From Onthophagus taurus (lineage: Eukaryota; Arthropoda; Insecta; Coleoptera; Scarabaeidae): 64,000 bases of DNA. Every line of letters begins with the position of its first letter. Within the stretch, counting starts at the first letter, position 1. The stretch spans positions 9,796,001 through 9,860,000 of the forward strand of contig NC_091976.1 in assembly GCF_036711975.1 (NCBI RefSeq). The letters are read 5' to 3'. The notes beneath the pieces were generated by a model, which searched no databases, had not been told where the DNA came from, and was given only the letters and a program-made list of their open reading frames with translations. The position numbers were made by a program, and so were the translations under genes. Shown here piece after piece: positions 1-64,000 of the stretch.

Positions 1-2
1 GT

Positions 3-1556
3 TCAAAATGTGTTAATCCGTGGTTTGATGTAAGAATTAATGTACAAAACCACGAATGGTCAGAGGACGAAAGTAATAAAAATTGTATTGAATTACCGAA
101 GAACAAGGATCTTGCTGGAGAAACCGCGAGATCGAAAAAATTAACCGAAGAAGAAGAAAACCGAACTAAATCAAACCGAAATTTGAGGAAGGAGAAAATG
201 GATAAGGTCATATCAAATTTTATTATAAGATTCACAACGACGGTACTGTTGTGTTTAGAAATAATAATTGATGGTGCACGTTTGGTGAGTGCAATAATTG
301 CGGAGTTATCCCAAGAGTTGAAGGATATTCCGTGGAATAACATAATGAAAGATTATGGTAACAATGTATTTTCTAGCGTACAAAAATGGAGAAATAAACG
401 AAAGAAAAAATGGAAACTTCGAGAAGTTGAACGGGTGAAATTAACGAGGTTCGATACTGACGGACAAGTATCGAATGAATTTAAGGCGATGGAATCGCGA
501 GATATTTTGCCCTTTTCAGAATGTTTTGTTAATGTAATCCTGAATCGAGAATTTGAAAATAAAAATGTCATTTTAGAAGGAAATGACGATTTCAAAAATT
601 CGGGAATTATGATTGCACGTGGTTTTGTGAGATCAGGTGATCGGCCACAAGCATTAATGGTTAATTTATCCGATAAAATAGTACGGATAAATAAAAACAC
701 GAAGTTGGGGAATGCGATAATCGGAGAACTACCGGAGCATTGTTCTCGAGAGTTCAAGGTCGCGAATATTGCAACGAAGTCGTCAGACGTAAACAAAAAG
801 AATAATGATCCCGTAGAGCAGATTGACTTGAGTCATCTGGAATTTAACGATAAAAATAAGGTTAAAAAGTTACTTAGAAAATATAACGATATTTTCGACA
901 AGGGAATCGGAAATCTTAGTAGTACGCATAAAATAAAACATAGAATTGTTACTGATGACGTACCACCGATAACGAAACGGCCTTATCGAGTACCTTATCA
1001 TCAGAGGAAAATGCTACAAGAAAAAATAGACGAAATGTTGGAAAAAGGAATAATTACGATGTCAGAGAGCCCATGGAGTGCACCTGTTGTAATAGTAAAT
1101 CGACAGATGGCTGATGGTTCAGTGAAACCAAGAATCTGTATTGATTATCGAGAATTGAATGCAATTACGAAACGAGATTATTATCTTTTACCAAATTTGC
1201 AGGAAACAGTTGATGTTTTGTCCGGAGCAAATTTATTTAGCGTTTTCGATGTATCTTCGGCGTACCATCAGATTGAAGTAGATGAAAGAGATCAGGAGAA
1301 AACTGCTTTCTCTACACCGTACGGACATTATGAGAGTAGTAGAATGATGTTCGGATTGGTGAATGCACCAGCTACATTTCAGAGATTTATGAATTATACA
1401 TTATCAGGATTAATTGGGAAACATTGTTTGGCATATTCAGATGACGTGATTGTTTTTACTAATGGCAGCGTTGATGAACATTTGGGCCGATTAGAAAAGA
1501 TTTTTGAAACTTTTAGGGAAGCTAACATAAAATTAAGATCGGAGAAAAGGAATTAA
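3..1556 (+). pseudogene. pol: Gypsy pol, 5' part: gag/protease linker and reverse transcriptase (truncated)
   Basis: The frame is open from base 3, so the TTG/ATG near 183-198 is not the true start; translation would enter from upstream. The first 150 or so codons are charged linker (gag end/post-protease region). Reverse transcriptase fills the second half: SPWSAPVVIV, KPRICIDYRELN, FDVSSAYHQIEV, FSTPYGHYE and the catalytic YSDD box (usual YLDD/YVDD). Just after the palm, at about 1541, sequence jumps directly to RNase H in another frame: the thumb/connection region is deleted and a stop follows at 1556. The enzyme would copy RNA to DNA, but this copy cannot make an intact one. Confidence 0.85.
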
Positions 1557-2566
1557 AAGCAATTGACGATTTAAAAAAGGCAATTAATGATAAATGCGTT
1601 TTGACGTTTCCAGATTTCTCTCAACCTTTTATATTGGCAACGGACGCGTCAGATAAAGGACTTGGAGCCATCTTAAGCCAAGTAAAAGATGGATTTGAAA
1701 CTCCAGTTGCTTTTGCTAGTAGAGGTTTAAAAAAGGCAGAATTAAACTATAGCACCACCGAAAAGGAATGTTTAGCGGTAGTATTCGGAATCAAACAATT
1801 CAGATGCTATCTGTATGGTCGTCGTTTCACTGTGGTTACCGATCATCGACCATTACGGTGGCTACTAACAATAAAGGATCCGAGCTCAAGATTAGCGCGT
1901 TGGGCGTTATCCTTAGCAGAATATGATTTTGAAATCGTTCATCGACCTGGAAGGAAACATGGAAACGTGGATGCGTTGAGTAGAATTTATACGGTGAGTA
2001 CCGTTAAGAAAAAATTTGAAATTCAGGAAATTTTGGGAGACTTGTTTACGGCACCACAGGAATATTCGCTAGCACACTGTGTCAGTCAAGATTTACAAAT
2101 GTCGCAAGGAATTGCGAAAACGTTTCGATCTAAATTTGGGCGACTTAATGAATTAAGGCAACAAAATCTTTCTGTAGGTGACGTAGCGAGCATCGAAGTT
2201 GAAGGCCAAACTCTATATTATTTGGTCACTAAAAGTAATTATTACGTTAAACCTACTTATCAGTCGTTAAATCAATGCTTGGAAAGATTGAAAGTATTGA
2301 TGTTACAAAGAAACGAAAGATTTTTGGCTATACCAAAGATTGGGTGTGGCTTAGATAAATTAGACTGGAAAACCGTAAAGGACAACATTAAAACAATATT
2401 TGAAGATACAGATATTAAAATTGTGGTTTACGTATTGGAACAACCGTACTCACAATTAATTTCAACAGTAGCTAAAAATAAAGAATCGGAATTTTTCCCT
2501 GTTTGGGATAAAGAGATGTTAGCGAAAGAACAACAGATCAAGGGACAAATTTCTTATCTAGAGTAA
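1541..2566 (+). pseudogene. pol: Gypsy pol, middle part: RNase H followed by a macro domain
   Basis: Reading resumes in frame 2 at about 1541, after the reverse-transcriptase deletion. RNase H is clear: LATDASDKGLGAILSQ, NYSTTEKECLAVVFGIKQF, VTDHRPLRWL and the closing HGNVDALSR. Instead of the usual short linker to the integrase zinc finger there are about 140 residues that read as a macro domain (separate entry). After that the expected connector (FFPVWDKEMLAKEQ) appears and is cut at about 2533, where the integrase starts abruptly in another frame. Because the macro domain is in frame with RNase H and followed by the ordinary connector, it looks like an original part of the polyprotein rather than a late insertion. 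Confidence 0.8.
2018..2446 (+). other. Macro (ADP-ribose-binding/hydrolase) domain, TARG1/OARD1-like, inside gypsy pol
   Basis: Residues about 140-282 of the 1601 reading frame show the full sequence logic of the TARG1/OARD1 class of macro domains: a GDLF start, SLAHCVSQD, the MSQGIAKTFRSKFG helix, YYLVTK followed by KPTYQSL, then PKIGCGLDKLDW and a closing strand. TARG1 removes ADP-ribose from acidic residues using a Lys and an Asp; candidate residues (Lys in VTK or VKPTY, Asp in GCGLD) are present here. The domain sits between RNase H and integrase in the polyprotein. What it does for the element is inference: countering host ADP-ribosylation is one possibility. Class assignment from recalled motifs; no alignment was run. 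Confidence 0.8.
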
Positions 2567-3627
2567 TGCAAGAATCATGTAAGCTATTAGGTATTGAGAA
2601 AATTCAAACAACACCGTATCATCCTGAATGTAATGGATTAATTGAGAGAAGTCATCGAGTGATAAAAGATATTTTATCGCATTACATCGAGAAAAGTCAA
2701 AGAGATTGGGACGAATGGTTACCTTTTGTATCCTTGGCATATTGTTCATCGTATCATAGTAGTACTGGATACACCCCTTATTTTCTGTTGTACGGACGTG
2801 ATATCGAATTGCCAATTGATGAATTCATAAAACCAATACCGATAAAATACGACTATGATGAGAATTATGTTTCTGAATTTTTAGCGAGAATGCACAACGT
2901 GTTCAACGAAGTCAGAGAAAGATTAAAAACGGTATCTGATAAACAGGCGAGTTATTTTAATCGTAAGAGTAACAAAAGATTATTTGAATTAGGAGATTTA
3001 GTACTTCTTAAGGATGTTAGTGTCAAGCCTGGATTGTCACGAAAATTATCTAGAACCTGGACAGGACCGTATCGAATCGTAGAGATACTAAATGAGGTAA
3101 ATTACAAAATTAAAGTTCAAAACGGGTCGCAAACAACTGTTGTTCACGTAAATCGATTAAAACCGTTCAAAACCAATTGGAATGAAACTCCTTCAAATCA
3201 TAACTACTCGGATTATTTACGGAAAAATTATGTAAATAAAGGTGATAACGAAATTTCGCCAATTAAGGAAACTGATCCAATGTATAAGCCTATGACCCTA
3301 CCGATGCCAATCTTTAGAACAATTCCTGGGCCATGGAAAATGAGATCTCCAAGAATACAAGAAAATAGACCATCCTTAACTCCTACTAGAAACGTGAAAG
3401 TCGTTCCAACCAGGTTGTTTAAATCTCCAGAATTTGCCGAAGCACTAGAAGAAGATCTAGATGACGAAAATAACATTGAAACGACCGAGAGCAATGAGCT
3501 GGTGGCCGATACAGAATCTGTTAGTAGTGTTCCGATTGATAATGATACTAGTTTACCGTTAGCTTTGCGAAGGGGTCGTAGAGATATCAAACCCCCGGAA
3601 AAACTAACTTATGGCGTCGATCCTTGA
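2533..3627 (+). pseudogene. pol: Gypsy pol, 3' part: integrase C-terminal half
   Basis: Begins mid-domain with DQGTNFLSR, the segment with the second catalytic Asp, then TTPYHPECNGLIERSHR with the catalytic Glu. The N-terminal HHCC zinc finger and the first catalytic Asp are missing, lost in a deletion at about 2533 that also shifts frame. The C-terminal part has the GPY/F module (WTGPYRIVEI, VNYKIK, VVHVNRLKPF) that helps bind DNA, then a Pro/charge-rich tail ending LTYGVDP. Integrase would join element cDNA to the chromosome; this copy cannot. Confidence 0.85.
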
Positions 3628-4177
3628 ATTACACATCCCTCCTAGGGCATCGGGAGGCTAAAGAAAAGGAGGCCGTGCCCTTGGGGCGTAGTTCATAAAA
3701 ATTTCTTTTCATTGCAGACACACGCGAGGCATCACTCAACTACGGGGTGGAATTATTTGATAATCCCCCGTAGCAAAAAATTTTTTTTTACGTATTGTGG
3801 CTTATGGGTGATGCCGTACTACCAGCTCTAGTCAGGCTGTCGTCTCTTGAGTAGAGCTAGGGCCACCGCTGGTATTTCAAGTGGTTTAACAGTTGGTTAG
3901 CGAAGGAACAGGTGTTTAGTCCTTCGCTAATCGGGAAAAAGAGAAATCCTTTCCTATTTTTCTTTCTTTTCCTTTCTTACTTTATTGTTTTGTAACGTTC
4001 GTAATAGTTGTATTATTCAGTATAACCGTTTTGTTTCGTCTCATGAATTGAAATATTAATGTCAATTAGAGTAATTTTATTTATAAGATAACGTCGTTAC
4101 GTTTGGAAGAATAGATTGTCGAATCACAATGTTCATTGTAATTGAAAATATGTCCAGAAAAATGGATCGTGGTTTTC
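3628..4177 (+). other. Pol-env intergenic region
   Basis: No long open frame. It holds GC-rich stretches (about 3640-3700, 3815-3880) and a T-rich tract (about 3775-3790, 3950-3985). In insect gypsy elements with env the env mRNA is spliced, so an acceptor for subgenomic env RNA may lie here; T-rich runs precede AG dinucleotides, but I cannot single one out. Confidence 0.4.
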
Positions 4178-5596
4178 ATGATGGTCGTCTTCGAGGTTGA
4201 AGCAATTATAGCGTACGACTGTAGTGCTCAGACGATTAATATTACCAGAGTATATTGGAGAAATGACCGATGTCCAAATATTACAACGAAATCGATTCTA
4301 TTCACAAAAAGTATATAACTGTTTGGTAGAGGTTACACATTCAATTACTCATTGTGGAACGCCTTGGGTGCTGATGATTGCAAAAAGATACCAACGATTT
4401 GGTCGTGAGACATCAAGATCGTATTTTGCCCTCAGCATTTTAAAAAGGAAAATATATTCGGAAATATATTTAACTGAACACCCGAGATTGGTTCTGTACT
4501 TCGTCGAGAACCAGCAATTGATACCAACATCTCATGTTATCAATCCGAGGGATGTCGAACGGCTTATATCAATAGTAAATTTATGTATGTCGAACATTCA
4601 TACAAGAAGTCCTTAAACAATTTGTACCGAGACACCGTTCAAAGGCGCTGTTTGATGAAAAGAGAGATATTGCAGAACAGATTGCTAATGGCTCCTCTTG
4701 CGCCTAATGCCGTGAGTACCCTATTGAATAATCATCCCGGTTACGTGTTGCAATGTATTCCTAAAGTGGTACAAATTCGCCGGGTTCCTAAATGTTATAA
4801 CGAATTACCAGTGACGGATAATTCAAACGAAACCTATTTTATGGCGCCGTTGACGCACATTCTATCTAAGATGGGCGAAGAAGTGGATTGTAACGTGGCG
4901 ACTCTACCAATGTTTCAATTGGAAGACAAATGGGTATCTATGGGTCCGCATCCAATCTTACAAAATCCACCGGAGAAGCTAGAAGTAAAAGAAGAAGTGG
5001 TGTTTAAATTCACGCCCTTATATACCTTTGGGGCCGCTGGGTTGTACACACAAGAAGATTTGGTTCAAGCACAAGATGCGATCCGATTTGGAATCGAACG
5101 AAATGCGATTCAAAGCATTTTAATTAGACGGTTACAAGGAAAAGATACGCATGGGAGTAATATAGACGTGGTAAATCTATTCAACCCCAGTGAGCTACGA
5201 AAATTTGCGAAAAGTACCCTATCATACCTATGGGGTTGGTTTACGGAAGTGGGTATGGCTATCAGTGGTTTCATTGGAATTATAGTTCTATTCCGTTTCT
5301 TAAAAGGGTTGGCTAGCGTAATACTAAATGGTTACGCTCTATATCGAACAATGGGTTGTGGACTGATTATTCTGGCCAGTCTCTGGAATAACTTAACCAT
5401 GTGGTTATTAAACAAACATAGACCACAAGCGAACAACCCTGATCCAGAAGTACCCTTAATACCTATTCCTGAGGACGCGTCTCCCACTATACCGAATGCT
5501 CCTTCCGAACCACAAACGATAGCTCCTAAGAAAACCTTTTATCCGTCTGTAACCGAAATACCAACATGGATGAGACCATCAACATCTACCGAGTAG
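4178..5596 (+). pseudogene. env: Env-like fusion glycoprotein, frameshifted
   Basis: Three frames carry pieces of one glycoprotein-like protein. An ATG at 4178/4181 opens a frame with Cys and N-glycosylation sites (INIT, NITT) that stops at 4318; the second piece (4224-4616 frame) has VEVTHSITHCG; the third (4583-5596) has a Cys-rich ectodomain (VQRRC, LQCIPKVVQI, KCYNELPV, DCNVATLP), a hydrophobic membrane span near residues 215-275 and a Pro-rich cytoplasmic tail. At least two frame changes (about 4300 and 4590) break it and the centre may be shortened. The C-terminal half recalls glycoproteins captured by arthropod LTR elements from negative-strand viruses of the chuvirus kind, but the class is uncertain. 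Such a protein would mediate membrane fusion; this copy is not functional. Confidence 0.65.
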
Positions 5597-5878
5597 AGGG
5601 TTCTAGCCCAGCTGATCTACAAAACAAGGAGAGTGTTGTGATGAGTCTCGCGAAGTGTTCGAGTGCGCGATAGAGTCATTTTCCGAAGTGGTAATATTAC
5701 ATCTTTAGTGATGCTAGTTAAGGACTATAAGTAAATATAGAATTGCTTATTGTATTCATTAATTTTGTTGTCAGATAACATCAAGCAACCACCTATGTTG
5801 CCCTTGCTAAATATACGAATAGGTGATTGCATGATAAGGGCTGAAAAAGAAACGCAACTATAGTAGCGTTCTTTTTTC
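5597..5878 (+). other. Env 3' untranslated region
   Basis: Non-coding stretch between the env stop and the polypurine tract. A hairpin-like pair around 5787-5850 (AAGCAACCACCTATGTTG and later GGTGATTGCATGATAAGG) is visible but weak. Nothing else seen. Confidence 0.4.
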
Positions 5879-5891
5879 AAGGGGGAAGTGA
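5879..5891 (+). promoter_or_regulatory. Polypurine tract, plus-strand primer
   Basis: AAGGGGGAAGTGA directly precedes the TGTAGCG start of the LTR. In LTR elements this purine run resists RNase H and primes plus-strand DNA synthesis. Confidence 0.75.
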
Positions 5892-6922
5892 TGTAGCGAT
5901 CCGCAGACCAGTTCAGATTTTGGTAATTAATTATTGATATTTTTATTCATTCTCGGATAGAGGGGATCGCTGCTCGACTCATCCTTCCCTTCCTTTTCTT
6001 TTGTCTAATTGTTATAATTGTAATTGTTTGATTGGTTAAACCACGCGTTGACCAATAAGATTATTCTTAGAGTTAAGAGCGTTCAGGGGGGAAACGTTTT
6101 CCTTTTGTTTTCCTTCCCTCTCTTTTGTTTAATTGCTGATGTTGCAATCTCTAATTGGTTGAGCCATGTGTTGGCCAATGAGGACTTTCCTCAAGGAAAG
6201 AGCGTCCAGGGGGTAAAGGTTTAAATATTGAGGAGGAGCGCCTTTTATGACAGTTCGGTTTGGATTTAAATTAATTTCTTCGGCGAAGCACCCTGTTCGG
6301 TTTCGGTTAAGAGTCTTAGTGTACAGTCCGAGTAAGACTCCGGTAATTCTTAAGTTTGATGTAAGTTATTTAATTAATAATTATTAATTAACTTTTATTC
6401 GATCGGATTAAAATTAAAGTGTTATACTTTTTGACGAGTCGCTCCTCTCAATATGATCGCTTTAACCCTTGGTAAGTCGTTAATGTTTTATTTCATATAT
6501 TAACTTGTAAAGATTGTAACTAATTGCTTTGGCTTTTTCTGATTTGGTATAAACCTACGTAATATTCGATGTTATTTTTGAATTATTCATTTTATTAAAT
6601 TGATCATTTTGTAATTGTTGAACTTAGATATTTTTTGATTAAATTGCTTATACCGATTTTCAAGTAAAGTCAGGTAAATTACTAGATTAAAATTTCTCTT
6701 GTTAATCAATATAAAGTTTTCGAGTTATTTTTGTAGCTAAATTTTGTTTGTTCCAATTTATTTTAACTTTAATTCTGTTTATTAATTTTAGGTTGTATTT
6801 TATTTTCTTTTGCTATTGTTTTTGTTTGATTTCACTTCATTAAATTTGTTATTTAAATTTGACTTGATTTCTTTTATTAAATTTCATTTAACTTTGCTCC
6901 CTAAATCCAAGCCGGCGTGACA
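5892..6922 (+). repeat. 3' LTR of the env-bearing gypsy element (approximate end)
   Basis: Starts TGTAGCGATCC right after the polypurine tract. It contains a U3 with an imperfect tandem duplication (separate entry), a TATA-like TTTAAATATTGAGG at about 6219, an initiator-like CAGTTCGG about 30 bases later, and a long AT-rich remainder. No second copy is in the window, so the right edge (about 6922, ending GTGACA) is tentative. Confidence 0.6.
5984..6213 (+). repeat. Imperfect tandem duplication in U3 with paired CCAAT boxes
   Basis: Two units of roughly 110 bp (about 5984-6097 and 6108-6213) share TTCCTT..TCTTTTGT.TAATTG, then ATTGGTT..CCA.G.GTTG.CCAAT, then AGAGCGT.CAGGGGG. Each unit carries an ATTGG and a CCAAT on opposite strands about 20 bp apart, suggesting duplicated enhancer elements bound by CCAAT-box factors. 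Confidence 0.65.
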
Positions 6923-7559
6923 AGGTTCTGCTTGTCGCATACGCCTTTAGCACGCCCACACAACAAAGTAAGAGCCGCTCCTTACAACACGAACTTCACG
7001 AAAAAAAAAAAAAACCGCCACGTAACAAATCGTACAGACAGCACGACGCACCACTGTCTCGGTTCGCCAACACCAAATATCCTGAACACTGCAATCCAGG
7101 AAGGGACAAACACTTCCTACACGTCACCACAGTTCACAGTCGGCACTTTACACGTCACAACTCGTTGAGCTCACAAAACAACACTATCACAACACTTTTC
7201 ACTTCACTTCGCGTAGTCCTGGGCCCATAACCTATTGGGGTTATGAATTAAAAGCAACAATGGCTTTGAAGTAAAGTTTATTATAAGTTAGCAATTATGC
7301 TAATATAAGAAAAATAAGGAACTAGGCAACCAGTGTTGTCAGATCCCTGGCGCCATTATTTGAAATATTCCCACTTTTCGACCTAACTTCCCACCCAAAT
7401 GGTTTCGCATAAATATTATACCAATGGTTAATAACTAAATAAAGCCCGCTATACTGAATTTTATGCTGCGCGCAACAAATAATATTGCAATTATATATTA
7501 TACATATTTATTTACAATGTAACAGTAATATTTACATATGTATAACAATAATATATATT
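6923..7559. other. Unassigned spacer between two transposons
   Basis: No convincing coding region. Includes an A13 run near 7001, a GGCGCC-containing stretch at about 7350 and AT-rich sequence up to the Sola target duplication. The open frame 6917-7168 has no domain and odd composition. May be host DNA or an older repeat. Confidence 0.4.
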
Positions 7560-7926
7560 AAATGAGGCGTGTAGTAGCAAAACTCGCCTTATCCAGTTGA
7601 AGTAAATTTGAGAAAATCAAAATTTTAAGTTTTGAGCAATAAATTTTAGGAAAACAAATATAAAACCCAAATAAATATAGCTATTACGTTATGAAATGTT
7701 ATCAACAATAGGTTCTCTATAATTGGTTTTTATCCAGTTTGAAAAAGAAACAGTAATTTTATTTGAATAAGGCAAGTTTTGCTGTGTTATGAATGAATAG
7801 CAAGTTTTGTTATACCACAATATTCAATCAACAGACGGTTTTCTTAAAAAAATTTATTTATTATTTATTTTTTTGAACAATTTTGAATAATGAACACTAA
7901 ATTGAAAATAATAATAATCAAATATT

Positions 7927-10097
7927 TTAAATTCTTAACAGGTTATCAACCTCTTGTGGTCTCCGTTCACAAAAACATGCTATGTCTTCTTCTTCTTCTT
8001 GTTCTTTTAAAGATGGTCTATCTAAATCAACTACTAAAGGTATAAAAAAACTCAAGTCTTGTCTTTCCATCCACCTATCACCAAAATGTTTTCTTAAAAG
8101 CTCCCTGACGTTACCGACCTTTTTTTGATCCAAAATTTCAATTTGATTTGGTGAGAAACAACTGAATGTTTTCCCTCTTTTTAATAATGACTTTGCAGTC
8201 CCAGTGTCAGAATTGTAATAAACCTCTCCACTAACAAGAATTAAATTTCTTTGACTTCTCGATAAAATAAATCTTTTTGCTTGCGAAAACTTAAAGTGCC
8301 ACGCTTGAACAGGTTTCAAAAATTCTTTAACGCTCAACTTCCAATCTTTTACTACACAATCCTTGCCCAGCTGCACAACAGTTCCATGCTCATCAAAAAT
8401 ATTTCTATAAATTTTAGGACCTATAATAGTTGATTCTTTCTTTAAAATTTTTTCAATGCGACCGAATATCCTATCAGATGGGAGATATGAATGTCCAGGC
8501 ACTGGAAAAATCAATTCTATTGTTTTAACATTCGGAGGTGCCACATTTGCCAAAAAATAAGAACACATTCCTATCATTGTAGAATTCCGATTTTGTCCTC
8601 TACAACCATCAGCGCATAGACGTATATTTGAATATGGTGAAAGATCGACTTGTGATAGGCAATGAAACACAGCTGATGATATCTCATTGGAACTTTTTTT
8701 ATATTCATGCTCCATCCACGTATAAATAAATACGTTTTCTGGGTTCATGTGACTTTTTGAAGAACCTCTTACAATGGTAAAATTATAGATGTATAGCTGC
8801 CGGCTGAAGTAGGCAATTTGATCTGGTATTTTTGGTATAACCAAATTTTTTTGGCAATCAAATGAAAATGTAATTAATTCATTTTTCTTTTCTTGTAGTT
8901 TTTTGAAAAACACCGTTGCTTTTAATTTATGAACTCTTTTTTCTATAATTGATTTGTTTTTTTCATTAGGACGCATTTCCTGTTTTATTCTCTCCGACAG
9001 TTCGATGCATTTGGAACATGCATCAGTTACCGGAGTTCCAAAGCCAATATTGTAATCATTAGTAAAAATTTTTTGAAAAAATGTTCTTTTTACATGATGT
9101 TCAGAATTAACATTGCTGTTATAAGTGCGCCAATGTTTTGAGAAGCTTAATCCGCTAGGCAAATATTGTCTACTATCTGTTTTTGATCTACAATAGTGCC
9201 TTTCTACACATTTTAAATTTTCAATAAATCTTTTTACCGCAGTTCGTTTCTCAACAAATTTTGTACTAATCCGGTCGCCCCCTCGGTTTTCTTTTGGCAT
9301 TAGTCCTGTGTTTAAATGGTTTCTGCAAATTCTTTGTACACGATCTTTGGAAACGTGAAGAATCTGAAGAAACGTTTGTTGGCACACTTGAATTTTATAT
9401 TTTTCATAGCGACATTTTTTCACAAAGTATTTTATTGCCACACTTTTTCGACTGCTTCCTTCTTTTAAATTTCGGTTTTGTTTTTTTGGTTTGTCGTGGC
9501 TACAGTATTTTAAAATAAATGCATCCTGCTCAACTTTATTTTTATGCAAATAAAAATTCCGATAAAAATTGTAAATATCCAATCCTGTTAATTTTTTGCA
9601 GTGGAAGGTTTTGCCATTGTGCTTGCATATTGGGAAACATGGCAGATTAGGAGAGGAATATCTGAAGGAAATAAAGTTAAATTATTCTGCTGTGTATCAT
9701 AGAATTTAATTTACTATTCGAAAAAATTAACTTCCCTTGTTAACACTTTCGCGTCCGCTCAACATACAATTAGGATAACGTCAATGGCCGGCATCTTCGC
9801 TACGTATTGTTACGCCAGGAGCCGCAAGTAATGTCATATAAACGTAAAAATACGTGAGCGGCGCCTGGCTATAGACAATATAAAAACGTAAAAATACGTG
9901 ATCGGTCACGAAGGTGTTGAAAATTATGAAACGGACAGATCGAGTACTTTTTGTACAAGATTAGTAAATTCTTAAGAAAAAAGAGCTTACCTTTCACGCT
10001 TACTGATTTCTCTTTTCCATTTTGATTTATCGGCTATTTTTTTTCTTCCTTTCCCTTTTTTTGAGGGTAAAATAACATCTTGACTCATATTAGACAT
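7927..10097 (-). CDS. Sola-type transposase, two exons, intact
   Basis: Exon 1 is 10097-9991 (ATG at 10097; starts MSNMSQDVILPSKKGKGRK, basic, likely nuclear targeting) with donor GTAAGC; exon 2 is 9661-7927 after a CAG acceptor. The join keeps frame and gives 613 residues. Exon 2 begins with a Cys/His cluster (LPCFPICKHNGKTFHC), then HTH-like and charged regions. The DDE-like core shows FSFDCQKNL, LRLCADGCRGQNRN-type Asp motif (seen as LCADGCRGQN), and GHSYLPSDRIFGRIEK. The tail is acidic and ends CFCERRPQ. It would excise and reinsert the element. Family call rests on motifs plus the 4-bp duplication; the gene might be assigned differently by profile search, but a transposase is near certain. 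Confidence 0.75.
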
Positions 10098-10354
10098 AAT
10101 TTGTATGTACACAACACCAAAAACACGCTTACTAACTTATTAATCAAACAAACTATTAAAAAATTTAAATTAAAAATGGCCGCGTATCAGAACCCTAGCT
10201 CACGTGATCGTGAATCGTTATTGCTATTGGACGCTTAGGCTAGGCGCACATAAGCACACAGACGCAGGGCAGGAACAGTGCAGAAAAACTGAACGTGCGC
10301 GTAGTTACGCAGTAGAGAGCGCATATTATAATGCAGTATTTTACTATCTGTGCA

Positions 10355-12424
10355 ATGGAAGACACCGATTTAAGCTCCGATTCGGATTTAGATGCGTTAA
10401 TAAATTGTACGTTATTATATGCAGCTACAAAACTCAAGAGAAAAAAAAGGATATGGAAAAGCAGTTATTTACGAAAGCGTGAAACTCATGGAGAATTTCG
10501 TTTGACTTCAGAGTTTTCAGATGACCAGTTTACAAATTATTTCCGAATGAATCGTATGCAATTTGAAGAAATACACAATACTATTCAAAACAAAATCTAT
10601 CATGAAGGCAGCCGTGCACATAAAGAAATAACAACAAAAGAAAAACTAGCGGTATTTCTAAGGTGACTTTTTATTGGTGAAAATATTTTATTAGCGATAT
10701 CTCTATAATAAACAAAAAACTTGTTCTGAGACATTATCATGTAAATCGGAGGTTTCTTGTCGAAGTGTTGATCTAGGTGTAATTTCAGTTGAAGGATAGT
10801 CAAAGGATTCAAAGGAAAATTGAGTTGAAGATGAAGTTTGTGGTGTGGGTACTGTAGAGGGTAAGGATTCGACGGGTTGAGGTTGGGATAACGCACAAGG
10901 ACTAAATGGTAAATTTAAATTTTCTGCTTCAGAGGCAGATACAATACCAAATATTTTGCTTTTTACAAGATGTTGTAAATGAATTGGGAATCGCTTGGTT
11001 GTTTCGTACATACTCATAAAAAAATGGTACAGTTCGTCATTTTTTTCGATTTCAACTCTTCGCTTTCTATGCATATCCCTTTCCATACTTCGATGCTCTT
11101 GACGTGCTAAAGAAGCTTTAATTAAATGAGCAACATCACAGCCTTTTTTTCGTTTAGGTTTAGGTGCAGTTGTGAGCGTTCTGTGCACTTCTGCTTGGTC
11201 CTCGTCATTCTCTCCTTTTTCTTCTGTGTTTTCAATTTCAACTTCTTCTTCTTCAGTCTGTTCATTATCAAATTTATCTTCTGTTACATTGGTTTCTCGT
11301 GATCTATTTTGCATGTGCGCCAACAAAAATTCCATCTGTTTTTGATATTTCCATAGTTTGACACTTTTACCTCCTCCAGCACCGCTTTTCAGTTGTCCGT
11401 TCTTCTGCCTTCTTAAGGCGTAACGGTGACAATTACGTAATTTTGTCCAAGCATCTTTCGCTTCTTCACCTGTTAAATAAAGGTACGCTATTGAATACTT
11501 TTATATTTCAGATATTTGGCGTCAGGGAATAGTTATAAAAGTATTGGATATAGCTATAGATTAGGAGATCGCACAGTATCTAAGATTGTGAATGAAGTAT
11601 CAGCGGCTATATGGGAATGCCTGCAACAAACTTTCTTACCGGACCCCACAGAAGAACTGTGGAAACAAATTGCAAAGGAGTTTGAGCAAAGATGGCAATT
11701 TCCACATTGTGTGGGATCGATCGATGACAAACACATAGTGGTCAAGAAACCGGCCAAAAGTGGATCTTCTTATTTTAATTATAAACATACTTGTTCTATA
11801 GTACTAATGGCAACTGTAGACGCAAACTATAAATTTATTACGGTAGATATCGGGTCAATGGGACGATTTAGTGATGGGAATATATTTTCTAGCAGCATAC
11901 TATACAAGAAAATACAAAACAAAACTCTTAAGCTTCCGGAACCAGATATGATTAGCGGTGGTGAAAAAGAATTGCCTTATGTTTTTGTGGGGGACGAGGC
12001 TTTTCCATTACTAGAAAATTTAATGAGACCTTACCCCAAAAGAAAAGTTACAGCGAATTATGAAAATAAGGTATTCAATTATAGATTATCGCGCGCACGA
12101 CAAACAGTAGAATGTGCATTTGGGATACTAGCTGGGCGATTTCATGTTTTTAGAAAACCATTTGAAATCAAACTTGCTAGTGTTGATAATGTTGTTAAGG
12201 CAGCATGCGTTTTACACAATTACCTTAGAATGACTAGTACTGCTACAAATGTGGAGGATATTGCTGATGAAGAACTCCTCTCCGACCAACTAACTTCAAT
12301 ACGCTATAATAACTCGCGAAATTCAAGAAATGCTTTCTTAGTACGTGAAAATTATACACACTATTTCAATACTACAGGTGCTGTACAGTGGCAAAGAGAT
12401 AGCATATTACGAGGAAAATATTAA
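10355..12424 (+). CDS. Harbinger transposase (HARBI1-like), two exons, intact
   Basis: Exon 1 10355-10662 (ATG at 10355, MEDTDLSSDSDLDALIN; an in-frame ATG at 10331 is also possible) ends at GT 10663; exon 2 11512-12424 follows an ATATTTCAG acceptor. The join preserves frame and yields about 406 residues. Exon 1 has the FRLTSEFSDDQFTNYFRMN motif typical of HARBI1-type N-termini; exon 2 has FPHCVGSIDDKHI (first Asp), YVFVGDEAFPL (second Asp), and RQTVECAFGILAGRFHVF (Glu), closing with VKAACVLHNYLR. It cuts and joins DNA at TTA sites. Its 849-bp intron contains, on the other strand, the whole large exon of the MADF gene. Confidence 0.9.
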
Positions 12425-12644
12425 ACACATTTACAAAAAGAACATATAAAGTTACTTATAATAAGTTACTTATAATAAGAACATATAAACTATTTTCATA
12501 CTTACCATTGTTTAGTTTTAATTCTCTTGCAATATTTACCCAAATTTCATCTTTAAGTTTAATTTTCATATAGTCAGGGTTATTTGTATTATATAATACA
12601 TCATAGTTCCGTACCATTTCTATTAATTTTTCGCTGATACTCAT
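10703..12644 (-). CDS. Harbinger MADF/Myb-like DNA-binding protein, two exons, intact
   Basis: Exon 1 12644-12506 (ATG at 12644, SISEKLIEMVRNYDVLYN) ends at a GTAAGTATG donor; exon 2 11469-10703 begins after TTAACAG with EEAKDAWTKLRNCHRYALRR. The join is in frame, about 301 residues. Together the two pieces form a MADF domain (LIEMVRNYDVLY...WVNIARELK...AWTKLRNCHRY). The C-terminal half is acidic then basic (KPKRKKG) with a BESS-like SMYETTKRF stretch. In Harbinger transposons this partner binds the ends and brings the transposase to the nucleus. Its 1036-bp intron contains, antisense, transposase exon 2, so the two genes are interlocked. Confidence 0.88.
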
Positions 12645-13105
12645 TTTCACTATTGACCACTACTTACATAACCTTAAATATTAAGATCATAAACATTACA
12701 AATCCCTCACGTGTCGCTAAAATCTGTGTATCGTTTACTGCGCCACACGTTTCTGTCTCGCAAGTTACTGTTCTACCCTGTACTGCGTTGTAATATGCGA
12801 TTTCACGTCAAAATGTACTGTACACAGATTTCTACCCTGTACTGCGCTGCGTTGCCTGTGTCGCCTGGGTCCTTATGTGCGCCTAGCCTTAGATAAGGCA
12901 ACTTTTGCCGCGATACTATCTATAAATATAGCGAGTTTTGCTATGACAAGAAAATTTTAAAATGATTTTAAAAGGGTATATAGCATGTTTTTTAAAAAAA
13001 TTATGATTGAATGTGTTGAAATTTATAAAAATAATGTATTCCAATATCTAACTAAAATTTTGTAAAAAGTGGATAAGGCGAGTTTTGCTACTACACGCCT
13101 CAAAT

Positions 13106-13600
13106 ATAAATAACAGTTCAAAATAAAACTATGAATAAAAAAACTATAAACAAAAAAAAATTAACTAACTGCTAACTTTTAACTACAAATAGACCAGAAT
13201 AATATTTAAAGAAATAAAGAAAATATTCCAAAATAATATTTTTCGAAAACTGCTATTAAAAGTTGACTTTTGCGTAGTACTTAGCGACCGTCAAAACGAT
13301 AGTTTTTTGTCAACAGACGTCCAGCTACGACAATCAAAGAATTTGATACTATTAATTGTTAATTTATTGTTATGAACAAATTGTAAACACAAAATAATCA
13401 ACATTTAATTGTTTTATCATTTAATTTCATTTTTAAATGCGAATTTATAATAGTACATTTGTTCAATATGTGAGGTTAAATCGATGTGACGTTAAGTTTT
13501 TGACATAACATTAAATGAATTCTAAATGTCATTATCCTGAATTTGGTCTTTTTATTAATTTATAACTTTAGAATATGCAGTTTTCGAAAAAATGTTGTTT
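13106..13600. other. AT-rich non-coding spacer
   Basis: Right flank of the Sola element. No open frame or repeat that I can name. Confidence 0.4.
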
Positions 13601-13714
13601 GATACACGACAGCGAAATTCTTTTGCATTCTCGAACGATTTTTTTTGCTCGCTAAAGCTCGCAAAAAAAACTTTGGTTCTCGAATGCAAAAGTGTCATTT
13701 CGCTATCTTGTATC
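13601..13714. repeat. Small foldback repeat
   Basis: Arms GATACACGACAGCGAAATTC.TTTTGCATTCTCGAAC and the near complement GTTCTCGAATGCAAAAGTGTC..TTTCGCTATCTTGTATC enclose a T8-containing centre. Likely a small MITE or snapback repeat. Confidence 0.6.
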
Positions 13715-13745
13715 AAAAATAACTATTTAATACATATTAGGATCT

Positions 13746-13892
13746 ATTCATAGTGGGAGCGCCCAGCGTCGCGTTTGCGTCGCGTCGTGTTTGCATCTCG
13801 CTATGGAAACGCAACGCAAAACGTTTCGCAAAACATAGTTTCCATAGCGAGACGCGACTCACGACGCGACGCTGGACGCTCCCACTATGAAT
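13746..13892. repeat. MITE-like hairpin
   Basis: About 147 bp with near-perfect inverted arms starting ATTCATAGTGGGAGCG and ending CGCTCCCACTATGAAT; CG-rich (GCGTCGCG repeats) against an AT-rich background. Probably a non-autonomous DNA transposon; superfamily not determinable from this copy. Confidence 0.65.
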
Positions 13893-13904
13893 AAACCCTT
13901 ATAC

Positions 13905-15992
13905 CATTTGCTTATTGATATATATCCTAACCATAAGTTTCAAATGCTTTTCATCTGGTTCAAAATTCGTACAGTTTTTGTTGTCACCTGAAAATTTTGA
14001 CCGTACAAGGCATACGGCACTTAAGGAATCTTGCCCTATTTTATTGCGTTTTTTTGTTTTAACGTCATTAACTATTGAAAATACCCTTTCAGCCTCCGCA
14101 TTTGAATGAGGTAATGTTAAGATACATAAGTAACGCTAATTTTGAAATATTTTCAAATATAAATACCCTAGAAAAATCTTTAATTTTCTTTAATTCTAGC
14201 CAGAACTCAACACATGGCAGTTGTTGTAGATTCAGCTTTTCATTATCATCAAAATGAAATGGCAAAGACCGCCATTCTAAAATTACTTTATTCATATCAA
14301 TCATATTTTTATAAATATCTGTTACTATGGAGAGAGTATTTAAAGAGTCTCTTTTACTTAATGTTAACGCTGTTTTTGGCGTAATAAATTCAAATTCACT
14401 AAATAATTTATTAGAAAGTGGCAACCTTGACAACATTTCCTTAGAAACAGTAATATAAAAATTTAAAATATTTTCTCTACATTCTCTTTTGTCTTCAATG
14501 CTTAATGTGTCAAATAAAGCTTGACACTTATAGCCTGTGTATATTTGTTCTTGTGGTAAAAAATTACTAGAGTCAAGTATATTATGTTCTAAATATTCTT
14601 CTTTTAAAACGGCTGTTTTTAAAAAATGTTGCCCTATCTGTAAAAATAATTTGATACTCTCTTTTTTTAAAACATTAATCAATGATAATTTCGATTGAAA
14701 TAATGCATTAAATTGGTTCAGAAAATTGAGTGAATATTTAAGAAACATGAAATAGCATTTAATTTTTTTTTTTTTAATTTTCTAATATAAATGTAGCGGA
14801 TTTAAGATTGTGCTCATATACAGCAATGTCAAAAAAGGCAATTAGGACATCCCAATTTAGTGGCAGTCTTTCAATGCAGGCATGTCTGGATAACCACCGT
14901 GTTCCTGCTAATTTCAAAATGTTATAATGTTGGACATGAAAATATGATTGCATTTCCTTTAATTGGTCGCAACGTTTTGAGCTACCTCCTATATAGGAAT
15001 AAACATGATTTATTAGATCTTCCAATACTCCTGGAAGCTACATGCTTTACTAGCAATCAAGGCTGCTGAATAACATATGCATTTCAAAAGCACCAGGTGT
15101 GGTACATCAATTTTAAGTTTTGAATAAAACGAATTATTTTTTCCTACCATAACTGGTGCACCATCACAAGCTATGCCCAAAATGTTTGATTACGGAATTT
15201 TATGGTCATGTAGATAGGTTGTAAAGGTCGAATATAATTTCTCTGCACTGCAATCTGTTGCATTCAATTGAAGAAGTCCCAACAATTGACACTGAATTTT
15301 TTTATTTTTGTAGTTTATGTATTGTACAATAATGCAGAGAAGTTTATTTGTTGTTATATCAGTCACTCTCGTCAATTAAAATGGAAAATTTGTTCTAAAA
15401 TAATATTTAATTTGTTAGACAGTTACACTATTTTTTCTACAGTTTTAAAACTTACCTCTCGCAATATTTCATCTCATCAGTTTCTGCTTTGGCTATTACG
15501 TTTTTGATAATTGCTGTGCACTTGGTTTTTTTCAAATGAACGTCTTTTAATATTGGTGAATCCTGTAGTATATTTTTAAACATTGCTACTAAATGATCCA
15601 CTGTTGAAAATGCTATATTGTGTTCAGCAATATGGCTTGCAATTATAATTTCCGCACGTTTTACCTTTTTTTTATGGTCTAATTTATCTTGTTGTTCGGT
15701 AGTAGATGCATTGAATATCGCTCGTAGGGATGCACTTCCCTTTATTGCACGAAGATTTTGTGTATGCAAATTTGTATTGGCATGCTTTTGCAATTCACTC
15801 TTTCCATATACTAATATTTTTCCACATACTTTACATTTACATTTGTTCTTGGAATCTTTTACAAGTGCCGCCCAATCTTTAAATTCTTTATCCTTCCAGG
15901 CAATTGTAGCAAAACACTTTTTTCTTCGTGTTAAGTTTGATTGCTTTGGGACGTTTAATTTCGTCACTATCACTACTACTATTATCACCCAT
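13905..15992 (-). pseudogene. hAT transposase, frameshifted
   Basis: Starts at ATG 15992 (MGDNSSSDSDEIKRPK), then a BED-like finger CKCKVCGKILVYGKSELQKH, then the hAT core seen in several frames: TDITTNK with the first Asp region, GLLQLNATDCSAEKLY, a GIACDGAPVMVGKN-type second Asp near 15175, and GTRWLSRHACIERL. The C-terminal dimerisation motif LPHSNAEAERVFSIVN lies at about 14095-14050 and the frame runs on to about 13905. At least four frame breaks (about 15900, 15400-15375, 15180, 14760, 14090) separate the pieces, so it is inactive. It resembles the DUF4371-type hAT proteins of insects. Confidence 0.8.
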
Positions 15993-17323
15993 ACTTCTTT
16001 CAAATAAATCGGCGAATAAAACTTTTTCGATAATTGAGGTATTTATGAATTTATGAAATTAATCTTTCAACAAAGCGATGTGCACATAGAAGCACTGTTA
16101 AATCGACTGTCCCTCCTCCGAAAATTTCACCCCTTATATACGATTTTCTTGAAACAAATGAAAATCGGTTCATTGTGATTGGTTGGATTTTTCGGAGGGT
16201 CATTAATTTTATAATATTCCTATTGTTTTGAGGTTATAAAATTAATTTTATTAAATTCTACCTTAATCTTTTGAATTTCTCCAAAATGAGGTTTATTATT
16301 CTACTCTTTCAAATTTGACTAAAGGATTTGACGAAAATTTCACCCTACGTTATGAATTTTTGATGTTATAACTTTGTAACTACGAAAGGGATTTTCATCA
16401 ACAATATGTGTTATTAAGTATAAAATTATCGTTAGACTAACTAATAAGTATCCTAATTATAATATTTAAGTGGTTTGAAGTCTTTTAATAACAAATTAAA
16501 AAAATTAAATTAATATTATGTCAAATTTAAAAAATGAGGTTACAATCTCAATTCTAAACTTATTTAAGTTTCATGCTCTCTATTTAAATGCGATAACGGA
16601 TTATAAACATTAATGTTTGCTGTACAAACTTATAACTAATGTTATCCTCGATTGATTTTTAACGATTTATAGAAATTTTTACTTCGATATGATATAGGTA
16701 TCTTTCTTTTTAGAAAAAATAGATGGCCAATAGATGTCACTACATACTATACATACGACAAAACTCTATTACAGGTATTAAAAGATTAGTATGGCCCTAT
16801 ACATAAATGCTTATATTAAAAATTCGATATCATGAGCATGCACAAGGATCAACAATGAAAATTCCCTCTTTTGTTCAAAAATCCCTTTTTCCCTATTTGC
16901 TCAAAAATTCCCTCCCAAAAGAGAATTTCCCTCCCATATGACAACACTGTAGGGAACTCATCAAGGGACGGCCCTATAAATCGACGAACTAAAAATCTTA
17001 TTGACAAGAGAACTACAGAGCCATCTATTGTCGAGTGGCTATAAGTGGTATCCAATATTTGAACATATTATTCTAACAGATGTATTTGTATTTCTCTACC
17101 ATCGTCACTAATTCGCAAATTTCTTCATGCGAAAAGTTTACAGCACGATTTTTTTTTTTTGCTACCCATCTCAATTCGCACAACAACTTTTTACAAATGA
17201 AAACACGATACGATATTGTTACAAATAGCATAGAAAATGTACTGAAGGAGAAATAGACGATTGGGACTCCCGGTAATGTTCCAATTCTACCAACGTTTAT
17301 GCACGAATGGTAAAATCTTTTTC
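15993..17323. other. Non-coding AT-rich region
   Basis: Possible weak inverted repeat at about 16107-16202 (CCCTCCTCCGAAAAT and ATTTTTCGGAGGG). The open frames at 16849-17055 and 17073-17348 (minus) have no recognisable domain. Nothing else supported. Confidence 0.4.
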
Positions 17324-17613
17324 CTATTCCTCCATCCACCTCTTCCACTCCCTCCGTTTTCTGGCTAATTCCTTTTTATTTGCTAGAGTCTTCCCTCTTT
17401 TCTTCCCAAGTCCTGCTATTATTTCCTCCCACTTCTTCCTAGGTCTTCCCCTTTTTTTTTATCCTTATTCTTTGCTTCAAATACCTTTTTTATTATTGTG
17501 TTATGTTCCATTCTAATTACGTGGGCGTACCGGTTCAGTTGCTTTCTCTCTATTTTGCTGATTATCTCCTGTAGATCTACTCCCAGTCTAATTTTCTCAT
17601 TCCTTATTTCCAA
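17324..17613 (-). pseudogene. LINE reverse-transcriptase C-terminal fragment
   Basis: The minus strand shows the tail typical of insect non-LTR endonuclease-reverse transcriptases: NEKIRLGVDLQEIISKIERK, NRYAHVIRMEHNTI, then, after a frame slip near 17440, RKKWEEIIAGLGKKRG and a KRREWKRWMEE end with a stop at 17324. Only the last 100 residues or so remain, as expected of a 5'-truncated or decayed LINE copy. Confidence 0.6.
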
Positions 17614-17738
17614 AAAAAAATGGTAAAAATTTCATTTCCATTGCTGTGATGTTTCCTTCTTGTTTATCTTGGAGTGTCCATTATTCACTAGTATATGTTA
17701 ATATTTAGAAGGAGATATTTGTTTATCCCGTTAGCGAC

Positions 17739-17940
17739 ACGTAAAAATTGTTGTTCCAGGATAGGATAAAGGATTAAAAAACGACAATCAATTAATCATT
17801 CCAATATTTCGATTCTATATTGAATCTTCTTCAGGGAGTGAACTCACTACAAAATATCAAGTCAAAACTTTCAAATTACATAAAAGTACAAAAGTAACTC
17901 ACGATTGTAAAGAAACCGGGCAAAAATTAAATACAAAAGT
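17739..17940. repeat. Left inverted terminal repeat (pLTR) of the Penelope-like element, first part
   Basis: Complement of 42489-42639 plus part of 24895-24993, with one visible substitution (AAAGGA/AATGGA). It resumes after the Mag-like insertion at 22319 and runs to about 22377 (ACGCCGTTACAACC). Contains the hammerhead-like motif described under findings. Confidence 0.8.
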
Positions 17941-18115
17941 TGTAACAACTTGAATTAAACGACTTGTTTTAAAAGTACTTAGTTGTTTTATTATTATAAA
18001 AATATCTTACACTCCATCTTATACATGTTGTCTCTCACATCTTCTAAAAGGACCGAGAGCCCTCTATCGACACACCACGACATCTATCTTAAAGTTAACT
18101 GACTAACGTACTACA
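17941..18115 (-). repeat. 3' LTR of Mag-like element 1
   Basis: Ends TG...CA; identical by eye over 175 bp to 22144-22318. Confidence 0.93.
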
Positions 18116-21100
18116 TCCCCCCTCCCAAGTCTATACCCAACAAAGTCCCTCAAATGTGACGGTTCCTTTATTACTCTACCCGACCTCGTTTGCACAGATG
18201 AATCTGACGGTCTTGCTATCGGTTCACAATCTTTATTAACAACAACCTTACTTAAACTAGGCTTAGTACGATTTTTTACATATATGTCACTATCGGGAAT
18301 GTTGTCAATTTCAGTTAATTTAGGTCTAATTACTACATCATTATACGATTTTCGGAGATGCACACTATTGCGTCTAATATGCCTACCTGTATCTTTTTGT
18401 ACAATGTATGATCTAGGTGTATCATAAACATCCACTATTTTACCTGGAGCCCATGTTTTATTATCTAAATTTTGAATTAACACATTATCATCTTTATTAA
18501 AACTTTTAGGTTCAACTGATGTTTTATTATAACATGTTTCTGATTTTTTCTGATTATTCAACAATTGTTCATATACGTTATTACTCATTTGCGGTTTTAA
18601 ACTATTTTTAGTGCAAGGTAATTTATCCCTTAATGTTCTAGAAAATAACATTTGCGCAGGTGAATAGGACATACCCGTAATGGGCGTGTTCCTATACGTT
18701 AACAATGCCAAATATATATCTTGATCACTTTCTAAACACTTCTTCAACAATCTTTTTACTACACCTACTCCCCTTTCCGCTAAACCATTCGACTTAGGAT
18801 ATCTTGGACTAGATGTTATTACTTTTATTCCCCAACTGTCAGTAAATTTTTTAAAGTTGTAACTAGAAAATGGCATATTATCAGAAATAATAATTTCTGG
18901 AATTCCATGAACAGAGAATATTTGTTTTAATCTATTTATTACGTTACCAGCTGTTTTATTTTCCAACTCTTTAACCTCAATCCACTTACTGTAGTAGTCA
19001 ATTACAAGCAAATAGTCATGATTTTTGAACTGAAACAAGTCCATGCCAACTTTATTAAAGGGTAATTCCGGAATCTCATGACCAATAAACGTTTCTTTTG
19101 GATTCGATAAGTTGTATTTCTCACATACTTTGCATTGTCTTATAAGATTTTCTATATCCAGTGTAATTCCAGGCCAGTATAATAACGATCTAGCTCTAGC
19201 CTTACATTTATCAATTCCTAGATGACCTGTGTGTATTATATTAAGCATTTCTTTCCTAAGTGTTTTCGGAATTATAACTTTTTTACCCCAGTACAAAATT
19301 CCATTCTGTACCGTAATGTCATTTCTCAATTTATACAGTATTTTCAGTTCCTTACCTTCAACATTCTTATTGTTTTTAGGAAACCCTTCATTGTACCACT
19401 CAATATATGTTTTTAGATTTTCGTCCTTTCGACCTTCTTTTTGTAGTTGTAACAAACGACTATCAGATATAGGTAATTCAGCACTCATGCAATGTACTAC
19501 ATCTAATAAGCTCTTATCTTCTTGTCCAGTATTTTTTAAGTAATTTCTTGACAGGAAGTCTGCTATATACATCTTTGATCCAGGAACATACGTTACCTCC
19601 AACTTATACTTTAGTAACTTTAAAAGCATACGTTGTAATCTGGCACTGACCTTATTGATATCTTTTTTAACTATCGACACTAATGGTTTGTGGTCTGTTT
19701 CAACCTTTACCTTGTAACCATAGACAAACTGGTGATACTTTTCTACACCACAACAAATGGCGAATAATTCTTTTTCGATTGGTGCCCATCTGACTTGAGC
19801 TTCTGTTAAGCTTTTTGAGTAAAAAGAAACGGGTTGTCCATTTTGTAATAAACACGCGCCAACCCCATTTTTTGAGCTGTCTGTTTGTAAAGTGATAGGC
19901 ATTTCTTTATCAAAAACTCTCAATGTAGGTGATTGAGTTATTTTTTCTTTTAAAATTGTAAATGCTTTGTTTTCATTTTCCCCCCAATTCCAAGAATTAT
20001 CTTTTTTAGTTAACTCTCTTAGAGGGGCTGTGATTTCAGCAAACCGTGGAATAAATTTGCTTATGTAGTTACACATTCCAAGAAATTTCTGTACCCCTTT
20101 CACGTTTTTTGGTGGTTCTAATTTAAGAATTGTGTTTACATTATCAGGGTCGCAACTTATGCCTTTTTCAGACAAAATTAATCCTAAGAATTTAACTTGA
20201 TTTATTCTGTATTGGACCTTATTTTTATTAAACTTAACATTAAATCTTTTTGCACGATCTATAACTGTTTGTAAAACTCTATCATGTTTTTCCAAAGTAG
20301 TTCCTGAAATAATTATATCATCAAAATAGGTCTCTACTCCTTCTATGTTATTAAAAATTGAAAACATTAAATTTTGCATTATTTCTGGAGCAGATGATAT
20401 ACCAAATGGCATTCGTAAGAACCGATATACTCCAAACGGTGTTCCGAAAGAACATAATTTGCTACTTTGTTTATCTAGTTTCACTTGGAAAAACCCATCT
20501 TTCATATCCAAGACTGAGAAAAACTTTTTTCCTGCTAATCTACTACAAATTTCTTCCAGAGATGGAATTTGACATTTTTCTCTTATTATGTACTGATTTA
20601 AATATCTTGGATCCAGACAAAGTCGTAAACTTCCATCTGGTTTTTGAACTACTACTAGATTATGGCACCATTCTGTTGGTCCTTCAACTTTTTCTATAAT
20701 TTTATTACTTTCTAGTTTATTTAGAGCTATTTTCAGCTGTGGTTTAATCGATTCTGGAATTCTCCTTAGCGGTTTTATTATTGGTTCAGCATCATCTTTT
20801 AATTTAATTTTACACATGCCTATATTCCCTAAACCCTCAAACACACTTGAATTTTCTTTTATAAATTGGGTTTTATCCTTACTAACTTGGACATTTATTT
20901 TATCAACTCTTTTTATTAAACCTAATTTTAAACAATCTTCTAAACCTAGGATCGGTATTGCTCTACTTTCTTTTATAATTACAAACCTAACCTTACTTTC
21001 TTTTTCATTTATATTACATTTTAGATTAACTGTCCCTAATGGTTTTATTTTATTTCCGTTATAAACTACTAATACAGTGTTTGTTTTTTCTAAAACTAGA

Positions 21101-22080
21101 TTGTTTTTTAAATTATTTTGTAACAGATCAAATGGCAGAATTGAACATTCGCTACCCGTATCTAGTTTGAAAACAATATTTTTTCCATTTACATCTATTT
21201 TCTGTGTCCATTGTTTAACATTTTTATCATTATTGATTATGGAATCTAATCTAATATACTTATCATCCTCCTCGGTGCTTTCTTCTTCTGCATTATGGCT
21301 TTCTTTGACATCTCGGACATTCTTCTTATTTGTTTGTTTCATATTAAACTTGCACACCTCGGCAAAATGATTTTCTTTTTTGCATACCATACAAGTCTTT
21401 CCGTACGCTGGACACTGTCTTGGCTTGTGATTTCGATTGCAGTATTTGCACTTAAACTCCTTTTCTTTCTTGTTCTTGTTTTTTCCATCCATTTTCTTTC
21501 CTCCTTGCTTGATGTAACTAACCATATTTCCTTCTCCTTCTTCTTTAGTTAATACTTTTAGTTGTCTTTTAGTCACTTCCGAAGCTCTGCAATACTCTAT
21601 GGCAGTTTTCAAGGTAAGTTTAGGTGTTCGGAGCAACCTTTCTTGTAAATCTCTGTCATTTATTCCTATAACGATTTTGTCCTTCAATAGCCCTTCTTCT
21701 AATTGTTCAAAGTTACATGCTTGAGCTAATGTTCTAATATCAGTTAAAAAGTGTTCGAAGTCTTCACTCTCACCTTGAAATCGATTAAAAAACTTAAATC
21801 GGTCATATGTTTCATTTCTTACTGGAGCACAGTGTTGTTTAAAAGCTTCTACTACTGTAGTGTATTTCTTCTTCTCTTCTTCGGATAATCCCAACTGTCG
21901 AAACACAACTTGCGCTTCTTCTCCAGCTATATTCAGAAAAATCGATACTTTCGTTTCGTCATCCTTTTTGTCATATCCTGATGCTTTCATAAAGTACGAT
22001 AAGCTTTCAAGGAATTGATTGAAATTTCTTTCAATATTTTCATCGAATTTCAGCGAATTCGGAGGCTTGAAGCACGCCAT
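18103..22080 (-). CDS. gag-pol: Gag-Pol polyprotein of Mag-like element 1, intact
   Basis: ATG at 22080 (MACFKPPNSLKF); an upstream GTG in frame is not needed. About 1325 residues without a break. Order: Gag; two CCHC-type knuckles near residue 210 (CKYCNRNHKPRQC and CMVCKKENHFAEVC); protease KLDTGSECSILP near 305; reverse transcriptase with LRLCLDPRYLNQYI and YFDDIII near 585; RNase H (LQTDSSKNGVGACLL) near 730; integrase zinc finger HTGHLGIDKC...CKVCEKYN near 950, and catalytic Asp/Asp/Glu in VGMDLFQF, IIISDNMPF and SNGLAERGVG. All enzymes needed for transposition are present; translation as a single frame is usual for this lineage. A likely active copy. Confidence 0.93.
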   Translation of the reverse strand: MACFKPPNSLKFDENIERNFNQFLESLSYFMKASGYDKKDDETKVSIFLNIAGEEAQVVFRQLGLSEEEKKKYTTVVEAFKQHCAPVRNETYDRFKFFNRFQGESEDFEHFLTDIRTLAQACNFEQLEEGLLKDKIVIGINDRDLQERLLRTPKLTLKTAIEYCRASEVTKRQLKVLTKEEGEGNMVSYIKQGGKKMDGKNKNKKEKEFKCKYCNRNHKPRQCPAYGKTCMVCKKENHFAEVCKFNMKQTNKKNVRDVKESHNAEEESTEEDDKYIRLDSIINNDKNVKQWTQKIDVNGKNIVFKLDTGSECSILPFDLLQNNLKNNLVLEKTNTVLVVYNGNKIKPLGTVNLKCNINEKESKVRFVIIKESRAIPILGLEDCLKLGLIKRVDKINVQVSKDKTQFIKENSSVFEGLGNIGMCKIKLKDDAEPIIKPLRRIPESIKPQLKIALNKLESNKIIEKVEGPTEWCHNLVVVQKPDGSLRLCLDPRYLNQYIIREKCQIPSLEEICSRLAGKKFFSVLDMKDGFFQVKLDKQSSKLCSFGTPFGVYRFLRMPFGISSAPEIMQNLMFSIFNNIEGVETYFDDIIISGTTLEKHDRVLQTVIDRAKRFNVKFNKNKVQYRINQVKFLGLILSEKGISCDPDNVNTILKLEPPKNVKGVQKFLGMCNYISKFIPRFAEITAPLRELTKKDNSWNWGENENKAFTILKEKITQSPTLRVFDKEMPITLQTDSSKNGVGACLLQNGQPVSFYSKSLTEAQVRWAPIEKELFAICCGVEKYHQFVYGYKVKVETDHKPLVSIVKKDINKVSARLQRMLLKLLKYKLEVTYVPGSKMYIADFLSRNYLKNTGQEDKSLLDVVHCMSAELPISDSRLLQLQKEGRKDENLKTYIEWYNEGFPKNNKNVEGKELKILYKLRNDITVQNGILYWGKKVIIPKTLRKEMLNIIHTGHLGIDKCKARARSLLYWPGITLDIENLIRQCKVCEKYNLSNPKETFIGHEIPELPFNKVGMDLFQFKNHDYLLVIDYYSKWIEVKELENKTAGNVINRLKQIFSVHGIPEIIISDNMPFSSYNFKKFTDSWGIKVITSSPRYPKSNGLAERGVGVVKRLLKKCLESDQDIYLALLTYRNTPITGMSYSPAQMLFSRTLRDKLPCTKNSLKPQMSNNVYEQLLNNQKKSETCYNKTSVEPKSFNKDDNVLIQNLDNKTWAPGKIVDVYDTPRSYIVQKDTGRHIRRNSVHLRKSYNDVVIRPKLTEIDNIPDSDIYVKNRTKPSLSKVVVNKDCEPIARPSDSSVQTRSGRVIKEPSHLRDFVGYRLGRGDVVR
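18116..18128 (-). promoter_or_regulatory. Polypurine tract of Mag-like element 1
   Basis: Minus strand TTGGGAGGGGGGA directly before TGTAGT, just outside the 3' LTR; it slightly overlaps the end of the coding frame. Confidence 0.75.
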
Positions 22081-22125
22081 TTTTTTTTTTCCTTTTCCTT
22101 TTCTTTCTTCTTTTTCAGTTCTCAG

Positions 22126-22143
22126 GTGTTTCACCTGACACCA
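22126..22143 (-). promoter_or_regulatory. Primer binding site of Mag-like element 1
   Basis: Minus strand TGGTGTCAGGTGAAAC follows directly on the 5' LTR end; position fits a tRNA primer site. The tRNA is not identified. Confidence 0.6.
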
Positions 22144-22318
22144 TGTAACAACTTGAATTAAACGACTTGTTTTAAAAGTACTTAGTTGTTTTATTATTAT
22201 AAAAATATCTTACACTCCATCTTATACATGTTGTCTCTCACATCTTCTAAAAGGACCGAGAGCCCTCTATCGACACACCACGACATCTATCTTAAAGTTA
22301 ACTGACTAACGTACTACA
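22144..22318 (-). repeat. 5' LTR of Mag-like element 1
   Basis: Identical to the other LTR; begins TGTAGTACG on the minus strand. TATA-like TATAAGATGGAG lies inside, a plausible promoter. Confidence 0.93.
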
Positions 22319-22478
22319 AAAGTATTACGTCTTAATTTTTCTTCATATAAAAAAAAAAAAAAAACACGCCGTTACAACCAAAACGTATTAACCCAACCAA
22401 ACGTGTGAGCGTAATGAAACAAAAAGTGAAACGGCAACTATTCGTGAAGCGAAAAGTGCGCGAAAGTTAAAACCAAGG

Positions 22479-24829
22479 TTATGCAGCCAAAACAACAACC
22501 CAACTACGCAACCAACGATGCATCAGAATTCTTAAATTTATTTTTACAAAAATCAAAGCATAAATGTTACTTAAAGAATCTATATCAGTTCTATAGTTCA
22601 CAGTATCATTGGTAATTGCTATGTGGAACATCTCAAAAAAAACACTGTTGTGGTAATTATTACTCACATCTAAAACTTTAGTGTTATCAAAATCGAAGAT
22701 ATGACCATTATCCAAACTATGTTGTACAAGATCTCTTATTACAACGTATGTCACTTCTATGTTTGCTAATTCTCTTTTTCAACCATTGAGAAGTTTGTCC
22801 CACATAGCAACCACCGCAACCACCACATGAAACACTGTAAACAATCCCAGATTTGTAAGGTAAGGGTGTTGGATCCTTAAGGTTAGTAAAAATAGATTGA
22901 GATTTACGTTGATAATGTTCCACTATTTTAGTATTTTCAAGATTGCAATGATTTTTGAACATTTTTACCAGCTTTTCAGTTAAACCCGGAATGTAAATAA
23001 GTTTCTTATATATCGGAGGATCAGCAGCCTCATTGTTGTCAGTCCGATTAGCAACATCCCCATTAACTGTCATAACCCCAAACAAAAGTTTATTAAGTAA
23101 CTTTGGGGGATACATGTTAGCAACAAAAATAGCTTTAAGTTTTTTCAAATTGACGTCAACCAACCCAGGCTCCGAAATTTTCCCAACTCTGTACTTCATG
23201 GCTAAAACTGTGTTAATTTTGTGTTTTATTTTATGTGATGATGTAAAGTGCACATATCTACCGGAAAAAGTCGGTTTCGTGTACCAATCAAATTCGATTT
23301 TATTGTCGATGTTTCTGATGACTTTAGTGTCCAAAAATGGAACAGCATTATTAGTTTCCCTTTCTAAAGTAAATTGTATATACTTGTTAAATTTGTTGAA
23401 ACTATCTAAGATCGAATTCAACGAATTTTCAGGGATCGAAGTTATTATGTCATCAACGTACTTTTTCAAGAAAGGTAACTCAAAATCTAAAGTAGGTAAT
23501 ATTTTGTTTAACACATGGTCCATCACTATCTGTGCCAGAATCGGGGAAATTGGGGAACCCATGGGTGTACCGAAAATCTGCTTGTATGTAACACCGTTGA
23601 AAGTAAAATACGTACTGTCACAAATGACAGATATAGCCCTCAAGAATAAATCTTTATCAACATCAAAATGCTCCAACACATAATCAAAATTCTCACTAAT
23701 AATTTCCAAAACAAGAGATATGAGGACGTTGGTAAAGAGACTGACAACATCAAGAGAAATAATGACGTAACTCTGAGGAAGCTCCAACCCCCTCACCTCT
23801 TCAACAAACTGAAAAGTGTTCTTAACATTATAGTCTGTTCTAGAGTCAAAAGCAACAGCGAGCATCTTAGCAAAATGTGTAGAAATACCGTACGTAGCAG
23901 CGCCAACTGATGAAATTATAGGTCATAGCGGAACATCAGTTTTATGAATCTTAGGGAGAAAATATGCCTTAGATATAACTGTGTTATGATTTATCAACCT
24001 TTTGAATTCTATATCATTAATAAAATTTTTATTTAACAGATCTTTCAACAAATTATTCATAATGTTTTGAACATAATTAGTTTTGTCTTTGTTATTACCA
24101 AAAGATTTATATGTATCAATATCTTTAAGCATGTCCTCAGCCTTATTAACATACATTTCCTTTTTCATAATAACTGGTTGAACCTTTATTCGCTTTAGTG
24201 ACAATGATGTTAGAGTTTTCTTTCAAAAATTTCACCGTTTGTCTCTGGCAAGTAATCAAATGTGACTCCAACCAGGTAGGTGGAGAATTCTCAGTTAGAA
24301 AATTAGTAAGGATGTTCGTCGCTCTCGCTCTTGCTTTATCTCTTATATTGGTGGATAATGAACCGACTATACTTTCTATTTCCATTAAGATGTGTTTAGC
24401 ACAAAATGTTTTATCTGATAAAGGGTACACGTATTTGGGGCCCAAAGCTAAAAAGTGTTTCACATTCTCTGGCGGATCTATTTCTGACAGATTAACCAAC
24501 CATTTATCTAGATTTACATTGATTGACGCTTTAAAATCAGCAACCATATCCTTATACAACTTATCAAACTTTCTGATGTTAGTTTGTTTCACTTTATTAA
24601 AAACTTTATTGTACCTCATGTGTAAATTATCTTTAAAGTTCAGTACAATGTTATGGGGCAAGTTTACATTAATTTTTTCAAACAATAAATTAATTGACTT
24701 ATCTAATAATTTAATTTTATCCAAAGTAATTTTTATTTCAAAAGATAAAATACGTGTAGCTAACCTTTTTGAAAACTGTCCGATCTTCTCTTGTACCGGA
24801 CCAGCCACAACGTCTAGTAAACTTCTCAA
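22479..24829 (-). pseudogene. Penelope reverse transcriptase with GIY-YIG endonuclease, broken
   Basis: N-terminal part 24829-24146, then a one-base frame change near 24185 (at the conserved VTKANKG motif), a nonsense TGA near 23921 (after FLPKIHKTDVPL), the RT palm in 23865-22717 (YVIISLDVVSLFTNV, TPMGSPISPILAQ, catalytic KKYVDDIIT) and the GIY-YIG endonuclease (GIVYSVSCGGCGGCYVGQTS, KKRISKHRSD). A second frame change near 22745 moves the tail (LVQHSLDNGHIFDFDN) to another frame ending about 22479. The protein would nick DNA and reverse transcribe at the nick; three lesions make this copy inactive. Confidence 0.88.
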
Positions 24830-24894
24830 ATTCTTTGCTCCATTACTTATGTGGTTGGGGGTGACGCCATATTTTCGACATTTAATTAACGGTT

Positions 24895-24993
24895 GTAACG
24901 GCGTGGTTTTGTTTTTTATATGAAGAAAAATTAAGACGTAATACTTTTGTATTTAACTTTTGCCCGGTTTCTTTACAATCGTGAGTTACTTTT
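24895..24993. repeat. Right inverted terminal repeat (pLTR) of the Penelope-like element, inner part
   Basis: GGCGTGGTTTTG...GTGAGTTACTTTT is the complement of 22319-22377 plus 17888-17940. It is interrupted at ACTTTT by the Polinton and continues at 42489. Confidence 0.8.
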
Positions 24994-25640
24994 AGTAGTA
25001 TAGATTCGCCGATTCAAGAACCTCCTCCTCGAACCTGCGTTCTAGGAGGAGGTTCTTGAATCGGCAAATTTTTTGGGGGTCAGAGGAGGTTCGATGAGGA
25101 GAGGAGGTTCTTGAATCGGCGATTCTTTTGAGGGTCGGAGGAGATTCGATGAAGAGAGGAGGAGGTCAATTAACTTGAGAAGGTCATGTTATTTTGACGA
25201 AATTATTAAAAATTTATCTTTATTAAAAATGTATCTTTATTTAGGTTATGTTATTAAAAATTTATCTTTATATGTAACCTGTTTACCTAGATGAAAACAA
25301 TTACTATGTTTATCCTTCGACGCTTCTCAATGAACTGGTAATGTTTTCGATATATCTCTTAACTTATTGTACACAAAGGTATACGGTTTTGGGACATGTA
25401 GGTATACAAATAAGTGAGTCATGATCTACCTGCGGGATATTTTTTAAAATTTATTGTGTAAAGGTATACGGAGCTTTAAAATATGCGAGGAGGTTCTTGA
25501 ATCGGCAAATTTTTTGGGGGGATACGTTCGAGGAGGAGGTCAATTAACTTAATACTAGTAAGTGAGTCATGATCTACCTGCGAGATATTTTTTTAATTTA
25601 TTATGCAGAGGTATACGGAGTTATAAATATACATGTATAC
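24994..25640 (+). repeat. Left terminal inverted repeat of the Polinton
   Basis: Matches the complement of about 41850-42482, near-perfect over the outer 500 bp and with indels further in. Contains four copies of a GAGGAGGTTCTTGAATCGGC unit in both orientations, the outer two forming a hairpin (25008-25065), and AT-rich repeats of the TTTATCTTTATTAAAAA kind. No gene. 25641-25771 is the short leader before the polymerase gene. Confidence 0.85.
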
Positions 25641-25771
25641 AAACGCACTCGATGCATCCTCCTCCTCCCCAATAAGTTTCAGGAGCGGTGAGGGTTTATA
25701 AACGCCTGCGAAATGTGGTATTGACGTAGTTCTTTCATAACAAGTAGAAGTGTACAACATTAAATTGTAAA

Positions 25772-28700
25772 ATGGTCGTGTGTGAGGATTGTGGAAAAAG
25801 TTTTACTCGAGTTGACAATTTAAAAAGACATCAACGATTATCTTGTATTGGCAAGAGAATCAAGTTTGACGCACCGCAAATTCCAAAAGCAGTAAAATGT
25901 GAAGCTTGCGATGATTATGTAAATAGACAATGTTACTCTGCACATTTACGAAGCAACGCACACAAGCGTAACGCTTTTGTTATAATCGATGACGGAGTGG
26001 AGAGAATAGCTGGAGCATTCGGTGACAAAATTGTCAGTTATCGAATAAGTGAAGAAGGTTTTTTTGTGGATTTGGATGAATTTTCTCATAGAATTCGAGA
26101 AAAAATACTAAATCTAATACAAAGCGCAATCGATATTCATCGAAATGTAAAATTAAATATGGAATGTTTTGGTTTGTATTTTTTACAATCAAAGGAAGAC
26201 TGTGAAATAAAATCATTCAATACGAAAAATAAGGTAGTATCATTAGCGTCGGATCTGTATAAAATATATAAGGAATTTATTGATGAAATTTCATCAAAAA
26301 TGTCAGAATTCCAGGAACGAGATTCAGGTAAGCGTAATGTGACATAATATACCTATATATTAAAAAATAAATGTTTCAATATTTTATTTAGGATGGACTT
26401 TAATGCAAATTCTCTATATGGAGTTAAATTTAAACAAATATAATCCTATCAGAGCATCTAATTACATCGATCTACCATCGCAAATAAAAGCAAAGCGTGC
26501 TGTGATAAATATACAAAACGCGGATGATGCATGTTTTGCATGGGCTGTAACATCCGCACTACATGAACCGAACGGTTTACCACAGAGGACATCTTCGTAT
26601 CCGAATTACCTAGACTGCGGCTTAGACTATTCAAATATTGTTTTTCCAGTTAAATTACGAGATATACCTGTATTTGAAAAGCAGAACAAACTATCTATTA
26701 ATGTATATGGAATAAATGAGTATTTTAAAGACGGTGTTATGAATTATGACATAATTACAATGTATATATGTCGACAAAAAGAAGAAAGACATATAAATTT
26801 ATTATTGGTTACAAATGATTCCGGGAATAGTCACTATAGTTGGATAAAAAATCTGTCTCGATTACTATCATCGCAAGCATCGCAGAATGGTCATGAAAAG
26901 TATATTTGCGACGGATGCTTGGTATTCTTTACGTCAGAAAATAAACTTATCCGTCATCAAAGTGACGATTGCAGCAAGGTAAGGGCAATTTTACCAACAA
27001 CAAATTTGAAAATAAATAAATATGGAAATGAAGAAAAGGAAAATATACTACAGTTCGAAAATTTTGAACGACAATTAAAAATACCGTTCGTGGTGTATGC
27101 AGATTTTGAAGCATTACAGAAACCGATCGCCGATGCGGAAGCAACAGAACTTAACGATGATAATTCATACTCCGTCAAATGTTTCAAACACGAACCTTAT
27201 GCATTTGCATATTATATAAAATGTTCATATGACGAATCATTGTCGAAGTTTGAAATATATCGCGGATGTAATGCTGCTCAAATTTTCATGAGCAAGTTGG
27301 AACATGACGTTCTGAATATATACAAAAATTATTTAAGCCAACCAAAAGAAATGCTCCCATTACCACCTATTGATAGATTAATACATGAGATGCAGGATAT
27401 CTGTCACATTTGTTCGCACAAAATAAAAGAAGGTAATAAAGTGTGCGATCATGATCACCTAACTGGGTTGTATAGAGGACCCGCACATGCTGTATGTAAC
27501 ATCAATTATCAATTACCAAAGTTCATACCGATATTCTTTCACAATCTTTCGAACTACGATTGTCATATGTTTGTGAAAGATATGGCATTAAAAGAAGAAG
27601 ACGTGGACGTTATAGCACAGAATAAAGAAAAGTATATATCATTTTCGAAAAAAATTATCGTAGGAGAAAACATTGACAGCAAGGGAAAGCTAAGGCGGGT
27701 TCATATGAAATTGAGATTTGTGGATTCATTTAGGTTTATGGCTTTATCGCTAGAGAAGTTGGGTTCATTTTTGGAAGACAACCAATGCGTTCAAATCAGA
27801 AAATATTTTAGGAACGAAGAACAGTTTCGACTTATACGTCAGAAAGGAGTTTTTCCGTACTCCTTTGTGGATTCATTCGAAAAGCTGAATCTTACCGCTC
27901 TGCCAGATCGAAGTAGTTTTTACAATACTTTATGCGACGATAGTATAACCGAAGAAAATTATTGTCGTGCACAAACGGTGTGGAACTTATTTAACTGTCG
28001 CACTTTAGGCGAATATAGCGACATTTATTTAACGTCTGACGTTTTACTTTTGGCGGACGTATTTGAGAATTTCCGAACCATCTCGATGAAGTATTACTCT
28101 TTAGATCCATGTCATTACTTCACAGCGCCGGGCTTCGGTTGGGATGCATTATTACGAATGACAGGGGTAAAATTAGAATTATTAACGGACATAGACATGT
28201 TACACTTCTTTAAAAATGGTATTCGCGGTGGATTAAGTATGTGCACTAAACGCAGTGCGAAGGCTAACAATAAATTAATGATGGAATTTGATGAAACCAA
28301 AGACCCATCTTATATTTTGTATCTCGACGCTACGAATTTGTATGGACACGCAATGAGACGAAAATTACCGACGGGTGGATTTCGATGGCTATCAGATGAA
28401 GAGATTCAAAAGTTAGATATTTACAATACGGAAGACGATTCCGAAAAGGGTTACGTGTTCGAGGTAGATTTAGAGTATCCGGAAGCAATACATGATGAAC
28501 ACAACGATTTGCCATTTTGTCCAGAACGGATTGTACCCCCAGGTTCAAAAAATGCAAAGTTAATAGCAAATTTGGAAAATAAAACAAAATACATCATTCA
28601 TTACGTGAATCTAAAGCAGTGTATCAAGTTCGGATTGAAACTAACGAAGATTTACAGAGTATTAGAATTTAAACAATCCAACTGGATGCGGAGCTACATC

Positions 28701-29564
28701 GATTTCAATTCCGATAAACGTGCGAAAGCTAAGAATGAATTTGAAAAAAATCATTACAAAGCAATGAATAACATCGTATACGGTAAGACAATGGAAAATG
28801 TGGAAAAGCGAGTGGATATAAGACTAGTTACCCACTGGGAATGTCGTCATAAGAAACCGGGCGTGGAAGCCCTAATAGCTAAACCAAATTTTAAATCTTC
28901 GAAAATATTTTGCGATAATTTGATAGCCGTTCAATTGAACGTCGCGGAAGTTCGTTATTGCAAACCGCTGTATGTGGGTTTCAGTATATTAGAGCTTTCG
29001 AAAACCGTAATGTACAGCTTCTTCTATGATTACTTAAAAGTTAAATATGGAAATAACATAACACTTTTATACACCGATACTGATTCCCTAATCCTAGAAA
29101 TTACTACTCCCAATGTATATGAGGATATAAAAGAAAATATTGAATTTTTTGACACGTCCAATTATCCGTTAGAGAATATACACAATATACCTCGCGGTCG
29201 ATCTGTGTTGGGAAGAATGAAAGATGAATATCCAAACAGGTGCATAACGTCATTTGTTGGAACAGGAGCTAAGGCGTACTGCATCACCTTGTTGAATGAT
29301 AATGTAAAAAAGGCTAAAGGAGTAAAGAAATATGTTATAGATAAACATTTAAGCGTGACCGATTATAAACGTGTGGTTGAATGTGGCGGATCGGTTCATA
29401 AAAAAATGTACATTTTTAAGTCAGAATTTCATACTATGTATACCGAATTAAAGAATAAAATTGCTCTTTCATCGTGCGATGATAAACGATACATATTACC
29501 GAACGGATGTAATACTTTGGCGTGGGGTCATTGGTTGATAAAAAGATTGAATGCGAATAAATGA
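25772..29564 (+). CDS. polB: Protein-primed family B DNA polymerase of the Polinton, two exons, intact
   Basis: Exon 1 25772-26327 (ATG 25772) encodes a C2H2 finger (CEDCGKSFTRVDNLKRHQ) and a Cys/His pair; donor GTAAGC; 64-bp intron; exon 2 26392-29564 after TTTATTTAG. The join is in frame at a conserved GWTL motif; about 1242 residues in all. Exonuclease motifs: VVYADFEA, HNLSNYDCHMF, YSDIYLTSDVLLLAD. A CHIC...CDHDHLTGLYRGPAH segment resembles an endonuclease VII-type fold. Polymerase motifs: LYLDATNLYGHAM, YKAMNNIVYGKTMEN, LLYTDTDSLI. It replicates the linear genome from a protein primer. AATAAA at 29627 is a good polyadenylation site. The only plus-strand Polinton gene here. Confidence 0.95.
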
Positions 29565-29626
29565 ATTTAATTTAAAAAAAATTGTAAAGAATAATAATAA
29601 TAATGTATTTGTAATGTTCGATTGTT

Positions 29627-29632
29627 AATAAA
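29627..29632 (+). terminator. Polyadenylation signal of the polymerase gene
   Basis: AATAAA 63 bases after the stop, in the short gap to the convergent integrase gene. Confidence 0.6.
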
Positions 29633-29666
29633 GTCTTGTAAACTTTTAAATAGGTCTTTATACGTT

Positions 29667-30602
29667 TTAAAGAACGTTAGTTTTTGAGATCCAAGAATTA
29701 TGAGACGGACCTAATCCTAACCATTTCACAAACACTTGATTTCCTTTTCGCCGTAGCACTTTTTCCACCAAGTAGACGTCAGGATATTTAACTTTTTGTA
29801 ATTCCTCTCGATAAAAACCACCCATAATTTTTTCATTGGATGCATCTTTGAGCAGATATGTTGTTGGGAAAGTATTACGAACAGAATGTATTGTAAACAC
29901 TTCGTTAGACCAATTGGGAGTATAGTTTTTGGTGAAGGCGTGTCGATGCTTGCTCACTCTGACGTGATCACCGACATTAAATTTTTTGGTATAAGGATCG
30001 ACAATTTTTATGTAATTATATACAGTTTTTAACAGTGTCGATGCGTTTCTGTTATTTACCTCGCTAGGTTTCATTCCTATCGTCCTGTGAACTTGGTTGT
30101 TATAATCTAGAATTAATTTGGGAAGCAATTCCAACCAACGATAGTTACCTTGCATACTAAATTCTTTCCACATTTTTTCTTTTATTGTTCTATTAAACCG
30201 TTCAACAATAGAACTCTTTAAATTGGAAAATGAACTGTAGTGATTGATGTGATATCGTGACATGAGCTTTTTAAAATCCTCATTGTAAAATTCTTTTCCG
30301 TTATCCGTTTGCAGATTCTTCGGTATGTTTTTCCGCTTTTCCGATAGAATTGTTTCCATAGCTCGCGTAACTTCTTTGCCAGTTTTGTTTTTTAGTGGTA
30401 CAGCCCATCCATACTTTGAGAAAGCATTAATAACTGTTAGAATATATTTAAAATTACCATTTGCTTTTGAATAAGGTATCATCTCCACTAAATCAGCTTG
30501 AAATAAGTCCGTTAAACCTTTTATAATAACACGTCTGCGTTTATACTTTTTCCTCGCGGACGCGTGCAACTCGTTTACGACGGACCTTTTAATATCGCTC
30601 AT
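29667..30602 (-). CDS. Polinton integrase with chromodomain
   Basis: 311 residues, ATG 30602. Retroviral-type core: QADLVEM (first Asp), NLQTDNGKEFYN (second), SSIVERFNRTIKEKM (Glu). A VGDHVRVSK SH3-like segment follows, and a chromodomain closes the protein (YLVEKVLRRKGNQVFVKWLG, NSWI). It would insert the element with a 6-bp stagger, matching the ACTTTT duplication; the chromodomain may steer it to modified histones. Its ATG overlaps the TGA of the upstream ORF (ATGA), hinting at coupled translation or a shared transcript. The usual N-terminal zinc finger is not apparent. Confidence 0.93.
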   Translation of the reverse strand: MSDIKRSVVNELHASARKKYKRRRVIIKGLTDLFQADLVEMIPYSKANGNFKYILTVINAFSKYGWAVPLKNKTGKEVTRAMETILSEKRKNIPKNLQTDNGKEFYNEDFKKLMSRYHINHYSSFSNLKSSIVERFNRTIKEKMWKEFSMQGNYRWLELLPKLILDYNNQVHRTIGMKPSEVNNRNASTLLKTVYNYIKIVDPYTKKFNVGDHVRVSKHRHAFTKNYTPNWSNEVFTIHSVRNTFPTTYLLKDASNEKIMGGFYREELQKVKYPDVYLVEKVLRRKGNQVFVKWLGLGPSHNSWISKTNVL

Positions 30603-31024
30603 TTTCTGGATATTTCAATGAGCAGTTCTACCATAAATGGTTTCTTGAGTAAAGTGGTCTTCGTTGTGGGTTTGCAAACTATTTTATCTCCAAAGAAGAG
30701 AACATTTAACTTTTTATTTGGATCGAAGATACTCCCGTTAATAATCATTTCAACGTCTCCTTCAAATCGGTATTTCACTATTTCACCAATATATAAAAAG
30801 TTTATATATTTACTTACGTAACCTAAATTTTGAATAATGTAATAATTATCCGTTGTATCCGTAGTTCCATCTCCGCTAAACGTAAGTATAGTTGGTTGTT
30901 TGAAATATCGTTGTAAGTTTTCACGTTTATTAAAATGAGCAGCAATGTTGTGTCCGTGTACGTGTTTACCAAACTTATCGATCGTCATACTAGACGAATG
31001 TTTTCCGAACTTGCTTAAACTCAT
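30599..31024 (-). CDS. Polinton conserved small protein, unknown function
   Basis: 141 residues, ATG 31024. Begins with two KFGKH motifs (SLSKFGKHSSS, DKFGKHVHGHN), then a beta-rich part. ATGA overlap with the integrase. No catalytic motif visible. Position between integrase and the DUF8207-type gene suggests a structural or accessory virion protein, by context only. Confidence 0.65.
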   Translation of the reverse strand: MSLSKFGKHSSSMTIDKFGKHVHGHNIAAHFNKRENLQRYFKQPTILTFSGDGTTDTTDNYYIIQNLGYVSKYINFLYIGEIVKYRFEGDVEMIINGSIFDPNKKLNVLFFGDKIVCKPTTKTTLLKKPFMVELLIEISRK

Positions 31025-31093
31025 CTGCTCTAGTTCACAAACGTCGGTGTTTTAAAACAAAAAATGTGAGAGACGTATATTTATGATAATATT

Positions 31094-32257
31094 TTAACGT
31101 ATAATCTCGGCCTCTGTTAGCTCCGATATTATTGATGATATTTCATTGACATGTGCAGAATGACCTGCAGTTTGCGAGGCCATCAACAAACGCAGTCTGT
31201 CGACAAGTTCGTTGGGATCGTCCCAATACTCGTATTCGATAAGAGCCCCAGGAACGACTTGTTTTTGTAATGCACCACCGACTTTTTTCTTCGGATTCGG
31301 CCAGTATTTAGCCCAATGCACCTTGGGTTTGTTACCTTCAACGATAGGCTTGATAATATTCTGAAATTTCCCACTGTCGTCCTCAGTAGTCATACCTGCC
31401 TCTGGAATGTAATTAATGTACGGAGCATTTGAACGTAGTAAGATATCTTTGTAGTTGCGCATGTCCTGAATTGTAAATTTGCCCGGTTCGTTTTTAAATA
31501 GTAAATCATATAAACCAACGGTTCCCGTATATTTGAAGTTTCCAACGTGAATATCCTGATCCTCAAAGTGAACAGGACTGACTCCAATGTAGAAACCTTC
31601 GGGAGTTTCGCGAACACCGTATAAACGATCATAATCATCTTTTAAATCAGTTGTTAAACCAACAATATACGTTCTGGGCAAAGGATGAAACTGACTCAAA
31701 GCGGCTTGTACCTCTGGAGACTCCAATCTTTCTTCTATTTCATCTTTAAGTCGTTCTATTCGATTATGTGCGTCCGAAATAAGAGCTCCGGTATCCTCGC
31801 TAGAATCGAGGAGTTCTTCTTCTTCGCCCGGCGGAACTTCATATACTTCTTCTTCTGCATGAGCTAATGGACCAAGAGGAGAAGACGTGGGAGAAGATAC
31901 CAACCTTTTTTCAGGAGTCGATGTAGCAAATTTTCGTCGTTGTTCTTTTAATGGAACTTTCGGTTTTCGAATAAAATATTCGGTCTCGGTTTTAGCTGGT
32001 ACGTCAGAAATATCCGGCGAGTAGCGTTGTATCTTAGATATCAATTTTTCTTCTTTTGGAGATAAACTTCGTTTTGGAATGGATAGTAAAGGCGCAGTGT
32101 CAAGTTTTGCGACAATATCCTGTAAGGGCCTTGCGATGGGTGCATATGCGGTTTCCGACCGAATCCTTGACTCCTCTAAGTCTTCTTTTAAAGAACGAAT
32201 TTTGTCTCTCACGACTTCTCGTGCCGCGATAAGTTCTGCAGCTATCGTCTTGTTCAT
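31094..32257 (-). CDS. DUF8207-type Polinton protein
   Basis: 387 residues, ATG 32257. N-terminal third is helical and charged, the middle acidic (VPPGEEEELLDSSED), the C-terminal part contains GFYIGVSPVHFED, GTVGLYDLLFKNEPG and the closing YWDDPNELVDRLRLLMASQ and AHVNEISSIISEL that I recall as the DUF8207 signature of insect Polintons. Function unknown; probably a structural or scaffold protein. The domain name is from memory. Confidence 0.7.
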   Translation of the reverse strand: MNKTIAAELIAAREVVRDKIRSLKEDLEESRIRSETAYAPIARPLQDIVAKLDTAPLLSIPKRSLSPKEEKLISKIQRYSPDISDVPAKTETEYFIRKPKVPLKEQRRKFATSTPEKRLVSSPTSSPLGPLAHAEEEVYEVPPGEEEELLDSSEDTGALISDAHNRIERLKDEIEERLESPEVQAALSQFHPLPRTYIVGLTTDLKDDYDRLYGVRETPEGFYIGVSPVHFEDQDIHVGNFKYTGTVGLYDLLFKNEPGKFTIQDMRNYKDILLRSNAPYINYIPEAGMTTEDDSGKFQNIIKPIVEGNKPKVHWAKYWPNPKKKVGGALQKQVVPGALIEYEYWDDPNELVDRLRLLMASQTAGHSAHVNEISSIISELTEAEIIR

Positions 32258-32308
32258 TGTATGATATATGTGAAGTTACTACGAACTGTACAGCTGAAGT
32301 CGTTAGTT

Positions 32309-33013
32309 TTAAACTTCAATGAATTTATCAAAACCCTTACGGTAACGTCCCTTAGATACACTACAATCTAAATCAATAACTAGGATGCCGTGTCTATTCT
32401 CCCAACAAGCATCGCTAATTTCCTTTAGCCGATGAAACTCCATATCGCTCATTATGTGATCTTCAAATACGTGTTTTAAATTTGTTAAGTCTTGTTTAAA
32501 TAACACCAAAAAGTTACAATTATCGCGAACTAATTGTTTTGGAATTGCACTATAACTTTGACAAATTAGAAAACAATCAATGTTTTTATGTCGACCATAC
32601 GAAAAAAATTCCTTAATGACATTTTGACCTGTACAGGAAACATCGTCAAATACGACTACCGAATATTCTTTCGCATCTTCCGGTCGAATGAACTCGTCTA
32701 TATTAGAAAATTCATAGTAACCGCAATCTTTTATAGGTTCAATTAAACGTCTTAAAAAATCGTACTTATTTTGGTATAACGAATTAGAGCATAAGTACAA
32801 GTTTAGGAAGCGCAACCCATTACGTGCAACTAAAAGCGATAACATAGCATTTGTTTTTCCGACACCTGAGGGTCCTACAATTAAACCTCGCTTACATTTT
32901 CCACCAAATAAATTGCTGTGTCTTGTAAAGTGTTCTTCGACCGAACCATTACTAAAATTTACTATAGGCAGTGTTAGAAGTTGCGGTAAACATTTTAATT
33001 TCTCGTCGATCAT
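32309..33013 (-). CDS. Polinton DNA-packaging ATPase (A32/FtsK-HerA type)
   Basis: ATG 33013 (MIDEKLKCLP) gives 234 residues; an upstream in-frame start at 33061 is less likely. Walker A GPSGVGKT, Walker B SVVVFDDV, and a sensor-like FLICQSYSAIPKQLVRDN arginine region. This family pumps DNA into capsids of NCLDV, virophages and Polintons. Compact size is normal for the family. Upstream lies the accessory gene block with spliced leaders. Confidence 0.92.
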   Translation of the reverse strand: MIDEKLKCLPQLLTLPIVNFSNGSVEEHFTRHSNLFGGKCKRGLIVGPSGVGKTNAMLSLLVARNGLRFLNLYLCSNSLYQNKYDFLRRLIEPIKDCGYYEFSNIDEFIRPEDAKEYSVVVFDDVSCTGQNVIKEFFSYGRHKNIDCFLICQSYSAIPKQLVRDNCNFLVLFKQDLTNLKHVFEDHIMSDMEFHRLKEISDACWENRHGILVIDLDCSVSKGRYRKGFDKFIEV

Positions 33014-33090
33014 GATTCTCGTACTAAATGAATTGGATAAGACTGAATGAAAATATAGCAAAAGAAACTATGTATACATATATTTAAGAA

Positions 33091-33172
33091 GAATAATAAT
33101 AATAATAATAATAATAATAAGTATAATACCTTAACCATTTAACCTAACATAACCTAACATAACCTAACCTAA
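33091..33172. repeat. ATA microsatellite and telomere-like AACCTAACAT repeat
   Basis: About ten AAT triplets (33094-33120) followed by AACCTAACAT, AACCTAACAT, AACCTAACCTAA (33141-33172). CCTAA is the common insect telomere unit, but these few copies look like an ordinary interstitial repeat. Confidence 0.6.
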
Positions 33173-33191
33173 GGAAGAGGAGGAAAAATGG

Positions 33192-33503
33192 TTACCACTC
33201 CTCCTCCTCTTCCTGCTCATCCCGCACTTCATACGGGGGCGGAGGCGCTGCAGGTGTCGGTGTCGGAGGTTCTATCCCAGTCGAACAATGGTGTATGTGC
33301 ATGTTTTGAACATGCACCTGCCCTCTCACCACTGCCGACTCTGAGACAATACTGTTTACCTAAGAAGATTATGAAATTAAAAACGTGCAAAAAAGATTAT
33401 AGATATAGCCTACCAGCTGAAACAGGGTATCTACTTTGACCTCCAAAGACGCAACTCTTCGCTCCAACGTGAGCACCCTCCCGAAGTTGTTGCTACCGGA
33501 CAT
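33192..33503 (-). CDS. Small spliced acidic protein with PPPPY motif, unknown
   Basis: Exon A 33503-33414 (ATG 33503, MSGSNNFGRVLTLERRV) directly follows an acceptor-like CTAAAAAG; donor GTAGGC; 54-bp intron; exon B 33359-33192 after TTCTTAG. The join is in frame and gives 85 residues: a Leu-heptad helix (LERRVASLEVKVDTLFQL), a middle with CH residues, then TPTPAAPPPPYEV and an acidic end EEEEEW. PPxY binds WW domains of Nedd4-type ligases and is a budding/trafficking late domain in many viruses, including adenovirus protein VI. Not recognised as a known Polinton gene; splicing is inferred. Unspliced, it would end after 45 codons. Confidence 0.5.
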
Positions 33504-33511
33504 CTTTTTAG

Positions 33512-34489
33512 CTAGGAAGGGAAGTTATTAGTATGTAAAGAAGACAAAATGAATTCTGCTTTTTTCATTTCAACGGTTAATGTTGCAACGGTGATGTCGA
33601 GTGACGTTGTTAAAGAGTGGTTAGAACTCGACGCCAGCCCTTCCCTAAACTGTGCAAGTTCTCTCAAAGAGGTCTGCAATTGAAGTACCTTTGCATGAAG
33701 GTCTTTATAAAAATTTTGATACAAAATATTAATTTCGGTCAAAATCTCCTCTTTGGTTGTTTCTACTGCTGCACACATTGCATTTGAAAAAAGGCTGGCA
33801 GGTACATCGGAAATGACTGAAGTAGCGGGAATTGTGTCCACCCTTAAGATTTGTACTTTCGGGCTTAATGAGGGAACTTCTATGGTAGGAATGTTTATGT
33901 TAGTAGGGGGAGTGGGAATCGACGAAGCTTTAGAAGAAGAAGCCTTAGAAACAAAAGCTGCATTAATAGCTTTAAGGTATGTCCGGTTTTCGGTGCAGTG
34001 TTGGGATACCGCCATTAAAGAAAGAGAGTCGTTGGACTCATCGCCGCTAGCCACTTCCGAGTGTGTCACTTCAACATTTGACAGAGTCGCAGGTTCAACT
34101 GACACACGCTTGTGTTTGGTACTTCGCGAACGAGCACGGGTCTCCCGTCGAAGCTCTCTATACTTATCTGACGGTAACCACACACCTGCACCCTTCTTCC
34201 GGTGTTCACGGTTCCCCGACTTTCGACGAAGTGAAAGTGAAAGGTGTTTCACATTCTTATCGTCGACCTTCGAGGAACCTGCGATGTTTGGAAGCGCCGT
34301 AGCTTGCTGCACATTAGATTCAACGTTTGGATCCATCGGCTGCTCATTAGGCTGCACGTTTGGATCCAGAGCCTTCTCAACAGTCGACATGTTCAACAGG
34401 TTTATGTCAAAACTGTTTAACAGAAAGGATTCCTGGCTGGCGAAACCCGGAGCAGTTAAATCAATTTGACTAAAACCGTCTTGAGACAT
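33512..34489 (-). CDS. Polinton accessory protein, unrecognised
   Basis: 325 residues, ATG 34489 placed immediately after a good 3' splice site (TTTTCTTTTCTTATCAAG), so it is probably the coding exon behind the leader array upstream. Ser/Thr-rich and polar; basic patch RRKSGNREHRKKGAGVW and RRETRARSRSTKHKR (possible nuclear signal); C-terminal helices (TKEEILTEINILYQNFYKD) that may form a coiled coil. No domain recognised. Its place between ATPase and capsid genes is not part of the usual Polinton core. Confidence 0.6.
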   Translation of the reverse strand: MSQDGFSQIDLTAPGFASQESFLLNSFDINLLNMSTVEKALDPNVQPNEQPMDPNVESNVQQATALPNIAGSSKVDDKNVKHLSLSLRRKSGNREHRKKGAGVWLPSDKYRELRRETRARSRSTKHKRVSVEPATLSNVEVTHSEVASGDESNDSLSLMAVSQHCTENRTYLKAINAAFVSKASSSKASSIPTPPTNINIPTIEVPSLSPKVQILRVDTIPATSVISDVPASLFSNAMCAAVETTKEEILTEINILYQNFYKDLHAKVLQLQTSLRELAQFREGLASSSNHSLTTSLDITVATLTVEMKKAEFILSSLHTNNFPS

Positions 34490-34547
34490 CTTGATAAGAA
34501 AAGAAAATTAATTAATTTTATTTTAATAAAAAAACATGTATACTTAC

Positions 34548-35210
34548 ATCGCTTGATGAAAAATACAGTTGCACGTTAAAATCTAACTGCAGAGAGTGCT
34601 TGTCAACAAAGTGCTGAATGATAGGATATGAATGATAAAACGTTCGAAAAAATAAAGTTATGCTTACCAATAAAAGTTAACTTGAAAAAATAGAAGGAGC
34701 TATAGGAATGAAAAACACAAGATTAAAAACAATATATGTCAAGAAAGGAGACTATACTTACCAGAAAAAAGTTGCTGAAATTACGATGTTAAAAACTGAT
34801 CGGTCTAATCGAACTGATCAGCAGTAAGCTCCTGTAGGAATTGGGAAAAAAATATCAATTTAACATAACAAACAAATAAACAAGTTGTACTCACAAAAAC
34901 AAAGTAGAACGAGCTGTCATGATGAAATAAAGCAAGAATATATTATATAAACATGGAAGTAGAAAAGGTTACTTACCAAATAAAACACAGCAAAAAAAGA
35001 GAAAGCTGAATGAGCAAGGATGTCTAGGAGTGGAAAAAACAATTTTAAATATTATATAAACATGCAAAACAAATATAGTTTTACTCACCAAAAAAGAGAA
35101 AGTTGTGGAAAGAGCTGTAGTGATGGAGAGAAAATGAACGTTATATAAACATGATAATAAAGAAGGTTGTACTTACCAAAAACTGAAGAACACAAACACT
35201 TAAGTGACTT
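34548..35210 (-). other. Array of seven small spliced leader exons, AUG-free
   Basis: On the minus strand, acceptor/donor pairs define exons at about 35205-35177, 35114-35089, 35023-34977, 34913-34895, 34831-34762, 34699-34668 and 34613-34548 (19-70 nt). Donors are GTAAGT, GTGAGT or GTAAGC; acceptors are pyrimidine-rich and end CTACAG, CCTAG, GACAG, CTATAG or TTCAG. None of the exons contains ATG, while introns do. Several introns repeat CATGTTTATATAA just after the donor, suggesting tandem duplication of an exon-intron unit. This looks like a multipartite 5' leader joined to the ATG exons at 34489 and/or 33503. Alternatively the TATATAA motifs mark alternative promoters. Confidence 0.6.
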
Positions 35211-35231
35211 TCAAAGGCTGGGAGGTGCCTT

Positions 35232-35345
35232 CTTATAGTAGAGTAATGAAGGGGGGCGTGGGGTGGGGCGTGACAAGGGGGAGGAGTGGGGAATGGGCGG
35301 AGTTAGAGTGGGGGTACTTTTTTTCTGGCTCAACTTTCCTGGCAA
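35232..35345 (-). promoter_or_regulatory. Candidate TATA/GC-box promoter for the leader array
   Basis: Minus strand TATAAGAAGG (35237-35228) lies about 30 bases before the first leader exon. Upstream are GC-rich blocks on the minus strand (CCACGCCCC, GTCACGCCCCA, CCGCCCATTCC) resembling Sp1/KLF sites, in a strongly biased purine/pyrimidine tract. A strong RNA polymerase II promoter is inferred. Confidence 0.5.
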
Positions 35346-35700
35346 CTGGGGGGGGGGAATTTTAGATTTCCCCCACTCCCATCCCCACTCTTCCATCTCC
35401 ACTTTGGGAGGAGCCTGAGGAGGAGCATGGGAGGAGCATAGGAGGAGTTTCAATCAACAATCCTTTTCCCTTTTCCTTTTTTTTTTTTTTTTTTTTTTCC
35501 CCTTTCTTTCTTCCTTTTTTCTTCCAATTTAATACTTTTTCAATGTACAACCCAAGTCATACCAACCCAACCCAATGTATACATACCATGTATTCATTTA
35601 GATTAACTATTTTTTCTTTTAAATTAAAACAACTTTTTACACTTTTTACAATCTTTTATTATTATTATTAATTTACAATCTATAACTGACAATGTTTATA
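35346..35700. other. Low-complexity spacer in the Polinton
   Basis: G9 run, GAGGAGG repeats and a T26 run at about 35478, then AT-rich sequence. No gene; the ORFs across it are composition artefacts. Confidence 0.55.
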
Positions 35701-35702
35701 TA

Positions 35703-36035
35703 CTAAACCTTACATAAAGAACAATCCTTTCTTGCCGATGGAGGACCATCAATATGCGTTTCCCAATGAGGTAAATTATAATGTTCAAAACAGGGCAGCT
35801 TGCTTTGTAATCGCTCATCGTTTCTATACTTCAACGGTAATTTAAACCAAACCGCCGCCAAATCTAATGGCTTTACTTTATTGATATAATAATCGATTGG
35901 TAAATAACATAATTCGTAGTTTTTAATATTCGCAAAAGATAAATCAGATTCGTATCTTTCCATAATATCCCACACTTTATTAATTATAAAAGTTGAAAGT
36001 CCCAATCTGGTAACTAACCGCCAAAGACGTTCCAT
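35703..36035 (-). CDS. Polinton small protein, unknown (W/P/C-rich end)
   Basis: From ATG 36035 (MERLWRLVTRLGLS) 110 residues; the frame is open upstream to 36146 but that part is hydrophobic and overlaps the neighbouring gene. C-terminus LPHWETHIDGPPSARKDCSLC. No known domain. Sits downstream of the DIQGF-type gene and may share its transcript. Confidence 0.55.
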   Translation of the reverse strand: MERLWRLVTRLGLSTFIINKVWDIMERYESDLSFANIKNYELCYLPIDYYINKVKPLDLAAVWFKLPLKYRNDERLQSKLPCFEHYNLPHWETHIDGPPSARKDCSLCKV

Positions 36036-36091
36036 CTTGAACTGCTCTACCGCTACTACCCGTCTGCCTTTCTCAATTCGTTTACATATAG

Positions 36092-36571
36092 TTATAGATG
36101 TCTGAATACGTATGAAAATAAATAAAAAACATTCGATAAGGAGCACATACTTGGTCTCTTTTTATGATAGGGACACATCGGCGCACCAACCTCCAATTTG
36201 CATTCATTTTCCGGCAATTGTTTTACCGGTATTGTTAAAATTCTTCTTAAAAATGTAGCTTTCTCACGTCCTTTTACGTACGCTACTTTTGTCGAACGAC
36301 ACAAATAATAAACGATCTCATCGAAACGAAACGCAGGAACAAACCCGTCGTTCCAATCAATACAATGATGATGACTCATTAACCAATTCGCCGTATTGCG
36401 AAATTTGGTAGATAGTGAAGAAAAGCTTCGACTAGGTTGAAACACGTAATGACTTATACAATGATTACTGTCGTAAGAAGCCAGTTCCTTTGGGATAAAT
36501 TCTTCATCGTTTATCGTGAAACCTTGAATGTCCAAAATAATAAAATCCCTTTGAAAAACCATAATATCCAT
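36092..36571 (-). CDS. Polinton protein with DIQGF motif, possibly RNase H-fold
   Basis: 159 residues, starts MDIMVFQRDF. FIILDIQGF and FIPKELASYD near the start, DWNDGFVP in the middle, VAYVKGREKATFL, and a Cys-rich end (MCPYHKKRPSMCSLS). I recall similar proteins in insect Polintons, but not a proven function. The Asp/Glu spacing at the N-terminus and the YVKG-EK motif would suit a DnaQ/RNase H-like fold; this is inference. Its 3' end overlaps the next frame. Confidence 0.6.
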   Translation of the reverse strand: MDIMVFQRDFIILDIQGFTINDEEFIPKELASYDSNHCISHYVFQPSRSFSSLSTKFRNTANWLMSHHHCIDWNDGFVPAFRFDEIVYYLCRSTKVAYVKGREKATFLRRILTIPVKQLPENECKLEVGAPMCPYHKKRPSMCSLSNVFYLFSYVFRHL

Positions 36572-36644
36572 AATATACCACTATATGCAAACGTTTCCTT
36601 CGATGTTTAGAGATACACTAAATGACGTTGCTTCAACAGTACCA

Positions 36645-37904
36645 CTATATTAATTGCTTAACCATTTTCGTAAGAGGCGAATACACAAATGCTCTGTCAT
36701 GCAGAATTAATGCGTAAGCTGTCGTACCTTCCGGAATTGGATTTTTCGTTGAATACTCGATTTTTATTTCTACTCCGCTTTTATGTATTGCTTCCTGTTG
36801 ATACGTGCAATCGATTCCAATTAACGGCGCGTAAGTTTTAAATTCTTCCGGTGAAAACAAAGGTTCGCTTTCTTGATAGTAGTATGCTTGCTGAAATCTT
36901 GAATACATATCATACAAAATCGCATAGTGATTGTTATCAAAATCCACATTCAAATTATCGTACGGAAAACGTTCTCCATTCAAGAAAACGGTTACGTTCG
37001 TTAAGTTTATATTATCAAATAATGCCAAGTTTCCTTTAAATATACCCTTTCGATTTGTTTGAAATCCGATGATTATAAATCTAGGCGTTTCCAATTGTGG
37101 AGCAGTTTTGACGGCCCAAGATTGCTTCGTAGTTTGAGGTAATTGAGGGTACTCGTGTATTTCCCACGATCGAAAAGGAACGTGAATGTCTACGTTTCTT
37201 TCTGATAGTTTTGTTAATGCCAACTGTTCGCGTAATCCCATCGCCACGTGAGGAACTCTCCATATAATTTTATTAATGATCAATTTCAATTTTTCGTCGT
37301 TCGGAGCGGCTGCTGGTTGAAAGATGACGTCCGTATCATCGTGTCCGCGAATTAGCACAAGTTCCTGTCGAACGTTCATCATGATCTTTCTGAAATCTTC
37401 TGCGAATCCTAGCAACGTTTTTAGCGGAACGCTAAGACCGAAATTTCCATTTTTATCTAAAGCCTTTGAAACACCCGCTATATCATCTTTCCAAGGTTTT
37501 ATGTGCCAACCGGCGTTCTCTAATTTCACCACCTCGTTCTGCGTAGATGAGAAATAACCCTTCATGCATGAGCTTATACCGACGTTCCGCACACCATCAA
37601 CATGTACTCCGTTAATAAGATATCGAATATCGCTAAACATAAATGCAACGGGATTGTTAACCAATTGCCCCGTTGCGCTGGCATCTTTTGTTATACTTCC
37701 GTCCGCGGCTAACTTACGAACGCTACCCTCGACGTATAGATAACTCTCGCTCGGTAAAGTATAATTATCTATTTCCGGAATTGAAATTCTAATTTCGTCA
37801 TTGTTATCGAACGTGGTCGATCCAAACGGTTGATGCGAATGGAATTCATAACTTACGATAGAGTGATCTGTTTTTATCTTATCCGTTACTTTTAAAATGT
37901 CCAT
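36645..37904 (-). CDS. Polinton major capsid protein (double jelly roll)
   Basis: 419 residues, ATG 37904. Pattern of beta strands with conserved ISIPEIDNYTLPSESYLYVEG at the start of the first barrel and VTVFLNGERFPYDNLNV, YDMYSRFQQAYYY, LIGIDCTYQ, ALILHDRAFVYSPLT at the second. Such trimers form hexons of icosahedral capsids. Its position just downstream of a small basic protein and the penton gene is the usual Polinton order. The start codon overlaps the upstream stop (TAATG). Confidence 0.85.
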   Translation of the reverse strand: MDILKVTDKIKTDHSIVSYEFHSHQPFGSTTFDNNDEIRISIPEIDNYTLPSESYLYVEGSVRKLAADGSITKDASATGQLVNNPVAFMFSDIRYLINGVHVDGVRNVGISSCMKGYFSSTQNEVVKLENAGWHIKPWKDDIAGVSKALDKNGNFGLSVPLKTLLGFAEDFRKIMMNVRQELVLIRGHDDTDVIFQPAAAPNDEKLKLIINKIIWRVPHVAMGLREQLALTKLSERNVDIHVPFRSWEIHEYPQLPQTTKQSWAVKTAPQLETPRFIIIGFQTNRKGIFKGNLALFDNINLTNVTVFLNGERFPYDNLNVDFDNNHYAILYDMYSRFQQAYYYQESEPLFSPEEFKTYAPLIGIDCTYQQEAIHKSGVEIKIEYSTKNPIPEGTTAYALILHDRAFVYSPLTKMVKQLI

Positions 37905-38122
37905 TACTTTAACACTTCGTATCCTAACTGAACTAAATACCTTCGATTGACTGGTGATAATCGATGAATGGATCGTCTTCTACTGCCGCTACGTTGACTG
38001 ATGACGCGCGCTTTATAGTTTTCTCCATTAAACAATTTTCTCGCTCTGTCTCTTCTTGACCACCGCATTCTTTTGTTTTGATATAACACTGTCATAACGT
38101 TAGTCAAATTTAAATAATTCAA
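37904..38122 (-). CDS. Small basic virion-like protein
   Basis: 72 residues, very basic (MRWSRRDRARKLF, SQRSGSRRRSIHRLSP). Overlaps both neighbours (ATGA with the penton gene, TAATG with the capsid gene), so it is almost surely cotranslated with them. Likely a DNA-condensing core protein, by composition and place. Confidence 0.65.
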   Translation of the reverse strand: MNYLNLTNVMTVLYQNKRMRWSRRDRARKLFNGENYKARVISQRSGSRRRSIHRLSPVNRRYLVQLGYEVLK

Positions 38123-38850
38123 TTTATCGATCTCAGGTGAACTCTCACTGTTATTTCTTCTTCTCTGAAGTCTACCAAGTTTCCGTCCTGATCAAGTATA
38201 CGTACTGTTAAGCTACTAATCACGTTCGTTAAAACCGGTAAATAAATAGGTAGTTGTGGTGATTCGATTATTTTAAAACCTGCCGGAACGTTTGGGAAAA
38301 AATGATATAAAACGTGCACGGGAACTCCGTTATTATACGATCCCGTCACTAAATTACAATAAATTTGTAAGGCGTTCGTTTTATTTATGTTTACTACGAA
38401 ATCGGATTCCACTTCCGTATCTCTAGGTAATATTTGAGGCTTGAAGCCAAGTAACGGCCCTATAGAATTATCGCATGCAAAATTAATTCGACGGGTACTT
38501 TTTATTAAAGAATGTTGTGTGTTATTATTCCCCTTAATCCTTATTACGACACTTTTAGCGTGTCTTTTGTCTAGCTGTTCATTCACGAACTCGGTAATAT
38601 CATCAATATCGTACGTTCCAACAGGTACTATTATATTGTTTTTAAAATGTCCTGTCTTATCTTCGTATTGGATTACGTTGTTGTTTTTATTAACGTTTGC
38701 TAAACTATTAAACGTTTCGAAATTCAAAAGAGCCAACTCGTAACTACCAAATTCGTTCAAATAGATCGGAGGATTAAAATTACAAGTCAATTCAGATGAC
38801 TTTCCAGTCAACGTAAATGTATATGTCGTGTGTATTGCTTCTTTCTCCAT
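38119..38850 (-). CDS. Polinton penton (minor capsid) protein, single jelly roll
   Basis: 243 residues, ATG 38850. Strand-rich, with FNPPIYLNEFGSYELALLNF near the start, GTYDIDDITEFVNEQL and GPLLGFKPQILP in the middle, ending VDFREEEITVRVHLR. Length and motifs match the penton protein that fills fivefold vertices. Directly upstream of the basic protein and the major capsid gene. Confidence 0.82.
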   Translation of the reverse strand: MEKEAIHTTYTFTLTGKSSELTCNFNPPIYLNEFGSYELALLNFETFNSLANVNKNNNVIQYEDKTGHFKNNIIVPVGTYDIDDITEFVNEQLDKRHAKSVVIRIKGNNNTQHSLIKSTRRINFACDNSIGPLLGFKPQILPRDTEVESDFVVNINKTNALQIYCNLVTGSYNNGVPVHVLYHFFPNVPAGFKIIESPQLPIYLPVLTNVISSLTVRILDQDGNLVDFREEEITVRVHLRSIN

Positions 38851-38880
38851 TACTTCTGAACGTCTAAACGTCTCTAGACT

Positions 38881-39257
38881 CTAATAGGTTCTTTTATTAC
38901 TTAGAAACTTCAGACACAACTGTCCGCAATTTTGATCTATTTCTCTTTGATATCGACAGTAATTATACTTTACTTGACCACCCCTACCGTCTGACAGCAA
39001 ATATTGTTCAATTTCTAATGGCGGTCTTAAATCACCGTAACTGTCGAAATAGTATATGTCTTTGTCGTCTTTCTTATAGGCGACCCAATGAGTCCCTCGT
39101 CCTTTCAAGTTATCCAAGTTAACAATACCTCTTTCCTTCTTTTTAATCTTACTCGGGAGATTGTCTCTCATAAATATACCCCGAAAATGTGGAATTTTTA
39201 GTACTTTCGCAAACTTTTCCAACTCGACGTTAGTTAACGCACGACGAGGTATTCGAA
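38881..39257 (-). CDS. Adenain-like maturation protease, no AUG of its own
   Basis: Cysteine protease of the adenovirus/Ulp1 type: catalytic His in GTHWVAYKK, Asp/Glu in YYFDSYGD, Gln-Cys in NCGQLCLKF. The conserved N-terminus (RRALTNVELEKFAKVLKIPHF) precedes any ATG; the first ATG is inside the fold (GIFMRDN). The frame is open back to 39257, just behind the stop of the PLA2/pVI-like gene, and in the -1 frame relative to it. A canonical A-AAA-AAC heptamer abuts that stop, so the protease is probably made as a frameshift fusion. It would cleave capsid precursors during maturation. Confidence 0.85.
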
Positions 39258-39267
39258 CTAGTTTTTT
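39258..39267 (-). promoter_or_regulatory. Candidate -1 ribosomal frameshift site
   Basis: In the frame of the PLA2/pVI-like gene the end reads TCA AAA AAC TAG: heptamer A AAA AAC, of the X XXX YYZ type known from retroviral gag-pro junctions. A -1 slip skips the TAG and enters the protease frame at CTA GTT CGA. A hairpin can form 12 bases downstream: CTCG-T-CGT pairs with ACG-T-CGAG around a 10-base loop. Confidence 0.75.
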
Positions 39268-40175
39268 GAACTAGTGGTTATACCGCAACCTTTCTTATAG
39301 GGCTTATTGAAGTAACCTGTGCCGCCAACATTATTCCCCTTTCCTTCAATAAACAAACCGCAACCTTTCTTATATGGTTTTATATAAAATCCGCTACCTA
39401 CGGCCTTTGCTTCCATAGCCTTGTTATGTCTTCGTTCTTCATCTAATTGCTCTCTAGCTGTTTTCGCGTTGTTTATAGTTCTTGCAATAGCGGCAGCACC
39501 ACCGCCGATACTACCTAGGGCACCTAAAGCTGCGAACAGGGGAATTAAAGGTAAAAATCCTCCCGTTTTCGGAATTCGAATAACTCGACCTCTAGGTTCG
39601 GAAATTCTTTTTCTTATCTTTTTCAAAGCTCCGTACGCCGCTTTAACGTTTGTCAACAAATTCTTAGCACCTGATCTCGATATTGCGTTGCGAGCGAATC
39701 GAAGTGCATCTACAAAAGATATAGCTCCACCACGCTTTACACGCGTTCGGACTTTTTTTAAAGGTCGTCGACCCGTACGATTTCTTTTTCTACCTACGCC
39801 CATACCGACCGCTACTTTTGCTTTCATTAAGGCGGCAACTGCGGACGATGCCACTTTTTCTCCAAGAGTAGACTCTTTATTTCGTATTCGTTCTTTCACT
39901 GCTTTATATAATGCTCTGTCTGCGTCGTGTCTAAATTTTAAATTTGAACTGACCGTATATGCTATATCGTGTTTCTTACACGCTTCGTCTAATGGATTCA
40001 CGCCTCGATCTCCTCTCGATAATCTCTTTTCCAACTTGGTACCCGGTCCACAAAAATTATATCCTGGCAAATGAAGTTCTATCGGAAGTTTATCTATCAA
40101 CTTGTTAAAAAATCCTCGACCAATTCGTTTGCCTGTCAAACGATAACTGTTACGATTAGGTTCTAACAAATTCAT
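39258..40175 (-). CDS. PLA2 domain plus pVI-like membrane-lytic protein
   Basis: 305 residues, ATG 40175. Residues about 36-80 have the parvovirus VP1-type phospholipase A2 signature: LPGYNFCGPGTKL (Ca loop) and PLDEACKKHDIAYT (His-Asp pair). Then basic stretches (GRKRNRTGRRPLKKVR) and a Gly/Ala/Leu hydrophobic segment (FAALGALGSIGGGAAAIA). Near the end two repeats share KPYKKGCG (GSGFYIKPYKKGCG and GTGYFNKPYKKGCG), and an N-terminal GRGFFNKL resembles them; Gly-X-Gly contexts could be protease sites. Role inferred: breaching host membranes during entry, as pVI does in adenovirus. The stop is the candidate frameshift point. Confidence 0.85.
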   Translation of the reverse strand: MNLLEPNRNSYRLTGKRIGRGFFNKLIDKLPIELHLPGYNFCGPGTKLEKRLSRGDRGVNPLDEACKKHDIAYTVSSNLKFRHDADRALYKAVKERIRNKESTLGEKVASSAVAALMKAKVAVGMGVGRKRNRTGRRPLKKVRTRVKRGGAISFVDALRFARNAISRSGAKNLLTNVKAAYGALKKIRKRISEPRGRVIRIPKTGGFLPLIPLFAALGALGSIGGGAAAIARTINNAKTAREQLDEERRHNKAMEAKAVGSGFYIKPYKKGCGLFIEGKGNNVGGTGYFNKPYKKGCGITTSSKN

Positions 40176-40396
40176 TTTATAATTTCACTCCTTCTTCCTT
40201 TTCTTCACAGTTAAAAACTAGAAATGAAGCTCTGCTGTTGTGCTTTAAGCTTTTATTCCTTTTAAATATTTTACAAAAACAGTTTTGCTCTTAATTTATA
40301 CTTAAATCTATTAATATTATTATTATTATTATTCAGTTACACTTAAATCTACTAATATCCTAAAAATTAATTGTTACTCAGTTAAAAACATTTCGA

Positions 40397-40621
40397 TTAC
40401 TCTACAATGCTAAAACGTTCTTGATATATATTTAATCTATAATCTACATCTAAATATTTTTCTAATAACTTATTTACGTTTCTTATCCTAGTCTTAAATC
40501 TAATTCCGTCCAACATCTTTTCTTCCCAGTCACTTATCCTTGATTGTCTGTAAGCAAACGTCCAAGTGTGCATTCGGTACACTCTATTTTTCGATTCGCA
40601 AAACGTCACTTTTTTTTCCAT
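40397..40621 (-). CDS. Polinton small protein, unknown
   Basis: From ATG 40621 (MEKKVTFCESKNRVYRMH) 74 residues; an in-frame GTG lies 9 bases upstream. HTWTFAYRQSRISDWEE is a pattern I associate with short conserved ORFs of insect Polintons. Charged and helical; no known function. Confidence 0.6.
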   Translation of the reverse strand: MEKKVTFCESKNRVYRMHTWTFAYRQSRISDWEEKMLDGIRFKTRIRNVNKLLEKYLDVDYRLNIYQERFSIVE

Positions 40622-40631
40622 TTTATTCACT

Positions 40632-41531
40632 TCACATCTTCATTAATGCGTGCAAATCTAAATCCAGTAATACCTTATCCATACCGTATACGAGCAGTTC
40701 TTTAGTTACGCACAAATGTTCACTTGGTGCACCGTTTGAAGCAACCAATATATTCGATTTTATATCACCTTGCATTGTTGATACCACATCGATCACGCTA
40801 TCGTAATAATTTTTATATTCCATACACTTTAATACTTCTACCCTACTCGAAACTAAATCGCTAAGTTTCCACAATTCGTGTAACGAGTCGTAAGCCAGGT
40901 AAAATATTTCTGACCCCCTTTCCATTTTCAACACTTTTCGTACATTTTCTATCCATTGGCTGCTGCAGGTCACGCCGCTTACAACGAAATGTGGTGGTGC
41001 CGATAAATCACCAACAAAACTATTCATAATCAATTGTCTGCTATTAATCACATTTTTCCATTCGTCTTCGGTAAAAGTTATGCATTGTCCTTTTCCCATT
41101 AATCTTATAACCGGATCAAAATGTAGATTGGCAGACATGCCAACCGATATCCATTTCGTTCGACTTTTATTTAAATAATATGTACTCTCGGAGAATAATG
41201 GCGCTTGATTACCTTTTTGGAGATTATTTTTCACTGCCTCATTTAATACTACGTTACTTGTGAAAGGTAACTTTCCACAATTTTCTACATAATGTTGTTG
41301 ATTGCTAGGAAATACGTACTCCGCTAAGTCGGAAGCCAACAAATTAATTCCATCGAATACCACATCCTTTTTTCTTTGATTATCACTTCCTACCGACACA
41401 TTTGTTGCAGTTGTCTCATTACAATTACCCTCCATTTTGATGTTTCGGGCAGGTTTTTTATTTTCACCCTTTTCAAATGAATTTACAGCAGCTCTCTTAG
41501 TTGGACATTTGGGGTTCGGTCTGGTTGCCAC
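40632..41531 (-). CDS. Polinton protein, unrecognised, possibly with an upstream exon
   Basis: The frame opens at 41531 with GTG right after a TTTAG acceptor-like site; the first ATG is at residue 33 (NIKMEGN), so either that is the start or a 5' exon supplies one. Basic N-terminus, then a folded part with WISVGMSANLHFDPVIRLMGKG and ITFTEDEWKNVI. That pair of motifs is loosely like PC4-type ssDNA-binding proteins; weak inference only. Being first from the right end it may be an early gene. Confidence 0.55.
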   Translation of the reverse strand: MATRPNPKCPTKRAAVNSFEKGENKKPARNIKMEGNCNETTATNVSVGSDNQRKKDVVFDGINLLASDLAEYVFPSNQQHYVENCGKLPFTSNVVLNEAVKNNLQKGNQAPLFSESTYYLNKSRTKWISVGMSANLHFDPVIRLMGKGQCITFTEDEWKNVINSRQLIMNSFVGDLSAPPHFVVSGVTCSSQWIENVRKVLKMERGSEIFYLAYDSLHELWKLSDLVSSRVEVLKCMEYKNYYDSVIDVVSTMQGDIKSNILVASNGAPSEHLCVTKELLVYGMDKVLLDLDLHALMKM

Positions 41532-41849
41532 TAAACATCAATATTATTGTTTACATTAGTACATTATCTACTTGTATTACATTTGAATTACTTACTCGTT
41601 ACGTTAAAAATCCTCTGTACTAAATGCACCAAAAATCTACACGATATTTTTAATATGTACTAAATACACAAAAACCTTACTCTGAAGCACAACACTCTGC
41701 GGTACAACTTCGACCAACGTTTGTATTTATAGCAATACATAAGGTTGCTGGTGGGGGGAGTAATATTTCACATCATTACCGAATATATCTATTATACATG
41801 TTCTAACACGTCATTATATCGTGAGACGTCAGACAAAACGCATGACAAA
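41532..41849 (-). promoter_or_regulatory. Upstream region of the right-end Polinton gene cluster
   Basis: No coding. Minus strand TATA-like TATAAATACAAACG (about 41733-41720) could be the promoter of the rightward cluster. Confidence 0.4.
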
Positions 41850-42482
41850 TTTATTAAGAAGCTCTTAAAAAATATCTCGCAGGTGGATCATGACTCATCT
41901 ACTAACAAGTTAGTTGACCTCCTCCTCAAACCTGTCCTCCCAAAAAATTTGCCGATTCAAGAACCTCCTCGCATATTCTTAAATACCCGTACACCTTTAC
42001 ATAATAAAATAAAAAATATCTCGCAGGTAAGTTATGACTCACTTATTTGTATACCTACATATCTCAAAACCGTATACCTTTGTGTATAATAATAAATTAA
42101 GAGATATATCGAAAACATTAACAGTTCATTGAGAAGCGTCGAAGGATAAACATAGTAATTGTTTTCATCTAGGTAAACAGGTTACATATAAAGATAAATT
42201 TTTAATAACATAACCTAAATAAAGATACATTTTTAATAAAGATAAATTTTTAATAAAGATAAATTTTTAATAATTTCGTCAAAATAACATGACCTTCTCA
42301 AGTTAATTGACCTCCTCCTCTCTTCATCGAATCTCCTCCGACCCTCAAAAGAATCGCCGATTCAAGAACCTCCTCTCCTCATCGAACCTCCTCTGACCCC
42401 CAAAAAATTTGCCGATTCAAGAACCTCCTCCTAGAACGCAGGTTCGAGGAGGAGGTTCTTGAATCGGCGAATCTATACTACT
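41850..42482 (-). repeat. Right terminal inverted repeat of the Polinton
   Basis: Complement of the left repeat, ending CTATACTACT before ACTTTT. The inner part differs by indels (for example an added TTTTTAATAAAGATAAA unit near 42240). Terminal hairpin at about 42411-42468. Confidence 0.85.
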
Positions 42483-42488
42483 ACTTTT

Positions 42489-42639
42489 GTACTTTTATGT
42501 AATTTGAAAGTTTTGACTTGATATTTTGTAGTGAGTTCACTCCCTGAAGAAGATTCAATATAGAATCGAAATATTGGAATGATTAATTGATTGTCGTTTT
42601 TTAATCCATTATCCTATCCTGGAACAACAATTTTTACGT
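42489..42639. repeat. Right inverted terminal repeat (pLTR) of the Penelope-like element, outer part
   Basis: Complement of 17739-17887; ends TTTTTACGT. Carries CTGAAGA (42544-42550), a 5-bp stem GATTC/GAATC and GAAA, a hammerhead-like arrangement with one extra A. Confidence 0.8.
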
Positions 42640-42966
42640 ATGTTAATATTGGGACTGCCGCCGCGTTGTACATTTTCAATTTTATCTTTTTATCTATCTC
42701 GTTCTTTCCAAAAATTGTTCTGTATTAGATATACACTTACCCAATACGGACCCAATATGAGTTATCTAGTATTGTTCTTTTTTGGCTTGCTACGTTTGCG
42801 CCACTACCAGTGAGTTCCTTGTTTATAAGTGTAAATATGAATGGATGGTCTCCTGGAAGAAAATAAACAATCAAGTTTGGCTTATACCAATAGAAATTTT
42901 ATTGAAAATGAACCAAAAATATACATTCAATATTTATTCATTAGTTAACAGAAAAAGTATATATAT
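42640..42966. other. Unassigned spacer
   Basis: AT-rich flank right of the Penelope cluster; no coding region or repeat recognised. Confidence 0.4.
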
Positions 42967-43411
42967 TTATTGTTTGTGATAAATTTGAAAACAATCTTCA
43001 ACACAAAGAGCTGGTTTCTCTTCACAGAGTGGGCAGAAATAACACGTTTCCCTGCGTTTTTGAGCTCTTGTACAAACTCAACAAGGCTTTGTCGGCAATT
43101 GCTTCTTTGCATGGGTGTTTAGCAATTGTCAAGAAATCTGTCAAGACCAATGATCGTTCCTCAACATCCCTATTCAAATTAAGTTGTTTCTTTGCAGTAG
43201 GGGGAATACTTTGTAAATAATGAAGGTCGCCCAATTTAGATTTTTTAGCTGAAGCTGACTGAATATTTTCACCAATCAATGTCTTCACAAATTCTTCTCT
43301 GAACTTTATTAGTTTTACTGGGGAACAATTTACTTTTTGAAAAAGTTTGTGTGTCTCAATAATATGTAATAGAGATATATCTGTTTTTAATGATAGCGAT
43401 GTAAGTGACAT
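42967..43411 (-). pseudogene. piggyBac transposase C-terminal remnant
   Basis: In the 43411-43022 frame a stretch HKLFQKVNCSPVKLIKFREEF, then after a frame slip near 43060 the Cys-rich end RRETCYFCPLCEEKPALC followed by VEDCFQIYHK and a stop at 42967. This C-terminal zinc-binding domain is typical of piggyBac transposases and binds the element ends. The catalytic part is gone. Confidence 0.7.
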
Positions 43412-44050
43412 CTAACGGTAGAAAAGAGAAACTTTGCACTGTTAAGTTGATACAAGACAAAATAAGTCGACTTGTCAACTTGGTAAAAATGAATCGTTGT
43501 ATGTTTTATAAAATAAGTTGTAATAAAACCTTTTAAACAAAACAGTTCAGTGAAACATTAGTTTCTTGTGTATTTAAGGACCATAAAAGAATCCCAGAAT
43601 AACAGTATCGAATATTCGTATTCACATTCATATACACATAGTTAAGAGGGCTCGATACCAGCTGATTTTTAGAAGCGTGAAAAGAGACAATAAAGTTCTG
43701 AGTGAGAAAGAGCAACTTGACAGTTCACTGTTGAACAATAAGTTGCATAATATCTAGGCGAATATATTTAAATTTTAATATTCAATTAATTATTAAATGA
43801 TACAATCAATATATTGGAATTAACAGAAAATTTACTAAACATCGGTATTAAAGGCGAAGTATACTATTTTTTAATAGAAATACTCTTAATAACATAAGTA
43901 TCAGTCAATATCTTGGGAAAATAATAAAACATAGTTAAATAAAAACATAAATTTATAGCCAATTAATAATTATTAATCCATGTTGCAAGTGAAAAATATA
44001 AAAAAATTCAAAAACAGATAAAAACTTCTAACTTGGTTTATTGTAATATA
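43412..44050. other. AT-rich spacer
   Basis: No coding sequence or recognisable repeat seen. Confidence 0.4.
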
Positions 44051-45381
44051 CAGGGTGTCACACAAAAAACGCCCCAAGCTGTAACTCTGTCATTTACATT
44101 CCGATTTTCATGAGCGGGTTATCAAATGAAATGGTTTCATGAATACTATGATTCATGCTACAAATAAATTTTTTCCAAGGCCGTCTTCAATTTTAAGCGA
44201 TTATTAACTTTTGCTTTTCAAATTGCTCTATATATTTTTCTTTATGTCATTGGATAGAGATTGTTTTTCTGAATCCACTGATGTACAATACATCCATTTT
44301 GAATATAATTTTAGTAGAGAAAACTGTATATACAGGTTGCCACACAAGAACGCCGCTAGCTGTATCTCTGTCATTTACCTTCCAATTTTCATGACCTAGC
44401 TATCAAATGAAATGGTTTGATGAATACTATGATTCATGCTACAAATAAACTTTTTCCCACGCCATCTTCAATTTCTAGCGATTATCAACATTTGATTTTC
44501 AAATTGCTCGGTATGTTTTTCTTCACGCTATTGGATAGAGTGTTTTTCTGAATCCATTAATGTACAATACATCAACATTAATTGTAATTGTAGCATAGAA
44601 AAACATTAAAATAGTTTCTGAACATTCTCTTAGAGTCACTTGTGTTATACTGTAGTGTGCCATGGGATAAATGAAAAACCAACTTATAAGTATCATTTAC
44701 AATTGCTTGGGCATTGAAATAGCATTTACTGACTGTTATCAGTTTTGCTTATTATTTTTTTCCATGGCACACTGCAGTATTACAGAAGTGACTAAGACAA
44801 TGTTCGGAAAATGTTTTAATTGTTTTTCTCTGCTAAAATTACAATTAATGTTAATGTATTGTACATCAATGGGCTCAAAAAACAATTTCTATCCCATAAC
44901 GTGAAGAAAAACATACCGAGCAATTTGACAATCAAAAGTTGATAATCGCTTGAAATCGAAGATGGCGTTGGAAAAAGTTTATTTGTAGCATGAATCATAG
45001 CATTCATCAAACCATTTCATTTGTTGCCTCGTTCATAAAAATCGGAAGGTAAATGACAGAGTTACAGCTTACGGCGTTCTTATGCGACAACCTGTATATA
45101 CAGGTGTCTTTTTTCTGCTAAAATTACATTCAAAGTGGATGTATTGCACATCAGTGGATTCAGGAAAACAATCTCTATCTAATGATGTGAAGACAAATAT
45201 ATGGAGCAATTTGAAAAACAAAAGTTAATAATAGCTTAAAATTGAAGATGGCCTTGAAAAAAATTTATTTGTAGCATGAACCATAGTATTCATCAAACCA
45301 TTTCATTTGATGCCTCGGTCATGAAAATCGGAATATAAATGACAGAGTTACAGCTTGGGGCGTTTTTTGTGTGACACCCTG
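44051..45381. repeat. 1.33-kb foldback element, Tc1/mariner-like ends, multi-unit palindrome
   Basis: Ends CAGGGTGTCACACAAAAAAC and its complement, flanked by TA. Each arm has two related units of about 280 bp (44051-44330 and 44335-44590; mirrored at 44830-45105 and 45110-45381), sharing CTGTCATTTAC, TCAAATGAAATGG, ATGATTCATGCTACAAATAAA and TGTACAATACATC. The centre is palindromic too (GTGTGCCATGG and CCATGGCACAC). The transcript would be a long hairpin, a natural source of siRNAs. No protein. Confidence 0.85.
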
Positions 45382-46249
45382 TATAAATCGGAACCGGTTT
45401 CGGAATCAACGTTCCATTATCATCCGAAAGCTAATTATCTTATCTATTAGCTTATCTATTACCAAGTTAGAAGTTTTTACCTGTTTTTGAATTTTTAATA
45501 CATTTATAGGATTATTAGCTAGTATATTTTAAAAGACCTTAACAATTTTTAGTACTAATATTTTATTGATACAATTAAATATATCAATAAAAAATAAGAA
45601 GAAAAGAACTAAAAGTAATAATTGAGGGTATATTAAAAAAAAACAAAACACACTTTAATAATAACACAGTTTTATTGAATTTCAAGTGTTAATTTTAAAT
45701 TAAGTTGCCGGAAACTCTATATACTTAGTAACTGTAGTGAATAATCTTCCAACCTACTAAATTATAAAAAAGAAGAAACAAAAAGAAAATTCAAATATCT
45801 GAAAAAAATCTAAATGAAATGAATGGTGTTCCACACAGCAAAGAGTAAATCTGTATTTCTAATTTTAATTTAAATTAGTATTCAAATGTTTGCTTATGGA
45901 ATAACACAAATTTAATCATACTCAAATCATCACGAGGTCCCATTCGTAGGCTTGTTTTTTGTCATTATTTTAAATCTCACAATTTACCACTACGCGAAAA
46001 TGTGGTCGACATTACTTGATACCTTTACTTCCGATTTTCCTAAAATACGATTTTCATCTTTACTCATATGTATTTCAATTTGCCTTGCCGACCCCCTAAC
46101 CCTGCAATACCCATTTGAAGGAGATAAAAGCAAAAAACCAGTTAAAGACGGTCAACGGTCTTTTTTGGTCTAACTACTTTGATATATAAGATTAATTAAA
46201 ATATATGTCAACGTGGTGGGCTTCGAATATTTAAACTTCTATTCTTCCT
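45382..46249. other. Unassigned spacer
   Basis: Palindrome flank, then AT-rich sequence. Frame 45952-46173 has no domain. Possibly the 3' part of the Mutator-like element; no terminal repeat identified. Confidence 0.4.
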
Positions 46250-49126
46250 GGGATCCACAAGTTCTGGAAGAATACATTTAATATAAAATTCCTTTAGTGA
46301 CTCCCTCATTTTTGAATTCCAGAAATCAATATCTCTAAAAATCTAATTGCATTTATATTAAAATGTGAATCTACAGAGTAGCTATACTATGTACCTTTCC
46401 GACAAGCATTCCTTTTGGACTCCATAAAACGAAATAACACATAGTACGTTTTGTTACATGTAACTGGCCTTGAATTTGAAAATAGTAGTCATGGTTTCGT
46501 TTTATAGAGAGCATGTTATTTTCATCCAAAGTGGCAAATTTTACAGTTTTGTTTCGAATCGCATCTTCAGGGCTTATGCTTTTACAATTTATTGGACATT
46601 TTATTTCCAGTATGGCTTCAGTACCTATTAAACCGTTTGGACTGGCTGCTAAATACCCACACTCTTCATCGATGAAAAGGCCACATGTCATCACAGATAT
46701 TTTAAATTCATTTTCAAATGTTCTTATTGCTTCTAGTTTTTGCCATAATTAGTAGCAATATTCCCTTTAAACGTTTTGTATAAAATATCTTCCACCTTTT
46801 TAGCCTTCGATGTAGTTAACCTCATTTTACAAATTTTACCAAAATTTGATGCTGTTAGGCGGTTATTTCGATACTGAAACCATAGTGGATTATTGCTTTG
46901 GCCCACTGTAGCTCTTTCTATAACATGACGTTCATCGATTGATTTAATCATATTTGAGAGCAATTCTTGTTCTTTAACTTTGTATTTATCATCTGTAAAA
47001 TCGGGAATTGGGTCTTGTACCTGACCATAATGATGATCCGCAGAAAATACCTTTTTTAAATAAAATTTTCTCTGTCCTCGACGTTGTAATTCATTTTTTC
47101 GATGACGTCTAGCAATAAATTTTTTTAAAATTGACCTGGGATCCTTGCTTGTCAATGCCTTCTGAATAATGTTGTAATAATTACTTTTTTCATTAAAAGA
47201 TAAGGCAGCAGCTTTGCATCGAATACTATAAGAGTTTTTTAAAGAAAAATTTACTCTTTTTCTACCAATAAATTTGCAAACTACTGCATTATAATGTTCG
47301 GCATCATTTGTGTTCATATTATGCAATAAGCTACTTGCATTGTAGGTAATCCTATGTAAACATGCTAAAATATCTTCATATACTCCACATGCTTTCATTT
47401 CGGGAACATAGTTGACTTCACTATCTTTTGGAGAACAATTAAAATAATTTATTGCTACACAATCTTTATGTTCACCAAAAATGTGTGATGGGCAGTTAAG
47501 GATATCATGCTTTAAAAGTTTTATTTTATCTGCAAGATCATTTGTTTCTGTAGCTCTATACTGCGTAGCTTTCTTAATTGCGATGCAAAGTCTTTGCGTG
47601 GATGTCATAATATGTTTCCTGATGGAAATGGGTACACAACAATTTGTTGAAAGACTCTTTTTTCTGCCTACAAAGAACATAAAATTAGCATTAATAGCGG
47701 ATATTCGATTTGTATTGAAAGCATATCACCAAGAAGAAAACGGATCTTATCTTCCCAAAATGAAAATTAATAAATTATTTGTAACGTAATGTTTTTACTT
47801 TCTCGCATATACGAAGTATATAAAAGAGAATGTATTGTGATCATGCAAAAATTCGACTTCGAGAAAAGGTGGTTATATTATTGTATTGTAAACAGATGGG
47901 TTACTAAGAGATAAGATCTAAGCGATTATGTAACTTACGAGATATTTCACGTAGTTTTGTACCAAGGTTTCTATATAAATGGTTCCTACATTCTATTTTT
48001 TCTATACATGCACTACCATGCGGTCTTGTCTCTAAAATCTTCTTATAGACGCTGCTATCCCCATCACCAACAATTTTTGTATATTTTAATCCATGCATTT
48101 CTATGCTACACTTAAAATCTTCAACAATAATGTCACTTTCCATTGCAGTGGATGAACCATTCCAGTTTTTATAACATATATGATCTCTTTTATAAGACTC
48201 ATTATGTTCTGCTCTTGCACAGATACAACAGTACTTATTACTTATGTTTAAGTACAACAACTTTCCTATGCGTTGACCGATTATACAGGCCTAAAATAAA
48301 AATATCACATTTTTAATTTTTATTTATAATAAATCTACAATGAAATACAAATAATAACACAATAAGCACTTACAACTCCAGAAATAGCGTTATAATTGAC
48401 ATTGTATGATCGCTTCGACCAAGATCCACCCACTACAACGGTTATACATGGGATACCATTCTTGTCGACATCTCCTATATTTTTGGCTATTTCAGCTTCT
48501 TCTTTAGCTGCTTCTTCCATACTTTTTAAGGCACTATCATGAATTATATGAGCTATATTATCATGAGAATTATTGTAGGTTTTATTAGCCATAAATGGGA
48601 TATCAAGAACAGAGAAAAATTCATCAGCTTGGGAGTAGCCGATTCCTATAGACGTTGCTACCAAAACAACACTATCATTTATTTTTGAGGTGTTAATGGA
48701 ATCAGTGGTAATTTTTTTTTGTATTCCGCACATTTTACATTGAAGTGTAATTTGTGAAGACAAACCATTTCTTTGTTCTGAAATAATATGCATATCCACA
48801 ACAGAACAATTAAATGGATTATGGTAGCCGATTTCACATATTTGGTTCATAAAAGATGAAACATCAACAATCCTACGTCCATCCAATTCAAAGCTAAAAT
48901 TTTAGTTCGTCTGTGTGTTAATTGTATTTACTCTTATTTATAAGTAATATACTACCTTGGTGAAACAGTTCTTTCAATTTCTACTTCCAATAATGAAGTT
49001 TCTATGTTTCTTTGTGTGGGTGATAATGGTCTCTCTACATCAGAGATGACATTATTGTACATGTTAGGATTGTCAGCTAAAACATTTAATGTAGGTAGTA
49101 AGGAATTATTGGTTTTATAATATGGT
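46250..49126 (-). pseudogene. Mutator-like (Mutator/YqaJ) transposon gene, partial and decayed
   Basis: Exon pieces: 49126-48956 (ERPLSPTQRNIETSLL), 48893-48374 (ELDGRRIVDVSSF, CKMCGIQKK, GVVSAY site), 48290 onward (ACIIGQRIGKLLYLNISNKY, MESDIIVEDF, KIVGDGDSSVYKK, EKIECRNHLYRN), about 47670-46748 (NTNDAEHYNAVVCKFIGRKR, FQYRNNRLTASNFGKIC) and about 46740-46250 (CGLFIDEECGYLAASPNG, ILEIKCP, YYFQIQGQLHVT). The first parts match the Mutator-like transposase domain and the last a YqaJ-type nuclease (Asp, Glu-x-Lys). A frame break lies near 46748; later exons join poorly; the 5' end is lost by the LTR insertion at 49157. Superfamily call is moderate. Confidence 0.7.
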
Positions 49127-49156
49127 TACTCATACATTGTTCCTCAATATCCATAC

Positions 49157-49385
49157 TGTAGCGCATCACGCACTCTTATTATTTTTATATAGATACATCA
49201 TGTTATATCACCATGGGTTGTTATATCAACATAATGTATTTTCCCATGGCGATTTTGTTATAGTCATAAAATAATAAATAAACTGGTAGACACACATAAA
49301 ATAGTCTATCAAATACTCCATTTTAATTTTTAATATTTTATTGTACGATTAATTAATATAGAGTTACAAATAAATATACTCTATA
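49157..49385 (+). repeat. 5' LTR of gypsy element 3
   Basis: Starts TGTAGCGCATCACGCACTC. Its match resumes at 59434 and, after the P element, 62547. TATTTTTATATAGA is TATA-like, AATAAATAAA is a possible poly(A) signal. Confidence 0.82.
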
Positions 49386-49387
49386 AT

Positions 49388-49400
49388 TGGTGACCCCGAC
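49388..49400 (+). promoter_or_regulatory. Primer binding site of gypsy element 3
   Basis: TGGTGACCCCGAC two or three bases after the LTR, the expected place for tRNA priming. Confidence 0.7.
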
Positions 49401-49751
49401 TATTTTCAAAAAAAAAAATATATAATAATAACCATATAATAAATCTATAATAAACACCAATCGAAGAAGAATTAGAAGAAGACGAAATATACACATGGAA
49501 TAAAAACGACAAGAAGAAATTTACCAGAAATACGGAATAAAGAAATCTACGACAAGAAGAAATCTGCGTTTCATAAAAGAAAAATCTACTTAAGAAAAAT
49601 AAGAGAAGAAGAAACCTACTATTACAACTAATCATCATAATAACTGATTTTTGGGTGAGTGACAATTGTTTCTATTCCTCATAAGTCAGACATTATATTC
49701 TTCAAATTTTCAATCATTGATTCTTCGATACTAAACAAGGTTCCATTCAAA

Positions 49752-50694
49752 ATGCCCGATAATAACGTTGGTGATACACAAAATTTTTCCGAAAATTTTT
49801 CTGCAGTGCGACTTCCACCTTTTTGGGTATCAAAACCTGAAATCTGGTTTACTCAGGTGGAAGCAAAATTTTCAATTTGTAATGTGCAGAATGACAAAGC
49901 TAAATACAATCTGGTGATTTCTAATTTACCGTTAGAAATCATTTCATCAGTTATTGATGTGATTAATAACCCACCAGACACAAACTTATATCCTTTTCTT
50001 AAAAAAAACTTTAATTGATAGACTATCACAAAGTGAGGAGAAACGTCTGGATGATCTCCTGTCGGGTTCAGAGATGGGAAATCAAAAACCATCTGAATTC
50101 TTCCGAGGTATGATGGTTACTGCAGGTGGTTCTCAAGTTGTAAGTCAAGACTTACTTTTAAAACTTTGGAAGAGGAGGCTTCCACACACAATTTCAGTTG
50201 CCTTACTGGCCTCTGGAAAAAGTGATCCACTTGAATTACTAACGATGGCAGATAAAATTTGGGATTCTTTAAATTCCGGTCCTTATCCATCATTAAAAGT
50301 TTCAGAAATTACGCCTGCCCAAAATTCACATTCGACGCATGATTTTCCTTTATTAAAAGCCATCAGTGATTTAACTTCAACTTGTCAAACTTTGTTGCAA
50401 ACTGTAACACAACAACACACATCTATTACATCTATTCAAAATAAAATAAATAACTTACAACAGAGTGTTGAAGATACAAATTCTTTACAACGTCAGTGTT
50501 GTTCACATTGTCGTTACAATGACAATTCTTCATTTCGTTCGCGCAATCGTACTCCTTCTCGAGAACGTTCAAACATTTGCAAATTTCATGGCAGATATGG
50601 TACCAAAGCTTATAGTTGTGAAGGTACTTGGTGTAAATTCCATAATTTAATAAAAAATAAACCAACTACATCCTATTCAAATTCAAAAAACTAA
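49752..50694 (+). pseudogene. gag: Gag of gypsy element 3, one frameshift
   Basis: ATG 49752 (MPDNNVGDTQNFSENF). FWVSKPEIWFTQVEAKFSI and LVISNLPLEI are typical insect gypsy Gag. An A8 run at about 49999 ends the frame (KKNFN stop at 50018); one A fewer would continue into LIDRLSQSEEKRLDDLL and the next frame (50074-50694: LLKLWKRRLPHTI, a CKFHGRYGTKAYSCEGTWC finger). It would coat the RNA and form particles. Its end TCA AAA AAC TAA at 50683-50694 is a candidate -1 frameshift site into pol. Confidence 0.8.
50685..50694 (+). promoter_or_regulatory. Candidate gag-pol -1 frameshift site
   Basis: A AAA AAC immediately followed by TAA in the gag frame; pol is open in the -1 frame across the stop (CTA ATT AAA GTT). 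Same heptamer and same distance to the stop as in the Polinton. Confidence 0.75.
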
Positions 50695-50696
50695 TT

Positions 50697-52859
50697 AAAG
50701 TTTCGATAGAAAAATCCTCACCTTCTTCAAAATCAATTAACCAAATATCTTCCAGACTTTTTGTATATGATAATAAAAATAACCTGCGATTTTTGATTGA
50801 CACCGGAGCTGACATTTCTGTCATTCCAAATAAATTTTATCCCTTAAATCAAAAAGACTCACAGGCCATACTTACTGCGGCTAACGGTTCTGTAATCGAT
50901 ACTTATGGTAAAAAATTACTAACCGTCTCTTTAAATTTACGAAGAAATTTTCCTTTCGTTTTCACTATTGCGAATGTTACAAAACCAATTATTGGAGCTG
51001 ATTTCCTCAATAAATTCGCCATTTTAGTTGATATAAAAAATCGACAATTGATAGACTCAAAGACCACTTTATCTACTTATGGCACGTTAGCCAACTCAGA
51101 AATTTCTTCCCCTAAATTATTTTCTATCGAAACTGAATTTACAAATCTTTTAAAATCCTTTCCAAATTTAACCACTATTCCAGATTTTAATTTACCTGTT
51201 AAACATAATGTTAAACATTATATTATAACCGATTCACATCTTCCATTTTGTAGGCCGAGACGACTTGACAAAACTAAATTTGCAATCGCCAAAAGAGAAT
51301 TCAATGATATGGTAGAACTCGGTATTTGTAGATCATCTTCTTCTGTTGCTTCACTCTTACACATGGTACCTAAAAAAGATTGTCAAGACTGGCGTCCTTG
51401 TGGCGACTATCGTCTGTTAAATTTAGTAACGGTACCAGACAGATACCCATTACCTCATTTGCAAGATTTTAATTTGAACCTTCATGGCTGCACAATTTTT
51501 TCAAAAATCGATCTTGTACGAGCGTATCACCAGATACCAGTAGCAGAAGAAGATATCTACAAAACCGCTATCACTACCCCTTTCGGTCTCTATGAGTTCT
51601 CTAGAATGCCATTTGGGTTAAAAAACGCAGCCCAAACGTTTCAACGATTTATAAATGAAGTAACTTCCGGTTTAAGTTTCATTTTTGTCTACCTGGATGA
51701 TATCCTTATTGCTAGTAAAGACAAAAATGAACATTTAATTCACCTTCGACAACTTTTTGAAAGATTAGACAGTTTTGGAATCAACATTAAACCGTCTAAA
51801 TGTGTTTTTGGAGTAAGTTCAATAGATTTTTTAAGCCATCATATATCTTCCAAAGGGTCTCGTCCAACTCAATCAAAAATTGAAGCAATAAATAATTTTC
51901 CTCAACCTCAAAATCTGAAAGAACTCCAAAGATTTCTTGGAATGATCAATTTCTATCACAGATTTGTACCCAATTTTTCTGAAATTCTTGGACCCCTGCA
52001 TTATCTTTCGACCACACTTTGCAAAAATAATCAGAAGCAAATTACTGTGTGGACAGACGAGCACACCAACTCTTTTTCACGTGCTAAAGATCTATTATCT
52101 CAGTCCGTATATATCGCGCATCCAAATCCTTCAGCCAATTTGACATTAACAACAGATGCCTCTAATACAGGTATGGGTGCAGTTCTGTCTCAGGCTATTA
52201 ATAATACGACCCAACCCGTTGCTTTCTTTTCAAAAAAGTTATCACCTAGTCAAATAAATTACTCAACTTTTGATAGGGAACTTTTAGCTATTTATTCATC
52301 TATTAAATATTTCAAACATTTTTTATACGGCAACCAATTTACAATTTACACTGATCACAAACCGTTAGTTAATTCCATTCATTCCAAATCAGATAAAACA
52401 CCAAGACAAACACGTTATCTTCATTATATATCTCAATTCACTTCAGACATCAGGTATATTAAAGGCGATTCTAACATTATTGCAGACACAATGTCACGCA
52501 TTAATATAGAATCCCTCAATTTTTCTTATCCTGATTTAAAAGAGATTAAACATGCTCAATCTACAGATCTTCAGTTACAACATCTCTTACAAGCCCAATC
52601 GCGAGGTAATACTAATTTTACACTCGTTGAAGAAAAATCAGTTTTTCCTGATATAACTCTTTGGTGTGATGTCTCAACATCCATTCCTAAAATTTATATT
52701 CCCGAAAAATTTCGCAAACAAATTTTCCAAAAATTTCACAATGTTTCACATCTTGGTATACGTGCAACTCGTCATTTATTAAAGATGCGTTTCTTTTGGC
52801 CCCACATGAGTAAAGATGTCAAAAAACTAAAATTAATAAATATACAAAATCTCCTATAG
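50697..52859 (+). pseudogene. pol: Pol of gypsy element 3: protease, RT, RNase H, part of integrase
   Basis: The frame is open from before the gag stop. Protease [13 protein letters not shown]; reverse transcriptase [41 protein letters not shown]; RNase [23 protein letters not shown]; integrase start [20 protein letters not shown] and [13 protein letters not shown] small out-of-frame deletion at about 52840 removes the CxxC half of the zinc finger and ends the frame at 52859. Confidence 0.88.
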
Positions 52860-53731
52860 AGCATATAAATGTTCCACAAGGAAGATTTCAACATATACAT
52901 ATAGATCTTGTTGGACCTTTTACTCCTTCTTCTGGTGATTCATATATTTTAACTGTTATTGAACGTTTTACTCGATGGCCAGAAGCTTTTCCGGTTATAG
53001 ACACTTCAGCAAGCACCATAGCAAATACACTTTTTCAAAATTACTTTTCACGATTTGGTATTCCGCACACAATTACTCATGACAAAGGGCGGCAATTTGA
53101 ATCTCAACTTTTTTCAAAATTTGCCATGTTAATTGGTGCTACACAAATTAGTACTTCTGCTTATCATCCGCAAAGCAATGGAATTTTGGAGAGATTTCAT
53201 CGTACACTCAAAAATTCCATTGTTGCACGTGGTAGTAGCAACAGGTGGTTTCACGATCTTCCAATAATTTTATTAGGACTCAGATCTTCTTTAAAAGAAG
53301 ATCTGGGATGTTCTTCTGCTGAACTTGTGTTTGGACAACCGTTTCGTCTTCCAGGCGAATTCTTTCTTAAGTCAAACTCTTCGATAGACACAGATCAACT
53401 TCTTATTAGCCTGCGTGAATCTTTTGCAAACTTGAGATCAACTCAGACTAACTTTCATTCAAAATTAAAACCTTTCATACACAAAGAATTGTTTAAATCA
53501 AATTTTGTTTTTGTAAAAATTCAAGGAATAAAAAATTCTTTATCATCCAGATTTGAAGGTCCTTTCAAAGTTATTAAGAGAATGGATAAATACTTTGTTA
53601 TTCTAAAGAATAATCGCCACACTTCAATGCATATTGATCATTTACAACCAGCATTCTTGTTGAATGAAACCTTGCATGATATTAATACTGTTAAAGAAAC
53701 TCTTAAAAAAGTAAAATTTTCCTTTTTATAA
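52845..53731 (+). pseudogene. pol: Integrase core of gypsy element 3
   Basis: Continues in another frame after the deletion: FQHIHIDLVGPF (Asp), ITHDKGRQFES (Asp), HPQSNGILERFHR (Glu), then SSRFEGPFKVIKRM (GPY/F-like) and HIDHLQPAF. All three catalytic residues are kept, only the zinc finger and frame are lost. Confidence 0.88.
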
Positions 53732-53900
53732 TTTAATCAAATACTTATTATTTCAATGTATATAATGTCTTTCTTGTGCAGACTAAAGACAATTGTTACC
53801 ACCCTCTATGGATTTCCTTTTCTTCTTCGTTCTCTTTATTTCTATGTTTGAAACATCGTCATTAATTTAAATTTTTAATTTTTATTGAAGGAGGGAATTA
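53732..53900 (+). other. 3' untranslated region and polypurine tract of gypsy element 3
   Basis: Non-coding; GAAGGAGGGAAT (about 53887-53898) fits a polypurine tract that was next to the LTR before the Harbinger insertion. Confidence 0.6.
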
Positions 53901-54056
53901 GGCTAGGCGCAAATTGAGACGCGTATGACGCGTGCGACATGACGTGACACGACCGACATGACGCGAACACGTGGCACGCGTAGCGTTGACACTCGCAAAT
54001 TGCCACGCAGTTTTTTACGGCTCGCGATCTCTAGTAACGCGGTTTTTTATCTTACA

Positions 54057-54246
54057 ATGAACGAGAAAAGAAGAAAACTAGAGTTATTGTTAAGCTCTGA
54101 ATCTGATTCAGACTGGAGTGCTGAAGGGGAAGAAGTATTATTATACTCGTTGACGAAAAAAAAACTGAAGGCCCCTAATAACTTTTACCTATGTAAAAGA
54201 AAAAGTCATGGGCAATTTAAAATGACTTCCGAGTTTCCGGATGATG
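54057..54246 (+). pseudogene. Harbinger transposase exon 1, truncated
   Basis: ATG 54057, MNEKRRKLELLLSSESDS, LLYSLTKKKLKAPNNF, KRKSHGQFKMTSEFPDDVF: same layout as exon 1 at 10355 (ETHGEFRLTSEFSDDQF). It breaks off at about 54246 where the Penelope fragment starts; no second exon remains. Confidence 0.78.
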
Positions 54247-54477
54247 TATTTTTTATTTTTCCATTGTTTCGAGATTTCAAATTCTTCCAGCAAGTTTCTA
54301 GTTTCAACCATTTAGGTTGGTGATGTATTAATTTTATGTTTTTAAGGCTTATTTTATGATTAGTTTCTAAAAGGTGTTTAAAAATAGCAGAATTTTTGTC
54401 TTTGGTATGTTCTTTAAAACGAGTTAGTAGATTTCCAGCTGTTTGACCAATGTATATTTTATTACAATCATTACAGG
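54247..54477 (-). pseudogene. Penelope GIY-YIG endonuclease fragment, left half
   Basis: Minus strand DCNKIYIGQTAGNLLTRFKE and SAIFKHLLETNHKIS, the GIY-YIG domain and tail of a Penelope-type protein. The upstream residues (GVYRISC) are at 58931-58985 on the other side of the Mag-like insertion. A different Penelope family from that at 22479. Confidence 0.78.
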
Positions 54478-54608
54478 TGTAGTATAGGTTACCATTCTTA
54501 CTTGTATTGTATGTAGGCGCTGTGCGCACGACGATTTGAATAAAGGCAGTTAACATCTAGCAGGCGTATTGATAAGACGACCTTTCCACAACAGATGACA
54601 TTACAACA
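54478..54608 (+). repeat. 5' LTR of Mag-like element 2
   Basis: 131 bp, identical to 58795-58925; contains AATAAA. Among the shortest LTRs in the family. Confidence 0.95.
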
Positions 54609-54626
54609 TGGCGCTGCGAGTGTGAT
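54609..54626 (+). promoter_or_regulatory. Primer binding site of Mag-like element 2
   Basis: TGGCGCTGCGAGTGTGAT directly follows the LTR; tRNA not identified. Confidence 0.65.
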
Positions 54627-54677
54627 AAAAATCATCTTCAAGTAATAAATTATAAGCAAGGGATTTGTTAGTGAGGT

Positions 54678-57600
54678 ATGGAATCGAAAAACGCTATTCC
54701 GTGCCTACAAATGGCTGGAAATACATCAGAAAATTGGAAACGTTTTATCCAGAGGTTTGAAATATACGCGTCGGCCATTGAGCTCGACAAGAAAGAAGAA
54801 AGAACGCAATGTGCCCAACTTTTACATCTAATCGGTGAGGAGGCAATACAAATTTATAATACTTTTAAATTTGAAGAAGAGGAAAAAAATAAAATTAAGA
54901 TTTTGAAAGAAAAATTTAAAAATCATTTCACTCCAAAAAAGAATCTTACTTATGAAAGATATAAATTTTTTACCATGCGTCAAGGTCAAACCAATGTCGA
55001 ACAATTTATAACTGAATTAAAAAATCAAAGTAATGAATGTGAATTGAGTCACTTGCGTGAAGATTTAATTAAATCAATGTTAATCATTGGAATAAAAGAT
55101 GAATCACTGAGAGAAAAGTTGCTGGAAAAAGAGGAAACGCCGCTAAACAGAGTGGTAGAGTGCTGCATCTTAACAGAAAGTTCCCGATCAAAGTTACAGC
55201 ATATGAAAGCGAGAGAAGAAGTACAAGACCGGAAAGAAAATATTGATACAGTAAGAAATAATCCGTTCCGAAGAAGACACCCATCAGTCCTTCGTCAAGC
55301 ATCAGTTCATGGTTATTACAGGCCACGAAATAGTGCCAGAGAAAGAAGTACTGGATCGTCAAGTAAAGTATCGATAATAAATTGTAAAAAATGCGGAAAA
55401 TCGCACCGAACAAACCAATGCCCTGCATTTGGTAAACCTTGTGATGTTTGTAAAAAAAATAATCACTTTGCAAATGTCTGTTATTATCGAAATAAATCAA
55501 TTAACATAGTAGGTTCTAAAAATTTAAACATCGATTATATAAGTAATAAAAATAAACAATATAATTATTGTAAAGTACAAATTAATATCAACAAACAATC
55601 AAATTATAAAGTCGCATTTAAGGTAGACACTGGTGCTTCCGCAAATATAATTTCAATACAACATTTAAAGAAATCTAAATTTAATTTAAATAAGGTTTAT
55701 GAAGCAAATGATTATTTGGTTGCATATACCGGAGATAAAATTCCTATAATAGGAAAATGTTTTATAAACTTAAGATTCTTTAATAAAACATTACAAAATG
55801 TTGAATTTTACGTAGTTGATAAACAACAATCATTATTGGGACTAAATGCGTGTCTAGGCTTGGATATTCTTAAAATTAACGAAAAAGTTGAGATAGGAAT
55901 GGTCGATAAATCAAAAAACATTAGTTACAAAGATTTAATTATAAGATATAAACAAATATTTGAAGGTATTGGAAAGGTAGGTAAACCTTACCACATAGAG
56001 TTGAAAAATAATTGTAAACCAATTTCACAAGCCATTAGAGGTGTACCTTTTGCTTTAGAAAATAAATTTAAAGAATGTTTGGACAATTTAATAAATTTAA
56101 AAATAATTAAAAAAATCAAAGGTAGTACAGAATGGTTGAACTCTTACGTCTTAGTTAGAAAAGATGACGGATCTTTACGAATATGTCTTGATCCAAAAAA
56201 CCTGAATGAATCAATAAAACCAATTAAAGTAAAAACTCCCACAATAGATGAAATTGCATCAAAATTAAATGGGTCTACAATGTTTTCTAAGTTAGATGCC
56301 ACCAGCAGTTTTTGGAATGTAGAATTAGATGAGGAGTCAAGCAAACTTTGTTCATTTGGAACACCTTATGGACGATACAGATTTTTACGTATGCCGTTCG
56401 GTATAAGTATTGCTAGTCAAGTTTTTCAAGAATACTATAATCAAATTTTCGCCATTCCCGGTGTACAAATTTATATCGACGACATTTTGATTCATGGAAA
56501 AGACAAAGACGAACATGATGCTAGGTTAAAACAGGTATTTGAAATTGCGAAGCAAAACAATGTTAAATTTAATTTACAAAAATGCCAATTTGGCATAAAT
56601 GAGGTCAAATATTTAGGACATAAATTTTCTAAGAAGGGTATGTCAATCGATGAAGAAAAAATATATGCAATCAAAAATATGCCAACTCCAAAAAATGTTA
56701 AAGATATTCAAATTTTCCTGGGTTTTATTAATCAAGTGGGTAGATTTATAAATAATTTATCTGACCTAACTGAACCGTTAAGGCAATTACTTAGAAAGAA
56801 AACTATTTTTCATTGGGGTGCAAGCCAAAATAATGCCTTTGAAGAATTAAAAAATCAGATCTCAACGGAAATTTCATTAAAATACTTCAATCCAAAACTA
56901 AAAACTACAATATCTGTAGACGCATCAAAAAGTGGTGTTGGAGCTGTACTCATGCAAAATGGTTGTCCATGTGCATTTGCTTCCAGATCTTTAACAGACA
57001 CTCAAATGAGATATGCTCAGATAGAAAAAGAGCTATTAGCTATTTGTTTTGGAGTAAATAAATTTTACCAATATGTTTATGGAACTGAATTTGATGTGGA
57101 AACAGACCACAAACCATTAATTTCAATTTTCAAAAAACCGTTAAATAATTGCCCCATGAGGCTTCAACGAATGTTATTGTCATTACAAAAATTTAATATC
57201 AATATATACTTTAAACCAGGAAAAGAATTAATTATTGCTGATGCACTATCAAGGTGCAAGGTGGAAGAACCATTGATTGATGATATGCATATAGAAGCAC
57301 ATGTATGCATTGTTGAAAAAAATATAAAAATTTCAAATGAAAGGGTAAATGATTTAAAAGATGCAACAGAAAGTGACGGCGAATTAAAATTGGTAAAAGA
57401 ATATATAAAAAATGGTTGGCCGAAGATTTCAAAATTAAATAATAAATCTCACGAATTAAAAGCTTTCTATAAAATTAAAAGTGAAATTACTGAATCCAAA
57501 AATGGTTTACTCTATTTCAATCAAAGAGCCATAATACCTAAATCATGGAGAAATAAAGTATTAAACGATATACATGTTGGTCATTTAGGAATAAATAAAT

Positions 57601-58748
57601 GTATACAAAAAGCAAAAAATACGGTTTATTGGCCAAATATTTACAACGATGTTGAAACATTAATTAAAAAGTGCGAGATGTGTAATAAATTCGCAAACTC
57701 AAACGCTAAAGACGAAATGATACCCCATCAAATAATAAAGCAACCTTGGCAGAAGGTTGGTATAGATCTTTTTGAAATTCAAAGTCAAACGTATTTAATT
57801 GTCGTTGACTACTACTCAAAATTCCCAGAGATATGTAATTTAAATAAAAATCTAACAAGTGTAAATGTAATTGAAAAATTAAAGTCCGTATTTGCAAGAC
57901 ACGGTATACCAAAATTGGTGATATCAGATAGTGGCAGACAATTTATTAGCGCCGAATTTCAAAAGTTTGCAAAAGATTGGAATTTTATTGGTATAACATC
58001 GTCACCTCATCATCAACAATCTAACGGCTTGGTGGAACGACATATACAAACAATAAAAAGAATTCTGAAAAAATGTATTGAAAATAACGAAGATATTCAT
58101 TTAGCATTACTGAGTTTGAGAAACACTCCAGTCTATGGAACTTATTCACCGTCTCAAATATTAATGTCCAGGTACCTAAGAGACAATTTAGTGTATAAAG
58201 AGAATTTGTTGCAACCTCGTGTAATAAACAAAAAGAAATTTAATGAGAAAATTAAGGTGAATCAGAAAATAGGACAAGAATACTATAACAAAAAGGTGGT
58301 TAGATTTAAAAAAAATTTATATAAAAATGAAACAGTGTGGTATCAGGATAGACCAGGCAGTATATGGAAGAAGGGCAGAATTGTAAAACAAATTAGAAAC
58401 AGAACCTTTCTTATTGAAAAAGAGGATGGAGGTAGTTTGATAAGAAATCAGTTATATTTAAAGACTAGATATGACAATAACGAACGTGCTGTCTGTCAAA
58501 CACCTTTGAGTCCTAATTCAAATTTTGTAGCAGCTGGTATTTTGGAGAATTGTAGTGTGAGCGGAGCTATTGTGGATGATAGCCAGGTTGATGTAAATGA
58601 TGATTTAGAGATGGAACCTGTTGGAAACGATGTGGATGCACAGATTATGGCAGAGAGGGGAAAATCGGCTGTTATGGATGATAGTGGCGTTGAAACAAAA
58701 CGTAGAGTAGTAAAACCAAATAAATTAAAAGACTATGTACTTTATTAG
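54678..58748 (+). CDS. gag-pol: Gag-Pol polyprotein of Mag-like element 2, intact
   Basis: 1356 residues, ATG 54678. Gag (FIQRFEIYASAIELDKKEER, RYKFFTMRQGQTNVEQFI); two knuckles near 236 (CKKCGKSHRTNQC, CDVCKKNNHFANVC); protease FKVDTGASANIIS near 315; reverse transcriptase LRICLDPKNLNESI and QIYIDDILI near 600; RNase H SVDASKSGVGAVLMQ near 746; integrase HVGHLGINKC..CEMCNKFA near 965, then GIDLFEI, VISDSGRQF and NGLVERHIQ (Asp, Asp, Glu), tail acidic. No stop or frame change: likely competent for transposition. Same lineage as the element at 17941, but clearly different in sequence. Confidence 0.95.
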   Translation: MESKNAIPCLQMAGNTSENWKRFIQRFEIYASAIELDKKEERTQCAQLLHLIGEEAIQIYNTFKFEEEEKNKIKILKEKFKNHFTPKKNLTYERYKFFTMRQGQTNVEQFITELKNQSNECELSHLREDLIKSMLIIGIKDESLREKLLEKEETPLNRVVECCILTESSRSKLQHMKAREEVQDRKENIDTVRNNPFRRRHPSVLRQASVHGYYRPRNSARERSTGSSSKVSIINCKKCGKSHRTNQCPAFGKPCDVCKKNNHFANVCYYRNKSINIVGSKNLNIDYISNKNKQYNYCKVQININKQSNYKVAFKVDTGASANIISIQHLKKSKFNLNKVYEANDYLVAYTGDKIPIIGKCFINLRFFNKTLQNVEFYVVDKQQSLLGLNACLGLDILKINEKVEIGMVDKSKNISYKDLIIRYKQIFEGIGKVGKPYHIELKNNCKPISQAIRGVPFALENKFKECLDNLINLKIIKKIKGSTEWLNSYVLVRKDDGSLRICLDPKNLNESIKPIKVKTPTIDEIASKLNGSTMFSKLDATSSFWNVELDEESSKLCSFGTPYGRYRFLRMPFGISIASQVFQEYYNQIFAIPGVQIYIDDILIHGKDKDEHDARLKQVFEIAKQNNVKFNLQKCQFGINEVKYLGHKFSKKGMSIDEEKIYAIKNMPTPKNVKDIQIFLGFINQVGRFINNLSDLTEPLRQLLRKKTIFHWGASQNNAFEELKNQISTEISLKYFNPKLKTTISVDASKSGVGAVLMQNGCPCAFASRSLTDTQMRYAQIEKELLAICFGVNKFYQYVYGTEFDVETDHKPLISIFKKPLNNCPMRLQRMLLSLQKFNINIYFKPGKELIIADALSRCKVEEPLIDDMHIEAHVCIVEKNIKISNERVNDLKDATESDGELKLVKEYIKNGWPKISKLNNKSHELKAFYKIKSEITESKNGLLYFNQRAIIPKSWRNKVLNDIHVGHLGINKCIQKAKNTVYWPNIYNDVETLIKKCEMCNKFANSNAKDEMIPHQIIKQPWQKVGIDLFEIQSQTYLIVVDYYSKFPEICNLNKNLTSVNVIEKLKSVFARHGIPKLVISDSGRQFISAEFQKFAKDWNFIGITSSPHHQQSNGLVERHIQTIKRILKKCIENNEDIHLALLSLRNTPVYGTYSPSQILMSRYLRDNLVYKENLLQPRVINKKKFNEKIKVNQKIGQEYYNKKVVRFKKNLYKNETVWYQDRPGSIWKKGRIVKQIRNRTFLIEKEDGGSLIRNQLYLKTRYDNNERAVCQTPLSPNSNFVAAGILENCSVSGAIVDDSQVDVNDDLEMEPVGNDVDAQIMAERGKSAVMDDSGVETKRRVVKPNKLKDYVLY

Positions 58749-58782
58749 TATGTACTTAACATTGTAAATAAATTCTTAATTT

Positions 58783-58794
58783 TAGGAAGGGAGA
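58783..58794 (+). promoter_or_regulatory. Polypurine tract of Mag-like element 2
   Basis: AGGAAGGGAGA before TGTAGTATAGG. Confidence 0.75.
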
Positions 58795-58925
58795 TGTAGT
58801 ATAGGTTACCATTCTTACTTGTATTGTATGTAGGCGCTGTGCGCACGACGATTTGAATAAAGGCAGTTAACATCTAGCAGGCGTATTGATAAGACGACCT
58901 TTCCACAACAGATGACATTACAACA
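58795..58925 (+). repeat. 3' LTR of Mag-like element 2
   Basis: Identical to the 5' LTR. Confidence 0.95.
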
Positions 58926-58930
58926 ACAGG

Positions 58931-58985
58931 ATATTCTGTAAACACCGTTGAGCAAATGAAAATGGAATTTATGTTTATTATTCTC
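58931..58985 (-). pseudogene. Penelope GIY-YIG endonuclease fragment, right half
   Basis: Minus strand HLLNGVYRISC is the residue run that precedes NDCNKIYIGQT in 54477; the two halves were one fragment before the Mag-like insertion. Confidence 0.72.
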
Positions 58986-59429
58986 AAGAAACACGTGTGT
59001 CGAGTAAAGTCGACGGTCATCCGAAGCTCTATCGGCGTAGTTTCGGTTTCGGCCAAAATACAGCCGAAACGAAACTTCGTCGAAATCCCTATTTTAGGCC
59101 GAAACTGGTCGAATCCGAAACAGAAACCGAAATTTCGGTCGGGCATTAAATACGATATATCATAAATTAAATATATTTTTATATTTAATTTATTTTAATA
59201 TACTTATTTAATTTTACTTTATTTTATTTATTTATTTATTTTTTTTTTTTTTGACACGTGCGGCGCGAAAAACTGTGCCACTGCCACTGCGTCGCGCGTG
59301 TTCGTGTCAACGCGAGTCGCGCTGCGTCGCGACGCGCGATCAATTTGCGCTGTCACATTGATTTCCTATTGCTACAAAAGTACGCGCTGCGCTGTGTCAT
59401 GTCGCACGCGTCTCAATTTGCGCCTAGCC
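58986..59429. other. Right part of the gutted Harbinger element
   Basis: A short CGGTTTCGGCC-rich stretch (59010-59150), AT-rich part, then CG-rich subterminal sequence with GCGTCGCG words up to the terminal repeat. No gene. Confidence 0.55.
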
Positions 59430-59433
59430 TAAT

Positions 59434-59486
59434 TGTAGCACATCACGCACTCTTATTATTTTTATATAGAAACATCATGTTATATC
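59434..59486 (+). repeat. 3' LTR of gypsy element 3, first part
   Basis: TGTAGCACATCACGCACTC..., matching 49157 onward, cut at GTTATATC by the P element; the rest is at 62547-62720. Confidence 0.82.
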
Positions 59487-62400
59487 CATAGAAAAATGTA
59501 ATATACTATAATAGAAGCATTACTCCCCACTATTTTTACATTATGTTGATTTCAGCGCCATCTCACGGAATGAGTTACCCTAGTTTAGTTAATCCGCGAA
59601 ATTTAAATAATTTTTAATTTATTTTATTTATATTTGCTCAAAATTGTTATCAATAGTCATACTTTTAATTCGTTAAGAAATCTATTAACTCGTCTTAAAA
59701 ACTCCAGTCAATAAGATGAATTTAAAATTTCTAAACGAATTAAAAGTATAAACAGTGATAAAAATTGTGAACAATTTTATATTGTAGATGTAAGGTTCCA
59801 AAATAAAACATATTTATGTGTGCAGAAAACTCATTTATTTATTTTTTTTAAATGCATGTTTCTAGCTTGCCTTGCCAATGGGTTGTTAGGTACAAGAGTT
59901 TGTTTACCTTTTAAAATATGATTAATTTTTTTAAAAAAATTAAATAATATTAGTTTGATAAAAATATTTAAAATATACTCTATAATATCATCTTTGTGAC
60001 ACAAAAATGTGAACGTGACATTTCTTTTAATTAGTTCTTTTATGTACAATAATAAATAATTCCGTTGAAAATTGTGTTCTAGAACACTATATATTATGTC
60101 GAAACATTTTTTTAAACTATTTAAAAGTGTTGGTTTACAAAACACCAACTTCGCAGAACCATATTCTTTGGCTACTAAAAATTTATTTTCTATACTGTTT
60201 CTATTAGGACTTTTATTTACAATATGGGTAATGCAGAATTCACATTGGTTCTTTCTTAATGCTTTACGTGCCACATAACCTGCAACATATGAAAATATAC
60301 TTGCTTGATATGAATGATTCAATTTTGTAGTCAGGGGAGGTAACTCAAATTCTTCTTCCTCAAAAACATCACTCCCCCTGCATTTATTTAAAAAAACCGT
60401 TGGCTTTAACAAATTTTTTGAATTATCTTCTTCGCAATTTCCACCTGCCAAATGAGGAGACAACATTTTTCTCACAAGAAGTGATTTAAATGCGTCTCCA
60501 AACCCTTGGCAGGTGGGATTAATGTTTCGACCTCTCATTTGTCTTATTTGCCCAAACATATTTTCTAAGGGATCCTGGTTTATTTGCCGTGGAATAAAAA
60601 AGGGCAATTTCTTCCTCTCCACATAACATAATATTGATAACATTCCCTTCAATGTAGTAACCCAGTTCTTCAATGAGGGCGGTATTGATCTGGTTTTTTT
60701 AATGTGGTCTTCAAACCACATGTTCCCCAGGTGTTTTATACTGTCTAAAAAAAAATTTATCAAGTTTGATATTACAATTTTCATTTTAATATACCAATCC
60801 AAAAGTTGCGGTGGTCGCTTGTTGATTTTGCCACCATTTTAAGTGGTTTCCCTTCTGAGTTTATTCTTAGGGACCCATTAACAGAATCAAACAGATTATC
60901 GAAAAATTTTAGAATTTTATCGGTAGCGATGGCCTCTTTTGGCATTGTTACGGTACCATCGCTACTTATTTCATCTGCAAGTTGGTAAAAAAATACAGTG
61001 TAATGTATAGTAAATAATTTATTTATAGTATTAACTTACTATTTCGCGCCATCATGGAGATAGTAGCTGCCATTGTATGGCTAAGTACTTGAGCGCAATG
61101 GGCCACCTTCATCTTCTTCATCTTTTCCTCCGTGATGTGCTCTTCCGTGATTTTGCGGAGAGCTCGGAGGTCCCCACTACATACATCAATGTAGTAGGCA
61201 TTTTTTATATGGCTCCATGATGCTGTTAATTTTTCATTGTCTGTCTTCCATATTAAGTTTTTTTTTAACAATTGGTTTCTAATACCTTTGAGTAAGTGTG
61301 GTGGATCATAGAGCACAATCCTACTTTTATTATTCACTGTAAATGTGCATGCTGCATACTCAGTTGGTGACGAAGATATCAAAATTTTCATAGCACCCTG
61401 ATTAGCTGCTCCTTGGTCACACACCGTCCCAATAATGTCTAATCCACAACTATCTAATTGTAGTATAACATCTTTTATTAGTTTTGAAAGTGTGCTGCTG
61501 TTGACGCCGCCACTTGAAAACATATATGCGACTGGCTGTTTCCATTTTTTGATAACTCCTTGAATCATAAAAACCAGCGCCCGGTCTGCAATTTTAGTTG
61601 TTTTCCTGTCCCCAACGTCCTCTAATCCAACAACGGCATCAAGTTTGGAATTGTAGCAAATGTTCGCATCCAAAAAAACTTCGTCAAACATCAATATGCA
61701 AACTCGTTCTACATCCTTCATCTTTTTGACGGTGGAAGATAAATTGTCAAAAATAACTGTATTGAGCCCTGGTTTTACATATATGTTTTGAAGCAGTTTT
61801 GTAATTGTGCTTCTTGAAGGCAAACAGAAAAATGTACTGAGAAATCGGTAACTTCTACCAGAATATTTATACAATGATAATGCGAACAATTTATCCTGAA
61901 TAGAACATCGCCGCCCTTTTTTTTTGTACATTGACAACTTTAGTTGCGACTTGCAAAAATTTAATGCTATTGGGTTCATGTTATGGAAGCAATGCAAAGG
62001 ATTATTTTTTAGCATTTTTTTTGCTTTTTGTACGCGTTCCTTCAAAGTAAAATTTCTATTCCGTAGAGCCACAGTTTGTCGCTTTAACATTCTTATTGTT
62101 TGTAATAGATTTCCATTTCCGGTTTGTGATATATTGGACAAACGTCGGCAATAAGCTGCAAAAATAAAACACATAAGTAATGACATCTAAAAGCTTAAAT
62201 GTTATTGAAATCATTGTTAACTTATCATATCATTATTTATTACCTTTCTAAAATAGTATGTTTAAAATAAAAATTAGGTAAACCAAAATATAACACTAAA
62301 CACTAAACGTCCGTAAAAAGTACAACAAAAGGTATTAACAACGAGATAACTACGTACCGATCGCAATTCGCACCAAAACAGTAATGGAGAATGTTTGTTA

Positions 62401-62538
62401 AGTTTGTTGTTGCTTGTCTGTTGACGTGAAGACGCGCATGCGCACTACAGCAAATGGGACTTGTAACGCCATCTCCCGGTTGGAGTTACCTACTAAAAAT
62501 CGCTTTAATTTTTATACTGTATAAGTAAACACACCGTG
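59487..62538 (-). mobile_element. P-element-type DNA transposon with 8-bp target duplication
   Basis: GTTATATC flanks both ends (59479-59486, 62539-62546), the 8-bp duplication of P elements. Removing the element rejoins the gypsy LTR perfectly. Ends CATAGAAAAATG and (complement) CACGGTGTGTTTAC are only loosely similar. A direct subterminal repeat, CGCCATCTC.CGG...GAGTTACC, occurs near both ends (about 59553, 62468). Confidence 0.88.
59831..62155 (-). pseudogene. P-element/THAP9-like transposase, one frameshift, no THAP domain seen
   Basis: Exon 62155-61040 (after TTTTTGCAG) then intron to 60974. The first holds KLSMYKKKGRRCSIQDKLFA, ILMFDEVFLD (Asp), WKQPVAYMFSSGGVNS, GTVCDQGAANQGAM (Asp) and LYDPPHLLKGIRNQLL; the second KLPFFIPRQINQDPLENMFG (Glu), AGYVARKALRKNQCEFC. 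A frame change lies near 60800 (after DHRNFW). No THAP zinc finger can be found between 62155 and the right end, so the DNA-binding part is lost or lies in unrecognised exons. It would cut and paste with 8-bp staggers. Confidence 0.85.
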
Positions 62539-62546
62539 GTTATATC

Positions 62547-62720
62547 ACCATGGGTTGTTATATCAACATAATGTATTTTCCCATGGCGATTTTGTTATAG
62601 TCATAAAATAATAAATAAACTGGTAGACACACATAAAACAGTCTATCAAATACTCTATTTTAATTTTTAATATTTTATTGTACGATTAATTAATATAGAG
62701 TTACAAATAAATATACTTTA
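62547..62720 (+). repeat. 3' LTR of gypsy element 3, second part
   Basis: Matches 49209-49385 with few changes (TAAAACAG/TAAAATAG, CTCTATTT/CTCCATTT). Confidence 0.82.
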
Positions 62721-62918
62721 CCGATTGGTAACTTTAATTGTAGGAGATACACCCAACACGGACGTACGTATAAGTATACGTGTGTGTGTATATTCGGTGT
62801 CGTTAAGTGGGGGATAAACAAGCGTAGGGGTAATGCACAAATTGAATCGTTCATAGATTGTTGAGAGGCGAAGTTGGTCGCATCGCTTTGCAGTTAACCC
62901 TAGCAAAAAAAAACTAAG
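62721..62918. other. Spacer before the mariner-type gene
   Basis: Flank of the LTR and probably 5' part of the mariner-type element; its terminal repeat is not identified because the other end is outside the window. Confidence 0.4.
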
Positions 62919-63965
62919 ATGTTGTTTACTGTAGCGGAAAAGGTACAGATTATAAAATGGTTTTATGGTGGCAATTCTGTAGCCCAAATAATTAATTTGT
63001 TTCCTGTGGCTTATGAAAACAGATCAATTCCTAGTCACGGAACAATTTCAAATATTATTAAAAACTTTGAGCGACATGGATGTGTGTCTCCACAGAAACA
63101 CCAATTACGAAGGGGTAAAAGAGATGAGTTACGTTATACGATGATATGTGCTGATGTTGAACGCAATAAAAATTAGTCAAGCAGACAAGTTGCGGAGACG
63201 TTTGCTATCAGCCATGTTGCCGTCCTAAAAACATTAAAGAAACACGGGTACAGGTCGTACAAGGTACGAAAAAGTCAGGAACTCTGCGAGAACGATAATA
63301 TTACAAGGGCGGAATTTTGCTTTACTATGATGGAAATGGCCAACGGAAATGTTGATTTTATAAAAAACATTTTATTTACCGTTGAATCTACATTTCCTTT
63401 GCATGGTCGGCATAATCCCAGCGTTGCTCGATATTGGAGTCGTGACAATGAACACAAAGTTTATGCGGCTCGTACACAATATCCCCAAAAATTAAATGTT
63501 TGGGCTGGCTTAGTAGGTGACCATATTATCGGTCCTTTTTTCATAGAAGGAAATTTAAATGGTTATAAGTATTTAAACATTTTGCAAAATGACGTAATCC
63601 CATCGCTTCAACAATTAGACAATGTTCAATTTGGAAGTATCTGGTTCCAACAAGATGGTTGCCCGGCTCACGACAGCCGGCAAGTTAAATAGTATCTTAA
63701 CGCACAATTTCCAAATCGTGTAATATCTATTTGCGGAACGTTAACTTGGCCGCCTAGATCACCAGATTTAGCCCCCAATGATTTTTTTCTATGGGGATAT
63801 TTAAAATCGAAAATTTATGGTTTTGATGAAGAAAGGACAACCAATCTGGATGACTTACAAACAAAAATTCGCAATTGTATACAGAATGTTAGTCCCGATA
63901 TACTAGCGAATGTAAGGCGAACTTTTTACGATAGATTGGGCTATTGTTTAGCACAGAATATTTGA
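62919..63965 (+). pseudogene. Tc1/mariner (IS630) superfamily transposase, broken
   Basis: ATG 62919. HTH part: TVAEKVQIIKWFYGGNSVAQ, then a frame change near 63170 (EFCFTMMEMANGN resumes). DDE part: NVWAGLVGDHIIGPFF, WFQQDGCPAHDSRQVK, then an in-frame TAG at 63690, then WPPRSPDLAPNDFFLWGYLK and VSPDILANVRRTFYDRL to a stop at 63965. Family-typical order with HTH then DDE. One frameshift and one nonsense make it inactive. Confidence 0.8.
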
Positions 63966-64000
63966 ACACCTAATATAAAAAATATTTTATTTTTATAGTT

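What the first reader, a model, noticed from the sequence alone, without database searches (positions are those of the whole stretch)
39220..39275. Polinton protease apparently made by -1 frameshifting at A-AAA-AAC
The PLA2/pVI-like gene ends TCA AAA AAC TAG. The protease has no AUG before its conserved N-terminus and lies exactly in the -1 frame, open through this site; a hairpin can form 12 bases downstream. This would give a pVI-protease fusion in fixed ratio, a retrovirus-like strategy in a DNA element.
Basis: partly seen in the sequence, partly recalled or inferred. Interest (0 to 1): 0.88.

Follow-up and report, generated by a model that had tools for sequence, protein, structure and literature searches.

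The report
Polinton protease made by ribosomal frameshifting
A virus-like mobile element in a dung beetle appears to make its maturation protease only when ribosomes slip back one base at the end of a virion-protein gene, as retroviruses do, and the slip signal recurs in most of the related elements examined.

Summary
Confirmed and extended. On the minus strand the PLA2/pVI-like gene ends TCA AAA AAC TAG; the adenain-type protease is in the -1 frame, which opens 3 nt before the A AAA AAC heptamer and has no AUG until residue 34, past its first helix. The host is Onthophagus taurus, which carries many Polinton families. Of 17 junction groups read there, 13 keep a canonical heptamer with the protease in -1, although synonymous sites are near-random between families; one group uses U UUU UUA instead. 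Of 185 listed PLA2/pVI relatives, 157 end in [S/P/Q/K/T/A/R]-K-N plus 0-2 residues, as a terminal A AAA AAY would give. A gypsy element in the same window has TCA AAA AAC TAA at its gag-pol-type junction. Weak points: the hairpin is no better than chance in this element (a strong stem exists in family 2); many related proteases have a Met near their start; other-species evidence is protein-level only; no frameshifting was measured. Best reading: -1 programmed frameshifting gives a pVI-protease fusion. One preprint predicts -1 frameshifts at other adintovirus junctions; ten searches found no report of this one.

The parts
39258..40175 (-).
   Evidence: ORF; PF08398 E 7e-13; identical to a 305-aa Onthophagus taurus protein P0087
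39261..39267 (-). slippery heptamer A AAA AAC in the 0 frame
39258..39260 (-). 0-frame stop TAG directly after the heptamer
39271..39273 (-). -1-frame stop TAG that closes the protease frame 3 nt before the heptamer
38881..39270 (-). adenain-type protease frame (129 codons plus stop), in -1; first ATG at 39171-39169
   Evidence: profile match to adenovirus protease E 2.4e-6; model pLDDT 91.6; Foldseek top hits adenovirus protease
39176..39252 (-). possible long stem starting 8 nt after the heptamer (outer arms about 39252-39245 and 39183-39176); not beyond chance here
   Evidence: z -1.5; stronger at the same spacing in family 2
24993..25558 (.). left terminal inverted repeat (outer part 99-100% matched, inner parts 88-92%)
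41899..42483 (.). right terminal inverted repeat

Best explanation
Ribosomes finishing the PLA2/pVI-like virion protein mostly stop at TAG. A fraction slip back one base on A AAA AAC and continue into the protease frame, giving a pVI-protease fusion. The protease is thereby made at a low set ratio and carried into the particle attached to a virion component, as Gag-Pro is in retroviruses, and then presumably frees itself by cleavage. Shown: the anatomy, the absence of an AUG before the conserved N-terminus, recurrence of heptamer and frame in diverged families, the fold of the protease. Inferred: that slippage occurs, its rate, packaging and self-release.
For: Anatomy. M34 start would lose helix 14-23 and all but the last residue of strand 29-34. 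In 110 loci: family 1 keeps the site in 64 of 67, family 2 in 21 of 21, family 3 (U UUU UUA) in 19 of 19, L089 and L104 keep it, L088 does not; 8 of 11 further short junctions keep it. Synonymous sites near-random, e.g. 4 of 18 fourfold sites shared by families 1 and 2. 157 of 185 listed relatives with terminal K-N, each preceded by a residue that has an A-ending codon; 13 of 86 related proteases show K-K-L before the core, one doubtful. P0017 is a natural one-frame fusion of the two proteins. Gypsy comparator TCA AAA AAC TAA in the same window.
Against: No expression data. No significant stem in this element, family 3 (L091), L089 or L104. 40 of 86 related proteases have a first residue, nearly always Met, close before the core. 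Four of 17 junction groups do not fit (L088, L117, L119, L120). 28 of 185 relatives lack terminal K-N. DNA was read in one host only; some copies read are broken elsewhere (L055, L069, L090).
Confidence: 0.82

Rival explanations
1. Termination-reinitiation or a separate start: ribosomes that end the pVI-like gene restart nearby, or another mRNA is used, and free protease is made.
For: L088 has ATGA, the protease Met overlapping the 0-frame stop, and no heptamer. Many relatives have a Met at the protease start. The integrase of this element starts in an AUGA overlap with the gene before it.
Against: No ATG in the protease frame before codon 34 in family 1, and the heptamer is kept all the same; families 2, L089 and L104 likewise have their first Met about 30 residues after the site apart from single copies.
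Confidence: 0.07
2. Splicing joins an upstream exon to the protease frame.
For: The database name of P0087 says isoform X1, so several transcripts are modelled at some copy (name only).
Against: No acceptor AG at a shared position between families; family 2 has none between heptamer and core (by eye). Splicing would not need a heptamer or the -1 relation.
Confidence: 0.05
3. The K-N tail is kept for its protein function, for example as a protease cofactor, and the heptamer is a by-product.
For: Adenovirus protease is solved with an 11-residue cofactor (1nln and 1avp titles); that it comes from the pVI C-terminus is recalled.
Against: Codons NNA AAA AAC are kept in about five lineages where usage predicts about 7e-6 (my product); family 3 has no K-N but T TTT TTA in the same frame.
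Confidence: 0.04
4. Slippage of the RNA polymerase in the A run, or a non-AUG start.
For: L120 has one more A and is an in-frame fusion, so run length varies in the genome.
Against: The run is only six A in family 1; no near-cognate start shared between families was seen by eye.
Confidence: 0.02

Closest known systems
Retroviral gag-pro -1 frameshifting at A AAA AAC (MMTV, HTLV-1; recalled) and the gypsy junction at 50683-50694 of this window
   Same: Same heptamer, virion protein then protease, short overlap, -1 frame; the gypsy site shares 12 bases TTCAAAAAACTA with this one
   Different: Here a DNA element with PolB and capsid genes, and a cysteine protease of the adenain type instead of an aspartic protease
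Predicted -1 frameshifts in adintovirus penton genes and 'Hexain' (hexon-adenain) fusions, PMC11071296 (section 16 read)
   Same: Related virus group; -1 frameshift proposed, in one case to adenain
   Different: Other upstream genes (penton, hexon); KnotInFrame prediction in a preprint; the PLA2/pVI junction is not mentioned in the section read
Adenovirus protease and its 11-residue cofactor
   Same: Fold; a minor virion protein tail beside the protease
   Different: In adenovirus the protease is a separate gene product (recalled)
Bacterial IS3/IS1-type transposase frameshifting (recalled)
   Same: Mobile DNA element using a -1 slip on A runs
   Different: Bacterial; product is a transposase

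Membership tests
Polinton/Maverick | rve integrase, packaging ATPase, double jelly-roll capsid protein | tested here: met
   PF00665, PF04665, PF21738
Polinton/Maverick | protein-primed B-family DNA polymerase | tested here: inconclusive
   1066-aa ORF matched only PF02945 at E<=1e-3; polymerase motifs seen by eye only
Polinton/Maverick | terminal inverted repeats, 15-20 kb | tested here: met
   about 17.5 kb
Canonical -1 programmed frameshift site | X XXY YYZ heptamer in the 0 frame | tested here: met
   A AAA AAC
Canonical -1 programmed frameshift site | downstream ORF in -1, open at the heptamer, without its own AUG | tested here: met
Canonical -1 programmed frameshift site | stimulatory RNA structure a few nt downstream | tested here: inconclusive
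   Family 1 not beyond chance; family 2 0 of 300 synonymous shuffles as stable; pseudoknots not scored
Canonical -1 programmed frameshift site | conserved among relatives at nucleotide level | tested here: met
   13 of 17 groups in one host; other species by protein ends only
Canonical -1 programmed frameshift site | measured frameshift product | not testable with these tools
   no expression data held
Adenain (C5 cysteine protease) | fold and sequence profile | tested here: met
   Pfam PF00770 in 13 of 22 aligned members at E<=0.1, not in the window's own protein
Adenain (C5 cysteine protease) | conserved His, acidic residue and Cys | tested here: met
   H61, D76, C115 invariant in 22 sequences; their catalytic roles are recalled
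Adenovirus pVI | homology to pVI; C-terminal protease cofactor | not tested

The most novel reading that the evidence does not exclude
A clade-wide Gag-Pro-like strategy in eukaryotic dsDNA viruses: most insect Polintons make the maturation protease as a -1 frameshift fusion to the PLA2/pVI-like virion protein, the slippery heptamer being swapped between A AAA AAC and U UUU UUA under selection, and some lineages adding or replacing it with an AUGA restart. The fusion tethers the protease to the kind of tail that in adenovirus supplies its activating peptide, so that dose, packaging and activation are coupled.
Probability: 0.4. Interest if true: 0.88.

Novelty: new variant of a known kind. Interest (0 to 1): 0.77.

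Why it matters
Programmed -1 frameshifting is a staple of RNA viruses and retroelements and, to my recollection, rarely reported in eukaryotic dsDNA viruses. A conserved case at a virion protein-protease junction would mean that a DNA virus lineage reached the retroviral solution for protease dosage and packaging. It would explain why database ORFs of such proteases lack their N-terminus (P0001 starts at M34), it bears on whether Polintons form virions, and it can be tested with one reporter plasmid.

Tried and rejected
Viral contigs gave no confirmed relative for the protease, the protease alignment A1 or the pVI alignment A2; genome contigs gave none for A2. So DNA comparison rests on one host genome, and other species on protein ends.

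The hairpin as stimulator: tested by dinucleotide shuffles, synonymous shuffles and strand folding; rejected as evidence for this element, kept for family 2. A diverged family-3 copy, L090, had z about -2.3 in the longer windows.

Decay as the reason for the missing AUG: rejected, since the outer terminal repeats match at 99-100% and 31 of the 150 scored genome matches are identical over all 129 residues with an open frame.

In-frame copies: L055 has a stop elsewhere in its pVI frame; L120 is one copy with a 231-aa frame, read over 105 bases only. Neither shows an alternative design.

Papers: ten searches. Passages seen in PMC11071296 (plus its section 16), PMC8097293, PMC5803895, PMC5009743, PMC12567637, PMC10120064, PMC11071308 and PMC3671162; other listed papers only as listings. 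None of the passages describes this junction as a frameshift site. Starrett et al. 2021 is not held, and no supplement was read.

Full report
WHAT IS THERE. The element is about 17.5 kb long, bounded by inverted repeats 24993-25558 and 41899-42483. On its minus strand the PLA2-like gene 40175-39258 ends ACT AGT TCA AAA AAC TAG. The protease frame is -1 to it. That frame is closed by TAG at 39273-39271, opens at 39270, 3 nt before the heptamer A AAA AAC, and runs 129 codons; its first ATG is codon 34. Integrase, A32-type ATPase and double jelly-roll capsid domains make it a Polinton, although Pfam did not confirm the polymerase at E<=1e-3. The PLA2 protein is identical over 305 residues to a protein of Onthophagus taurus. 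In the genome held as G000 (290.8 Mb), 150 of 265 candidate protease sites were scored and all 150 matched.

THE PROTEASE NEEDS THE PART BEFORE ITS FIRST AUG. A profile of 22 relatives finds adenovirus protease among solved structures (E 2.4e-6). The AlphaFold model (mean pLDDT 91.6) begins with helix 14-23 and strand 29-34, and Foldseek ranks adenovirus proteases first (E 6e-7). A product starting at M34 would lose the helix and all but the last residue of that strand. The database ORF of this element starts there (P0001).

CONSERVATION WITHIN THE HOST GENOME. I read 110 loci. Family 1: 64 of 67 keep TCAAAAAACTAG, and 56 of these 64 keep a 126-codon frame after it. It is absent in L046 (short deletion), L055 (small deletion giving an in-frame fusion, in a copy with a stop elsewhere in its pVI frame) and L066 (degenerate). 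Family 2 (protease 57% identical to family 1): 21 of 21 keep [A/G]CA AAA AAC TAA. Family 3 (49%): 19 of 19 keep [G/A]TT TTT TTA AAG, that is U UUU UUA, with the 0-frame stop 13 codons on. L104 has CAA AAA AAC TTA TAG and L089 CAA AAA AAC TTT TAA. L088 has no heptamer; its protease Met overlaps the stop as ATGA. Before the heptamer the -1 frame is open for 3 (family 1), 9 (family 2, L089, L104) or 15 nt (family 3; 72 in one copy), with no Met in that stretch in the rows shown. Some copies read are broken in pVI, for example L069 and L090.

Eleven further junctions of 105 bases were read. L111, L112, L113, L115, L116 and L121 keep A AAA AAC with the protease in -1; L114 and L118 are family-3-like with T TTT TTA (L118 has an upstream frameshift). 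The 0-frame stop lies outside the 105 bases in L114 and L115. L117 (A17 run, protease in +1), L119 (deletions) and L120 (one more A, in-frame fusion) do not fit. In all, 13 of 17 groups fit. These are not 17 independent lineages: L089, L104, L111, L112, L113 and L121 are close, and L114 and L118 belong with family 3. By my grouping there are about five A-type lineages plus family 3.

WHY THIS LOOKS LIKE SELECTION ON NUCLEOTIDES. Proteases of the six groups compared are 44-68% identical, and fourfold sites agree at, for example, 4 of 18 (families 1 and 2), 4 of 17 and 4 of 15; one pair, L091 and L088, is higher (13 of 18). In this element AAC is 36% of Asn codons, AAA 68% of Lys codons, and A-ending codons are 21% of Ser, 41% of Ala, 58% of Arg and 72% of Gln codons. 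Given the amino acids, five lineages all having NNA AAA AAC has a chance of about 7e-6; this is my own product and uses one element's codon usage for all.

OTHER SPECIES, PROTEIN ENDS ONLY. Two searches listed 120 of 944 and 120 of 1346 PLA2/pVI relatives, 185 distinct. K-N lies 0-2 residues from the end in 157 of 185. The residue before it is S 64, P 29, Q 27, K 24, T 8, A 4, R 1; each has an A-ending codon, whereas 28% of residues before internal K-N in the first 120 proteins have none. The next codon can begin with T in 145 of 157, which in -1 gives K-K-L. In single-linkage clusters at 70% identity, 74 of 88 have a K-N member and 70 are all K-N. Of the 28 without K-N, 15 have G-[LIV]-F-L in the tail against 19 of 157 (Fisher p 4e-6, not corrected for kinship), as expected if they use U UUU UUA; on DNA this is read only in family 3 and its kin. 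Among species-named records, those of Popillia, Anoplophora, Aquatica, Photinus, Molorchus, Pyrocoelia and Episyrphus have K-N; Tribolium P0183 and Exocentrus P0218 do not.

EVIDENCE AGAINST FROM RELATIVES. Of 86 related proteases, 32 show no Met before the conserved core (some may be cut by contig ends), 40 have their first residue, nearly always Met, within 12 residues before it, and 14 have longer N-termini. Thirteen show K-K-L before the core, P0022 doubtfully. Pairs matched only by equal contig length (P0002 with P0090, P0029 with P0252, P0019 with P0210) have both a terminal K-N and a protease Met. In K-N-x-Q and K-N-x-R tails a TGA stop could create an AUGA overlap, so both routes may coexist there; that is inference without DNA. 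P0017 is a natural one-frame fusion of the two proteins.

RNA STRUCTURE. In family 1 the local hairpin is ordinary; the longer stem starting 8 nt downstream has z -1.5 or about -1 against synonymous shuffles. Family 2 has a far stronger stem at the same spacing in the longer windows (0 of 300 shuffles as stable; first of 128 windows), though not in its 50-nt window. L091, L089 and L104 show nothing; L090 has z about -2.3. The gypsy site is also unstructured (z +0.8). A stimulator of another kind, or low efficiency, remains possible.

AN INTERNAL COMPARATOR. The window holds a gypsy-type retrotransposon whose upstream ORF (no Pfam match) ends TCA AAA AAC TAA at 50683-50694, with aspartic protease, RT and RNase H in -1. 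The two elements share 12 bases, TTCAAAAAACTA, at unrelated protein junctions. It is a comparator, not proof, because slippage there is inferred too.

MECHANISM AND NOVELTY. The best reading is -1 programmed frameshifting that yields a PLA2/pVI-protease fusion in a minority of translations, so that the protease enters particles with a virion protein. Slippage, rate, packaging and self-cleavage are inferred. The nearest printed idea found is PMC11071296 (section 16 read): KnotInFrame predictions at adintovirus penton ends, and a similar relation for 'Hexain' fusions. Ten literature searches found no statement of a frameshift at this junction; Starrett et al. 2021 was not held. -1 frameshifting for a protease is a known kind; the setting and its conservation make this a new variant.

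Noticed in passing
50683-50694 (+): Gypsy-type retrotransposon whose upstream ORF ends TCA AAA AAC TAA with the pol frame in -1: the same site as the Polinton junction, 12 shared bases.
   Followed up: partly
30599-30614 (-): The gene before the integrase ends AAA TGA and the integrase starts ATG AGC in the same bases: an AUGA stop-start overlap in the same element.
   Followed up: no
L088, junction before the protease: A Polinton with no heptamer whose protease Met overlaps the stop as ATGA, a possible restart mechanism replacing the frameshift.
   Followed up: partly
L055 and L120: Natural copies in which small indels put both genes in one frame; L055 is broken elsewhere, L120 was read over 105 bases only.
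   Followed up: partly
44047-45385: Nested imperfect inverted repeats of 200-280 nt, a foldback-type element.
   Followed up: no
4212-5596 (+): Two overlapping ORFs; the second has hydrophobic stretches and looks glycoprotein-like by eye. The first has AAATTTA near its end with -1 open for 337 codons. Nature uncertain.
   Followed up: no
database proteins P0208, P0209, P0240: Polinton PLA2 proteins filed under bacterial names (Enterobacter, Pseudogracilibacillus, Rickettsia endosymbiont), probably insect DNA in bacterial assemblies.
   Followed up: no
G000: The O. taurus genome holds many Polinton families, some with dozens of copies with identical proteases, which suggests recent activity.
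   Followed up: partly
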